Assembly (NCBI RefSeq): GCF_030824435.1
Contig: NZ_JAVBXS010000048.1
Coordinates: forward strand, 1 to 48,051
Direction of reading: 5' to 3'
From: Rheinheimera sp.
GTDB taxonomy: Bacteria > Pseudomonadota > Gammaproteobacteria > Enterobacterales > Alteromonadaceae
DNA: 48,051 bases
Both the position numbers and the translations under genes were made by a program. The notes beneath the pieces are model-generated. The model worked only from the letters and a program-made list of their open reading frames with translations. It was not told the DNA's origin and ran no database searches. Below are positions 1 to 48,051 of this stretch, in pieces (position 1 is the stretch's first letter; every line of letters starts with the position of its first letter).

Positions 1-2633
1 GACAACAACTGCGGTTGTGTCACCGCTTCACCACTGTTGTGTTTGTCAGTTAATAACTGCATTTGTACCTGTTGCCTACGGCTTTGTTCAGCTGCCGGTG
101 ACTCCAGTTTTGCCAGCCATTCCAGTGCCAAAGTGAGATCGGCACGGCTTAAAGTTTTTTCCTGCTGCTGGTTAAACACCAAACGGTAGATAGGCGGCAA
201 ATCGCTGAGATTTGGCTGAGGTTGTTCCAGAGCACTAAACAACTGGCGATAACTGTCGAGCTCAGCATTTTGTTGTAAAGCTGCCAGGTTTTGTTCTACT
301 CGCTGTTTTAACGCTTTTTGGCTGACAGCCTGTTGTTCATCAACTGGCTTGAACTGCGCCAGTTGTTGTAACTGTTGCAACAAGGCTTTTTCGTCCTGTG
401 CTTCATTGACGCTTTGTGTCAGCGTTGCCAGTACATCAGTTTGTGCCAAACGTTCAGCTTCTTGTTGTTGCTGTAACGCTTGTTTGTGCGCAGCACGGCT
501 TTCAAACCAGCTGTCACAAGCTGCTCTGAATTCCAGCCACAGCTGTTGATCAACGGCTTTACCGGCATAACCCAATAACTTCCATTGTTGCTGCAGCGTT
601 TTTAATTCGTTGCCAGCCTGCTCGTTTTGCGATTGTGATACCGTTTTAGCAGCCTGAACCAAAGCGGTTTTCAGCTCAACATTTTGTTGTTGCTGAGCTT
701 TTTGCTGTTGTTTCAGGTTATTCAGCAGTTGTTGATACTGCGGCTGCAAGTTTGCATACACATCTTTTTCCACAGATCCACTTTGTTGCCAGTCTTTACT
801 GTATTGCGTGATCAAAGCGTCCAGCGTTTTGCCACTGACACCGGCGTCAATTGAAGCCTGCATCTGCTCAATGAGCTGCTGTTTACGCAAAGCACTTTGT
901 GCCCGCTCTGCGTCCAGCTTGGCAAAATAGTCACGGCAAGGCGCAAAAGCCAACTCACAAGCGCTGTTAAAAGCGTCATTCAGTGCAGCTTCAACATCGG
1001 CGTCAGCACGGCCCAGCGTATTCCATTGTGCTCTGGCATTTTTGACGGCTGCCGCACGTTCTGTTGGCGTGAGATCTGTTGCAACAGCCAGTTGTTGCAT
1101 ACTTTCAACCAGCTGCTGTTTACGCGGCGTGGCAATATAAGCCTGTAACTCGGCTAAATCCTGCACCTGCGCTTCCAGCAACTGATACTCTTTTTGCAAA
1201 CTTTGCTGCTGAGCGGCGTTTAGCTGCAGGTAATCAGCGGTGATACCTTTAAAAAGCCCAAACAGCACATTAAATTTACCGGCCTGATGCAGCCGTTTAA
1301 ATTCTGCCATTTTGCTTTTTAACAAACGTTGTACTTTATCCTGCTGCGCCAGTAGAGGTTCACAGTGTTCACGCCACTGCTGCACCAGTTGCTGATAACT
1401 GCTGCTGAAACTTTCCGGCATCAGTTGTTTCAGTACTTTGCTCTGGCGTTGCCATTGTTGCTGCCAGTTTTTAAACAACTGATAAGCAGCTGCAACATCG
1501 TCATTTGCTTGTGGCAGCGTATGAGCGGCAGCTTCAGCCAATAAACGCGCCGATTGCGCCAGCGCTTCAGCGAGCTCAGGCAGTTTATCCAGCTGCTGGC
1601 TTATTTGTGTCATTTGTTGCTGTAACTGCAGATTAAAAGCTGTGGGCAACTGTGCAACCGCAACTTCAGCGCGAACATCATCCAGCGACTGCTGATACCC
1701 AGCGGCTTTGGTGAGTTCTGCTTCATTCAGTGCAACAGCAAGCTGTTGTTGCAGGTTTTCAAGTTGCACAGACAAAGCATTAAAACGCTGCTCTGCAGCT
1801 TTTGCCAATACCTGCTGTTGCTGCATTTTGGCAAATTCTGCAATTTTCGGTGCTATTGATCGTTCAGTCAGTTCAACAACTTTATGATATTTTTCAATAA
1901 ATTCAGCAGCATCTGTCAGGCACACCAGCTCAGGTGACAGCTGTTGCCATTCTTGTTGATAAGCTGCATATCTTTGCTGCAGCTCAGCAAAATCGGTTTT
2001 TTCCCGCACTGAATTTAATTTGGCAAGCAGCAGCACCACTTGTTTGCGGATACGCTCAGGCTTTTGTTTTTGCTCAAGATGCACCGCCAGCAGTGCATCT
2101 GCCGTCTCACGTAACTCACCGGTTAAAACACGGCTGAGTTTTTCCAGTGTTTTGTCATCGTCAAGCTGATTCAGCAGTTGTTTGCGCTGCTCTATGCTGA
2201 GCTTTTCATCCAGCACTGCTTGCTGGAACAAATCCTGACGCGCCAAACGTTGCAACAGGCTGAATTTCAGCTCAGCGTCCTGCTCTGTTTGGGCCAGTTT
2301 TTCCAGAATACTGCTGCGGTTACATTCGCTGATAAACTGTGCTTTTAAATGCGCTGACACTTTATTATCCAGCAACATTTGCACCAGCTGCTGCTCGGCA
2401 AAATGTTTTAATCGTTCAGCCGGCTCATGTTTGCTGGCCTGCCACCATAAAGAAAATTCATTTAACCGCTCAAGTGCAGTACGACGCACCGCTTCGGCGC
2501 CGTCATTAAAAGCCAGCTCATGCAGAATTTCTTTCTGTGCTGGTGTTTTGTCATCAAGTTCGGCAATGGCCAACTGACGGATTGCAGCATTTTCGTGCTG
2601 CCATTTTGGCTTAAACCAACGTTTAAAGATCAT
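1..2633 (-). CDS. DUF349-domain protein, C-terminus beyond window
   Basis: The reading frame opens at the ATG at 2633 and stays open to the left edge, giving 877 residues with no stop. The protein is very rich in Gln, Leu and Ala and looks almost wholly helical. The N-terminal ~200 residues resemble HEAT-like helical repeats. Further on, repeated blocks of the form W-x2-LG...F-x3-C-x3-F (for example QQWKLLG followed by FRAACDSWFESR) are typical of DUF349 repeats. I know of no established biochemical role for the family. The start overlaps the stop of the YeaC-like gene by 11 bases, which suggests translational coupling. The family assignment comes from remembered motif patterns; the true C-terminus is not in view. 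Confidence 0.8.
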   Translation of the reverse strand, partial: MIFKRWFKPKWQHENAAIRQLAIAELDDKTPAQKEILHELAFNDGAEAVRRTALERLNEFSLWWQASKHEPAERLKHFAEQQLVQMLLDNKVSAHLKAQFISECNRSSILEKLAQTEQDAELKFSLLQRLARQDLFQQAVLDEKLSIEQRKQLLNQLDDDKTLEKLSRVLTGELRETADALLAVHLEQKQKPERIRKQVVLLLAKLNSVREKTDFAELQQRYAAYQQEWQQLSPELVCLTDAAEFIEKYHKVVELTERSIAPKIAEFAKMQQQQVLAKAAEQRFNALSVQLENLQQQLAVALNEAELTKAAGYQQSLDDVRAEVAVAQLPTAFNLQLQQQMTQISQQLDKLPELAEALAQSARLLAEAAAHTLPQANDDVAAAYQLFKNWQQQWQRQSKVLKQLMPESFSSSYQQLVQQWREHCEPLLAQQDKVQRLLKSKMAEFKRLHQAGKFNVLFGLFKGITADYLQLNAAQQQSLQKEYQLLEAQVQDLAELQAYIATPRKQQLVESMQQLAVATDLTPTERAAAVKNARAQWNTLGRADADVEAALNDAFNSACELAFAPCRDYFAKLDAERAQSALRKQQLIEQMQASIDAGVSGKTLDALITQYSKDWQQSGSVEKDVYANLQPQYQQLLNNLKQQQKAQQQQNVELKTALVQAAKTVSQSQNEQAGNELKTLQQQWKLLGYAGKAVDQQLWLEFRAACDSWFESRAAHKQALQQQQEAERLAQTDVLATLTQSVNEAQDEKALLQQLQQLAQFKPVDEQQAVSQKALKQRVEQNLAALQQNAELDSYRQLFSALEQPQPNLSDLPPIYRLVFNQQQEKTLSRADLTLALEWLAKLESPAAEQSRRQQVQMQLLTDKHNSGEAVTQPQLL

Positions 2634-2928
2634 CGTGCGAAAACCTTGCAATAGCATCCATGGCTGCAGGCGTCGGTGCGGCTGCTCCAGCGAATTGTTT
2701 TTTCATTTCAGTTTTAGATTTCACAACCATCTGGCCATCGGCACCAATGGTAAAAGGTTCATCCGAGCGCAGAATTTTGGCCTGATAAGCCATCACCAGC
2801 TGCATACTGTGCGCGTGTTGAGCATCGCTCATCATCGTGCCATCAGCCCAGCGTTTGGTTGCCACACATTCCACCAGATTCTGGTAAGTTTCGGCAGACA
2901 TAGCTGCAACTAAGGCGTTGAAATCCAT
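2623..2928 (-). CDS. YeaC-like DUF1315 family protein
   Basis: This 101-residue protein matches the YeaC/DUF1315 pattern. It has an N-terminal ALVAAMSAETYQNL helix, then a KRWADG turn, a QLVMAYQAKI helix, and the family signature GQMVVKSK near residue 65. No catalytic motif or membrane segment is visible, and I know of no established function. It starts one base after the stop of the zinc-ribbon gene and its end overlaps the DUF349 gene, so the three are probably one transcript. In E. coli yeaC lies beside msrB and gapA; homologues of those two also occur in this window, at 7.3 and 16.2 kb. Confidence 0.8.
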   Translation of the reverse strand: MDFNALVAAMSAETYQNLVECVATKRWADGTMMSDAQHAHSMQLVMAYQAKILRSDEPFTIGADGQMVVKSKTEMKKQFAGAAAPTPAAMDAIARFSHDDL

Positions 2929-2929
2929 C

Positions 2930-3253
2930 TTATTTTCTCTTATACATCACAATGCGAACCTTGGTCACCACATACCAGATACAACCGATAATCATGGCAC
3001 CATACAGGGCTTTTTGTTCCCAGGAATCCGGCTCAGGGGCACGGTAATAAAACCAGGTAAAACTGCCCAGAAACAACACCAGCGCCAGCATAGCGTGGTT
3101 ATTCAACCGTTGACCTTGTGCCAGACGGTTGTCACGTTGCATGCGCTCCAGTTTTTCGACCGAAATTTCCGATAAATTATTGCCACAATGGTTACAGGTA
3201 GCGGCTTTATCTGAGACTCTTTTATCGCAATAAGGACAAGCAATAATCGCCAT
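2930..3253 (-). CDS. Zinc-ribbon membrane protein, function unknown
   Basis: The product is 107 residues if started at the ATG at 3253, which is preceded by GAGG eight bases upstream; a longer start at 3289 has no good ribosome site. Residues 6-23 hold two CxxC knuckles (CPYC and CNHC), a treble-clef or rubredoxin-like zinc ribbon. A charged linker and two hydrophobic stretches (about residues 55-70 and 80-97) follow, so it is probably a small inner-membrane protein with a cytoplasmic ribbon. It starts the unit that continues into the YeaC-like and DUF349 genes. I do not recognise a named family. Confidence 0.7.
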   Translation of the reverse strand: MAIIACPYCDKRVSDKAATCNHCGNNLSEISVEKLERMQRDNRLAQGQRLNNHAMLALVLFLGSFTWFYYRAPEPDSWEQKALYGAMIIGCIWYVVTKVRIVMYKRK

Positions 3254-3340
3254 ATACATCACCTCTTTTGACAGCGCACTATAAAGCAAATGATTGCTGT
3301 TGCAAACCGCAGATCCCGGTTGTTTTTATCTGGTTCACAA

Positions 3341-3367
3341 AACAAATGGCACCTTATTGGTGCCATT
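3341..3367 (-). terminator. Hairpin after the carboxypeptidase gene
   Basis: A perfect 9-bp stem (AATGGCACC / GGTGCCATT) with a 5-base loop lies 27 bases past the stop of the M14 gene. On the minus strand it is followed by TTGTTTTG, a modest T tract. It probably ends carboxypeptidase transcripts before the zinc-ribbon gene. Confidence 0.6.
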
Positions 3368-3393
3368 CTTTGAAGCTCAGTACGGTCAAATTT

Positions 3394-4518
3394 TTATAAC
3401 TGATCAACCACTGCACGCACTGCAATCAGCGTATCCTGACCCAGTTTCATTGAACGTACATCAGACCAGCCAAATTGTTCATCCGGTAGATTGGCGTTGT
3501 CTTTAAACGGCATTTCAAAAGTGTAAGCCAGACACTTAAACTGCTCAGCTACCCAGGTAGAAGCAATGGTCAGATTGGCCTGACCCGGTGCATCCAGCTC
3601 GTAACCAAACTGGGTCTGAAACTCTGGTGTTGCCGTTAACAAAGCCTGTTTAAAAGCGGTTTCGAGACCGGCCATTTTAGCGTTGTACGAAGGCACACCT
3701 TCGGCGCCAGCGACAAAGTTGTAAGGCAGGTTTTCGTCACCATGAATGTCGAGGAACATATCCACACCCACTTCCAGCATTTTCTGGCGAACCAGATAGA
3801 CTTCAGGGCTTTTTTCCAGACTTGGTGTTTGCCATTCGCGGTTCAGGTTCACACCTGCGGCGTTGGTGCGTAAATGACCACGCACGCTACCATCCGGGTT
3901 CATATTGGGTACCACATAAAACACTGCTTTTTGCAGCAGTTCACGGGCAACACCGTCGTCTTCGTCCAGCAAACGGTCTAATAAACCTTCAATAAACCAT
4001 TCCGCCATGGTTTCACCCGGGTGCTGACGGGCTGTGATCCAGATTTTCTTTTTACCTTCAGCAGGTTCACCCACCACCAATAAACTCATGTCGCGGTTAT
4101 CGAGTGTATTGCCTAAATCAACCAGCTGACACATGCCACTTGCCTGTGCCTGACTTAATAAGTCCATATGACGCTCATAGCTGTAAGGCGCGAAATAAGC
4201 AAAATACACAGACTCAGCTTCAGGGTAATGATGAATGGTCAGCTCTTTACCGTCGTATTCGGTTGGAACACGGAACCAGGTTTCACGATCGTAAGAAGCT
4301 ACGGCCTGATAATCGGCCCAGCCGCCAGGATAAGCAGAAGTTGCCACATTGGTGATCTTGATGGTGTGTGGTTCAAAACTGTCAGAATGCAAACGGAAAT
4401 GGAACCACTGATAAAAATCTGAGTTGTGGTCTTTGCGGATTGCCAGCTGAATATTATCAACGCTGTCCGCCTGAATGACTTCGATATTACCACTGTCAAA
4501 GTTACAGGTAATTTTCAT
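3394..4518 (-). CDS. M14 zinc carboxypeptidase, cytosolic (CCP/AGBL-like)
   Basis: The protein has 374 residues and no signal peptide, so it should act in the cytoplasm. An N-terminal beta-rich domain (about 1-115) precedes the catalytic domain, the layout of the M14 cytosolic carboxypeptidase (CCP/Nna1) subfamily. Zinc ligands are visible as H166 and E169 in RQHPGE and H259 in LDIHGDE. NMNPDG and NLNREW match substrate-binding motifs, and E335 in YTFEMPF fits the catalytic glutamate. Eukaryotic relatives trim glutamate from tubulin tails; the bacterial substrate is unknown to me. The gene is transcribed alone, with hairpins on both sides. Family assignment is firm, specificity is not. Confidence 0.88.
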   Translation of the reverse strand: MKITCNFDSGNIEVIQADSVDNIQLAIRKDHNSDFYQWFHFRLHSDSFEPHTIKITNVATSAYPGGWADYQAVASYDRETWFRVPTEYDGKELTIHHYPEAESVYFAYFAPYSYERHMDLLSQAQASGMCQLVDLGNTLDNRDMSLLVVGEPAEGKKKIWITARQHPGETMAEWFIEGLLDRLLDEDDGVARELLQKAVFYVVPNMNPDGSVRGHLRTNAAGVNLNREWQTPSLEKSPEVYLVRQKMLEVGVDMFLDIHGDENLPYNFVAGAEGVPSYNAKMAGLETAFKQALLTATPEFQTQFGYELDAPGQANLTIASTWVAEQFKCLAYTFEMPFKDNANLPDEQFGWSDVRSMKLGQDTLIAVRAVVDQL

Positions 4519-4643
4519 AACTTAAGATCCCATGCATGTAAAAAAGGTTGTGAGGGTAGCACAGTCCGCCAGCGGTGAAAATGCGCTGTTGTTCGCAAAC
4601 CCAACTGGTGTGTCCAGCCTATTGGCCCGATAAGATTGCTGTC

Positions 4644-4672
4644 GCAAAAACAAAGCCGCACTAGGCGGCTTT
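4644..4672 (-). terminator. Terminator of the long-form GAPDH gene
   Basis: An 8-bp stem (AAAGCCGC / GCGGCTTT) with a 5-base loop is followed on the minus strand by GTTTTTGC. It begins 28 bases after the stop codon at 4700, the expected place for an intrinsic terminator. Confidence 0.75.
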
Positions 4673-4699
4673 ATGGTTATTTTCAATAACGTCTGACGA

Positions 4700-6151
4700 T
4701 TAACGTGCCAGTGGCAGCGTTGGATACGCAATACCGGCCATTTCGTTCATCACGCGAATAACCTGAGTGCTGTAACCGAACTCGTTGTCATACCACACGT
4801 ACAACACACAACGGTCGCCATCCACAATAGTGGCTTGTGAATCCACCACACCGGCGTAACGTGAACCCACTAAGTCGCTGGAAACAATCTCAGTTGAGCT
4901 GGTGTAATCAATTTGATCCTGTAATTCAGAAAACAACGACACTTTTTGCAGGTATGCATTCAGCTCGTCACGGTTGGTTTCTTTGTTCAGGTTTAACGAC
5001 AAAATTGCCATAGACACATTCGGGGTTGGTACCCGGATGGCGTTGCCTGTCAGTTTACCTTTTAATTCTGGTAAAGCTTTGGCAACAGCAGAAGCAGCGC
5101 CGGTAGAAGTGATGACCATATTTAATGGTGCAGCACGGCCACGACGCTCAGCTTTGTGATAGTTATCAATCAGGTTCTGGTCGTTGGTGTACGAATGAAC
5201 AGTTTCAACGTGACCGTTTTTAATGCCATATTCGTCGTTTAAGGCTTTTAACACTGGTGTAATAGCGTTGGTGGTACAGCTGGCAGCAGAAACGATGGTA
5301 TCTTCTTTTGCGATCATTTTATGGTTAACACCATACACCACGTTTTTCACATTACCTTTGGCCGGTGCTGTTAATAATACCTTGGCAGCACCTTTGGCTT
5401 TAAAGTGAATAGACAGTTCTTCGTCGTCTTTCCAAATGCCCGTATTATCAACAACTAAAGCGTCATGAATGCCATAAGCGTTGTAATCGACCTGCTCTGG
5501 TGAATCGGCATAAATGACTTTAATAAAGGTACCGTTGGCTTTAATACCACCGTTTTCCTGATCAACAGTAATGCTGCCGTTAAAAGGACCGTGGATAGAA
5601 TCACGGCGTAATAAACTGGCGCGTTTTTCTAAATCGCCTTTACGGCCACCACGCACCACAATGGCACGCAGACGTAATTTGGCACTTGGACCTGCACGTT
5701 CAATCATCAGGCGGGCCAATAAACGACCGATACGGCCAAAACCATAAAGCACCACGTCTGTTGGTTTGATGTTGTCGTCGTGATCCAGTAAGTCTTCCAG
5801 CTCACGCTGCAGATATTGCTCCAGCGTTAAACCATCAGCTGCGTTTTTGTAATGATAAGCAAAAGCCAGCTTGCCAAGGTCGATACGACCCGGTGCTAAG
5901 TTCAGTTTGCTAATGGCTTCAAGCACAGGGAAACTCTCGCGTAAGCGCAGTTTTTGTTGTTCAAAACGCTCAACCGTTTTGTGAGATTTAATAATATCGA
6001 TAGTGGTCGCATTCACCAATGGTTTGCCATAAACCACCAGTTCAACAGCTTTGTTACGGTATAACCGGCCGATGATCGGCTGCATGTTTTCAGCAATTTC
6101 CTGGCGTTCCTGCCAGCTGCGTTGATACTGTTCTTCGTGAGATAAGGTCAT
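4700..6151 (-). CDS. Glyceraldehyde-3-phosphate dehydrogenase, long form
   Basis: The product is 483 residues from the ATG at 6151, which has AAGGCGAC upstream; the open frame extends further but that part looks non-coding. About 130 residues of helical N-terminal extension precede the NAD(P)-binding motif YGFGRIGRLL (137-146). The catalytic cysteine is C292 in SCTTN, and YDNEFGYS near the end is the usual GAPDH C-terminal motif. This extended form is common in marine gammaproteobacteria beside a classical GAPDH, and is often taken to work in the gluconeogenic direction (established for some GapB enzymes, inferred here). A possible HexR half-site lies 67 bases upstream. It diverges from the lipoprotein gene at 6309. 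Confidence 0.9.
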   Translation of the reverse strand: MTLSHEEQYQRSWQERQEIAENMQPIIGRLYRNKAVELVVYGKPLVNATTIDIIKSHKTVERFEQQKLRLRESFPVLEAISKLNLAPGRIDLGKLAFAYHYKNAADGLTLEQYLQRELEDLLDHDDNIKPTDVVLYGFGRIGRLLARLMIERAGPSAKLRLRAIVVRGGRKGDLEKRASLLRRDSIHGPFNGSITVDQENGGIKANGTFIKVIYADSPEQVDYNAYGIHDALVVDNTGIWKDDEELSIHFKAKGAAKVLLTAPAKGNVKNVVYGVNHKMIAKEDTIVSAASCTTNAITPVLKALNDEYGIKNGHVETVHSYTNDQNLIDNYHKAERRGRAAPLNMVITSTGAASAVAKALPELKGKLTGNAIRVPTPNVSMAILSLNLNKETNRDELNAYLQKVSLFSELQDQIDYTSSTEIVSSDLVGSRYAGVVDSQATIVDGDRCVLYVWYDNEFGYSTQVIRVMNEMAGIAYPTLPLAR

Positions 6152-6217
6152 GCTGTCGCCTTTTACTTCGTAAGTTAAATCAGTTGAGTGTAGGGTGCCT
6201 GACGCGAGGCGGCTTAT

Positions 6218-6232
6218 TGTAATTGAATTGGT
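6218..6232. promoter_or_regulatory. Weak HexR-like site between the long GAPDH and lipoprotein genes
   Basis: TGTAATTGAATTGGT keeps one good half (TGTAATT) of the HexR palindrome TGTAATTAAATTACA, but the other half is degraded. It sits between two divergent starts. I rate it only as a candidate because the intergenic DNA is A+T-rich and similar half-sites could arise by chance. Confidence 0.25.
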
Positions 6233-6308
6233 AATACTACAACAACAATTACAAAAGATTTTTTCAGCGCTATTGGTTATGCTAAAAATCGTCATTACGG
6301 AGATACAG

Positions 6309-7103
6309 ATGAAATTACGCTATGTAAGCCCGCTACTGCTGAGCCTGGTTGCCTGCGGCGAAAAAGAACTGACCGTCAATCAGCTTTGTGAAGAAAAACC
6401 GGGGCTTTGCAGTGACTTAAATGATGACTCCCACTGCAAGCTGGAGCGGCGCGATGTGATTGTCGGCCGTTATGATGAGCAGAAAATGCCGTCAGACAAA
6501 AACAAATATAAGTTGCTGATAGGTTTTGAAAAATACTCAAAATGTATTGAGCTGGCCTCAGGTATAGAACACATCAAACTGAAAGAGAAAAAAACCACCA
6601 GGGTGAATGGTTATCTGACCAGCCTCAGTGAAATTAAAAGACTCAATGACGAAACCATCACTTCAGACGAGCCAGGGTTATTGCATTACCACTGGTCACG
6701 CAACCAAAGTGAATCCCATCTGCAAAAATTCCTGTTGGCTGAGCAGGCCAAGCAGTTGGAAACACCGGAATTACAACTGGCTTTGGCCAGTTATTACATG
6801 AAACGAAATAGCCTAAAAACCATAGATATTCTGCATCATGCTTTAACTTTATACCCAGCTGACGCGCAGGTTGATCCGGAAATTTATACCGCACTCACCA
6901 CTATTTATTACAAACAGCGAAACTATAAATTGTCTTATCACTGGGCCTTACTGGCGGAAAATGCCGGAGTTCAGCGGATTGAATTTAAACAAATGAAAGC
7001 AGAGCTCGACAAACAAAATATCGACACTGATCTGATTGAAAATGCAGCGGATGAGACCATTGAAAGTATTCAGGCGGGTCAGTTTAAACAGCCAAACTTA
7101 TAA
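6309..7103 (+). CDS. DUF2989-like lipoprotein
   Basis: The start at 6309 follows ACGGAGAT and gives 264 residues. A short signal peptide ends in the lipobox LVAC, with C16 the likely lipidated residue, so the mature protein is membrane anchored. After this, LCEEKPGLCSDLN and CKLERRDVIVGRY match my memory of DUF2989, a family of uncharacterised lipoproteins from Shewanella-type bacteria. The C-terminal half (about 135-235) looks like paired helices of a TPR/Sel1-type solenoid. No enzyme motif is seen. The gene stands alone, divergent from the long GAPDH gene, and ends at a strong terminator. Confidence 0.75.
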   Translation: MKLRYVSPLLLSLVACGEKELTVNQLCEEKPGLCSDLNDDSHCKLERRDVIVGRYDEQKMPSDKNKYKLLIGFEKYSKCIELASGIEHIKLKEKKTTRVNGYLTSLSEIKRLNDETITSDEPGLLHYHWSRNQSESHLQKFLLAEQAKQLETPELQLALASYYMKRNSLKTIDILHHALTLYPADAQVDPEIYTALTTIYYKQRNYKLSYHWALLAENAGVQRIEFKQMKAELDKQNIDTDLIENAADETIESIQAGQFKQPNL

Positions 7104-7154
7104 CAGGCGCCTATCTGGGTTCAATCTTTAAATAAAGTCGACGAATATTCATAA

Positions 7155-7190
7155 AAAAACCGGTAGGCTACTCGCTTCACCGGTTTTTTT
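7155..7190 (+). terminator. Intrinsic terminator after the DUF2989-like gene
   Basis: A 10-bp stem (AAAAACCGGT / ACCGGTTTTT) with a 14-base loop runs into a T tract. It lies about 50 bases past the stop codon at 7103. The A tract on its other side means it might also stop leftward transcripts. Confidence 0.8.
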
Positions 7191-7285
7191 ATGGCCATAG
7201 TGGCAGAACACTAACAACGCCCGACAACAGTTTTGTTGTGTTTGCCGGCAAGGGCACAGATCATCAGCAACAGCGCTACAACCCC

Positions 7286-7306
7286 AAAAAAGGCCTCAGC
7301 TTTTTT
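7286..7306 (-). terminator. Probable msrB terminator overlapping its stop codon
   Basis: AAAAAAGGC and GCTTTTTT pair around a 4-base loop with one bulged base; on the minus strand the structure ends in a T6 tract. It starts within the msrB stop codon, so transcript end and coding end nearly coincide. Confidence 0.45.
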
Positions 7307-7691
7307 ACTCCGGTTGCCGGGCAAAAGTTAACGACACTGAATTGACGCAATATCGTTGCCCTTCCGGCAAAGGGCCATCATCAAACACATGGCCCAGATG
7401 GGCATCACAGGCGGCACACAAAATTTCAGTGCGCCGCATGCCGTGACTGTGATCAGGCTGATAACGCACCTGACCAGGCAAAGCACTGCGAAACGACGGC
7501 CAACCGCAACCAGAGTCAAACTTAGCGGCTGAATCAAACAGCGGTGCATTACAACAAACGCAGTGGTAACAACCACTTTGTTCGTTATGTAACAAAACGC
7601 CGCTAAAGGGATATTCAGTGCCTTTTTGCCGGGTGATATAAAACTGTTCATCACTGAGCCGTTCACGCCACTGTGTTTCTGTCAGTTTCAT
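7305..7691 (-). CDS. msrB: Peptide-methionine (R)-S-oxide reductase MsrB
   Basis: This cytoplasmic repair enzyme reduces the R form of methionine sulfoxide in proteins, with thioredoxin as usual reductant. Of three clustered starts (GTG 7697, ATG 7694, ATG 7691), the last has the best spacing from GGGAG and gives 128 residues, normal for the family. Structural-zinc cysteines are C44/C47 and C92/C95. The catalytic cysteine is C115 in RYCVNSVSL, and GCGWPSF near residue 61 is a family signature. In E. coli msrB is beside gapA and yeaC; here they are spread over the same 15-kb region. Confidence 0.95.
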
Positions 7692-7733
7692 CATCACTCC
7701 CGTTACGGCACGTTATTGCCGGTTTTGTAGTCG

Positions 7734-9263
7734 TTATTTCACTTTGACCATAGGACGGCCTGCCAGACTCCAGTCCACATGGAAAAATTTGCCTTTGCTT
7801 TTGTCAGTGCGTTCAAAAGTATGGGCACCAAAATAATCCCTTTGCCCCTGCAACAGGTTGGCTGGCAATACCGCGGTGCGGTAAGAGTCGTAATAACTTA
7901 ACGCTGAACTTAAGGCAGCTACCGGCACCCCAAGCAAAGTGGCATCAGCAACGGCACGGCGCCAGTTCATCTGATACACCGAAATTTGCTTGGCAAAAAA
8001 CGGGTCGACCAGCAGATTAGCCAGGTCATCATTACGCTCATAAGCGTCAGTAATAGACTGTAAAAATACCGCCCGGATAATACAACCTGCCCGCCAGATT
8101 TTGGCAATTTCAGCAAAGTTCAGCTGCCAGCCGTGCTCAAGACCAGCGGTTTTCATCAGATCAAAACCCTGAGCGTACACACAAATTTTGGCGCAGTACA
8201 AAGCGTCGTGCAGCTGGGCTATCACCTGCGCTCTTTTCGCTTCAGTGGGTTTATCCTGCACCGGCCCAGCCAGCAAGGTAGAAGCTGCTACACGCTGCTC
8301 TTTTAAGGTTGAAATTGATCGGGCATACACAGCTTCGGCGATAGTTGGCGCCGGACAACCAAGCTCAAGACTACTGACCGCTGTCCATAACCCTGTGCCT
8401 TTTTGGCCTGCTTTATCCAGAATCACATCTACCAGCGGTAAGCCTGTTTCAGAATCTTTGGTGGCCAGTACTTCGGCACTGATTTCCATCAGGTAGCTGT
8501 TCAGAATGCCCTGATTCCACTCTTTAAACACGCCGGCAACTTCCTGAGCTGTCATGCCAAGGGCGTCACGCATCACCTGATACACTTCACAAATCAGCTG
8601 CATATCAGCGTATTCAATACCGTTGTGCACCATTTTGACATAATGGCCTGAACCGCCAGCGCCGATATAAGTGGCACAAGGTTCACCTTCAGTCACAGGG
8701 TTACCAGGTTCAAAACGTTCAATAGGACGGCCTGTGGTTGGGTTTACTTTAGCGGCAATAGCACGCCACACAGGTTCAATGCGGGTCCAGGCATAAGGGT
8801 CGCCACTTGGCATTAACGAAGGGCCAAAACGCGCGCCCACTTCACCACCGGAAACGGCAGTGCTGAAGAAAATAAACTTGCCTTCATAATATTTTTCGCG
8901 CCGCACTGTGTCAGTCCACAGGCTGTTGCCGGTGTCGACAATAATGTCATCGGCCTGAATACCGGCGTCTATGAGTTTAGAGCAGACATCATCAACAGGT
9001 TTACCGGCTGGTACCGACAGAATAATCAGATGTGGGCGGCTTAACTTAGCCAATAATTCGGTGTAAGAGCTGCAGGCAACCACACGGCCGCCACGGCCAT
9101 TGGTTTCCAATACATCCTGCGTAATTACAGATTCGAGTTTTTTATGGTCAAGGTCAAAAGCGGCAACACGGTAGCCATGATCGGCCAGATTCAGGATGAG
9201 ATTTTTGCCCATCACACCCGCGCCTACAAAACCAATGTCACACTGTACTGTTGTATCTGTCAT
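7734..9263 (-). CDS. gnd: 6-phosphogluconate dehydrogenase, decarboxylating
   Basis: This enzyme makes ribulose-5-phosphate, CO2 and NADPH in the oxidative pentose phosphate pathway. The product is 509 residues from the ATG at 9263 (GGAG nine bases upstream; a TTG one codon earlier is also possible). The N-terminal Rossmann motif is GFVGAGVMGKNL. The substrate-binding signature VSGGEVGARFGPS is present, as are the catalytic-lysine region GGSGHYVKMVHNGIEY and the C-terminal domain with QRDYFGAHTFER. No zwf or pgl is nearby. The gene follows glgX on the same strand after 134 bases without an obvious terminator, so it may be read from either its own or the glycogen promoter. Confidence 0.97.
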   Translation of the reverse strand: MTDTTVQCDIGFVGAGVMGKNLILNLADHGYRVAAFDLDHKKLESVITQDVLETNGRGGRVVACSSYTELLAKLSRPHLIILSVPAGKPVDDVCSKLIDAGIQADDIIVDTGNSLWTDTVRREKYYEGKFIFFSTAVSGGEVGARFGPSLMPSGDPYAWTRIEPVWRAIAAKVNPTTGRPIERFEPGNPVTEGEPCATYIGAGGSGHYVKMVHNGIEYADMQLICEVYQVMRDALGMTAQEVAGVFKEWNQGILNSYLMEISAEVLATKDSETGLPLVDVILDKAGQKGTGLWTAVSSLELGCPAPTIAEAVYARSISTLKEQRVAASTLLAGPVQDKPTEAKRAQVIAQLHDALYCAKICVYAQGFDLMKTAGLEHGWQLNFAEIAKIWRAGCIIRAVFLQSITDAYERNDDLANLLVDPFFAKQISVYQMNWRRAVADATLLGVPVAALSSALSYYDSYRTAVLPANLLQGQRDYFGAHTFERTDKSKGKFFHVDWSLAGRPMVKVK

Positions 9264-9397
9264 CAAAGCATTCTCCGGACTGCCGACCCTGCAAAATGCC
9301 GGCGATTATACTGGAAAAGCCACTCAGAAAGCAGCGCATGGTAAAAAAGAATATGCTGTTCAGACCATTGGCGTACAAGCAACAGCAAGTAACCCGG

Positions 9398-11479
9398 TTA
9401 ATAAGTGCCTTGCTCCAGCCAAATCGACATCGAACTGCCCTGCTGCTGGTACTCCACAGCGCCTGCCGTCAACACCGAACTCAGTCCCTGTTCAAAAGCG
9501 GTGTCAAGCACACAAAACCAATGGGCAGAAGGTAAACGGATCTGCACTGCAGCACCTGAAGCGTTCATACTGATCAACAACTGATGATGGTTGCTGGTAT
9601 TACGGATAATAAACACACAGTGACTAACGCTGGTGTCGTACCAGTCACTTTCAGTTTTTAACCTGCCGTCACTTTGGTACCAGTCAATCTGGTGTTTATC
9701 GCCATGCAGCTGATAATGATCATCGAGTAAAGACAACTGCTGCAAACAGCTGTATTGCTGGCGCAGCGCTATCATTTGTCTGACAAAACTTAAAAACTGG
9801 GTGGCATGGTAGTCCAGATGCCAGTTGAGCCAGCTGATGTCGTTATCCTGACAATAAGCATTGTTGTTACCTTGTTGACTGTGGCTGAGCTCATCACCAC
9901 CCAGCCAGTGCACCATACCCTGACTTAAAAACAAACTGGCCACCAAATTGCGTTTATGTAAAAAACGTCGCGCCAGTACTTCAGCAGAACTGGTTGGCCC
10001 TTCAACGCCGTAATTGACACTCAGGTTGTGGTCGTGACCGTCGCGGTTTTGCTCTCCATTCAGCCAGTTATGTTTGTGCTGATAACTGACTAAATCCTGC
10101 AAGGTAAAACCGTCGTGATAACTGATGTAATTTACGGCACAACAAGCAGGTCTGTGATGTTTTTGAAAAATATCACGTGAACCAAGCAGCCTGGTGGCAA
10201 ATTCAGCCAGGGTGCCACTGTCACCCCGCCAGAAACTGCGGGCTGAATCACGGAATTTATCGTTGAGCTCAGACCACAGCGCTGGAAATTGACCCAGTTG
10301 ATAACCATAAGGGCCAACATCCCAAGGCTCGGCGATCAGTTTAGCCTGCGACAAGATCGGGTCTTGCGCCACTATCTGCAAAAAAGCGGCATGGGGGTTA
10401 AATCTTTTGTTTTCGCGTGCCAGCGTCACCGCCAAATCAAACCGAAAACCGTCAACCTGCATTTCAGTCAACCAATAACGCATGGCGTCCAGCACCATTT
10501 TTTGCGTGGCTGGATTGGCAATATTCAGCGTATTGCCACAACCGCTGTAATTGGCGTATTGCTGGTAGTCGGTCATATCGGCATGAGTTTCAAACAGATA
10601 ATAATGACGGTTAGCCAGCCCCCTGAAACTTAAGGTGTAACCGCCAGCTTCTGCGCTGTGGTTAAACACCACATCCAGGATCACTTCTAAGCCATGCTGA
10701 TGATAAGTGCGCACCAGGGTTTTAAACTCGGTAACGGCGTCTTCAAGCTGATAACGGGGCTCCGGTGCAAAAAAATTGACCGGGTTATAACCCCAATAAT
10801 TGGAGAGTTTGAGTTTTTCCAGCCTGGGTTCACTCATAAAAGCCGCAACCGGCAACAGCTGCACTGAAGTAATACCCAGCTCTTTCAGATGGGCAATAAC
10901 AGCCGGATGGCACATGCCGAGGTAAGTGCCACGAAGTTCTTCAGGCACATCTGGATGCAAAGCCGTCATGCCCTTTACGTGGGCTTCATACAAAATGGTT
11001 TTTTCACGGGCAATATTGGGTTTGCAGCTGCCTTGCCAATCGAACTCAGCCTGACCGAGTACAGCTTTGGCCAACATATAATGACTGTGGCCCTGATACA
11101 GCCTTTCATTAAATACCAGAGCACGATTGAGCTGACGGGCATAAGGATCAAGCAACAAGCGGTCGGCTTCAAAACAGAATCCCTGCTCCGGTAGTTGTGG
11201 TCCCTGAGCCTTTAACCCATACAAAGTGCCTGCAGCAATCCCCTGTACTGACAAATGCCAGATTTCGCCGGTTCGCCCGGCAAAAGCCAACTCGGCAATC
11301 AGCTCTTCGGTGTCCGCACAATACAGGCAAAGCAACATACCTGTGGCATCAGGTGCAAAAACGGCAAAATTCCAGCCGCCACCGGACAACCGGGTTGGCC
11401 CAAGCGGGGCCGCCTGGCCTATACCACAGATAAAACCGTGCTCAGCCGTTGCGGCATCTTGCTGCTGTGCCTCAGCCAT
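9398..11479 (-). CDS. glgX: Glycogen debranching enzyme GlgX
   Basis: GlgX is a GH13 isoamylase-type enzyme that removes short branches from phosphorylase-limited glycogen. The start at 11479 shares one base with the glgB stop (TGATG), which implies coupled translation and rejects the longer frame beginning inside glgB. The product is 693 residues. An N-terminal CBM48-like domain contains LGPTRLSGGGWNFAVF. The catalytic barrel shows region I DVVFNHSAE, region II DGFRFDLAV with the nucleophile Asp, region III LIAEPWDVG with the acid Glu, and region IV NYISYHDGFTL. The length fits the family. Confidence 0.95.
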   Translation of the reverse strand: MAEAQQQDAATAEHGFICGIGQAAPLGPTRLSGGGWNFAVFAPDATGMLLCLYCADTEELIAELAFAGRTGEIWHLSVQGIAAGTLYGLKAQGPQLPEQGFCFEADRLLLDPYARQLNRALVFNERLYQGHSHYMLAKAVLGQAEFDWQGSCKPNIAREKTILYEAHVKGMTALHPDVPEELRGTYLGMCHPAVIAHLKELGITSVQLLPVAAFMSEPRLEKLKLSNYWGYNPVNFFAPEPRYQLEDAVTEFKTLVRTYHQHGLEVILDVVFNHSAEAGGYTLSFRGLANRHYYLFETHADMTDYQQYANYSGCGNTLNIANPATQKMVLDAMRYWLTEMQVDGFRFDLAVTLARENKRFNPHAAFLQIVAQDPILSQAKLIAEPWDVGPYGYQLGQFPALWSELNDKFRDSARSFWRGDSGTLAEFATRLLGSRDIFQKHHRPACCAVNYISYHDGFTLQDLVSYQHKHNWLNGEQNRDGHDHNLSVNYGVEGPTSSAEVLARRFLHKRNLVASLFLSQGMVHWLGGDELSHSQQGNNNAYCQDNDISWLNWHLDYHATQFLSFVRQMIALRQQYSCLQQLSLLDDHYQLHGDKHQIDWYQSDGRLKTESDWYDTSVSHCVFIIRNTSNHHQLLISMNASGAAVQIRLPSAHWFCVLDTAFEQGLSSVLTAGAVEYQQQGSSMSIWLEQGTY

Positions 11480-13647
11480 CAGTAACACCGCCGCCGCAGA
11501 TATAAAGTTGCTAAAGGTGGTAAATCTACCGTCAATTGCCAGCCTGGATTTAAAAAACCACTGTTGGCGGTAAGGCTTGGTCCGACCGGATAATTGCTGC
11601 CCCAATAATAACTGCTGTCGGAATTGAGGATCACTTCATAATCACCACTCTGCTCTACATCCAGTAAAAAAGCTTTGCGTGGTACCGGCGTAAAGTTACT
11701 GACGATATACAACACCTCGCCGTTTTTGCCGTAACGCTTAAAAGATAAAGTACTGTGATCAGCATCCTGATGGTCAATCCAGGCAAAACCTGCAGGTTCA
11801 TGATCCAGCTGATGCAAAGGTGCACAGCGCCGGTAAGTGTGGTTTAAGTCGCGCACCAGTTGCTGAATACCACGGTGTTTTTCAAAGTCGAGTAAAAACC
11901 AGGGCAACGCCTGATTGTGATTCCACTCAGTGCCCTGGCCAAATTCGTTGCCCATAAAATTCAGTTTTTTACCCGGATGGGCAAACATAAAGGCGTAATA
12001 AGCGCGTAAATTGGCGGCCTGTTGCCACTCGTCACCCGGCATTTTCGTTAAAATACTGCCTTTGCCATGCACCACTTCGTCATGGGACAACGGCAAAATA
12101 AAGTTTTCGGTAAAGGCATAGACCATCGAAAACGTCAGATCGTTATGGTGAAACTTACGATAAGCGGGATCTTTACTGATATAACGCAGGCTGTCGTTCA
12201 TCCAGCCCATATTCCATTTAAAGCCAAAACCTAATCCGCCTAAATCCACCGGACGACTGACACCATGAAAAGAAGTGGATTCTTCGGCAATAGTAATGGC
12301 TTTAGGAAACTGGGCGTACACTTCCTGATTCAGCCACTTCAATAAACTAATGGCTTCATAGTTGTGGTTGCCACCATCAACATTCGGGATCCACTCGCCA
12401 TGCTCCCGCGAATAATCTAAATAAAGCATTGAAGCAACAGCGTCTACCCGCAAACCATCAATATGGAAATGATCCAGCCAATACAAAGCGCTGGCGACTA
12501 AAAACTGCCGCACATAATCTTTGCCGTAATCGTAAATGCAGGAATTCCAGTCCGGATGCCAGCCACGACGTGGATCGGCATATTCATATAAATGGCCACC
12601 GTCAAAACGCGCCAGACCATGGCCATCTTCCGGAAAATGCGCCGGCACCCAATCTAAAATCACGCCGATACCGGCCTGATGGCAGGCATCGACAAAAGCT
12701 TTAAATTGATCCGGAGTGCCAAAACGGGAAGTGGCAGCAAAAAGCCCAAGCGGCTGATAACCCCAGGAGCCGGAATACGGGTGTTCCATCACCGGCATCA
12801 GTTCAATATGGGTGTAGCCCATATCCTGCACATAAGGAATAAGGGTTGCGGCAAGTTCTGGGTAGGTTAAAGCTGAACCATCGGCATGAGTGCGCCAGGA
12901 GCCAAGATGCAGCTCATAAATACTCATCGGGCTTTGGTAAGGCTGATGCTCACGTTGCAACCACTGGCTGTCCTGCCACTGATATTTACTGTGATCAAAA
13001 ACTAACGAGGCATGAGACGGGAACTGCTCAGCGGCAAAAGCCAAAGGATCGGCTTTATGCGGTAACAAATGCCCGCTGGCATCTTTAATTTCATATTTAT
13101 AACGCACACCGGCCGCCACCTGTGGCACCACCAGCACCCAATGGCCACACTGAGTGCGCTCCATCGGGTGGCAACGGCCATCCCAGTCGTTCATATCACC
13201 AATCAGACTGACAGCACTGGCATGAGGCGCATAGACCGCAAAACGGGTGGCTTTGAGCTCCTTTTTTCCAACCGTCAGGCTGATGATTTGCGCGCCCAGC
13301 TGGCTATAAAGGTTCTCCGGACGCATATTGACATAATGCACCGCAAAATAAGCTTCATCTTTAAACTGATAAGGGTCAACCAGCTCAAACTGATAATGCC
13401 CTTGTGTCACCAACAGTTTATAAGCTTCTGTTTTACGTTTACGCGGCAGTTCCAGCACAAAAACACCGGGAACTTCAGCATCTGGCGTCATGCTCCCAAG
13501 TACGCTGTTGTCCGCCAGCGACAGCACTTCCACCGCCAGCGCTTTGGGTAAATACACCCGAATTAACAAGCCTTTATCAGCTTTTTGCCAGCCTAAATAT
13601 GCAAAAGGATGGGCACAACGAACTTCAGGTAACGAGGCAAGACTCAT
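11479..13647 (-). CDS. glgB: 1,4-alpha-glucan branching enzyme GlgB
   Basis: GlgB introduces alpha-1,6 branches into growing glycogen. The ATG at 13647 has AAGGA six bases upstream and gives 722 residues, standard for the two-domain form. The N-terminal modules hold an early-set domain and a CBM48 (AVYAPHASAVSLIGDMNDW). The GH13 core contains DGLRVDAVASM with the nucleophile Asp, ITIAEESTSF with the acid/base Glu, and LSHDEVVHGKG with the transition-state Asp. The gene lies downstream of malQ behind a hairpin and is coupled to glgX. No glgA, glgC or glgP is in view, so synthesis genes must be elsewhere if glycogen is made. Confidence 0.96.
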   Translation of the reverse strand: MSLASLPEVRCAHPFAYLGWQKADKGLLIRVYLPKALAVEVLSLADNSVLGSMTPDAEVPGVFVLELPRKRKTEAYKLLVTQGHYQFELVDPYQFKDEAYFAVHYVNMRPENLYSQLGAQIISLTVGKKELKATRFAVYAPHASAVSLIGDMNDWDGRCHPMERTQCGHWVLVVPQVAAGVRYKYEIKDASGHLLPHKADPLAFAAEQFPSHASLVFDHSKYQWQDSQWLQREHQPYQSPMSIYELHLGSWRTHADGSALTYPELAATLIPYVQDMGYTHIELMPVMEHPYSGSWGYQPLGLFAATSRFGTPDQFKAFVDACHQAGIGVILDWVPAHFPEDGHGLARFDGGHLYEYADPRRGWHPDWNSCIYDYGKDYVRQFLVASALYWLDHFHIDGLRVDAVASMLYLDYSREHGEWIPNVDGGNHNYEAISLLKWLNQEVYAQFPKAITIAEESTSFHGVSRPVDLGGLGFGFKWNMGWMNDSLRYISKDPAYRKFHHNDLTFSMVYAFTENFILPLSHDEVVHGKGSILTKMPGDEWQQAANLRAYYAFMFAHPGKKLNFMGNEFGQGTEWNHNQALPWFLLDFEKHRGIQQLVRDLNHTYRRCAPLHQLDHEPAGFAWIDHQDADHSTLSFKRYGKNGEVLYIVSNFTPVPRKAFLLDVEQSGDYEVILNSDSSYYWGSNYPVGPSLTANSGFLNPGWQLTVDLPPLATLYLRRRCY

Positions 13648-13702
13648 AACATATCCTTTGACATTGATCGGTACCATGTTAGCCAGGCGCAACAAGGGGA
13701 AA

Positions 13703-13733
13703 CCTCCGGCAACCTTGACAAGGGTACCGGAGG
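13703..13733 (-). repeat. Two-tier hairpin between malQ and glgB
   Basis: CCTCCGG / CCGGAGG (7 bp) encloses a second stem CCTT / AAGG, separated by small internal loops. No T tract follows, so this looks less like a terminator than like an mRNA-stabilising or processing hairpin between two genes of one operon. It ends about 55 bases before the glgB start. Confidence 0.5.
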
Positions 13734-13745
13734 AATTTTATCGAA

Positions 13746-15950
13746 TTATGAATATAAGCCAGAACGGCGATTGGCTGTCAAATTTTGCAGATGTGCGCTG
13801 ATATGTGCTGACGATTCAAGCTGTTCGAGCGTCATACTGAGTTTGCGCCGCCAGTTTGGGTACTCGTCACTGGTGCCAGGTACATTCACCGGCTCCAGCA
13901 TTTCCATCCAATCTTCCAGTTGCAAACATAACAACTGACAACTGCCTTTGGCCAGATGTTGTTGCAAGGCGTAATTTAAGGTTCTGTCCATGCCGAGGTT
14001 TTCCACCGAACGTGGATAATCCGCCGGTAAAGCATTGTGGCCATGTAACGAGTCCAGAATACGCTGTTTGGCTTTGTGCCGGTCGGCATAAAGGCCCGGC
14101 AGCAACGCTTCGGTATAAAGCCCAAGCTGTAAACCCAGCTTTAAATCTGAACAATGCCAGAAGCCAATTAAAGTCGGCATATCGTGGGTGGTTAACGCCG
14201 ACATGGCCTGCACCGGATAATGTGCGGTAGAAATATAACCACCATCTTCGGCCTGTTCAAAAAAGAAGATGCGGTACGAATACATACCAAATTGTTGTAA
14301 TAACTCAAAAATACCGTCCGGCACTGTGCCTAAATCTTCGCCTATCACCACGGCTTGCTGACGCTGACTTTCCAAAGCCAGAATGCCAAGCAAATCCATG
14401 ATAGGGTAATAAATATAAGCACCTTCGCCGGCTGAGGCTGCACCTTTAGGCACCCACCATAAACGTAACAACGCCATCACATGGTCAATCCGCAAAGCAC
14501 CCGAGTCCTGCATATTGGCGCGAAACAGCTCAATCATCGGCCTGTATGCCTGGCGGAACAGCTGATAAGGCAACATAGGCGGTAAACCCCAATTCTGGCC
14601 TTTAGGGCCAAGAATATCAGGCGGCGCCCCGACACTGGCATTGCGGCAATACAAATCCGGATTAGCCCAGATTTCGGTGGAGGCTTCGCTGACACCCACT
14701 GCTAAATCACGGTACAAACCTAATAACATACCGCTTGCTTTGGCTTGTTGTTGCACCCGCGCGAGTTGTTGCTGCGCACAAAATTGCAGGTAACTGTAAA
14801 ATTCGATGTCGTCCTGATGAGCCGCAGCGAATTGTTGTACTGCTTCGCTATGGGCATCGCGGTATTGCTCCGGCCAGTTTGGCCAGCCCCAGGCATTGGC
14901 GTCTTTTGATATTAAAAACATATGCAAAGCATCATAAAGCGCTAACTGGCGCAGGCTGTCGCCACCTTGTTGTTTAAAAGCAGAAAAAGCGGCAGCGAGT
15001 TCAGGTTTGGCTTGTTGATGTTCACTAAACCAGTGGAATAAGGTTTTTAATACCGGCAGTTTGATTTGCATCACACCGGCATAATCAACCCAGTCTTTGG
15101 CGCGTTGCGCAGCTAACGCCTCTGCAAAATGCGGTGCATTCACCAGCGCCGCTGTTTGCTGACACTCGGCAAAACCCGGCAATTGTGGCACGCTTAAATA
15201 AATAATGTTCAGCCAGCGTCTGGAAGAAGGGCTATAAGGGCTTGCCGACTCAGGCATCGCCGGATAAAGCGCATGAATAGGGTTCAGACCGACAAAATCT
15301 GCGCCTTGTTTGGCTAAATGCGTGACCAGACGGCCTAAATCGGCAAAATCACCAATGCCCCAGTTGTTTTCAGATTTCACACCATACAACTGGACTGAAA
15401 CGCCCCACTGTTTTTGCTCTGTGAATTTTTGCGGTTGGAAACAACGTTCAGGGGTGATAATCAGTGACTGTTGATACTGATCGTCATCCCCTTCAATAGC
15501 CAAAGTCAGCTGATGATAACCCAAAGGCAAATCACAGCTGAAACTGTGTTCGTATTGTTGATATTCAGTGTCGTCAAACACCACGACGCCGGACAATTCG
15601 GCATCGATGGCGCTGTAGCTGAATGAATGCGACTGGCCTTGTTCTGTGCTGATGGACACTGTTAACTGCTGATGCACTTCATCAATCGGCAATCTGATTT
15701 GCAGTTTATACAGCTTGTCTGCGTTTTGTTGTTGCACTGACACCGGGTCCAGCGGCTCTAACCAGTGGAACTTCTGCCGCTCTTCCAGTTGTGCAGCGGC
15801 CGCGGCATCGTTATCGATTTGAAAACCAAGTGCAGACAGCAATTTAAGCTGATCCTGCTCTTTAACTTCGGTGGCTTTGCCCCAGGCGTCGGTAAAGGCT
15901 GTTTCAATACCATTAAACCGGATTAAATCAGCAAGAAGTTTTTTGTCCAT
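13746..15950 (-). CDS. malQ: 4-alpha-glucanotransferase (amylomaltase) MalQ
   Basis: MalQ moves maltodextrin segments between chains and releases glucose. The product has 734 residues, the long bacterial form with an N-terminal extension of about 170 residues before the GH77 barrel. Family motifs include WGVSVQLYGVKSENNWGIGD, SPYSPSSRRWLN, LRIDHVMALLRLWW with the nucleophile Asp, VIGEDLGTVPDG with the acid/base Glu, and TTHDMPTLIGFW. It heads the minus-strand malQ-glgB-glgX unit. Its promoter region is shared with the divergent gap gene and holds two HexR-like sites, so both directions may respond to the Entner-Doudoroff intermediate sensed by HexR (inferred). Confidence 0.96.
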   Translation of the reverse strand: MDKKLLADLIRFNGIETAFTDAWGKATEVKEQDQLKLLSALGFQIDNDAAAAAQLEERQKFHWLEPLDPVSVQQQNADKLYKLQIRLPIDEVHQQLTVSISTEQGQSHSFSYSAIDAELSGVVVFDDTEYQQYEHSFSCDLPLGYHQLTLAIEGDDDQYQQSLIITPERCFQPQKFTEQKQWGVSVQLYGVKSENNWGIGDFADLGRLVTHLAKQGADFVGLNPIHALYPAMPESASPYSPSSRRWLNIIYLSVPQLPGFAECQQTAALVNAPHFAEALAAQRAKDWVDYAGVMQIKLPVLKTLFHWFSEHQQAKPELAAAFSAFKQQGGDSLRQLALYDALHMFLISKDANAWGWPNWPEQYRDAHSEAVQQFAAAHQDDIEFYSYLQFCAQQQLARVQQQAKASGMLLGLYRDLAVGVSEASTEIWANPDLYCRNASVGAPPDILGPKGQNWGLPPMLPYQLFRQAYRPMIELFRANMQDSGALRIDHVMALLRLWWVPKGAASAGEGAYIYYPIMDLLGILALESQRQQAVVIGEDLGTVPDGIFELLQQFGMYSYRIFFFEQAEDGGYISTAHYPVQAMSALTTHDMPTLIGFWHCSDLKLGLQLGLYTEALLPGLYADRHKAKQRILDSLHGHNALPADYPRSVENLGMDRTLNYALQQHLAKGSCQLLCLQLEDWMEMLEPVNVPGTSDEYPNWRRKLSMTLEQLESSAHISAHLQNLTANRRSGLYS

Positions 15951-16077
15951 AAAGGCTCCAAATCAGTGCGTCGCGGTGGAAGTGCCGGTGTTTTCATTGG
16001 TTTTTTTACTGCTTGCCGGCTTTGCCTGAGCAGTATACGACGTAAAAAATTACTTTCGATGGCTAAATGCGGCTTTA

Positions 16078-16092
16078 TGTCATTAAATTACA
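16078..16092. promoter_or_regulatory. HexR-like operator 1 (malQ/gap divergent region)
   Basis: TGTCATTAAATTACA differs from the HexR palindrome TGTAATTAAATTACA at a single base. HexR is an RpiR-family regulator of central carbon genes in gammaproteobacteria and is released by KDPG. The site is 90 bases before gap and 128 before malQ. Confidence 0.6.
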
Positions 16093-16140
16093 TAAATACG
16101 ATTGCATAACGTTTTTCAGCTTGAAAAATGGCAAAAAACA

Positions 16141-16155
16141 TGTAATTTTACTACA
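16141..16155. promoter_or_regulatory. HexR-like operator 2, close to gap
   Basis: TGTAATTTTACTACA also fits TGTAAT-www-ATTACA with one mismatch. It lies 26 bases upstream of the gap ATG, a position where a bound repressor would block the promoter or early transcript. Its centre is 63 bases from that of site 1, six helical turns, so both sites face the same side of the DNA. Confidence 0.6.
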
Positions 16156-16181
16156 CAATTGACAAACATCTGGGGTGAGCC

Positions 16182-17189
16182 ATGACAATTCGTGTCGCAA
16201 TTAATGGATTTGGCCGTATCGGCCGTAATGTTTTACGTGCTTTATATGAAAGTAAGAAGTCGTACGACATCAAAGTCGTGGCTATTAATGACCTGGGTGA
16301 CGCTGCTATTAACGCCCACTTACTGAAATACGACACTGCACATGGTATTTTCCAGGCCAACGTTGAACATTCAGATAAAGCCATTTTTGTTAATCAGGAC
16401 GAAATTCTCACCCTGAGCGAGCGTAACCCGGCCAACTTGCCGTGGGCCGACTTAAACGTAGATGTTGTGCTGGAATGTACCGGTCTTTTTACTGATCGCC
16501 AAAGTGCAGGCGCCCATTTAACGGCTGGCGCGAAAAAAGTCATTATCTCAGCACCGGCCAAAGATGTAGATGCCACAGTGGTTTATGGTGTAAATCACAA
16601 TGTGATCACCCCTGACATGACCATCATCTCCAATGCCAGCTGCACCACCAACTGTTTGTCACCCATAGCTAAACCGTTAAATGATGTGCTTGGCATTGAA
16701 TCTGGCCTGATGACCACTATTCATGCTTACACCAACGACCAGCGGTTAAGCGATGTGTATCACACCGACGTGCGCCGTGCCCGCGCAGCCGCTATGTCGA
16801 TGATCCCAACCAAAACCGGCGCTGCCGCCGCTGTTGGATTAGTGGTGCCAGAACTTAAAGGTAAATTTGATGGTTTAGCGGTTCGCGTGCCAACTTTGAA
16901 CGTGTCTTTGGTTGACTTAACCTTTATTGCTGGTCGCAACACCACTGTTGAAGAAGTGAACGACATTATCCGCAAAGCTGCCGGCGAATTCCCAATGAAC
17001 CAGGTACTTGCAGTCAATGATTTACCGCTGGTTTCTGTGGACTTTAACCACAACCCGATGTCGTCTATTTTTGACGCCACTGAAACCCGGGTGAATGGCC
17101 GTTTAGTCAAAGTAATGGCCTGGTACGATAACGAGTGGGGTTTTAGCAACCGTATGCTCGATAACACAGTACAAATGATGAAAGCTTAA
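16182..17189 (+). CDS. gap: Type I glyceraldehyde-3-phosphate dehydrogenase
   Basis: This classical enzyme oxidises glyceraldehyde-3-phosphate with NAD and phosphate. It has 335 residues, normal length. The cofactor motif is [18 protein letters not shown] (8-25), the catalytic cysteine is C154 in NASCTTNC, and HAYTNDQ and [11 protein letters not shown] complete the signature. The sequence is closer to the Pseudomonas-type Gap that also resembles erythrose-4-phosphate dehydrogenase (Epd) at both ends; the HAYTNDQ loop favours GAPDH. A GGGGTGAG ribosome site precedes the start. Two HexR-like sites lie upstream, a terminator follows, and the mutarotase gene comes next, as in E. coli gapA-yeaD. 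Confidence 0.94.
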
Positions 17190-17279
17190 GCTGTTCAATT
17201 CGCTGTTAAGTGTGCAGTTGTTGGCCGTCACAAAAACGACCTCCCGCTACACACTTTTACGACAGCAAATAAATAACCC

Positions 17280-17305
17280 AAAAAGGCGACTCCGGTCGCC
17301 TTTTT
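17280..17305 (+). terminator. Intrinsic terminator after gap
   Basis: An 11-bp stem (AAAAAGGCGAC / GTCGCCTTTTT) closes a 4-base loop and ends in T5. It separates gap from the mutarotase gene, which then needs read-through or its own promoter. Confidence 0.85.
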
Positions 17306-17345
17306 CATCAATAATCTCACCACTTTTTATTGTCCGGTTTTAACA

Positions 17346-18212
17346 ATGCACAATAACTCTATTCAACAACTGTCAGGTTTTGGCTCTTTAGCCGGTTTAC
17401 CTTGTTACCAACTCAACGCCAATGGTGCCACTGTGGTGGTGTCCGCTTATGGCGCTCAGGTGTTGTCGTACCAAAATGCCGCCGGCCGTGAACTGTTGTG
17501 GCTATCGCAAAAGGCAAAGTGGCAAAACAACAACGCCATTCGCGGTGGAGTGCCCATTTGTTGGCCATGGTTTGGTAAAGCCGCTGCTGAATTTGGTCCT
17601 GAAGCTGCAATTCTGCCCAATCATGGTTTGGTGCGCACAGCATTCTGGCAAATGACGCAACAGCATATTTCAGCGGAGGCTGTATCCATCAGTTTTATCA
17701 TTGAGCTTGCTAAGCTGCCGTGGTCCCATAAAACTGCTAAAGACAATAAACCGGTCAGATTAATTTATCAGGTGACATTATCAGATGTTCTGGAGCTGCA
17801 ATTAAGCTGCGACAGCCTGATGATGCAACAAGCGGCTTTGCACAGTTATTTTCAGGTAGCACAGGCTGAAGGAGCTGTTGTCAGTCCTTTGCCATTAAAA
17901 TGTTATGACAAGGTAAGCAACAGCACATTGCAGCTTAACGAAGCTCAGCTGCATTTTCAGGGTGAAATTGACCGGGTTTATCCGGATACCGCCAGGACAC
18001 TGACTCTTTCGCTAGCAAATAGCACCACTCCACAGCTGACAATTGCGCAACATGGCCATGACGCCAGTGTGTTATGGAACCCCGGTCATCCAAAAGCCGG
18101 GGCTATGGCGGATATGCATTTGGGGGCTGCCGGTGAGTTTGTCTGTATTGAAAGTGCAAGGCTCGCTTTGGAAGCTAAGCCATTATCATTAACACAAATT
18201 ATCCGCGGTTAA
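17346..18212 (+). CDS. D-hexose-6-phosphate mutarotase (YeaD family)
   Basis: This aldose-1-epimerase-like enzyme interconverts the anomers of glucose-6-phosphate and feeds glycolysis and the pentose phosphate route. It has 288 residues, close to E. coli YeaD. Motifs seen are GGVPICWPWFG (67-77), PNHGLVRTAFW with H93, a second histidine in LHSYFQVA, and the catalytic glutamate in CIESAR near the end. The ribosome site is weak. The stop codon lies inside the first unit of a degenerate 15-bp repeat that continues downstream. Linkage with gap is conserved in enterics. Confidence 0.9.
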   Translation: MHNNSIQQLSGFGSLAGLPCYQLNANGATVVVSAYGAQVLSYQNAAGRELLWLSQKAKWQNNNAIRGGVPICWPWFGKAAAEFGPEAAILPNHGLVRTAFWQMTQQHISAEAVSISFIIELAKLPWSHKTAKDNKPVRLIYQVTLSDVLELQLSCDSLMMQQAALHSYFQVAQAEGAVVSPLPLKCYDKVSNSTLQLNEAQLHFQGEIDRVYPDTARTLTLSLANSTTPQLTIAQHGHDASVLWNPGHPKAGAMADMHLGAAGEFVCIESARLALEAKPLSLTQIIRG

Positions 18213-18301
18213 AGCAAATTGTCTGTGGTTAAGTTGTCTGGGATTAGGTTGCCAGGGTTAAGTTATCAGCAGTTAAATTGTCTGGTGGTTAAAAACAGCA
18301 G
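18207..18301. repeat. Degenerate 15-bp tandem repeat after the mutarotase gene
   Basis: Consensus GGTTAAGTTGTCTGG. Four contiguous 15-base units lie at 18227-18286. A first unit with a 5-base insertion starts at 18207 and includes the mutarotase stop codon, and a decayed unit follows 18287. TTAA recurs in nearly every unit. Unit length is a multiple of three, so copy-number change would not shift the frame. Confidence 0.7.
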
Positions 18302-18313
18302 GATGATGATGGC

Positions 18314-18706
18314 TTAATCCGGCCAGCGCGAATAAAACACGTCTTGCAGCTTTGTTGTTTCACCGTTTTGATAAGTTACTTCAAGATCAAGTTGCCACAA
18401 CATCCGCGGTTCAGTGCAGGCGCCTAACATCAGTTCAGCCTGCCATTGTTGCTGCTTTAACTGAAACCGCAACGGTATTTCGCCCATATACATGGTTTTG
18501 CCGCGAATGACGCCTTTAACTGCCAAAACCGCCTCTTTGCCGGTATCTAGTTTGAGCAACAAGGGCGTTTCTACCGGCATATCACCAGGCAGATAAGTCA
18601 GGTTAAATGTTTTGAGTTGCACCTGACGTGCAACTGCTGTTTTGACGTTTTCTTGGGGTGTGCATCCAACTAACATCAGCAAAACACAACCAAATACACT
18701 TTTCAT
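18314..18706 (-). CDS. Small lipoprotein, function unknown
   Basis: The product is 130 residues from the ATG at 18706 (a GTG one codon earlier is possible). A signal peptide ends in LVGC, with C15 the likely lipidation site. The mature part is about 115 residues and mostly beta-type, with alternating hydrophobics and one further cysteine (GACTEP). It ends in YSRWPD. I do not recognise a family. The gene diverges from ccoN across 289 bases; whether it shares oxygen control with the oxidase cannot be told from sequence alone. Confidence 0.65.
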   Translation of the reverse strand: MKSVFGCVLLMLVGCTPQENVKTAVARQVQLKTFNLTYLPGDMPVETPLLLKLDTGKEAVLAVKGVIRGKTMYMGEIPLRFQLKQQQWQAELMLGACTEPRMLWQLDLEVTYQNGETTKLQDVFYSRWPD

Positions 18707-18803
18707 CACAAGTTGTTTACCTCATTTATCTGCGCCTATTGTAAGGCTTCAGACACAGGACTGTGAAATTTAAGCCATTGCGCTTAAAAACTGAACAGCA
18801 ACA

Positions 18804-18817
18804 TTGTTCTACATCAT
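18804..18817. promoter_or_regulatory. FNR-like box upstream of ccoN
   Basis: TTGTTCTACATCAT matches the FNR site TTGAT-N4-ATCAA at 8 of 10 positions. It lies 178 bases upstream of the ccoN start. A TATCTT hexamer at 18836-18841 could be the -10 element of an FNR-activated promoter. An fnr homologue downstream (26054) makes such control plausible. Confidence 0.5.
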
Positions 18818-18889
18818 AAAACCGGCGAGTCCGCCTATCTTTTTGGGGGTAAAACTCGTATTATCGCGCCCAAAGATTGGCAGGCAAAA

Positions 18890-18962
18890 CAAGGTTGTGT
18901 CAGAAAAACCTTGCTAAACTATCGGTCTATTATAAGAAGGGTCACCCCCAAGGGTGTTTTTT
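18890..18962 (+). promoter_or_regulatory. Structured ccoN leader ending in a terminator-like hairpin
   Basis: Two stems lie in the leader. CAAGGTT / AACCTTG (18890-18913) has a 10-base loop. CACCC / GGGTG (18943-18956) is followed directly by T6. The second looks like a short intrinsic terminator only 33 bases before the ccoN ATG. It could be an attenuator or the end of a short upstream RNA; the stem is only 5 bp, so termination may be partial. Confidence 0.45.
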
Positions 18963-18995
18963 AATAACTAGCAAAAAACTGCAGCGGAACTCAAC

Positions 18996-20423
18996 ATGAG
19001 CCAGACCAAATCGTTAAATGTTGACTACAACTACACGGTTGTCCGCCTCTTTGCCCTCACAACAGTGTTGTGGGGTATAGTCGGCATGACAGTAGGTGTT
19101 TTATTAGCGGCGCAATTATATTGGCCAGCACTGAACTTTGATACAGCCTGGTTGACTTACAGCCGACTTCGTCCTCTTCATACCAATGCGGTAATTTTCG
19201 CTTTTGGTACCAGCGCCTTGTTCGCAACCTCTTATTACGTGGTGCAACGTACCTGTCAGGTTCGGCTTTATGCAGAAAAACTGGCGATGTTTACCTTTAT
19301 CGGCTGGCAAATTGTCATTATTGCCGCTGCTATTACCCTGCCGATGGGCATCAGCCAGAGCAAAGAATACGCCGAGCTGGAATGGCCGATTGACGTATTA
19401 ATTACTATCGTCTGGGTTTGTTACGCCATTGTGTTTTTCGGCACCATGATTAAACGTACCACCAGCCATATTTATGTAGCCAACTGGTTCTACGGCGGTT
19501 TTATTATCACTGTTGCTGCGCTGCACATTGTCAACAGCATGGTGATCCCGGTGTCTCTGACCAAATCTTATTCTATCTACGGCGGCGCAGTGGATGCCAT
19601 GGTGCAATGGTGGTATGGCCACAACGCAGTAGGCTTCCTGTTAACAGCGGGCTTCCTGGGTATGATGTATTACTTCGTACCAAAACAAGCCGGCCGTCCG
19701 GTGTATTCTTACCGTTTGTCTGTTGTGCACTTCTGGGCCTTAATCGCCTTGTACATCTGGGCCGGTTCGCACCACTTACACTACACTGCCCTGCCTGACT
19801 GGACTCAGTCTGTGGGTATGGTGATGTCAGTGATTCTGTTTGTGCCAAGCTGGGGCGGTATGATCAACGGTATCATGACCTTATCTGGTGCCTGGCATAA
19901 ACTGAAAACAGACCCTATTTTACGTTTCCTGATTGTATCGCTGTCTTTCTACGGCATGTCGACTTTCGAAGGCCCGATGATGGCAATCAAATCAGTAAAC
20001 GCGTTATCTCATTATACTGACTGGACAGTTGGTCACGTGCACTCAGGTGCTTTAGGCTGGGTTGCCATGGTGTCCATCGGTGCACTTTATCACTTAATTC
20101 CGGCCGTATTTGGTCAGGGTCGTATGTACAGCGTGAAACTGGTTAACACTCACTTCTGGTTACATACCACTGGTGTTGTACTGTACATAGTTGCTATGTG
20201 GATCAGCGGTATTATGCAGGGCATGATGTGGCGTGCAGTGAACACTGACGGCACCCTGACGTACAGTTTTGTACAGTCGTTGGAAGCTTCTTACCCGTTC
20301 TATCTGATGCGTTTTATCGGCGGTCTTTTTGTAGTCACAGGTATGCTGGTGATGGCTTACAACGTGATTAAAACAGTCCGTGCCAAAGAAGGCGTGTTAG
20401 AGCCAGTAGCAGAAGCGGCATAA
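18996..20423 (+). CDS. ccoN: cbb3-type cytochrome c oxidase subunit I CcoN
   Basis: CcoN is the catalytic heme-copper subunit of the high-affinity cbb3 oxidase in the inner membrane. The 475-residue protein has about twelve hydrophobic segments. Expected histidine motifs are visible: [13 protein letters not shown] for the low-spin heme b ligand, [10 protein letters not shown] for CuB and the cross-linked Tyr, [13 protein letters not shown] for the other CuB ligands, and [12 protein letters not shown] for the heme b3 and low-spin heme ligands. It starts the ccoNOQP operon, with only ten bases between it and ccoO. An FNR-like box and a folded leader lie upstream, in keeping with induction at low oxygen. 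Confidence 0.97.
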
Positions 20424-20433
20424 GGAGCTTATC

Positions 20434-21042
20434 GTGTCTAAGAATTACCATGAAAAAATCGAAAAAAGCGCTGGCTGGCTGGCTATTTTAACTGTGGTAG
20501 CCATCAGCTTTGGTACCCTGGTTGAAATTACCCCTTTGATGTTTATCAAAGAAACCACTGAGCCTGTTGATGGTTTAAAACCCTATACTGCGCTGCAAAT
20601 GGAAGGCCGCGATATTTTTATCCGTGAAGGTTGTACCAATTGCCACAGCCAGATGATCCGTCCATTCCGTCATGAAGTTGAACGTTATGGTCACTATTCT
20701 GTTGCCGGTGAGAGCATCTGGGAACATCCATTCCTGTGGGGTTCTAAACGTACTGGTCCTGATTTGGCCCGTGTTGGTGGTCGTTACAGCGATGACTGGC
20801 ACTATGCTCACTTAATGGATCCACGTTCTGTTGTGCCACAGTCAAATATGCCTGGTTACCCATGGCTGGATGAAAACGTGCTGGATGGCAAACTGACGGC
20901 GAAAAAGCTGGAGACTTTCCGCTCTTTTGGCGTGCCTTACACTGATGAAGATATCGCCGGTGCCGAAGCCGCTGTAAAAGGCAAAAAAGAAATTGAAGCC
21001 CTGATTGCGTATCTGCAATCACTCGGCACAGCGTTGAAGTAA
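20434..21042 (+). CDS. ccoO: cbb3 oxidase subunit II CcoO (monoheme cytochrome c)
   Basis: CcoO passes electrons to CcoN. It has 202 residues, an N-terminal membrane anchor (about 14-36) and a single heme c motif GCTNCHSQ, with C67, C70 and H71. The methionine axial ligand is probably in [27 protein letters not shown] is a strong family signature. Translation starts after GGAG ten bases past the ccoN stop. It is followed after five bases by ccoQ. Confidence 0.97.
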
Positions 21043-21047
21043 TCCCT

Positions 21048-21227
21048 ATGGACTACGCAACGATTCACAGCTTTTATACCGTGATTATTTTGGTGGCTTT
21101 TGTTGGACTTCTGGTTTGGGTTTTTCTGATTAAACGCAAACCAGATTTTGACGACGCAGCAAATGCAATCTTTGCTGACGAACAAAAGCCACAACAAAAA
21201 CAACAACAGGAGTCGGATCATGAGTAG
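21048..21227 (+). CDS. ccoQ: cbb3 oxidase small subunit CcoQ
   Basis: This 59-residue protein starts MDYATIHSFYTV and has one membrane span (about 11-28), then a basic KRKPDF turn and a Gln/Glu-rich tail. Position, size and the aromatic/basic pattern after the helix fit CcoQ, which stabilises the oxidase. The last eight bases overlap the start of ccoP. It is easy to miss because of its size. Confidence 0.85.
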   Translation: MDYATIHSFYTVIILVAFVGLLVWVFLIKRKPDFDDAANAIFADEQKPQQKQQQESDHE

Positions 21228-22194
21228 CTTTTGGAGTGCTTGGATCACAATCTTAACGATCGCATGTATCGTGTTATGTACTGTGTTATTAACATGGAAC
21301 TTAAAAAACCATGTAGGTGTGGACGAAGGCAAAACCACAGGTCATGAGTTTGATGGTATTGAGGAAATTAATAATCCACTGCCAAAGTGGTGGACCATTA
21401 TGTTCTACGCCACCATCGTCTGGTCAGTGTTTTATTTTGCAGCTTACCCTGGCCTCGGTAACTGGCAAGGCCTGCTTGGCTGGACCAGCTCAAATCAGGG
21501 CATCAAATCTTTAGCAGAATCAAAAGCCGCCATTGAAGCACAAAAAGCTGCCGGTACCCCGTCACAGCTGGATCGTGAATATATGAAAGCCGACGAAACT
21601 TTTGCCAAAGAGTTTGCCAAATACACCAGCCGTCCTATTGATGAGCTGGCGTATGACACCCAGGCCCTGAAAGTAGGTCAACGTTTGTTCCTGCAAAACT
21701 GTGCCCAGTGTCATGGCTCTGATGCCCGTGGCCAACGTGGTTTCCCAAATCTGACTGACAATGATTGGCTGTATGGCGGTACTGTCGACAAGATCAAAGA
21801 AACCCTGATGTACGGCCGTAAAGCAGCAATGCCAGCCTGGGGTGATGCTTTAGGCGAACAAGGCGTTAAAGAAATGACCGCTTATGTGCTGAGTTTGTCA
21901 GGCCGTAAAGTCAACGACAAAGACGCAGCTGCAGGTAAAGCCAAGTTTGGTATGTGTGCAGCCTGTCACGGTGCAGACGGTAAAGGCAGTCTGGCACATA
22001 ACCTGCCATTTGGCGCGCCGAACCTGACCGACAATACCTGGTTATACGGTGGTTCAGCCGGTTCTATCGAAACCTCGTTAAATAAAGGCCGTAACGGTGT
22101 AATGCCAGCCTTTAAAGACACTTTAGGTGAAGATAAAATCCACGTGATTGCCGCTTACGTATACCGGTTATCCCGTCCGGACGACACTAAATAA
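21220..22194 (+). CDS. ccoP: cbb3 oxidase subunit III CcoP (diheme cytochrome c)
   Basis: CcoP receives electrons from soluble cytochromes and delivers them to CcoO. The ATG at 21220 is preceded by CAGGAG and overlaps ccoQ; it gives 324 residues. Two membrane spans lie in the N-terminal part (about 6-26 and 57-75). Two cytochrome c domains follow, with CAQCHGSDARG and CAACHGADGKG, each with a downstream AMPAW or VMPAF methionine ligand. The N-terminal PLPKWWTIMFYATI is a strong CcoP signature. A hairpin follows before fixH. Confidence 0.96.
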   Translation: MSSFWSAWITILTIACIVLCTVLLTWNLKNHVGVDEGKTTGHEFDGIEEINNPLPKWWTIMFYATIVWSVFYFAAYPGLGNWQGLLGWTSSNQGIKSLAESKAAIEAQKAAGTPSQLDREYMKADETFAKEFAKYTSRPIDELAYDTQALKVGQRLFLQNCAQCHGSDARGQRGFPNLTDNDWLYGGTVDKIKETLMYGRKAAMPAWGDALGEQGVKEMTAYVLSLSGRKVNDKDAAAGKAKFGMCAACHGADGKGSLAHNLPFGAPNLTDNTWLYGGSAGSIETSLNKGRNGVMPAFKDTLGEDKIHVIAAYVYRLSRPDDTK

Positions 22195-22227
22195 TCAGTT
22201 GTCGTTGATAAAGCGTTAAACCGCTGC

Positions 22228-22253
22228 AATAAGCCCCGCTCTCGGGGCTTATT
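22228..22253 (+). terminator. Hairpin between ccoP and fixH
   Basis: An 11-bp perfect stem (AATAAGCCCCG / CGGGGCTTATT) with a 4-base loop lies 33 bases past the ccoP stop. The following sequence GTTATGC is only weakly T-rich, so some read-through into the assembly genes is expected. Confidence 0.65.
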
Positions 22254-22275
22254 GTTATGCAGCAGAGGAACACAG

Positions 22276-22755
22276 ATGTTGATCAAACCCTGGTACAAAC
22301 AATTCTGGCCATGGGCTTTAATAGCCCTGCCGGTGCTGACCATGTTTAAAGCCGCCCACACCATCTATATCATGAATCAGCAAAAACCCGATTTGGTGGT
22401 GGATGACTATTACGCCGAAGGTAAAGCCATTAATATGAATCTGGCCAAGTACCGAGAAGCGGCGCTGCGCAACCTGCAAGCCAATATTCTGTTGGCCGCC
22501 GATAAAGCCGTGGTGCGTTTTGCCAGTAAGCCGGAGCTTGGCGATACACTGGAACTGCAATTTGTGCATAACACTGTGGCCGCTAAAGATTTTGTGGTGA
22601 AGGCTGAGCGCAGCGGCGAAAATTTATATATCACACAGTTGCCAACAACTTTAAGCGGTAAATGGAATTTGGTGGTGACAGACAACAGCCAGCAATGGAA
22701 ACTGCGCGCCGAACTGACATTACCCCATCAGGGTGAAATCAAGCTGACGTATTGA
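22276..22755 (+). CDS. fixH: FixH/CcoH-like cbb3 assembly protein
   Basis: FixH-family proteins help cbb3 oxidase maturation, probably with the copper ATPase. Starting at 22276 after AGAGGAAC, the product is 159 residues with an N-terminal membrane span (about 8-30) and a periplasmic beta domain. The motif DLVVDDYYAEGKAIN after the span is characteristic of the family. The stop is one base from the ccoI start, so the pair is probably co-translated. A longer start at 22252 lies inside the preceding hairpin and is less likely. Confidence 0.85.
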   Translation: MLIKPWYKQFWPWALIALPVLTMFKAAHTIYIMNQQKPDLVVDDYYAEGKAINMNLAKYREAALRNLQANILLAADKAVVRFASKPELGDTLELQFVHNTVAAKDFVVKAERSGENLYITQLPTTLSGKWNLVVTDNSQQWKLRAELTLPHQGEIKLTY

Positions 22756-22756
22756 T

Positions 22757-25162
22757 ATGACAAAGCCCCAGCTGCAAAACTGTTTTCATTGTAATGAGCC
22801 GGTTCCGTCTGGCAGCAACTTTAGCCAGGCATTTGACGGGCAACAACGTTTTTTTTGTTGTCCCGGTTGTGAAGCTGTGGCGCAGAACATCATTTCACAG
22901 GGGCTTGGTGACTACTACCGTTTTCGTACCGCCCCTGCCAGCAAAGCCAGTCCATTGCCGGAAAAACTGCAACAGCAACTGCAAAGTTATGACAATGCCG
23001 ATGTGCTCGGCGACCTGACCACCCAGGACGGTCAATGGCAGCAGGTGGAACTGTCTATCAGTGGCATGAGCTGCGCCGCTTGTGCCTGGCTGATTGAAAA
23101 ACAACTGAAACAAGACCCGGCCGTTGCCAGTGCATCAGTGAACTCCTCAACTTCCCGTTGTGCACTGCGCTGGAACCCGGCAAAAACCCAGCTGAGTGTC
23201 TTGCTTAAAGGCATTGCCGGACTCGGTTATCAGGCCAGCCCTTTTATTGCCGATAACGAAGAGCAAAGCTACCAGCAGGAAATGCGCGCTTATTTAAAAC
23301 GCCTGGCCGTTTCCGGCATTATGTCGATGCAGGTGATGATGCTGGCTTTTGGTTTGTATTTTGGTGAATACACCGGCATAGAACAACAATACGAAGGTTA
23401 TTTACGCTGGATAAGTCTGCTACTGACGTTGCCCGTGATGTTTTTTGCCGCAGCGCCTTTTAGCCAGAGCGCCTGGCGTGCCCTTAAAGCAAAAGAGCTG
23501 AATATGGATGTGCCTATAGTGCTGGCACTGTATTACACCTTTTTAGCGTCCACTTACGCCACAATCAGCCACAGCGGCGAAGTGTATTTTGAATCCGTTT
23601 GTATGTTTGTATTTTTACTGCAACTGGGTAAATTTTTTGAATTCCGCGCCCGTAAACAAGCGCGTGACGCCACCAGTAATCTGCTGAAAGTTATGCCGGT
23701 CAGCGCCTGGTTATGGGACGGTCAACAAGCAACTGCAACTTCAGCACGGCGTTTAAATGCGGGCACGCTGATTCTGGTTAAAGCTGGTGAAACTATTCCG
23801 GCTGATGGTGTGGTGCAAAGTGGCGAAAGCAGCGCTGACGAGTCGATGCTGACAGGGGAATACAAAGCCATTGCCAAAGCGCCCGGTGATACTGTGCTCG
23901 CCGGCAGCGTGAATCATGACGGTATATTGGTGGTACAGGTGCAAAAAGCGCTGACAGAATCGCGCCTTGGTCAAATTATTTTATTGCAACAACAAACCTT
24001 GCATCAAAAACCACAACTTCTTGAAAAAACCGACAAAATTGCCCGTTTTTTTGTGCAGCGTTTATTGGTGATAGCCAGCTTCACCTTTGCTGTCTGGTAC
24101 TTTTTTATCGATGCCGACCGGGCATTTTGGGTGACTTTATCTGTATTGGTCGCCACCTGCCCTTGTGCACTCAGCCTTGCCACCCCAACAGCGATAACCT
24201 GCGCTTTAGCCAGGCTCAATCGCAAAGGCATTCTAATCAAAAACCAGCAAGTGCTGGAAGTGTTACCCAAACTCAACAGAGTGTTTTTTGATAAAACCGG
24301 CACCCTGACACAGGGCCGTTTTAGCATTCAAACATTTGTCGTCCATCAACACCACTACAGCGCTGATGAATTATGCAATCTGATTGCCAATCTGGAAGCA
24401 TATTCAGAACACCCAATCGCAAGGGCTTTTGCCACGCAGCATAGCCGGCAACTTGACCTCAAAGAGGTTCAGTTGCAGGTGGGTGCTGGTTTGTCTGCGC
24501 TTTGGCAACCACAGGCTGCAACAGCACCGCTGATGGTTAAAGTAGGCAGCGCACGCTTTTGCCAGCAAGCTCAAAGCGGTGCCCATGTGTATTGCACTAT
24601 AGAGGGTGAGCTGGTTGCATCTGTTGTGCTTTCAGACGCGTTGCGCCCTGAAACCACAACGCTGATGCAAAGCTTAAAGGCACTGGACATTCAAACCAGT
24701 ATTATTACCGGTGACAGCTCAGCTCAGGCAGAAGAAGTTGCGCAGCAGCTTGGTGTGCAGCAGCTGTGGAAATCCTGCACGCCGGAGCAGAAAGTTGAAC
24801 ATATTCAGCAGGCTGTAGCTAAAGGCGACACTGTATTGATGGTGGGTGATGGCATTAACGACAGCCCGTGTTTTCATGCTGCTCATGTGTCGGTAGCGCT
24901 TGATTCAGGCACTGATTTGTCAAAGAACCAGGCCGATGTGGTGCTGCTGCACAACGATTTATCTTTGTTGTCTGAGCTTATTGCCGGGGCAAAACTGGCA
25001 AAAAAAGTAGTGCGGCAAAATTTACTTTGGGCTGTTGGGTATAATCTGGTCATTATTCCACTGGCCGTTTGTGGTTTTGTGTCGCCTTATGTGGCGGTGA
25101 TCGGCATGTCGTTCAGTTCTTTATTGGTGGTTTCCAATTCACTCAGGTTATTAAAACAATGA
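22757..25162 (+). CDS. ccoI: Copper-translocating P-type ATPase CcoI/FixI
   Basis: This P1B ATPase exports copper towards the periplasm for loading the CuB site of cbb3 oxidase. It has 801 residues. The N-terminus has a zinc-type cluster (CFHC and CCPGC), then a heavy-metal domain with GMSCAACAW. The membrane metal site is TCPCALS. The phosphorylated Asp is in FDKTGTLT, the actuator loop is TGEY, and the hinge is GDGINDSP. These features together separate FixI-type from CopA-type ATPases. It overlaps ccoS by four bases (ATGA). Confidence 0.95.
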   Translation: MTKPQLQNCFHCNEPVPSGSNFSQAFDGQQRFFCCPGCEAVAQNIISQGLGDYYRFRTAPASKASPLPEKLQQQLQSYDNADVLGDLTTQDGQWQQVELSISGMSCAACAWLIEKQLKQDPAVASASVNSSTSRCALRWNPAKTQLSVLLKGIAGLGYQASPFIADNEEQSYQQEMRAYLKRLAVSGIMSMQVMMLAFGLYFGEYTGIEQQYEGYLRWISLLLTLPVMFFAAAPFSQSAWRALKAKELNMDVPIVLALYYTFLASTYATISHSGEVYFESVCMFVFLLQLGKFFEFRARKQARDATSNLLKVMPVSAWLWDGQQATATSARRLNAGTLILVKAGETIPADGVVQSGESSADESMLTGEYKAIAKAPGDTVLAGSVNHDGILVVQVQKALTESRLGQIILLQQQTLHQKPQLLEKTDKIARFFVQRLLVIASFTFAVWYFFIDADRAFWVTLSVLVATCPCALSLATPTAITCALARLNRKGILIKNQQVLEVLPKLNRVFFDKTGTLTQGRFSIQTFVVHQHHYSADELCNLIANLEAYSEHPIARAFATQHSRQLDLKEVQLQVGAGLSALWQPQAATAPLMVKVGSARFCQQAQSGAHVYCTIEGELVASVVLSDALRPETTTLMQSLKALDIQTSIITGDSSAQAEEVAQQLGVQQLWKSCTPEQKVEHIQQAVAKGDTVLMVGDGINDSPCFHAAHVSVALDSGTDLSKNQADVVLLHNDLSLLSELIAGAKLAKKVVRQNLLWAVGYNLVIIPLAVCGFVSPYVAVIGMSFSSLLVVSNSLRLLKQ

Positions 25163-25350
25163 GCATTATCTCAGTATTAATTCCGATTGCCGTGTTGTTT
25201 GTTATTTTGGGCCTGGCCATCTTTTTCTGGGCGGTGAAATCCAGACAGTTTGACGATTTGGATAAAGAAGCTTTTAGTATTTTGTTTGACGAAAAACAAC
25301 AGCACAAAAAGTCAGAGCCGGACAAAAAAACTGATGACAGCACCAGCTGA
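25159..25350 (+). CDS. ccoS: cbb3 oxidase maturation protein CcoS
   Basis: CcoS is a small single-span membrane protein needed for cofactor insertion into the oxidase. The start at 25159 overlaps the ccoI stop as ATGA; an upstream frame reading into ccoI is not the real start. The product is 63 residues, with a helix at about 5-25 (IPIAVLFVILGLAIFFWAV) and the family motif SRQFDDLDKEAFSIL, then a charged tail. It overlaps the next gene by 17 bases. Confidence 0.92.
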   Translation: MSIISVLIPIAVLFVILGLAIFFWAVKSRQFDDLDKEAFSILFDEKQQHKKSEPDKKTDDSTS

Positions 25351-26026
25351 ACTGCTATCCGCCCTGCTGCCTGCGTTACTGATAGGTTTTTTCGGCAGTG
25401 GTCATTGCCTGGTGATGTGTGGCGGTCTGGTCAGTGCATTACAAATGATGATGCCAAACCAAAACCCGGTAGCAAAACTCAAACTGCAACTGGCATTAAA
25501 CGCTGGCCGTATCAGCAGTTATGTACTTTTTGGCGCTCTGACCGGCTGGCTGGGGATGCAAGGTATGATGCTGGCTGGTGCCGGCAAACCTCTATTGCAG
25601 TTATTGTCGGGTCTGATGCTGGTGCTGATGGCACTTTACATCAGCAGGCTCTGGACAGGCCTGACCGCGCTGGAGAACCTTGGTAAAAAGCTGTGGCGTT
25701 ATATTCAGCCGGTTGCGGCGCGTTTATTACCACTTGATTCAACCCTAAAGGCCTTTGGTTATGGCCTGTGCTGGGGTTATCTGCCTTGTGGTCTGGTGTA
25801 TTCGGCTTTAGCGGGGTCGCTGGCCAGCGGCTCAGCTTTGCAAGGTGCAATCTGGATGCTGGGTTTTGGTCTGGGTACCTTGCCGGCGTTATTATTGGCC
25901 GGACAGGCAGCAGCCACAGTCCAACAACTAAAAAACAAAGCTGTAGTACGTTACGCAATTGCACTATTGCTTAGCCTGTACGGCTTGCAGACAATTTACC
26001 TTGCACTTCGCCGTTTAGTTTTTTAA
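25334..26026 (+). CDS. TauE/SafE-like membrane protein of the cbb3 locus
   Basis: The start at 25334 lies within the end of ccoS and gives 230 residues with six or seven hydrophobic segments. It belongs to the sulfite-exporter-like (DsbD-related) group regularly found beside ccoS. Motifs are GFFGSGHCLVMCGGL near the start and WGYLPCGLVYSAL about residue 145; the conserved Cys and His residues suggest metal or thiol chemistry. I infer a role in copper or heme supply for the oxidase; sulfite export is only a family name here. fnr follows after 27 bases. Confidence 0.8.
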   Translation: MTAPAELLSALLPALLIGFFGSGHCLVMCGGLVSALQMMMPNQNPVAKLKLQLALNAGRISSYVLFGALTGWLGMQGMMLAGAGKPLLQLLSGLMLVLMALYISRLWTGLTALENLGKKLWRYIQPVAARLLPLDSTLKAFGYGLCWGYLPCGLVYSALAGSLASGSALQGAIWMLGFGLGTLPALLLAGQAAATVQQLKNKAVVRYAIALLLSLYGLQTIYLALRRLVF

Positions 26027-26053
26027 GCTGGTTGGGTATTTTTTGGCATTAAA

Positions 26054-26785
26054 ATGGAAACCTTTGTAATGAGCACTTCGTCTATTAATTGCCAGGACTG
26101 TGGCTTTAGCCAGTTATGTTTACCCTTTTCCCTCAACGAAGCTGAACTTGATAAACTGGACGACATCATCCAGCGCAAACGCCCTTCCCACAAAGGTGAT
26201 CATTTATTTGAAGCGGGTAAACCGCTGCAGGCACTTTATGCAGTTCGTACCGGCTCTTTTAAAACCTACACCCTGACCGAACAGGGTGAAGAGCAAATCA
26301 CCGGCTTTCATCTGCCGGGCGATGTGATAGGTTTTGATGCCATCGGCACTCAGCAACACCCAAGTTATGCTCAGGCGCTGGAAACCGCCATGGTCTGTGA
26401 AATTCCGTTTCATACGCTGGAATCTTTGCTCGACCAACTGCCCAAACTGCGCCAGCAACTGATGCGGCTGATGAGCCAGGATATTTCCGGTGATCAACAA
26501 ATGATGTTGTTGTTAAACCGCAAAACCGCTGAAGAAAAGTTGGCAGCTTTTTTAACCAATCTGGCACAACGTTTTGGCAACCGTGGTTTTTCCAAAAAAG
26601 AATTCCGTTTAACCATGACCCGCGGCGAAATTGGCAATTATCTGGGTCTGACGGTCGAAACGATCAGCCGTTTGCTTGGGCGTTTTCATAAAGACGAACT
26701 GATTCATGTCGACGGTAAGCTGATTGTGATCACCAATTTTGAGGCGCTGAGTAAAGTTGCCGGCATGGCAAAAATCGCCAGTTAA
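26054..26785 (+). CDS. fnr: FNR-type oxygen-sensing regulator
   Basis: FNR carries an oxygen-labile 4Fe-4S cluster and activates or represses genes at low oxygen. Counting from 26054 (243 residues), the cluster cysteines are C13, C16, C22 and C115, the same 102-residue span between first and last as in E. coli FNR. The sensor beta-roll includes [16 protein letters not shown]. The helix-turn-helix contains [20 protein letters not shown], with E-SR as DNA-reading residues. A start at the ATG at 26069 would remove five residues and is equally possible. The gene order fnr-uspE-ttcA is that of enterics. Confidence 0.95.
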
Positions 26786-26792
26786 GCCGCAT

Positions 26793-26806
26793 TTGATCCA
26801 GGTTAA
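26793..26806. promoter_or_regulatory. Possible FNR site before uspE
   Basis: TTGATCCAGGTTAA has a perfect left half and a 3-of-5 right half against TTGAT-N4-ATCAA. It lies 73 bases upstream of the uspE start. The match is moderate and may be chance. Confidence 0.3.
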
Positions 26807-26878
26807 GCTTTGCCTGCCAGAAAACCGATATGTTGGCTACACTTTAACCACTAGTGTAAATTCAATCGGGAGAATGAC

Positions 26879-27802
26879 ATGGCAACTTATCAGGACGTGC
26901 TGGTGGTGCTTGACCCCAGCCAACAAACACAAAAGGCGTTAGCCCGCGCGCTGGAGCTGGCCGAACATACTGCTTGTCGCCTCACTGCGTTTTTATCTAT
27001 TTACGACTTCTCTTATGAAATGACCACCATGCTCTCCGGCGAAGAGCGTGAGTCGATGCGTCAGGCGGTCATTGCCGACAGGGAGCTTTGGATCAGCGAG
27101 CTGGTAGCGCCGGCAAGGGCAAAAGGCATGGCGGTTGCCATTTCGGTGGTATGGCATAACAGACCCTTTGAAGCCATTGTGAAAGCCGTGAGCGACCATG
27201 GTTATGATTTGGTGATCAAAGGCACTCATAACCATGATGTGCTTAAATCAATGATTTTCACGCCAACCGACTGGCATATTCTGCGTAAATGCCCCTGCCC
27301 TGTGTTGCTGGTTAAAGAGCATGCCTGGCCTTTACATAGCAAAATTCTGGCGGCAGTGAATGCGGGCAGCGAACAACCTCATCATGTTGAACTGAACAAA
27401 CGTATTATTCGTCAGGCGCAGGCTGTTGCAAACATGCTGCAAGGTGAAGTACATCTGGTGAATGCCTACCCTGGCACTCCCATTCATGTTGCCATTGAAA
27501 TTCCGGAATTTAACCCGGCTGAATACAACGACAATATGAAACACCATCACCAACAGGCGGTTGCCGAATTGGCAGCTGAGTTTAATATTCCATCGAACCA
27601 GACCCATGTGCAGGAAGGTATGCCGGAAGATGTGATCCCAAGAGTTGCCACTAGTCTGGACGCAGAAATGCTGGTGATTGGCACCATAGGCCGCACTGGC
27701 CTGTCGGCTGCCATTATTGGCAATACCGCTGAACATGTGATAGATCGCCTCGATTGTGACGTGCTGGCATTAAGACCAGACGCTAATGTGGTCGCCCCCT
27801 GA
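26879..27802 (+). CDS. uspE: Universal stress protein UspE
   Basis: The product has 307 residues made of two Usp domains in tandem, the UspE layout. Domain 1 begins YQDVLVVLDPS; domain 2 begins near residue 155 (KILAAVNAGS) and carries the nucleotide-loop pattern VIGTIGRTGLSAAIIGNTAE close to the end. The G-x2-G-x9-G-(S/T) ATP motif is only partly kept. The start has GGGAG eight bases upstream. It acts in the cytoplasm in stress and stationary-phase physiology; the exact molecular role is not established. Its place between fnr and ttcA is conserved in many gammaproteobacteria. Confidence 0.92.
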   Translation: MATYQDVLVVLDPSQQTQKALARALELAEHTACRLTAFLSIYDFSYEMTTMLSGEERESMRQAVIADRELWISELVAPARAKGMAVAISVVWHNRPFEAIVKAVSDHGYDLVIKGTHNHDVLKSMIFTPTDWHILRKCPCPVLLVKEHAWPLHSKILAAVNAGSEQPHHVELNKRIIRQAQAVANMLQGEVHLVNAYPGTPIHVAIEIPEFNPAEYNDNMKHHHQQAVAELAAEFNIPSNQTHVQEGMPEDVIPRVATSLDAEMLVIGTIGRTGLSAAIIGNTAEHVIDRLDCDVLALRPDANVVAP

Positions 27803-27827
27803 AACTAAGCCCTCAGTTTGAGCATTG

Positions 27828-27859
27828 CGGATTGGCAAAAAGTGCCAATCCGTTATAAT
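27828..27859 (+). promoter_or_regulatory. ttcA promoter overlapped by a 10-bp perfect inverted repeat
   Basis: TTGGCA at 27832-27837 and TATAAT at 27854-27859 with a 16-base spacer form a good sigma-70 promoter. An inverted repeat CGGATTGGCA / TGCCAATCCG (27828-27837 and 27843-27852, 5-base spacer) covers the -35 element and the spacer. The repeat could be an operator, or a terminator of uspE without a T tract. Confidence 0.6.
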
Positions 27860-27890
27860 GTGCGCCATTTTTTCGCAATCTGGTGTTGTT

Positions 27891-28820
27891 ATGTCACATG
27901 CTGCAGAAGCTAAAGCCCAATACAATCTGAATAAACTGCATAAACGTTTGCGCCGTGGTGTCGGTCAGGCTATCGCCGACTTTGGCATGATTGAAGCGGG
28001 TGATAAAGTGATGGTGTGTTTGTCAGGCGGCAAAGACAGTTACACTCTGTTGGACATTCTGCTGAATTTACAACAATCTGCACCTATTGATTTTTCAATT
28101 GTTGCGGTCAATCTTGACCAAAAACAACCGGGTTTTCCGGCCGATGTATTACCGGGTTATTTAAGCCGGATTGGTGTTGATTTTAAAATTGTCACCGAAG
28201 ACACCTACAGCATCGTCAAAGATAAAATTCCGGAAGGCAAAACCACCTGTTCACTCTGCTCACGCTTACGCCGTGGCATTTTATACCGCACTGCCAAAGA
28301 GTTGGGCGCCACTAAAATTGCATTGGGACACCACCGCGATGACATGATTGAAACCATGTTTTTAAACATGTTTTATGGTGGCAAAATGAAATCTATGCCA
28401 CCAAAACTGCAAAGTGACAATGGCGAACATATCGTGATCCGCCCGCTGGCTTATTGCCGCGAAAAAGACATTGAAAAGTACTCAACTGCCAAAGGTTTCC
28501 CAATTATTCCTTGTAACCTGTGTGGCTCACAAGATGGCCTGCAACGTCAGGTGGTAAAAGAAATGCTGCAGGACTGGGATAAACGTTTCCCCGGCCGCAT
28601 CGAGACGATGTTCCAGGCCATGCAGAACATAGTGCCCTCTCATATGATTGATAAAAACCTGTTTGATTTTGCCGCGGTACAACATGGTGTACAAGTGGCC
28701 GAAGGCGACACCGCTTTTGATAAAGTGGAAGTACCAAAGGTACCAGTGGGCCTGGTTGAAGCGGACGACGACAATGAGCCATCTTCTGCTGTACAAATTC
28801 AGCGTATTGAACTGGCCTGA
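27891..28820 (+). CDS. ttcA: tRNA 2-thiocytidine(32) synthetase TtcA
   Basis: TtcA thiolates cytidine 32 in certain tRNAs, using ATP and an iron-sulfur cluster. The start at 27891 gives 309 residues; the upstream extension runs through the promoter and is not coding. The PP-loop is [10 protein letters not shown]. Cluster cysteines occur in [12 protein letters not shown] and in [27 protein letters not shown] is a further TtcA signature. The C-terminus extends about 40 residues past the core and is acidic. A two-way terminator follows, then the convergent phosphomannomutase gene. Confidence 0.95.
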
Positions 28821-28830
28821 GTAATGTAGG

Positions 28831-28853
28831 GAACCGGCAGTCACGGCCGGTTC
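28831..28853 (+). repeat. Hairpin shortly after ttcA
   Basis: An 8-bp perfect stem (GAACCGGC / GCCGGTTC) with a 7-base loop lies 10 bases past the ttcA stop and before the stronger terminator. It lacks a T tract, and may protect the transcript end. Confidence 0.45.
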
Positions 28854-28883
28854 GCCGTCAGGCTCTTGACGCTGTACTGCAGC

Positions 28884-28918
28884 AAATAAAAAATCCGGCA
28901 ACGCCGGATTTTTTATTT
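28884..28918. terminator. Bidirectional terminator between ttcA and manB-like gene
   Basis: A 16-bp symmetric stem, AAATAAAAAATCCGGC against its complement, closes a 3-base loop, with T-rich DNA on both strands. It serves the convergent ttcA (plus) and phosphomannomutase (minus) genes. Confidence 0.9.
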
Positions 28919-28932
28919 TTAAGCACAATGCG

Positions 28933-30303
28933 TTAGCTTGCCTGTAATAAAGCCGATAACTCAGCTGTTTTGGCCAACATCAACCCAATATCAGCCCTGC
29001 TTTCTACATTCAGCCGCACCAGAGGTTCGGTATTGGAACTTCTTAAGTTAAAACGCCAATCGGCAAATTCCACACTGATCCCATCTGTATGATCAACCTT
29101 CAGCGCTTTCCCCTGATATAAAGCCAAAATTTCTGCCAGTTTGGCGGCAGGGTCTTGAATTGTGAAATTGATTTCTCCGGACGAAGGGAAAGCAGCGATA
29201 CGTTGTTGTACCATGGCCGATAAACTGCTGTTTTTGACACAAAGCAGCTCTGCCACCAACAACCATGGGATCATGCCGCTGTCACAATAAGCAAAATCGC
29301 GGAAATAATGATGGGCACTCATTTCGCCACCATACACCGCATCTTCTTTACGCATCCGCTCTTTAATAAAAGCGTGGCCAGTTTTCGACTGCACAGCAAT
29401 ACCGCCAGCTTTTTCAACTAAATCAATGGTATTCCAGCTGAGCCTTGGGTCGTGAATAATACGGGCGCCCTGGTTTTTTTGTAAAAAGGCTTCTGCCAAT
29501 AAACCAACGATGTAATAACCTTCAATAAAACTGCCTTTTTCATCAAATAAAAAACAGCGGTCAAAATCGCCATCCCATGCCACACCAAAATCGGCCTGAT
29601 GGGCAAGCACAGCTGCTGAAGTATCAGCACGGTTTTCTACCAGCAGAGGATTTGGAATGCCATTGGGGAAAGTCGCATCGGGTTCGTGATGCACTTTGAC
29701 AAACCGGATCGGAATTTGCTGCTGAGCAAAAACCTGCTCCAGCGCGTCTACCACATGACCGGCGGCACCGTTGCCGGAATTTACCACTATTTTCAGCGGC
29801 TTGAAGTTCTTCGCCTGAATGTAGGTCAGCAGGTGTATAACAAAATCATGCAGGATAGATTGTTGACGGTAATTACCGCGTTGACTAACAGTTTTAAAAT
29901 CACCCTGCTCAGCCAGTTGTTTAATTTGCAATAAACCGCTGTCGGAGCTGATAGGTCTGGCTCCTTGTTGCACCAGCTTCATGCCATTGTAATCGAGTGG
30001 GTTATGGCTGGCGGTTACTTCAATGCCCCCACAGACACCCAGATGAAAAGTGGCAAAATACACTTCTTCAGTGCCAGTCATGCCTATATCAATCACATCC
30101 ACACCGGCATCCATCAAACCATCTGCCAGCGCCAGTTTTAATGCTTCGGAGGTGGCGCGCACGTCACCACCGACGACCACGGTTTTGGCTTGTTGATATT
30201 CACCAAAAGCGCGGCCAATACGGTACGCCACATCGTTATCAAGCTGCTCGCCAAGTTTGCCGCGAATATCATAAGCTTTGACACAATCAATTTTGCGATA
30301 CAT
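28933..30303 (-). CDS. manB: Phosphomannomutase/phosphoglucomutase (ManB/CpsG-like)
   Basis: This enzyme interconverts the 6- and 1-phosphates of mannose (and often glucose), feeding GDP-mannose and UDP-glucose synthesis. From the ATG at 30303 the product is 456 residues. The phosphoserine loop is [12 protein letters not shown], the magnesium loop is DGDFDR, the sugar-ring loop is [10 protein letters not shown], and the phosphate-contact loop is [10 protein letters not shown]. The gene starts two bases after the manC stop, so the two are co-translated. The protein could prefer either sugar; the neighbour manC favours mannose. Confidence 0.93.
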
Positions 30304-30304
30304 C

Positions 30305-31723
30305 TCAGGCCCTGCCATAACGGTCTTCAAAACGCACAATGTCATCTTCGCCAAGGTAAGAGCCGGACTGCACTTCAATCAATTCCAGCGCAACTTTGCC
30401 CGGGTTTTCCAAGGCATGCACCGCAGTAATTGGAATATAAACAGATTGGTTTTCAGTCAGGAACTGATCAACACCGTCAATAGTCACTTTGGCGGTGCCT
30501 GACACCACTATCCAGTGTTCAGCGCGGTGATGGTGCATCTGCACTGACAGCTTGGCACCTGGTTTTACCGTAATACGTTTCACCTGAAAACGACTGCCAT
30601 GGTCAATCGAATCATATTTGCCCCAGGGGCGGTACACTTCACGGTGGAAAGTCGCTTCCGGTCTTTTTGCCGCTTTTAACTGGTTCACTATTGCTTTAAC
30701 GTCCTGCGCTTTGTCTTTGTGAGCCACCAGTACCGCATCTTTAGTGCTGATCACCACCAGATCGCTGACACCAACTGTGGCCACCAGCTGCTCTTCGCTA
30801 CGGATAAAACAATTCTGTGTGCTATCGGTCATAATGTCGCCCTGCAGCACATTGCCTGCTTCGTCTTTTTCGGCAACCTGCCAAAGTGCAGCAAAACCAC
30901 CTACATCATTCCAGCCGGCGTCCAGCGGCACTACCACCACTTCATCCGAATGATTGGCCGTCAGTGGTTCCATAATGGCGTAATCAATAGAGTCTTCCGG
31001 GCAAGCCATAAAAGCATCTTTATTAATACGGATAAAATCCAAATCCGGCGTCTGGTCGAGCAAAGCGGCCTGACAGGCCTGATAAATATCAGGTCTGAAT
31101 TTATTCAGTTGCTGCAAATACACTGATGCTCGGAACATAAACATGCCGCTGTTCCAATAATATTCTCCGCTGGCAAGATATTGTTCAGCGGTTTGCAGAT
31201 TGGGTTTTTCCACAAAAGACTGCACCAGATAAGCATTCTGGCTGACAGCACCACGACGGATATAACCATAACCAGTTTCAGGCAAAGTCGGCACTATACC
31301 AAAGGTAACCAGTTTACCTGATGCGGCAAACTGCTCTGCTTGCGTGACTGCGGCCTGAAATGCTTTGGTATCACTGATAACATGGTCAGCCGCCAGTACC
31401 AGCAATAAAGGGTCTTCTGAGCCCTGCGTTGCTTTAAATGCCGCCAGCGCAATAGCGGGTGCAGTGTTGCGCCCTGCCGGCTCCAGTAAAATAGTGCCTT
31501 CAGTAACAGCCAATTGCCGCAGCTGTTCAGCTGCAATAAAACGATGTTCTTCATTACAAATTAACAGCGGCGCACTGTGTGGCAACCCCTGCAGGCGCAA
31601 TAAAGTTTGTTGCAGCATGGTAGAGCTGCCGGTGAGCGCCAGAAACTGTTTTGGATAGTTGCCACGCGACAGTGGCCACAAACGCGTCCCTGAACCTCCA
31701 GCCATGATGACAGGCATAAACAT
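30305..31723 (-). CDS. manC: Mannose-1-phosphate guanylyltransferase / mannose-6-phosphate isomerase ManC
   Basis: This bifunctional (type II) enzyme makes GDP-mannose and may also isomerise fructose-6-phosphate to mannose-6-phosphate. The ATG at 31723 has AAGGAAAT upstream and gives 472 residues. The nucleotidyltransferase signature [14 protein letters not shown] and the lysine in YPKQFL lie at the start, and FVEKP occurs near residue 155. The C-terminal cupin carries the metal-binding histidines in [15 protein letters not shown]. It precedes the phosphomannomutase gene by one base. No fucose, rhamnose or colanic-acid genes are in view. Confidence 0.95.
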
Positions 31724-31961
31724 GGTGATTTCCTTTTTATAAAAGCTCAATTGCGCTCAGTCTGTATGGCTGTCTGCCATGTGTCAACTGGCTGTTTTTA
31801 TGAATAAATGGCCTTGGAAAGTCAGGTGGCAAACAAGGCACTTTTGTTTGTGATTGCCACCACCAGTCAGCGCTGTGCTGCTGCGTTGTTGTTCACCGGA
31901 TAACACAAGTTGTGGCCATCCCGCGGCAGCAACTCTGGCTGTTCAAGCGTCAAAAACACCA

Positions 31962-32903
31962 TCAAATGTCGATATGACGCCAATCCAGCCAGCGGCTGCC
32001 ATTGTTATCCTGCACCTGAACGCCGGTAGCCCGGATATCTGTGATCAGTCCTTGTTTGGTGTTCATACCGGCGCGCAGTGCAGCTAAACGCTCTGCCCGC
32101 TGACGTTTGGCACGAGCCGCAGGATCGGCGCCGGCTTTTAATAATAAAGCCGCTATCTGGGAAGATTCAGCCACCAATAATAAAGGAGTGTCTTTATAAG
32201 CAAAGGTTGCACCTATCGGATGTACTGCATTACGCTGCTGGCCATCATCTGGCAGTACCCCAAGCTGCAATAACTCCCGCACCACAGGTATCACTGCGGC
32301 TTCGGGAAACTGATTGCTTAATAACTGATACAACACAGGCGCATCACCACTGCGATAACGTAGCATTGCCCGACTGACATAAGGTTTAAATAGTTCGAGT
32401 AATTGCAGTGACAAACCCGGATCACGATGAATATCACCACTGACACCGGCATAAAATGCTGCTTTGCCCGGAGTCTCTCCACGGCGGATCAGTGCCTTTA
32501 GCAAGCTGATTTGCCCAAAACGCGCCGCCAGCACCAAAGCAGTGTCCTGCTCCGCCTCTGCAGAAGACACAAATGCCGGATCCGCACCAAGACTAAGCGC
32601 CCGTTCCGCCATGGCAAACTGTTGTTTTTGCATCAGACACTGAAACAAGGTTTGATACGCCGAACGCAAATTCACCGGCAACTGAAACTTTTCTGCCAAT
32701 AACAAGGCCTTATCACAACGGCCATTTTTAAAAGCATATTCAGCCACTTGTGCCAGTTCAGTTTTGTTAAATTGCTGCGCCTGTACCTGCTGCAGAAATT
32801 CCGCATTGTCTTGTTTGAGTGCACCTGAACTGTAGACAAACTGATCAGGGGTACTTTTACAACCAAAGATAAACAACAATAAAACCCAGCAAAAACGATT
32901 CAT
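31962..32903 (-). CDS. Ankyrin-repeat-like lipoprotein
   Basis: The product is 313 residues from the ATG at 32903 (GAGG is six bases upstream). The signal peptide ends in IFGC, with C15 the likely lipidated cysteine. The mature part is helical and contains ankyrin-type pieces such as ALSLGADPAF, DTALVLAARFGQISLLKALI and IAALLLKAGADPAAR. The last 45 residues (after LRAGMNTKQG) are different and may be a beta segment ending WLDWRHIDI. No catalytic motif is seen. The gene lies between sugar-nucleotide genes on the same strand, with 238 bases to manC, so it may have a separate role in the envelope. Confidence 0.65.
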   Translation of the reverse strand: MNRFCWVLLLFIFGCKSTPDQFVYSSGALKQDNAEFLQQVQAQQFNKTELAQVAEYAFKNGRCDKALLLAEKFQLPVNLRSAYQTLFQCLMQKQQFAMAERALSLGADPAFVSSAEAEQDTALVLAARFGQISLLKALIRRGETPGKAAFYAGVSGDIHRDPGLSLQLLELFKPYVSRAMLRYRSGDAPVLYQLLSNQFPEAAVIPVVRELLQLGVLPDDGQQRNAVHPIGATFAYKDTPLLLVAESSQIAALLLKAGADPAARAKRQRAERLAALRAGMNTKQGLITDIRATGVQVQDNNGSRWLDWRHIDI

Positions 32904-32945
32904 CACAACCTCTGTTCTCTGATGTGCAGGCTCTGAGATCTGGTG

Positions 32946-33959
32946 TCAGTTCAGGCGCATGTAGTTTTTAAACCAGTCGACAAAATGTTGCATACCAAGC
33001 GCAAGGGGCGTTGCCGGCTTAAAGCCAACCAGTTGCTGTAACTGACTGACATCCGCATAAGTTTGATAAACATCACCCGCCTGCATCGGCAGATAATTTT
33101 TCACGGCTTTCACCCCAGCCGCAGCTTCAATAGCGCTGATAAAGTCTTCCAGTGCAACCGGCTGATTATTACCAATGTTGTACAAGGCATAATAAGGATT
33201 ATTCTGTTGTTGTACCGGGTATCCTGCTGTGGCCGGAATTTTATCCTGAACCCGCAATATACCTTCAACAATATCGTCAATATAAGTGAAGTCACGCATT
33301 AGCTGACCATGGTTGTACACGTCAATTTGCTGCCCTGCCAGAATGGCTTTGGTAAATTTCCAGGGCGCCATATCGGGCCTGCCCCAGGGGCCATAAACGG
33401 TAAAAAACCTCAGTCCTGTGGTAGGTAATTGGTACAAATGGCTATAGGTATGCGCCATCAGTTCATTGGATTTTTTGGTGGCTGCATACAACGAAATGGG
33501 CATATCAACAGGATCTGCTTCACTAAAAGGCACTTTTTGCTGATTGCCATACACTGAACTAGAGCTGGCATACACCAGATGTTCCACCTGATGATGACGG
33601 CAGCCTTCCAGAATGGTCATCATACCAACCAGGTTAGAATCTACATAAGCCATTGGATTATCAATAGAATACCGTACCCCAGCCTGAGCGCCGAGGTGGA
33701 TCACTCTGTTAAATTTTTCCGTGGCAAAAAGTGCGGCCATACCGGCGCGGTCGCTTAAATCCAGCTGGATAAAACGAAAAGCAGATGCATGAGCCGCTGG
33801 TAAAGCGGCTTTGATCCGCGCCAGACGGGCATCTTTGAGTTTTGGGTCATAATAATCGTTCAGATTATCCAGCCCGACCACCTGATGGCCCTGAGCACAA
33901 AGTTGTTCTGCAACCTGGCTGCCAATAAAACCGGCTGCGCCTGTGACTAAAAATTTCAT
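32946..33959 (-). CDS. NAD-dependent epimerase, UDP-glucuronate 4-epimerase-like
   Basis: This extended short-chain dehydrogenase has 337 residues, the usual length for UDP-glucuronate 4-epimerases (GAE/LpsL group). The NAD motif is TGAAGFIGSQVAEQL (6-20). The group-typical GLDNLNDYYDPKLKDARL follows. The catalytic set is YASSSSVYG and YAATKK, and FTVYGPWGRPDMA is another hallmark. It would supply UDP-galacturonate for surface polysaccharide. The UDP-glucose dehydrogenase needed to make its substrate is not in the window, while galU lies just upstream. Substrate choice is inferred from motifs. Confidence 0.88.
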   Translation of the reverse strand: MKFLVTGAAGFIGSQVAEQLCAQGHQVVGLDNLNDYYDPKLKDARLARIKAALPAAHASAFRFIQLDLSDRAGMAALFATEKFNRVIHLGAQAGVRYSIDNPMAYVDSNLVGMMTILEGCRHHQVEHLVYASSSSVYGNQQKVPFSEADPVDMPISLYAATKKSNELMAHTYSHLYQLPTTGLRFFTVYGPWGRPDMAPWKFTKAILAGQQIDVYNHGQLMRDFTYIDDIVEGILRVQDKIPATAGYPVQQQNNPYYALYNIGNNQPVALEDFISAIEAAAGVKAVKNYLPMQAGDVYQTYADVSQLQQLVGFKPATPLALGMQHFVDWFKNYMRLN

Positions 33960-34128
33960 ATAAACATCCGTTATTGTCAGATTTGGGCAGTGATTGCGGT
34001 TTTGTCCGTTATGTTGACGACAAAGCCAATGAACACTAAAACTTCACGCTGGTACTACCCAATCCATTTGAACCATCAGAAGTTGTTATGCCACAACCGT
34101 CTGGTTGTTGCGGCACAACATTGCAGAC

Positions 34129-35070
34129 TTATTCCGCCAGCAGCTGGGTTAATTTGCTTTTAAACTCGCTGCCAAAAGCAGAACGTAATGCATATTCCGC
34201 ATTGGCCAGGGCATAACCCAGTTTGTTACCACAATCATGAGATTTGCCTTTGATATGATAAGCCTCTATCACTTCCAGCAAACGCAGTTGATGCAGCGCG
34301 TCGGTCAACTGAATTTCGTCACCTGCACCAGGCGGCGTAAAGGCCAATAAATCCCAGATGGTGGGCGACAACACATAACGACCTGTGATAGCAAAGTTAC
34401 TTGGTGCTTCGTCCAGATCCGGTTTTTCCACCATGTCCACCACAGGTACACTTTGGCCCTGACTGAGTGGAGCGCCGGCTAAATCAACCACGCCATATTG
34501 ATTCACCAGATTTGCCGGCACTGGCTCGACCATGATCTGGCTATGGCCCGTTTCATTGTATCTTTTGATCATTTCTGCCAGGTTGTCTTTTTTCAGATTG
34601 CTGTGGTACTGGTCCACTATCACATCCGGCAACAACACGGCAAAAGGATGGTTCCGTACCACAGGGCGCGCACATAAAATAGCGTGACCAAGGCCCAGCG
34701 CCTGTGGCTGACGCACTGAAATTACTGTAACGTTTTTTGGCGTGATATTACGCACTTCATCCAGCAACTGCCGTTTTACCCGTTTTTCCAGCGCAGCTTC
34801 CAGTTCAAAACTGGTGTCAAAATGGTTTTCAATGCTGTTTTTAGAAGAATGTGTCACCAGCACAATTTCGGTAATGCCAGCTGCAACCGCTTCCTGTACT
34901 ACATATTGAATCAGCGGTTTGTCGACTATTGTCAGCATTTCTTTTGGCATGGCTTTGGTGGCGGGCAACATGCGGGTGCCAAGACCGGCAACCGGGATCA
35001 CTGCACGTGTTACTTTTTTATCATCATCAAGGCGGTTTAATTGCGAAGAGTGCGGATGTTTGCTATCCAT
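34129..35070 (-). CDS. galU: UTP-glucose-1-phosphate uridylyltransferase GalU
   Basis: GalU makes UDP-glucose from UTP and glucose-1-phosphate for envelope polysaccharides. The 313-residue product has the nucleotide-binding signature [19 protein letters not shown] (27-45), [20 protein letters not shown], and VEKP near residue 190. The first ~20 residues are a polar, poorly conserved extension. The gene heads the minus-strand sugar-nucleotide series and has about 220 bases of upstream DNA before the DTW gene, likely holding its promoter. A weak hairpin without T tract at 34090-34110 follows. Confidence 0.95.
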
Positions 35071-35294
35071 CAGATTGGTCCCGTTCCATAGTGAAAATTA
35101 CAATTTTTATGGAACCGCATCATAACAGAAAAAATTTGCAGTTCCCTCTACTTCAATCTATCTGCAACACACTGGTGTATTTAACAAAATGCGCTGTGTA
35201 AAAAATCAGCTCCGGCATGAAGTGGCTTTTATAACTTCTTCACTGTTTAAATGCAAAAAACAGTTTTGAGCAAGAGATAGCGATAACATCGCCG

Positions 35295-35924
35295 CTATTT
35301 TTCCGCTTTTTCTGGCTGATTAAAAGCCAGAAACAACTGTTGTAACTCTGCTGCTGCCTTTAAATAACCCAAAGCAGATAACAACATACAAACAGATTCG
35401 GCGGTACACCAGCCCATATCCTGTTGATTACGTCTGAGCCGGTAAACAGATTTTTCCGTTGAATCCAGTGATATCGCAGGTAGTTGTTTTAAATAAGCAC
35501 TTTGATTGTACATTTTACGCGCCAGCTGCCAGGTGGCGTCCAGCACAATTAACTGCAGCCTTGGACCCGGAGGACCAATATTGCTGCTTTCAGCTTGTTG
35601 CTCATGTGTCTCTGCCGCATTTTGTTGTAATTGCTGCTGCCAATATAGCTGCCACTTTTGCACATCAAGCAACTGCGCTTGTGGACCAGGATACAATAAA
35701 AAACTCGGTTGGCTGGCAATGGCGGCAAGCAGCTGTTGATCAGGCGCCACTCTTGACCATAAAGGCCGGCGCACCTGGATCCGGTTGTCCCCACTTAGGG
35801 CCGTAACCAAAACCCCGGTATTGGTGGTTTTTAAAAATTCGGTTTGATGGGTTAATAACATCAAATCCAGACCTGCCGCCATTGTTGCCAATGGCAACAA
35901 TGGCAAACTGGCATTGCTGGTCAT
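35295..35924 (-). CDS. DTW-domain protein (TapT/YfiP-like)
   Basis: DTW-domain enzymes add an aminocarboxypropyl group from SAM to uridine in tRNA. The 209-residue product shows LIVLDATWQLARKMYNQS (the D-x-T-W core), LRRNQQDMGWCTAESVCMLL and an early HQTEFLKTTNTGVL, which corresponds to the HPxE...TG region. The N-terminal zinc-binding cysteine cluster of typical members is missing: the protein begins only 25 residues before HQTE and has no Cys there. The start overlaps the upstream gene as ATGA, so the short N-terminus is not a start-site mistake. The function is probable but the variant is unusual. Confidence 0.78.
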   Translation of the reverse strand: MTSNASLPLLPLATMAAGLDLMLLTHQTEFLKTTNTGVLVTALSGDNRIQVRRPLWSRVAPDQQLLAAIASQPSFLLYPGPQAQLLDVQKWQLYWQQQLQQNAAETHEQQAESSNIGPPGPRLQLIVLDATWQLARKMYNQSAYLKQLPAISLDSTEKSVYRLRRNQQDMGWCTAESVCMLLSALGYLKAAAELQQLFLAFNQPEKAEK

Positions 35925-36571
35925 TTTCTCGGTAATAATGGCAATACCAACGCAGGCGCCTGCTGAAACTCAAGCACAAGGCTATCAGCAACCTCTTTTG
36001 TCTGCGTCAAATCCAGCTGACATTGATTCTCTTCACACTGCAAGGCCTGACTCAATTCAGCTGGCACGGCCAGCACCATAGCTTCAGCGGCAAACTGCAG
36101 GCTAACGCCCGTCATGGGCGGCAGGAAATATTTGCCAAGCCCCGCCAGCTCTTTTAACAAAGCATCAAATTGCCGGTGCATCATCCGCAATTGTCTGAGC
36201 TCCACTCTGGCATCCAGCGGTAAACGGCTGCGTAACCGGAAATTTAGATCACAAGGTGCAGCACCTTCGGGTTGTTTTAATACAATCAAGGCCTTGCGGT
36301 TGTTTAATAACTCTGAATAGGGCAACACCAGCTCGCCATTGGCAGCAACGGTCAGCGGATCGTCACTGATATCTGTGGTGATGCGCGCTGCTGTCAGCTC
36401 ACACGCCTGTTGTGTGCCCTGGCGCTGCAGCATAAAAGCTAAAGTAATATGGCTGAATTCTGCTTTTTCACTTTTTTTCAACCGGGCGTAAAAACCATCG
36501 TAATTAAACTGGGTATTCGCCATTGAAGGTGAAACAAGCAAAGCGGCCAACAAAACCAGACAAAAACGCAT
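35921..36571 (-). CDS. DUF2987-like secreted protein
   Basis: The product is 216 residues with a Sec signal peptide (LVLLAALLVSPSMANT, cut near residue 18). The mature start FNYDGFYARLKKSEKAEF, a paired-cysteine layout (QQACEL and APCDL) and the overall length match my memory of DUF2987, an uncharacterised family of Shewanella-type bacteria. No catalytic motif is visible. It overlaps the Bax-like gene by one base (TAATG) and the DTW gene by four (ATGA), so the three form a tightly coupled operon. Confidence 0.65.
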   Translation of the reverse strand: MRFCLVLLAALLVSPSMANTQFNYDGFYARLKKSEKAEFSHITLAFMLQRQGTQQACELTAARITTDISDDPLTVAANGELVLPYSELLNNRKALIVLKQPEGAAPCDLNFRLRSRLPLDARVELRQLRMMHRQFDALLKELAGLGKYFLPPMTGVSLQFAAEAMVLAVPAELSQALQCEENQCQLDLTQTKEVADSLVLEFQQAPALVLPLLPRK

Positions 36572-37443
36572 TAACTTTCTTCCATAAATTTATGATTGGC
36601 AGCAATCATGTCACGAATTTCAGTGACATAAGATTCACCGCGCTCTGAATAACGAATTAAACCCTGCGCCAGCTTCTGACCTGTCAATTTGCCGTCTTCT
36701 TTGCGCAATTGAGCGCGAATAGCACGTAAGTCGTCATACACATAAAAAGTGTTCAGGTTATAAAAATAGGCATTCACGCTGGCGGCTATATCTTTAAACA
36801 TCGCCACTTCATGATATTTGCCGGCTGGACGTTTCGAAGGAACAAAACCACAACCTGCTTTAAAACACCATTGGCCAAAAAAATTAAAACCATCAGTGGC
36901 AAAACGGCTGGAGCCCCAACCTGATTCTTTCGCCGCCTGTGTTAACACCAGACTACTTGGGATCACATCTACCCGGCTTAACAGGTCGCTTAAACCCGTA
37001 TCATCAGCTTCCGGATAATCCACCTTAAACTCATCAAACAAGCTGTAAATAAAGGCATACTCTTCCAAAGTAAGCTCTTGTTTTTTAGCGCGTTTTTGTT
37101 GTAACTCAAGGATCTGACCACGCAGTTTTAACAAACGGCCGTTTTCACGTTCGATAAAAGGTTCCAGATATTCAAAAAAGGCTTTTTTGCGTTTGGCAGT
37201 ATCTTTAATGGCTGCAAAATCCGGCACTGCTTTTAATGCAGGCATATGCTGCGGATAAGTCAGCCGGGCCAATAGCTTTTTTTGATCAGCACTGTCCAGC
37301 GCCGAAATCCGGCTTGGCATTTGCCAGATGGCCAGCTCCTGAGCATCCGCCAAAGGATCGGAGCGTAAAAACGGATAGGCAGCTGCGAAGATCACAGCAA
37401 TAGCGGCACAAGTTTGCGCCGTTGTTTTCAGCCATAGTTTCAT
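36571..37443 (-). CDS. Bax-like glucosaminidase-domain protein
   Basis: This is a peptidoglycan N-acetylglucosaminidase-type protein anchored by an N-terminal membrane segment. From the ATG at 37443 it has 290 residues. A hydrophobic stretch (about 9-26) is followed by a helical linker with a coiled-coil-like part (RLLKLRGQILELQQKRAKK), then the domain with VIPSSLVLTQAAKESGWGSS holding the catalytic Glu, and FNFFGQWCFKAGCGFVP. This matches E. coli Bax. A signal-anchor means the domain faces the periplasm. It is the first gene of an overlapping three-gene unit. Confidence 0.88.
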   Translation of the reverse strand: MKLWLKTTAQTCAAIAVIFAAAYPFLRSDPLADAQELAIWQMPSRISALDSADQKKLLARLTYPQHMPALKAVPDFAAIKDTAKRKKAFFEYLEPFIERENGRLLKLRGQILELQQKRAKKQELTLEEYAFIYSLFDEFKVDYPEADDTGLSDLLSRVDVIPSSLVLTQAAKESGWGSSRFATDGFNFFGQWCFKAGCGFVPSKRPAGKYHEVAMFKDIAASVNAYFYNLNTFYVYDDLRAIRAQLRKEDGKLTGQKLAQGLIRYSERGESYVTEIRDMIAANHKFMEES

Positions 37444-37691
37444 AACCAACTTACCTCTGTGCAAAATGCGCTGACGTGATGAGCCACAAACCAACATCAA
37501 TACAAATTTGCTTACTTCATTTATTGCAGGTTGGTCATTTTAACCACTATGCCCAGCTTTTTCGACCAAAACATAGTGTTAAGTACAAAATGTTCTAAGC
37601 AATATATTTTAAATCATTGATTAAAAACAAAATTAATTATGGCCTGTTTTATGCTAACCCTTAAGCAAATTACCCTCAAGGAGCAAATAAC

Positions 37692-38309
37692 ATGAAAAAA
37701 GTATTAGTTTTAACCCTGATTGCCGGTCTGAGCTGTGTTTCTGCATCCGCTACCGCGAAACAACTTTCAGCACAATTTCCATCCGCCGAGCTCACCCATC
37801 TTGAAGTACAAAATGGCGTTGGCGAAGTGAAAATTGTACAGAGCAACGATGCCACTATCAGTGTTGAAGTGAAGGTAAAACCGGCCAAAAAATGGTTGTT
37901 TAAAGAAGCAGATGCCGACTCGGCCACACTTGAGTCTTCGCTGAAGGCCGGCCGTTTGACAGTATCAGTGCCGATGGATGACACAGAACAAGAATGGCTG
38001 GTGAAAATTCCCAAAGGCATGGCACTCGATTTACAACTGGGTGTTGGCGAAATTGACATTCAGGCAGAGCCTGCGGACATCAGTGCCGAAATTGGTGTTG
38101 GGTCTTTTGCAGCCGAAGTGTTATTAAGCAACTACAAAGATGTGGAAATGAGTGCCGGTGTGGGTGAAGTCAGCGTCAAAACCACAGAAAATGTAAAAGA
38201 AAACAGTCACTTGGTCGGTGGCGATATTCATTTCCGCGGTCATGGTTCAGCCAATATATCCGTTGAAGTGGGTGTAGGTGATGCTGTAGTTCGCGACAGC
38301 GCGCGCTAA
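37692..38309 (+). CDS. Secreted DUF4097-like beta-repeat protein
   Basis: The protein has 205 residues, a clear Sec signal peptide (VLVLTLIAGLSCVSASATAK) and a strong AAGGAG ribosome site. The body is built from short beta repeats with a recurrent GVG step: NGVGEVKIV, LGVGEIDIQ, IGVGSFAAEV, AGVGEVSVK and VGVGDAVV. This is the style of DUF4097/DUF2807 putative adhesin domains that form right-handed beta-solenoids. No lipobox, anchor or catalytic motif is seen, so the location is probably periplasmic. It stands alone and ends near a two-way terminator. The role is unknown. Confidence 0.65.
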   Translation: MKKVLVLTLIAGLSCVSASATAKQLSAQFPSAELTHLEVQNGVGEVKIVQSNDATISVEVKVKPAKKWLFKEADADSATLESSLKAGRLTVSVPMDDTEQEWLVKIPKGMALDLQLGVGEIDIQAEPADISAEIGVGSFAAEVLLSNYKDVEMSAGVGEVSVKTTENVKENSHLVGGDIHFRGHGSANISVEVGVGDAVVRDSAR

Positions 38310-38395
38310 ACGGCTCTTTTATCTGGATATACATCAGGCGCAGTTCATCAAGCGGATGTTTACCGATAAAAAACAGACTGCAACCATTTGCAGCC

Positions 38396-38428
38396 AAAAA
38401 AACCACCTCAGACTGAGGTGGTTTTTTT
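38396..38428. terminator. Bidirectional terminator
   Basis: AAAAAAACCACCTCAG pairs with its complement around a minimal loop, with seven T on either strand. It separates the beta-repeat gene from the convergent LRAT-like gene, whose stop codon touches its edge. Confidence 0.9.
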
Positions 38429-38843
38429 ATTGGTTGATATCAACCTGCTGCCACAACACTTCACTACGCCAGAAGTGGCTTAATTCGGTTTTTAAATCAA
38501 AAAAGCTGGTGATGGGTAAAGAGCGGCCACTGACACAAGCCTGGGTAAAACGATGACAGTTGTTGGTTAATAAATCATATCGCTGATAGGTAAATATCTG
38601 ACTGATTGCCCGTTCTGCACATTCGTGGCTGGTTATCACTTTTCCTGCCCTGTTGCAGGCTGCAAGCAAATGGTTGCCACTTCTGTTATCAAAAAAGCGG
38701 TTTATTGACACTGAACGCACTAAACCTGTGCCCTGCAGCTCAACAATTTCACCTTCGCCGATATAAATACCTGTGTGTTCAAACAGATGAAAAATCTCGC
38801 AAACAACAACAGCACCTGGCGGAACCTGAGATAATTTCAGCAT
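38427..38843 (-). CDS. LRAT/NlpC-P60-like protein
   Basis: The product is 138 residues with no signal peptide. FEHTGIYIGEGEIVEL (His at 23) and LLTNNCHRFTQAC (Cys at 96) are the two catalytic-type motifs of the permuted papain-like LRAT group (lecithin:retinol acyltransferase, H-REV107). In that group the order is His first and Cys later, within N-C-E/H. Known members transfer acyl groups from lipids or cut amide bonds; the bacterial substrate here is unknown. It is convergent with the beta-repeat gene and divergent from alaA. The family call is from motif layout only. Confidence 0.7.
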   Translation of the reverse strand: MLKLSQVPPGAVVVCEIFHLFEHTGIYIGEGEIVELQGTGLVRSVSINRFFDNRSGNHLLAACNRAGKVITSHECAERAISQIFTYQRYDLLTNNCHRFTQACVSGRSLPITSFFDLKTELSHFWRSEVLWQQVDINQ

Positions 38844-38988
38844 AACTCATTTTTTTTCCGGGAATTTGGCTCAGTATGATTGCAAAAGACCTGTGGCTGT
38901 GTAAAAAGGTGTAAGTAAATTTAAATCGTCAAGATGTCCGGATGGATGTCTGAATTCAACAAAATGCGGAGGCAGTAAGGTAAGCGGT

Positions 38989-40206
38989 ATGAAACCAATT
39001 GAGCGTTCGAAAAAATTAGATGGTGTGTGTTATGACATTCGTGGCCCCGTTGCGCGCGAAGCAAAAAAGATGGAAGAAGAAGGCCATCGTATTTTAAAAC
39101 TCAATATTGGTAATCCCGCCCCTTTTGGTTTTGAAGCGCCGGATGAAATTCTGAAACACGTGATTCATAACCTGCCAACAGCCCAGGGTTATACTGACTC
39201 ACAAGGTATTTATCCGGCCCGGGTTGCTGTGGCGCAATATTACCAAAGCCGTGGCATTTTAGGCGCCGACGCTGATGATGTGTATATTGGCAATGGTGTG
39301 TCTGAGCTGATTTTAATGTCGTTACAGGCGCTTTTAGATAACGGCGACGAAGTACTGATTCCATCACCCGATTACCCGCTCTGGACAGCAGCTGTGAATC
39401 TCGCCGGTGGCAAGGCGGTACATTACCGCTGTGATGAAACGGCTGACTGGTATCCGGATACTGCTGATATTCGCAGCAAAATTAACAGCCGCACCAAAGC
39501 CTTAGTATTAATAAACCCAAACAACCCAACAGGTGCTGTGTACAACAAAGCCATGTTGCTGGATTTATTAGCCATTGCCCGTGAACACAACCTGGTGGTG
39601 CTCAGTGATGAAATTTACGACAAAATTTTATATGACGGCGCCGAACATATAGCAACTGCGTCGCTGGCCGATGATTTAGTGCTGCTGACTTTTGGTGGTT
39701 TATCAAAAAACTACCGTATTGCCGGTTTCCGGGTCGGCTGGTTGTTTATCTCGGGCGCTAAACAAGCGGCGCGGCATTATATTGAAGGCCTGAATATTCT
39801 GGCGTCGATGCGGCTTTGTGCCAATGTGCCTTGCCAGCATGCAGTACAAACCGCACTGGGTGGTTATCAGAGCATTAACGAGCTGATTATTCCGGGTGGC
39901 CGTTTGTATGACCAGATGGATTTGGCTTATAAGCTCATTAACGATATTGACGGTTTAAGTTGTGTGCGGCCCAAAGGAGCCATGTATTTATTCCCGAAAA
40001 TTGACCGGAAAAAATTCCCCATCAAAGACGACGAGCTTTTTGTGCTGGATTTTTTGCGTCAGCACAAAGTGTTACTGGTGCATGGCCGTGCTTTTAACTG
40101 GCCTGAGCCGGACCATTTCCGCGTGGTGTTTTTACCGCATAAAGAACAGCTGGAAATGGCGCTTGGCAAACTGGCGCAGTTTTTACCTGGTTATCGCCAG
40201 CAATAA
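38989..40206 (+). CDS. alaA: Alanine aminotransferase AlaA (class I PLP)
   Basis: AlaA makes alanine from pyruvate and glutamate. It has 405 residues, the E. coli AlaA length. Signatures are [15 protein letters not shown] at the start, [37 protein letters not shown], and the PLP lysine in [18 protein letters not shown]. The yfbR gene starts 11 bases after its stop, the same pairing as E. coli yfbQ-yfbR in a different order. An AAGGTAAG stretch lies upstream of the start. Confidence 0.95.
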
Positions 40207-40217
40207 CGGATCAATCT

Positions 40218-40820
40218 ATGAGCCAACAGAGCCACTTTTTTGCTCATCTGTTCAGGATGAAACTGATTAACCGCTGGCCGTTAATGCGCAACGTCAATAT
40301 CGAAAACGTGGCAGAGCACAGCCATCAGGTAGCGATGGTGGCGCATATGCTGGCGGTGATTGGTCAGCAACTTTTTAAAGGCGCCATTAACCCGGAGCGG
40401 GTGGCGACTCTGGCGTTATTTCATGACGCCAGCGAAGTGATCACCGGTGATTTACCCACACCGGTGAAATACTTTAATCCGCAAATTGCGGTGGAATACA
40501 AAAAGATTGAAGCTATTGCCGAGCAAAAACTGCTGTCAATGTTACCGCCTGAATTACAAGCTGTTTATCAGCCTTTGTTGTTGTCGGTGCAGTATAACGA
40601 AGCAGAAAAACGGCTGGTAAAAGCTGCTGATCACCTTTGTGCTTATTTAAAGGCGATTGAAGAAATTTCGGCCGGTAATCATGAATTTACCATCGCCAAA
40701 AGAAGGCTGGAGAAAATGCTGCAAAGTTATCCTGAGCCTGAAGTGCAATATTTCCTGCATACTTTTGCCGCTAGTTTTTCACTGACGCTGGATGAAATCA
40801 GTCTGGACGATCCGCTTTAA
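40218..40820 (+). CDS. yfbR: 5'-deoxynucleotidase YfbR
   Basis: YfbR removes phosphate from deoxynucleoside 5'-monophosphates. The 200-residue product has the HD-domain metal ligands: H34 in [16 protein letters not shown]69-D70 in [20 protein letters not shown] and the later Asp in [22 protein letters not shown] is specific for the YfbR group. It is probably co-transcribed with alaA and ends at a hairpin terminator. Confidence 0.94.
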
Positions 40821-40825
40821 ATACC

Positions 40826-40852
40826 AAGCGGCTGATCACAGCCGCTTTATTC
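40826..40852 (+). terminator. Terminator after yfbR
   Basis: An 8-bp stem (AAGCGGCT / AGCCGCTT) with a 6-base loop is followed by TATTCTTAT. It begins six bases past the yfbR stop. Confidence 0.7.
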
Positions 40853-40912
40853 TTATCCACTGAACACTTCCATCAAATTTTTCATGCAAAACAGATAGAT
40901 GCAACTATGGGT

Positions 40913-41893
40913 TTAATGCCCATGCTGTTTATGCCCGCCGTGTGAGCAATGGTCATGGTCATGGTCATGGTCATGGTCATGGTCATGGTCATGCAAAGAG
41001 CTTGTGCTGCTTTTATTGTCACGGCAAGCTTCATCGGCTGTTTCAAATTCAACTGTGGTATGCGAAAGCAGATAAGGTGCCAACAGTTGCCTGACTTCAG
41101 ATTTATAATAAGGCAGCTCGCGGCCATCAGCCTGGGCTTTAAGCACCAGATGCACAGTCAACACGTGCTGCTCACCATCCAGCGACCACAAATGCAAATG
41201 ATGACAATCAGCCACAAAAGGCAAAGCCTGTAGTTTTTCTGCAAGCTCAGCGGCAAGCTCTGGGCTTGGGCTCACCTGCAAAAATAACTGCAAAGTTTTA
41301 CGCAAATTACGCCAGACATTCAGCAGAATAAAACAGGTAAAACCAATACTTAACACAGGGTCAATCCAGGCCCAGCCGGTCAGATACAACAAAATACTGC
41401 CAACAAGCACAGCTGCCCAGCCTAAAACGTCTTCCAATAAATGCCAGCTCAGTACCTGCTCGTTTTGGGTTTTACCAAGACGCAGCTTATAAACAGCAGT
41501 GCCATTCACCAAAACACCAAGTACAGCCAAAGCTATCATGCCTTCAGCCATCGGCAATTGTGGTTGCCACAATCTTGGAATAGCTTCAGATAAAATCCAT
41601 ACCGAACCCAGCACCAGAATAACGCTGTTCACCAAAGCACTTAATAAAGACCAGCGCCGGTAACCGTAGCTATAACGCACATTGGCTTCCCGGTTTGCCA
41701 CCTTGCTGGCCACCCAGGCAAAACCAATTGCCAGACAGTCACCTAAATCGTGCATTGCGTCGGCCATAATGGCTACGCTGTTGGTGAGATACCCGCCGAC
41801 AAATTCAATCAGCGTAAAACAAAAATTCAGCCAGAAAGCGACGGCAATATTGCTGCTTTCGCCTTGATGATGGTGGTGATGATCGTGTGGCAT
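40913..41893 (-). CDS. Cation diffusion facilitator (zinc/cobalt-type exporter)
   Basis: CDF proteins export zinc or related ions in exchange for protons across the inner membrane. The product is 326 residues with six membrane segments. Transport-site residues are visible in MADAMHDLGDCLAIG (helix 2) and WHLLEDVLGWAAVLVG (helix 5). A cytoplasmic domain follows with DCHHLHLWSLDGEQHVLTVH. The N-terminus is His-rich (MPHDHHHHHQGE), and the C-terminus ends in alternating His-Asp then CSHGGHKQHGH. The alternating tail is encoded by a 6-bp microsatellite. CzcD/ZitB-type is most likely; the exact metal cannot be told. Confidence 0.92.
   Translation of the reverse strand: MPHDHHHHHQGESSNIAVAFWLNFCFTLIEFVGGYLTNSVAIMADAMHDLGDCLAIGFAWVASKVANREANVRYSYGYRRWSLLSALVNSVILVLGSVWILSEAIPRLWQPQLPMAEGMIALAVLGVLVNGTAVYKLRLGKTQNEQVLSWHLLEDVLGWAAVLVGSILLYLTGWAWIDPVLSIGFTCFILLNVWRNLRKTLQLFLQVSPSPELAAELAEKLQALPFVADCHHLHLWSLDGEQHVLTVHLVLKAQADGRELPYYKSEVRQLLAPYLLSHTTVEFETADEACRDNKSSTSSLHDHDHDHDHDHDHDHCSHGGHKQHGH
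40951..40992. repeat. GGTCAT microsatellite, seven units, within the CDF gene
   Basis: Seven perfect GGTCAT units on the plus strand read as His-Asp pairs on the coding (minus) strand. The 6-base unit keeps the frame, so slippage would only change the length of the metal-binding tail. Confidence 0.95.
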
Positions 41894-42080
41894 CTGCTTA
41901 GCCTGGATAGAAAAACTTACTTTAACTTAACCAGTTAGCAGTAAAGCTGCAAGTCAGAGCAACGCTTGCCGGAGATTTTGCTGCCCAAACCAGCAATCAG
42001 GCCTACATCACACTGAAAATGTTGCACCGGATGACAGAGCGCTATAGGCTGACGACTTTGTTTAGTTGCCGGAGTTTGTT

Positions 42081-43190
42081 GTGCCGCAGTTGCCTTTCAT
42101 TTTGTTTGCCAGCCTGATAAGTGTCACTGCCCTGGCCTCGCCACGTTTTGTCGTACAAACACCTGATTTTACCCAGGGCACCTGGCCCGATCACAGCCAG
42201 GATTTATGTTTTGTTGCCGACGAAACGCTGAAGTACCTCAATAAAGGCCAAAGTTATGACCCTGCCGCTATTCACGGTGGCAAAATTGCGGGCGCGAGTT
42301 TTGACCTCAACAGAATAAAAAGCACCTTGCAGTTTTTATGTACTGTCAGCCAACAAGATAAAGCGGCCGGCCGCAAATCACGGCTGACCGATCCGGCTTT
42401 TATGCAACAAGAATTTGAATTTGTGCGCTGGTACCCCGACACCAAAGCGGCGGCCAAAGTTGCCAAAGACAAACCGCTGTTATTAAAACTGCCGGCAGAT
42501 AAGCTGCTGCAAACCAAATATTATGTGCGTATTGCTGATGGCCAGACGGCAAAATCGGCCAGCCACCCGCAAGCACTGTATGGTTTGCCTTTTGATGAAG
42601 CCCATTTAAATCTCGAAGATGCCGACAAACTGGGCAAAAGAATCACCCGTTTTCAGCTGGGTAAACAAGACATTGTCGCAGGTGCGCTGGAGCAAAAACC
42701 TTTAAAAGCACCGGCTTTGGTCTGGCTCAGCAGAGAGGACTTAGAAGGTGCGTTATTACAGGGTACAGCTGTAATCCCAAAACCAGATGGCAGTTACCGT
42801 TATTTAAACGTACATCGCAGTAATGGCATTCCTTACAACAGATTGCTCAAACCAGAACAACAGCAGCGTTATTGGTATTTTAAAGACGTGAAAAGTGTGT
42901 TGGGTTATGGCAAAGACGCCGACTATAAAATTCCAATTGCACCGCAAGTGACTGTTGCAGGTGATATTGTCAATCTGGGTCTTGGTAAGCTAATCTTGCT
43001 GGCGACGCCAGAGCGCGGCACTATCCATTATCGGTTAACTGTGCTGGCTGATACCGGCGGCGCTTTTGCCAATAACCAGTTTCAACTGGATTGGCTTAGC
43101 GGTTATTACCGCGACTGGGACCATTATTATCAGGACAACAAACACCGTGGCGACTATAGCCAGGTCTGGTTGCTGCTGAAAAAACAATAA
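42081..43190 (+). CDS. MltA-like 3D-domain protein, periplasmic
   Basis: The best start is GTG at 42081, six bases after GGAG; a TTG at 42066 is less likely. It gives 369 residues with a signal peptide ending around ALAS. The middle part (LLQGTAVIPKPDGSYR...SNGIPYNRLL) parallels the MltA stretch that binds glycan. The end (LTVLADTGGAF...FQLDWLSGYY...QVWLLLKK) parallels the MltA 3D domain, with the Asp of DxGGA retained; this Asp is, as I recall, catalytic in MltA. It is therefore probably a divergent lytic transglycosylase of peptidoglycan. It has no lipobox, unlike E. coli MltA. An SLT-like gene follows. Confidence 0.7.
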   Translation: MPQLPFILFASLISVTALASPRFVVQTPDFTQGTWPDHSQDLCFVADETLKYLNKGQSYDPAAIHGGKIAGASFDLNRIKSTLQFLCTVSQQDKAAGRKSRLTDPAFMQQEFEFVRWYPDTKAAAKVAKDKPLLLKLPADKLLQTKYYVRIADGQTAKSASHPQALYGLPFDEAHLNLEDADKLGKRITRFQLGKQDIVAGALEQKPLKAPALVWLSREDLEGALLQGTAVIPKPDGSYRYLNVHRSNGIPYNRLLKPEQQQRYWYFKDVKSVLGYGKDADYKIPIAPQVTVAGDIVNLGLGKLILLATPERGTIHYRLTVLADTGGAFANNQFQLDWLSGYYRDWDHYYQDNKHRGDYSQVWLLLKKQ

Positions 43191-43216
43191 TAAAGTGGAA
43201 AGGATGTACATTCAGC

Positions 43217-43819
43217 ATGAGACTTTGGTGTGTTCTGTTGGCATTATTCAATACATCTTGCCTGGCAAGTATTGACTATGCAGCCTGGTCAGGAAGTAAC
43301 AAAGATGGTAGCTGGACCAGAACTGCCGAATCTGCTGTGGCAAATTCTTTATTAGTAGAGATGGTGCCCAAAGACGTCCAGTACTTTTGTCCGGCTTATC
43401 CCCTGCTTGCCAAGTCCGAACGTCGTAAATTCTGGGTCGGTCTGTTATCTGCCATGGCAAAACCTGAAAGTAATTTTAAGCCCCATCGTTTTTATCGCGA
43501 AAAATTCCGTGACCGCAAAGGTCAGGCTGTTGTGTCCCGTGGTTTATTGCAAATCTCTATTGAAAGTGCCAACCAAAAACGTTACGGCTGCGCTATCACT
43601 GATGCGGTTAAATTGCATGATCCGGCGATAAACTTACGGTGTGGTGTAAAAATCATGTCCAAATGGGTGGCCACAGACGGCATTATCGCCAAGGACCACA
43701 AAGCACGCAGCTATAAAGGAGCCAGCAGATACTGGTCAACGTTAAGACCTCAGCATGGCCATTTACGCACTATTGCAGACTTCACCCGAGGTCTGGCTTT
43801 TTGCCGGCAAAACAATTAA
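43217..43819 (+). CDS. SLT-type lytic transglycosylase-like protein
   Basis: The product is 200 residues with a short signal peptide (WCVLLALFNTSCLAS). The domain contains SAMAKPESNFKPHRF, with E84 in the position of the catalytic glutamate, then SRGLLQISIESAN, RYGC, DPAINLRCGVKIMSKW and a C-terminal FTRGLAFC. This is the lysozyme-like SLT fold with two added cysteine pairs likely to form disulfides. It lies 26 bases after the MltA-like gene, so both wall enzymes may be made together. A lysine precedes the catalytic Glu by two positions, as found in some members. Confidence 0.82.
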   Translation: MRLWCVLLALFNTSCLASIDYAAWSGSNKDGSWTRTAESAVANSLLVEMVPKDVQYFCPAYPLLAKSERRKFWVGLLSAMAKPESNFKPHRFYREKFRDRKGQAVVSRGLLQISIESANQKRYGCAITDAVKLHDPAINLRCGVKIMSKWVATDGIIAKDHKARSYKGASRYWSTLRPQHGHLRTIADFTRGLAFCRQNN

Positions 43820-43973
43820 TAAATAACAAAGTTAATGTAGCTAATTCACTGTTTAATTTGTAAATTAATAATCTGCGGCTAGCATTAGTTGCTATAGGGA
43901 ACCATGTTACATTCTGTTGTTATTGCAACTCGCCAAGCGACACAGTTGCACTTTTACAAGGTAGCAAGAGCGT

Positions 43974-45506
43974 ATGGATGACCGCGGTCGCATGATCAGA
44001 TTAAAGCTGACCGGCAAGTTAATGGTGGTCATGGCTGCTATTCTGATCTTTTGTCAGTTGTTACTCTCAGCTACACATTTGTATCAAAGTAATCAGCAGC
44101 TTAACCAACAGCACAAAGCAAGATTGGATGCTACGATCAAAACGCTGGCCCAGAGCATCGCCATAGATGTGTGGAATTTTAATCCGGGTTCACTTGAAGT
44201 GCTGGTCGGCCCTCACCTGACAGATCCTGGCATCAGAAAAATTGAAATCAGAGATGGTGCTGATAACAGCCTTGAATTACCAAATCAAACATTACGCAGC
44301 AACAATCAGAATGATGCAGTGCTGGAAAAAGCGATAGAGCTGACTCTCGGCGGCCAGCAAACCAGTGTTGGACAACTCAAACTTTATAGCAGCACCGATT
44401 ATATTGCTGACGAGCTGAAACAAATTATGCTGCGTCAGACCGGTGAAATGGTGTTATTAATTCTGATCCTGGCCGCGGGCTTGTCGCTGGCACTGTCAAA
44501 ACTGGTACTACAGCCGCTGCGAAAATTAAATGCGGCTTTAACTGCAGCAGTGAATAGTCAGGATGGCATAGTACAGAACCCACTGCTTGGTCTCGAAGAT
44601 GAGTTTGAAGAAGTTGCGGTCAGTATTGCCGGTTTATCAGGCCGCTTGTCTGGCGATATCAAAACTATCTCTCAGGCCAAAGCCGATCTACAACAAGAAA
44701 AAGAACGCACCGAACAGGCTCTGAATCATCTGAAACAAACCCAGGATGCGTTGTTGCAGTCGGAAAAACAAGCATCACTTGGCTCTCTGGTTGCAGGGGT
44801 GGCGCATGAAGTGAATACGCCGCTTGGGGTGGTAATCACCAGTATTACCTGCATTCATGACATGGTTCAGCAACTGCTGAATGATACTGAAGCGGGCAGC
44901 CTGACTAAACCGCAACTGGTCGGTCAGTTAGATAAACTAAATGAAGCCACACACCTTATTATCAGCAATACCAGTAGAGCATCGCAATTAATTAACAATT
45001 TCAAACTATTATCACAAGAACAACATGGCGAAGCACAACGCTGGTTTAATTTGTCCAATTACATTCTGGACGTCGTTGCCAGCATGCAGGATCAATTGAC
45101 CGAACATCAGATCAAACTGCAGTTACAGATAGAACCTGACATTATCCTGTCCAGTATGCCTGGGCTTTATGCACAACTGGTCAGTTCTTTATTATCCAAT
45201 GTGATGGAACACGCTTTTCCGCAGGGTCAGGGCGGGAACTGCCTGCTACGCCTGGCACTGCACCAAAATGAAGTTTGCTTAAGTTGTAGTGATCAAGGTA
45301 TGGGTATTGCGGCTGAGTTACAAAAACGGGTTTTTGACCCTTTTTATACCACCAAACTCGGCGTCGGCAGCAGTGGTCTGGGCATGGCGATCGCCTATCG
45401 GATTGTTAAATTTAATCTGCAAGGTGATATTCAGGTGCACAGTGTTGAACAACAAGGAACAACTTTTGATATCAGGATCCCCTATCATGCTGCGCAACTT
45501 GACTAG
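43974..45506 (+). CDS. Sensor histidine kinase, membrane bound
   Basis: The product has 510 residues. Two membrane helices (about 15-33 and 159-178) enclose a periplasmic sensor domain of ~125 residues. A HAMP-like linker and a coiled coil (230-265) follow. The phospho-acceptor is H278 in VAHEVNTPLGV. The ATPase domain shows the N box LLSNVMEHAF, G1 SDQGMGIA, F box FDPFYTTK and G2 GSSGLGMAIAY. No response regulator gene is next to it. The porin-like gene starts inside its last 20 bases, so a linked function with the next two genes is likely. A start at the ATG at 43992 is also possible. Confidence 0.9.
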   Translation: MDDRGRMIRLKLTGKLMVVMAAILIFCQLLLSATHLYQSNQQLNQQHKARLDATIKTLAQSIAIDVWNFNPGSLEVLVGPHLTDPGIRKIEIRDGADNSLELPNQTLRSNNQNDAVLEKAIELTLGGQQTSVGQLKLYSSTDYIADELKQIMLRQTGEMVLLILILAAGLSLALSKLVLQPLRKLNAALTAAVNSQDGIVQNPLLGLEDEFEEVAVSIAGLSGRLSGDIKTISQAKADLQQEKERTEQALNHLKQTQDALLQSEKQASLGSLVAGVAHEVNTPLGVVITSITCIHDMVQQLLNDTEAGSLTKPQLVGQLDKLNEATHLIISNTSRASQLINNFKLLSQEQHGEAQRWFNLSNYILDVVASMQDQLTEHQIKLQLQIEPDIILSSMPGLYAQLVSSLLSNVMEHAFPQGQGGNCLLRLALHQNEVCLSCSDQGMGIAAELQKRVFDPFYTTKLGVGSSGLGMAIAYRIVKFNLQGDIQVHSVEQQGTTFDIRIPYHAAQLD

Positions 45507-46656
45507 TGTGCTGTTATTGCTGGCCTGTAGCGTTGCTGCAGAAACCGACATTCACGGTTTTGGCTCTGTACGGGCCGGTAAAATGTTACCCAAAGGCGAC
45601 AATCCGAAATTAGTTGATATGTATGCCAGTGATGGACTGATCTGGCGGGATGAAACACTTTTTGCATTGCAAACCACCACAGATTTGCAAGAGTCCTTAC
45701 GTGTAACTATCCAATTAATGGCCAAAGGTAGCGACGACTTCAGCGCTAAAATGAGTCTGGCTTTTTTGAGTTATCAGCTAAATCCCGACATGCAACTCAA
45801 TTTTGGCCGTATTGCTAATCCGTTGTTTGCCCAGTCCGATTTTCAGTATGTGCGTTATGCCCATGATTACGCCCGGCTGCCCAAAGCTGTGTATTGGAAT
45901 TTTGATTTTGAAACCATTGAAGGTTTGTCATTTGAACATAAAGCCACAGTGAGTGATTTTGCTGTCAAATACCGGCTGATCACTGGTGATTTCAGTGGGA
46001 AAACCTTTAAGAGTGTACGCCCTGAAGGAGTGCCGATTAAATTACACAATATTTTTAACGGTTATCTTGAGCTATCACGGGACTACTGGACTTTGTTTGG
46101 CGGTGCAATGCAAGCCGACGGTGACGGCTCAGCTATTGATGAGCAGCTGATTTTCCCTGTGGTATTACCTGCCCTGGCAGCATCAGGTGCCAGCCCGGCG
46201 GAAAAACAACAGTTATTAGATACGTTAAGCATGTCCAAAAGAGCCAGATACTATTATTTTGGCGGCCGGTTGCAGTTTGGTGACTGGAAAATTGAAGGTG
46301 AAAAAACCAATTACGGCATCCTTGATAGTGCAGATCCACGTAATACAGCACATTACATCGCAGTATCCAGGCGATTTGATCCTTTTATCCTGACTTATCA
46401 CCACGAATGGAGCATGCAGGATATTAACGATCTCGGATTTATGAAAGATATTTCCCACCCTGTGCTCAGGCAAATTGGTACCCAGGTTTATCAGCGACTG
46501 GCCACACCCAACCGTTTTTCGATGGATGTTCTTACACTGAGATATGATCTGCAACCTGGTGTCAGTTTCAAAATCGACTATATGCAAGGGCGGGATCGTC
46601 AACCAAGAGTGGACGAATTCCGGGGTTTTTCTTTTGGCGTAGACTTTGTGTTTTAG
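45487..46656 (+). CDS. Outer-membrane beta-barrel porin-like protein
   Basis: The start at 45487 lies in the end of the kinase gene and gives 389 residues; the longer frame through the kinase is not used. A signal peptide ends near CSVAAET. The mature protein has alternating amphipathic strands with many aromatic residues, and terminates in FSFGVDFVF, with the final Phe typical of BamA-inserted barrels. LNFGRIANPLFAQSDFQ resembles a strand of trimeric-porin-like proteins. Substrate is unknown. It lies between the kinase and a PstS-like gene, a set I have seen linked in related bacteria. Confidence 0.75.
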   Translation: MLRNLTSVLLLLACSVAAETDIHGFGSVRAGKMLPKGDNPKLVDMYASDGLIWRDETLFALQTTTDLQESLRVTIQLMAKGSDDFSAKMSLAFLSYQLNPDMQLNFGRIANPLFAQSDFQYVRYAHDYARLPKAVYWNFDFETIEGLSFEHKATVSDFAVKYRLITGDFSGKTFKSVRPEGVPIKLHNIFNGYLELSRDYWTLFGGAMQADGDGSAIDEQLIFPVVLPALAASGASPAEKQQLLDTLSMSKRARYYYFGGRLQFGDWKIEGEKTNYGILDSADPRNTAHYIAVSRRFDPFILTYHHEWSMQDINDLGFMKDISHPVLRQIGTQVYQRLATPNRFSMDVLTLRYDLQPGVSFKIDYMQGRDRQPRVDEFRGFSFGVDFVF

Positions 46657-46665
46657 GGTGCACAG

Positions 46666-47103
46666 ATGCGACTGATCATACTAACCCTCACCCTGCTTCT
46701 GAGTTTGCGGCTCAGTGCAACAGAGTTAATTCTAATCGCACATCAGAACAATACCAACAAACTGGAACAGCACAGTCTGATCCAGTTATATCTGAATAAA
46801 ACCAGCACCTTTGCTGACGGCTCTGCAGCTGTGATTTTCCATAGTGCCAGAGATTCAGAACAGCACCAGCAATTTTGTCTCAGTCTGCTTAACCTGACGG
46901 CCGCACAATACCAGTCTTATTGGTCACGGCTGATATTTACCGGTGCAGCTGCACGTCCTCATTTTGTACTGGATGATACTGAAATGTTGAAAAATATAAC
47001 CACAAATAAATCAGCAATAGGTTATATTTCCGCACAAACTATTCCTAAAGATGTCCGGGTGATTGGTTATTTAACCAAAGGAAAATGGCAGTCAGTCCCA
47101 TAA
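46666..47103 (+). CDS. Short PstS-like phosphate-binding-type protein
   Basis: The product is 145 residues with a signal peptide (LTLTLLLSLRLSAT). The rest covers about one lobe of a periplasmic binding protein: LILIAHQNNTNKLEQHSL, QLYLNKTSTFADGS, YWSRLIFTG and KSAIGYISAQ are typical of the short PstS-like family. The usual two-domain PstS is about twice as long, so a full ligand cleft is unlikely unless it dimerises. The gene starts nine bases after the porin stop. No ABC permease or ATPase is present. It may serve as a sensor partner for the kinase at 43974 (inferred). Confidence 0.82.
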   Translation: MRLIILTLTLLLSLRLSATELILIAHQNNTNKLEQHSLIQLYLNKTSTFADGSAAVIFHSARDSEQHQQFCLSLLNLTAAQYQSYWSRLIFTGAAARPHFVLDDTEMLKNITTNKSAIGYISAQTIPKDVRVIGYLTKGKWQSVP

Positions 47104-47501
47104 TCGACTGCTAAAATGGTTAAAAATCCCCTGTTCAAACACTAAGTACAGTTTGGTTTGTGCAGAAATCTATCATAACAATCATAAGTAGAATTGTTTT
47201 GTTCGCGCAATTCATATGCTCTGAACAGACACTCTTCCAACACATTTGACTGAACCAGCTCATAATACAAGTCATCCGGCACAAGCCGACAAACTCTATC
47301 ACCGCGTTAAAAAAATTTATTAATCAATATCTTATATGAATTTTTAAAAAGAGAATAAGCTGGGCTATGCACTGCCATAATTTTGCAGCTGATTTTAAAG
47401 ATTGCAGCGGATCCGGCCAAAATGATCTTGAGGAACATGATTAATTTGTTGGCAATATCATGAAACAATACCGGATTGTTGCGGTAGAACAAAAATGTCA
47501 A
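47104..47501. other. A+T-rich stretch without a recognisable gene
   Basis: About 400 bases after the PstS-like gene hold no frame with coding character, no clear hairpin terminator and no RNA gene that I recognise. Base composition is richer in A+T than the neighbouring coding DNA. Confidence 0.6.
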
Positions 47502-47536
47502 ATGTTGCATGTTGCATGTTGCATGTTGCATGTTGC
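47502..47536. repeat. 7-bp tandem repeat, five units of ATGTTGC
   Basis: Five perfect units run without interruption. The unit length is not a multiple of three, and no gene overlaps it. Each junction holds the palindromic core TGCA. Confidence 0.95.
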
Positions 47537-47552
47537 ACAAGTAAATATTAAA

Positions 47553-47573
47553 CATTTTATAGGGTGTAAAATG
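47553..47573. repeat. CATTTTA hairpin, copy A
   Basis: CATTTTA and TAAAATG pair around a 7-base loop. A close relative (CATTTTAC / GTAAAATG) stands at 47765-47785 in the same position relative to the next repeat box, which ties both to one repeated unit. Confidence 0.6.
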
Positions 47574-47579
47574 CCCATA

Positions 47580-47675
47580 GGAGCCTTGATGCCCTTCGCA
47601 GAGCTCAGGGCCGTTCAGCTGGAAGGAAGCCAAATTATTGGCTTCCTTCCAGCTTCACTGTACTACTCGCATGGG
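47580..47675 (-). repeat. 5S-tail repeat module A
   Basis: In plus-strand order it holds a 43-base box (47580-47622), a perfect 17-bp hairpin with loop ATTA (47617-47654), and CTTCACTGTACTACTC followed by GCATGGG. The last part matches the 3' portion of the 5S rRNA gene at 48009-48026 in the same orientation. The box is 40/43 identical to that of module B. Confidence 0.75.
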
Positions 47676-47720
47676 AATGCCCTGCTCGGGCAATAGACCA
47701 CCAGAATGCCATAAAGCACT

Positions 47721-47740
47721 AAATCCGCAGGAGCGGATTT
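47721..47740. repeat. Small hairpin between modules A and B
   Basis: AAATCCGC and GCGGATTT form a perfect 8-bp stem with loop AGGA. A second imperfect stem (GGACGGC / GCCGGTCC) follows at once, so the DNA between the modules is almost wholly made of hairpins. Confidence 0.55.
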
Positions 47741-47764
47741 GGACGGCACAGCCGGTCCGCAGGA

Positions 47765-47785
47765 CATTTTACAGGACGTAAAATG
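47765..47785. repeat. CATTTTAC hairpin, copy B
   Basis: A perfect 8-bp stem (CATTTTAC / GTAAAATG) with a 5-base loop. It is the counterpart of the hairpin at 47553. Confidence 0.6.
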
Positions 47786-47786
47786 C

Positions 47787-47816
47787 AAAAAGGCCCAGTC
47801 GTTAGACTGGGCCTTT
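47787..47816 (-). terminator. rRNA-type terminator, copy B
   Basis: A stem AAAGGCCCAGTC / GACTGGGCCTTT with loop GTTA gives T5 on the minus strand. It is related to the 5S terminator at 47957 (GCCCCAGTC there, GGCCCAGTC here) with a matching change on the other arm. Module A lacks this element. Confidence 0.75.
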
Positions 47817-47828
47817 CTGGCTTTATTG

Positions 47829-47924
47829 GGAGCCTTAATGCCCTTCGCAGAGCTCGGGCCGTTCAGCCGGAGGACTGCAAAATTGTTTGCAGTCCTAAAT
47901 CCCGTCTTCACTGTACTACTCTCC
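47829..47924 (-). repeat. 5S-tail repeat module B
   Basis: Same architecture as module A: conserved box (47829-47870), a perfect 11-bp hairpin with loop ATTG (47871-47896), then CTTCACTGTACTACTCTCC. TTTATTGGGAGCCT at its left end also matches the DNA just beyond the true 5S gene. The stem sequence shares nothing with that of module A. Confidence 0.75.
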
Positions 47925-47956
47925 AAGTAATCCACAGCCAGAATCGCAGTAAATAA

Positions 47957-47986
47957 AAAAGCCCCAGTCTTTCGACTGGGGCTTTT
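47957..47986 (-). terminator. rRNA operon terminator
   Basis: A 13-bp stem (AAAAGCCCCAGTC / GACTGGGGCTTTT) with loop TTTC is followed on the minus strand by a T-rich run. It lies about 12 bases after the 5S 3' end. Confidence 0.88.
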
Positions 47987-47998
47987 CCATTTATTGGG

Positions 47999-48051
47999 AG
48001 CCTGGCGGTGTACTACTCTCGCATGGCATCTGCCACACTACCATCGTCGCA
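47999..48051 (-). rRNA. rrf: 5S ribosomal RNA, 3' end only
   Basis: Read on the minus strand, the last ~50 bases contain CGATGGTAGTGTGG, then CATGCGAGAGTAG, then CGCCAGGC. These are helix IV/V and the 3' arm of helix I of bacterial 5S rRNA. The gene runs off the right edge; 23S and 16S should lie further right on the same strand. The exact 3' terminus is set by homology to within two or three bases. Confidence 0.9.

Follow-up and report, generated by a model that had tools for sequence, protein, structure and literature searches.

Results

Two hairpin modules in the tail of a Rheinheimera rRNA operon

The window, a stretch of 48,051 nucleotides, is the entire contig C72 of the Rheinheimera genome G000 and stops within a 5S rRNA gene on the minus strand. 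The following features were assigned downstream of this gene, in the order of its transcription:

47997 to 48051, minus strand: 3' end of the true 5S rRNA gene, truncated by the contig end (sequence reading)
47955 to 47986, minus strand: terminator T1, 3' of 5S, with stem GCCCCAGTC/GACTGGGGC and a T run (reported by the terminator scan on the plus strand only)
47912 to 47919, minus strand: 5S-tail copy A, GTAGTACA (sequence match to 5S)
47861 to 47911, minus strand: first hairpin (H1) of module A, GT-GA-6 bp-5-nt bulge GATTT-11 bp-CAAT loop-GA-AC (alignment, folding)
47840 to 47860, minus strand: second hairpin (H2) of module A, loop GAGCTCTGCGA (alignment, folding)
47829 to 47836, minus strand: AAGGCTCC of module A, the end of the 5S-tail copy
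47787 to 47816, minus strand: terminator T2 (terminator scan)
47716 to 47786, minus strand: short inverted repeats between the modules, CATTTTAC..GTAAAATG, GGACCGGC..GCCGTCC and AAATCCGC..GCGGATTT
47659 to 47666, minus strand: 5S-tail copy B, GTAGTACA (sequence match to 5S)
47613 to 47658, minus strand: H1 of module B, 17 perfect pairs, bulge lost, TAAT loop (alignment, folding)
47591 to 47611, minus strand: H2 of module B (GCCCT/AGGGC), loop GAGCTCTGCGA (alignment, folding)
47580 to 47587, minus strand: AAGGCTCC of module B, the end of the 5S-tail copy

The original prediction of 5S 3'-portion copies downstream of the true gene was confirmed by the recurrence of GTAGTACA at 47912-47919 and 47659-47666, followed each time by a hairpin, a conserved box and AAGGCTCC. 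As GTAGTACA and GGCTCC both belong to the 5S end, the frame around each module corresponds to a split, decayed 5S tail, and module A was found to occupy such a split tail between two intrinsic terminators. The operon end has the order 5S-T1-module-T2-module, the modules probably being lodged in duplicated 5S-tail-plus-terminator units. The last bases of the predicted extent of 47553-48000 (47997-48000) are already inside the true 5S gene. The terminator scan detected no strong terminator immediately after module B, and a weak one of five pairs at 47486-47469. Tandem TGCATGT repeats in about four copies lie just past module B (47506-47537). The inverted-repeat run at 47716-47786 has a related copy, ACATTTTA..TAAAATG, also past module B (47552-47581), and similar blocks were seen in the rRNA tails of contigs C2 and C103 and of genome G019.

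Architecture and fold of the double hairpin

Alignment of further copies revealed a common plan for H1, which consists of GT or GC, GA, six pairs, a five-base bulge on the 5' side, 11 pairs and a tetraloop C/T-A-A/G-T, with the two arms, GA, and AC or GC on the return side; H2 follows with about five pairs around the nearly constant loop GAGCTCTGCGA. H1 of module A comprises the 6 bp, the 5-nt bulge and the 11 bp with a single A.G mismatch. In module B the same 17 pairs run on uninterrupted, the bulge being absent; two sister copies in this genome (C103 at 82; C54) retain it as GAATT. The two stems had originally been described as unrelated (17 bp against 11 bp); instead they belong to one shared architecture, differing in sequence but aligning column by column and covarying. 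That stems might align to each other once more copies were known had been named beforehand as counting against the prediction, and they did so in the sense of this shared architecture; the box, whose absence from other rrn ends would likewise have spoken against it, was found in other rrn ends.

Both modules fold better than dinucleotide shuffles of themselves on the rrn strand, with z-scores of -7.98 (0 of 200 shuffles as good) and -2.82 (3 of 200), compared with -6.77 and -2.48 on the opposite strand. The H2 stems vary around the loop, with GCCCT/AGGGC and ATCCC/GGGAT as well as CACCC/GGGTG with the loop GAAGCTCTGCGA, and in other genera GGTGC/GCGCC, GGGAC/GTCCC and AGGTT/AACCT enclose the same GAGCTCTGCGA, which recurs across families; other H2 loops occur in some dispersed copies. 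At the foot of H1, GA/GA in some copies is represented by GAA/GUA or by ordinary pairs in others.

Covariation and the mode of stem change

Four alignments were used, of which A2 to A4 were fitted to the model; A1 holds the 26 Rheinheimera modules kept of 35 windows passing the sequence filter. In A1, 93.9% of 624 cells paired, whereas sliding the partners by one to three columns left 32-48%; two-sided change was seen in 18 of 24 pairs, and there were 122 two-sided cells compared with a shuffle mean of 39.2. The 51 modules of A3, taken from wider genera, gave 94.8% pairing (34-45% when slid), two-sided change in 21 of 24 pairs and 333 two-sided cells against 98.5 in shuffles, although A3, having been fitted to the model, leans towards the structure. 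The copies are related, and these counts are therefore not independent. The covariation in both alignments bears out the proposal that the fold is kept while the stem sequence changes. Covariation counts as the usual proof that an RNA is functional, and this repeat offers a textbook case of it; the same pattern would, however, be produced by renewal of hairpins at the DNA level.

True 5S stems provided a reference for the way in which the modules change. The comparison was made on helices I, II and IV in a set of 20 distinct genes, of which 14 relatives of the order supplied 16, Rheinheimera three and E. coli one. Over all pairwise comparisons, the ratio of two-sided to one-sided stem differences was 7.62 in A1 and 12.38 in A3 against 1.69 in 5S. 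For comparisons with 30-50% of pairs changed, the ratios were 9.78 (A1) and 14.0 (A3) versus 1.79 (5S), whereas with fewer than 15% of pairs changed they were 1.03 and 1.7 versus 1.77, and the two-sided excess was gone. The predicted active renewal of the stem accordingly gains from the excess over true 5S stems and loses from its absence among near-identical copies. We read the stem pattern as probable exchange or renewal of whole hairpins in which one-sided variants would be short-lived, a reading suggested by the two-sided excess. The arms are also mixed: with nine lower, 13 upper and seven H2 arms, 16 combinations of lower with upper and 18 of upper with H2 were counted, and likely half-swaps with broken pairs were seen in G019 (C6) and G013 (C12 at 556). 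As the mostly two-sided pattern departs sharply from that of 5S stems of the same order, the repeat could be a natural test case for RNA selection versus DNA-level hairpin renewal.

Distribution across genomes

Two models of the element were used, R1 built from eight genomes of the genus and R2 built also from family and order genomes. R1 detected the element in all 22 Rheinheimera genomes (worst best E-value 2.6e-4), eight of which had fed the model. In the family sample 42 of 295 genomes matched, 26 of them outside the genus. With R2, matches were obtained in 20 of 394 genomes of the order sample, 17 outside the genus, with 12 of the 20 unused and eight used in building R2, and in 10 of 369 genomes of the class sample, namely G000 and nine others, none of these nine used in R2. 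The remaining 374 genomes of the order sample gave no R2 match, and the element is not universal. With E 0.001 per genome as the threshold, chance alone should account for about 0.4 genomes in the order sample and as many in the class sample, the E-values being rough owing to a short calibration. The neighbouring genomes found by scan were those of Rheinheimera, Alkalimonas, Arsukibacterium and Gammaproteobacteria MAGs.

The rRNA-tail copies viewed in other genera and families occupy the same slot, 5S-T1-AGTAGG-H1-H2-5S end-T2. Among the 57 searched loci that were classed, 36 were rRNA tails with a visible 5S end (35 from Rheinheimera and L084 from another genus); at least one copy was carried by 25 of them and 11 had no match, and the copies were in the sense orientation in 39 cases and antisense in one (L105). 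In 30 rRNA-tail loci from 14 complete relatives, R2 matched two, L325 (G033) and L317 (G112), the latter weakly and antisense (E 3.5e-4). Many of the draft assemblies are interrupted at their rrn loci. The element is not confined to rRNA operons. In G015, assembled as one contig, copies lie at 111,030, 656,670, 660,070 and 2,242,498, and its six 5S genes are elsewhere.

A search of the window against Rfam 15 gave 0 matches at the gathering score, and in five loci at E-values up to 1 only rRNA and weak unrelated matches were returned; on these searches a described RNA family was rejected. Viral contigs gave no match to one exact pattern and plasmids none to one 161-base query, and carriage by phages or plasmids was rejected on that pattern and that query. 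In the open-licence literature, no paper on the element was found by titles or starts of abstracts among the matches listed.

Insertion context

Two of the searches of loci covered part of them (100 and 81 sources). Terminators were examined around 37 of the 97 distinct elements of A4, namely those in loci before L263 with enough flank, which are mostly dispersed, a few sitting in or near rRNA tails. These copies often lie behind the terminator of a gene: one on the same strand at most 130 nt upstream was present for 16 of the 37 copies, whereas of 343 windows drawn at random from those loci 47 had one (p 4e-5); terminators in other positions were counted for 10 of 37 on the opposite strand and for 4 of 37 downstream on either strand. 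The left flank of the 97 distinct copies has G at -1 in 82 and at -2 in 71. For 95 distinct members of the 104 A4 matches, the left and right flanks paired with each other at -14.79 kcal/mol, compared with -13.14 for shuffled partners (sd 0.37, 20 shuffles). The flanks pair better than shuffled partners, and hence the element tends to lie within a larger hairpin, in its loop. L249 contains two empty units (GTCGGAAATGCAGG-(G)AGCATATTTTCGACG) and, next to them, a filled one that carries the element immediately after AGG.

In the class sample, several copies adjoin tRNA fragments by eye. In G678 (L297:8800-10330), seven tandem units of 145 bp lie upstream of an intact tRNA-Met; by eye, they are located between an apparently rpoD-like ORF and this tRNA gene, each is preceded by a 5' fragment of tRNA-Met, and two inverted units past tRNA-Met carry its 3' end. 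Copies in inverted orientation lie to either side of a tRNA-Arg in L291 and L292. ARAGORN, given 12 loci including seven of the nine class-level ones, predicted a tRNA in six of these seven. The dispersed copies, the copies with tRNA fragments and the empty and filled units of L249 fit the suggestion of a small mobile hairpin element, but its supposed targeting of 5S ends only is not supported, given the copies elsewhere in Rheinheimera genomes. Several Rheinheimera also hold near-identical copies within a longer repeat (L132, L168, L169, L240-L244), with, by eye, more than 100 bases of similar flank.

Discussion

A dispersed palindromic repeat resident in rRNA operon tails

The double-hairpin repeat is real, dispersed and structurally conserved. 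In several families a minority of genomes carry it in their rRNA tails, and it is also scattered through Rheinheimera and some other genera. The copies share one conserved single-strand fold with covarying stems. The repeat is a kind of palindromic repeat whose stems change in an uncommon manner: two-sided differences lie far above those of true 5S, and lower stems, upper stems and H2 occur in mixed combinations.

The explanation we favour, to which we give about an even chance, is that the module is a DNA repeat of ∼85 bases (H1 plus H2) that sits in a duplicated, decayed 5S-tail-terminator unit and has been dispersed and shuffled among rrn operons. The element would be, or would have been, a non-autonomous palindromic repeat that spread via a single-stranded form and settled behind GG where hairpins or stable-RNA genes have loops or junctions. 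Renewal may have affected both arms at once, through template switching during replication or through the swapping of entire hairpins, and the units are probably shuffled by recombination between rrn operons. Template switching is a proposed source of new RNA hairpins and of their repair (PMC8794818); the likeness is that both arms change in one event and imperfect stems are perfected, and the difference is that the process was published for RNA genes, whereas here it would be deduced from the two-sided excess. By analogy with that proposal, the stem of module B could have been perfected in this way. Against renewal, the two-sided excess vanishes among near-identical copies (1.03 and 1.7). Dispersal as a mobile repeat is weakened in that no mobilising enzyme was found among 37 neighbourhoods of Y1 transposase matches in the genus, and in that the 39:1 sense bias and the recurrent H2 loop are also predicted by a role as RNA. 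Recurrence in the rRNA-tail slot of several families suggests a use there, as backup termination or as trailer structure. More tentatively, and with the balance tilted against so full a statement, the copies might represent a family of mobile DNA with two hairpins, so far undescribed, in Gammaproteobacteria. It would work as a single strand, enter behind GG in the loops and junctions of hairpins, of terminators and of stable-RNA genes (5S, tRNA), and renew both stem arms in one event, and it would have been domesticated as a recurrent component of the rRNA operon tails of several families.

A possible structured RNA from the operon trailer

It is possible, though we consider it rather improbable, that the module is primarily a structured RNA made by polymerase reading through T1 and maintained by selection, for backup termination, as a guide for 3' processing or for protein binding, the dispersed copies then being secondary. 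The conservation of the fold in A1 and A3, the position shared by several families between T1 and T2 and the 39 sense copies to one antisense in Rheinheimera rRNA tails would all be expected of such an RNA, as would the GA/GA or GAA/GUA internal loops, the near-constant H2 loop and the better folding of the rrn strand than of its complement. G-U pairs also outnumber A-C 36 to 16 in A4 (p 0.008). If the strand acted as single-stranded DNA, an identical bias would result, and such DNA can likewise contain GA pairs. When the strand comparison was made on A2, in which 120 matches were collapsed to 93 distinct stem sets, all helices together had 53 G-U versus 36 A-C, but the H2 stems in rRNA tails had 9 G-U versus 14 A-C, partly through misalignment. 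The G-U excess suggests that one strand matters, either as RNA or as single-stranded DNA, between which this sequence bias would not separate. A selected trailer RNA is further disfavoured by the true 5S stems of the order, in which one-sided change is far commoner, by the lack of a match in 11 of 36 rRNA-tail loci and in 28 of 30 from the 14 complete relatives, and by two antisense copies in rRNA tails, one of them clear and the other weak.

Comparison with REP elements and their transposases

Mobilisation as a GTAG-type REP by a RAYT (Y1 transposase) is very unlikely. The copies share with REPs and REPINs of the GTAG and CGTC super-families, as described in PMC3733652 and PMC6006769, the dispersal of many intergenic palindromes mostly 3' of genes, the bulged hairpin and some inverted pairs, here placed around tRNA genes, and a Y1 match was present in 19 of 22 genomes of the genus. 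They depart from those REPs and REPINs in consisting of two dissimilar hairpins in fixed order with GG rather than GTAG at the foot, in being found repeatedly near fragments of stable-RNA genes, and in that no cognate RAYT was found. GT[AG]G occurred within 0-2 nt 5' of the hairpin foot in only 4 of 97 distinct A4 elements, and the GTAG seen by eye at the foot in several non-Rheinheimera rRNA tails is the GTAGG of 5S itself. The 37 Y1 matches of the genus included none flanked by the repeat as a cognate RAYT would be (30 loci with 0 copies, the other seven with one), and the copy-rich genomes G003, G010 and G019 had no Y1 match at all. A RAYT/REP origin was rejected on the foot tag and on these neighbourhoods, 36 of 37 of which lacked a copy.

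In the exception, L338 (G006 C5), a short hairpin stretch and the end of a Y1 gene are found a short way upstream of the copy, and as the intervening sequence equals that of the uninterrupted rRNA tails L100, L102 and L106, an IS200-type element most likely inserted at T1. An apparent insertion-sequence end also interrupts the 5S-tail side of the module in L075 (G007 C36). Miniature elements of the IS200/IS605 type have a fixed left target and a precise empty site, and make no duplication. Set against this pattern, the repeat has the GG left flank and, within L249, both empty and filled units, and it lacks a transposase link. As a lead only, a Y1 subclass without recognisable REPs is common in Chromatiales and Alteromonadales, according to PMC6006769.

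Origin of the 5S-tail frame

That the locus is nothing but a decayed second 5S gene and terminator, whose hairpins are accidental or derive from former terminators, is extremely improbable for the hairpins in view of their covariation, their fixed architecture and the copies far from rrn, and was rejected for them; it still accounts for the surrounding 5S-tail frame. Tandem 5S genes and 5S-tail-terminator repeats do occur in relatives: by eye, whole 5S genes in tandem with terminators between them were seen in G028, G034 and G043, and tandem truncated 5S-tail-terminator repeats without a hairpin insert in G040 (L305, L320). Likenesses to group II introns, attC sites and the hammerhead were weighed on general grounds and dropped.

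The tail of E. coli rrnB (and likewise of rrnA and rrnD) resembles the present one in having 5S-T1, a second 5S tail split by hairpins (GAGTAGGAC..CTGCCAGGCATCAAAT) and then T2. Its hairpins differ from ours, and the model found no match there with filters off (the best at the slot having an E-value of about 1), and identity of the element with the E. coli T1-T2 hairpins was rejected for want of a model match. In E. coli MG1655, the layout was absent from the stretches viewed after rrnC, rrnE, rrnG and rrnH. The rtT repeats of the E. coli tyrT operon are tandem units each with the end of a stable-RNA gene (tRNA-Tyr); they are set apart by description, carrying that tRNA end and, to our knowledge, no such double hairpin. 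From the tandem 5S forms of relatives and the E. coli layout, the simplest history would be a duplication of the 5S tail plus terminator, after which the slot was filled by one hairpin set or another. The present repeat also suggests that the T1-T2 hairpins of rrn operons, as in E. coli, occupy a slot open to colonisation by different palindromic repeats. A hairpin set like that of E. coli rrnB T1-T2 was seen by eye in the slot of G026 and G027 (L306, L312, L326), and a similar one after T1 in G014 (L103), possibly constituting a second conserved family of modules.
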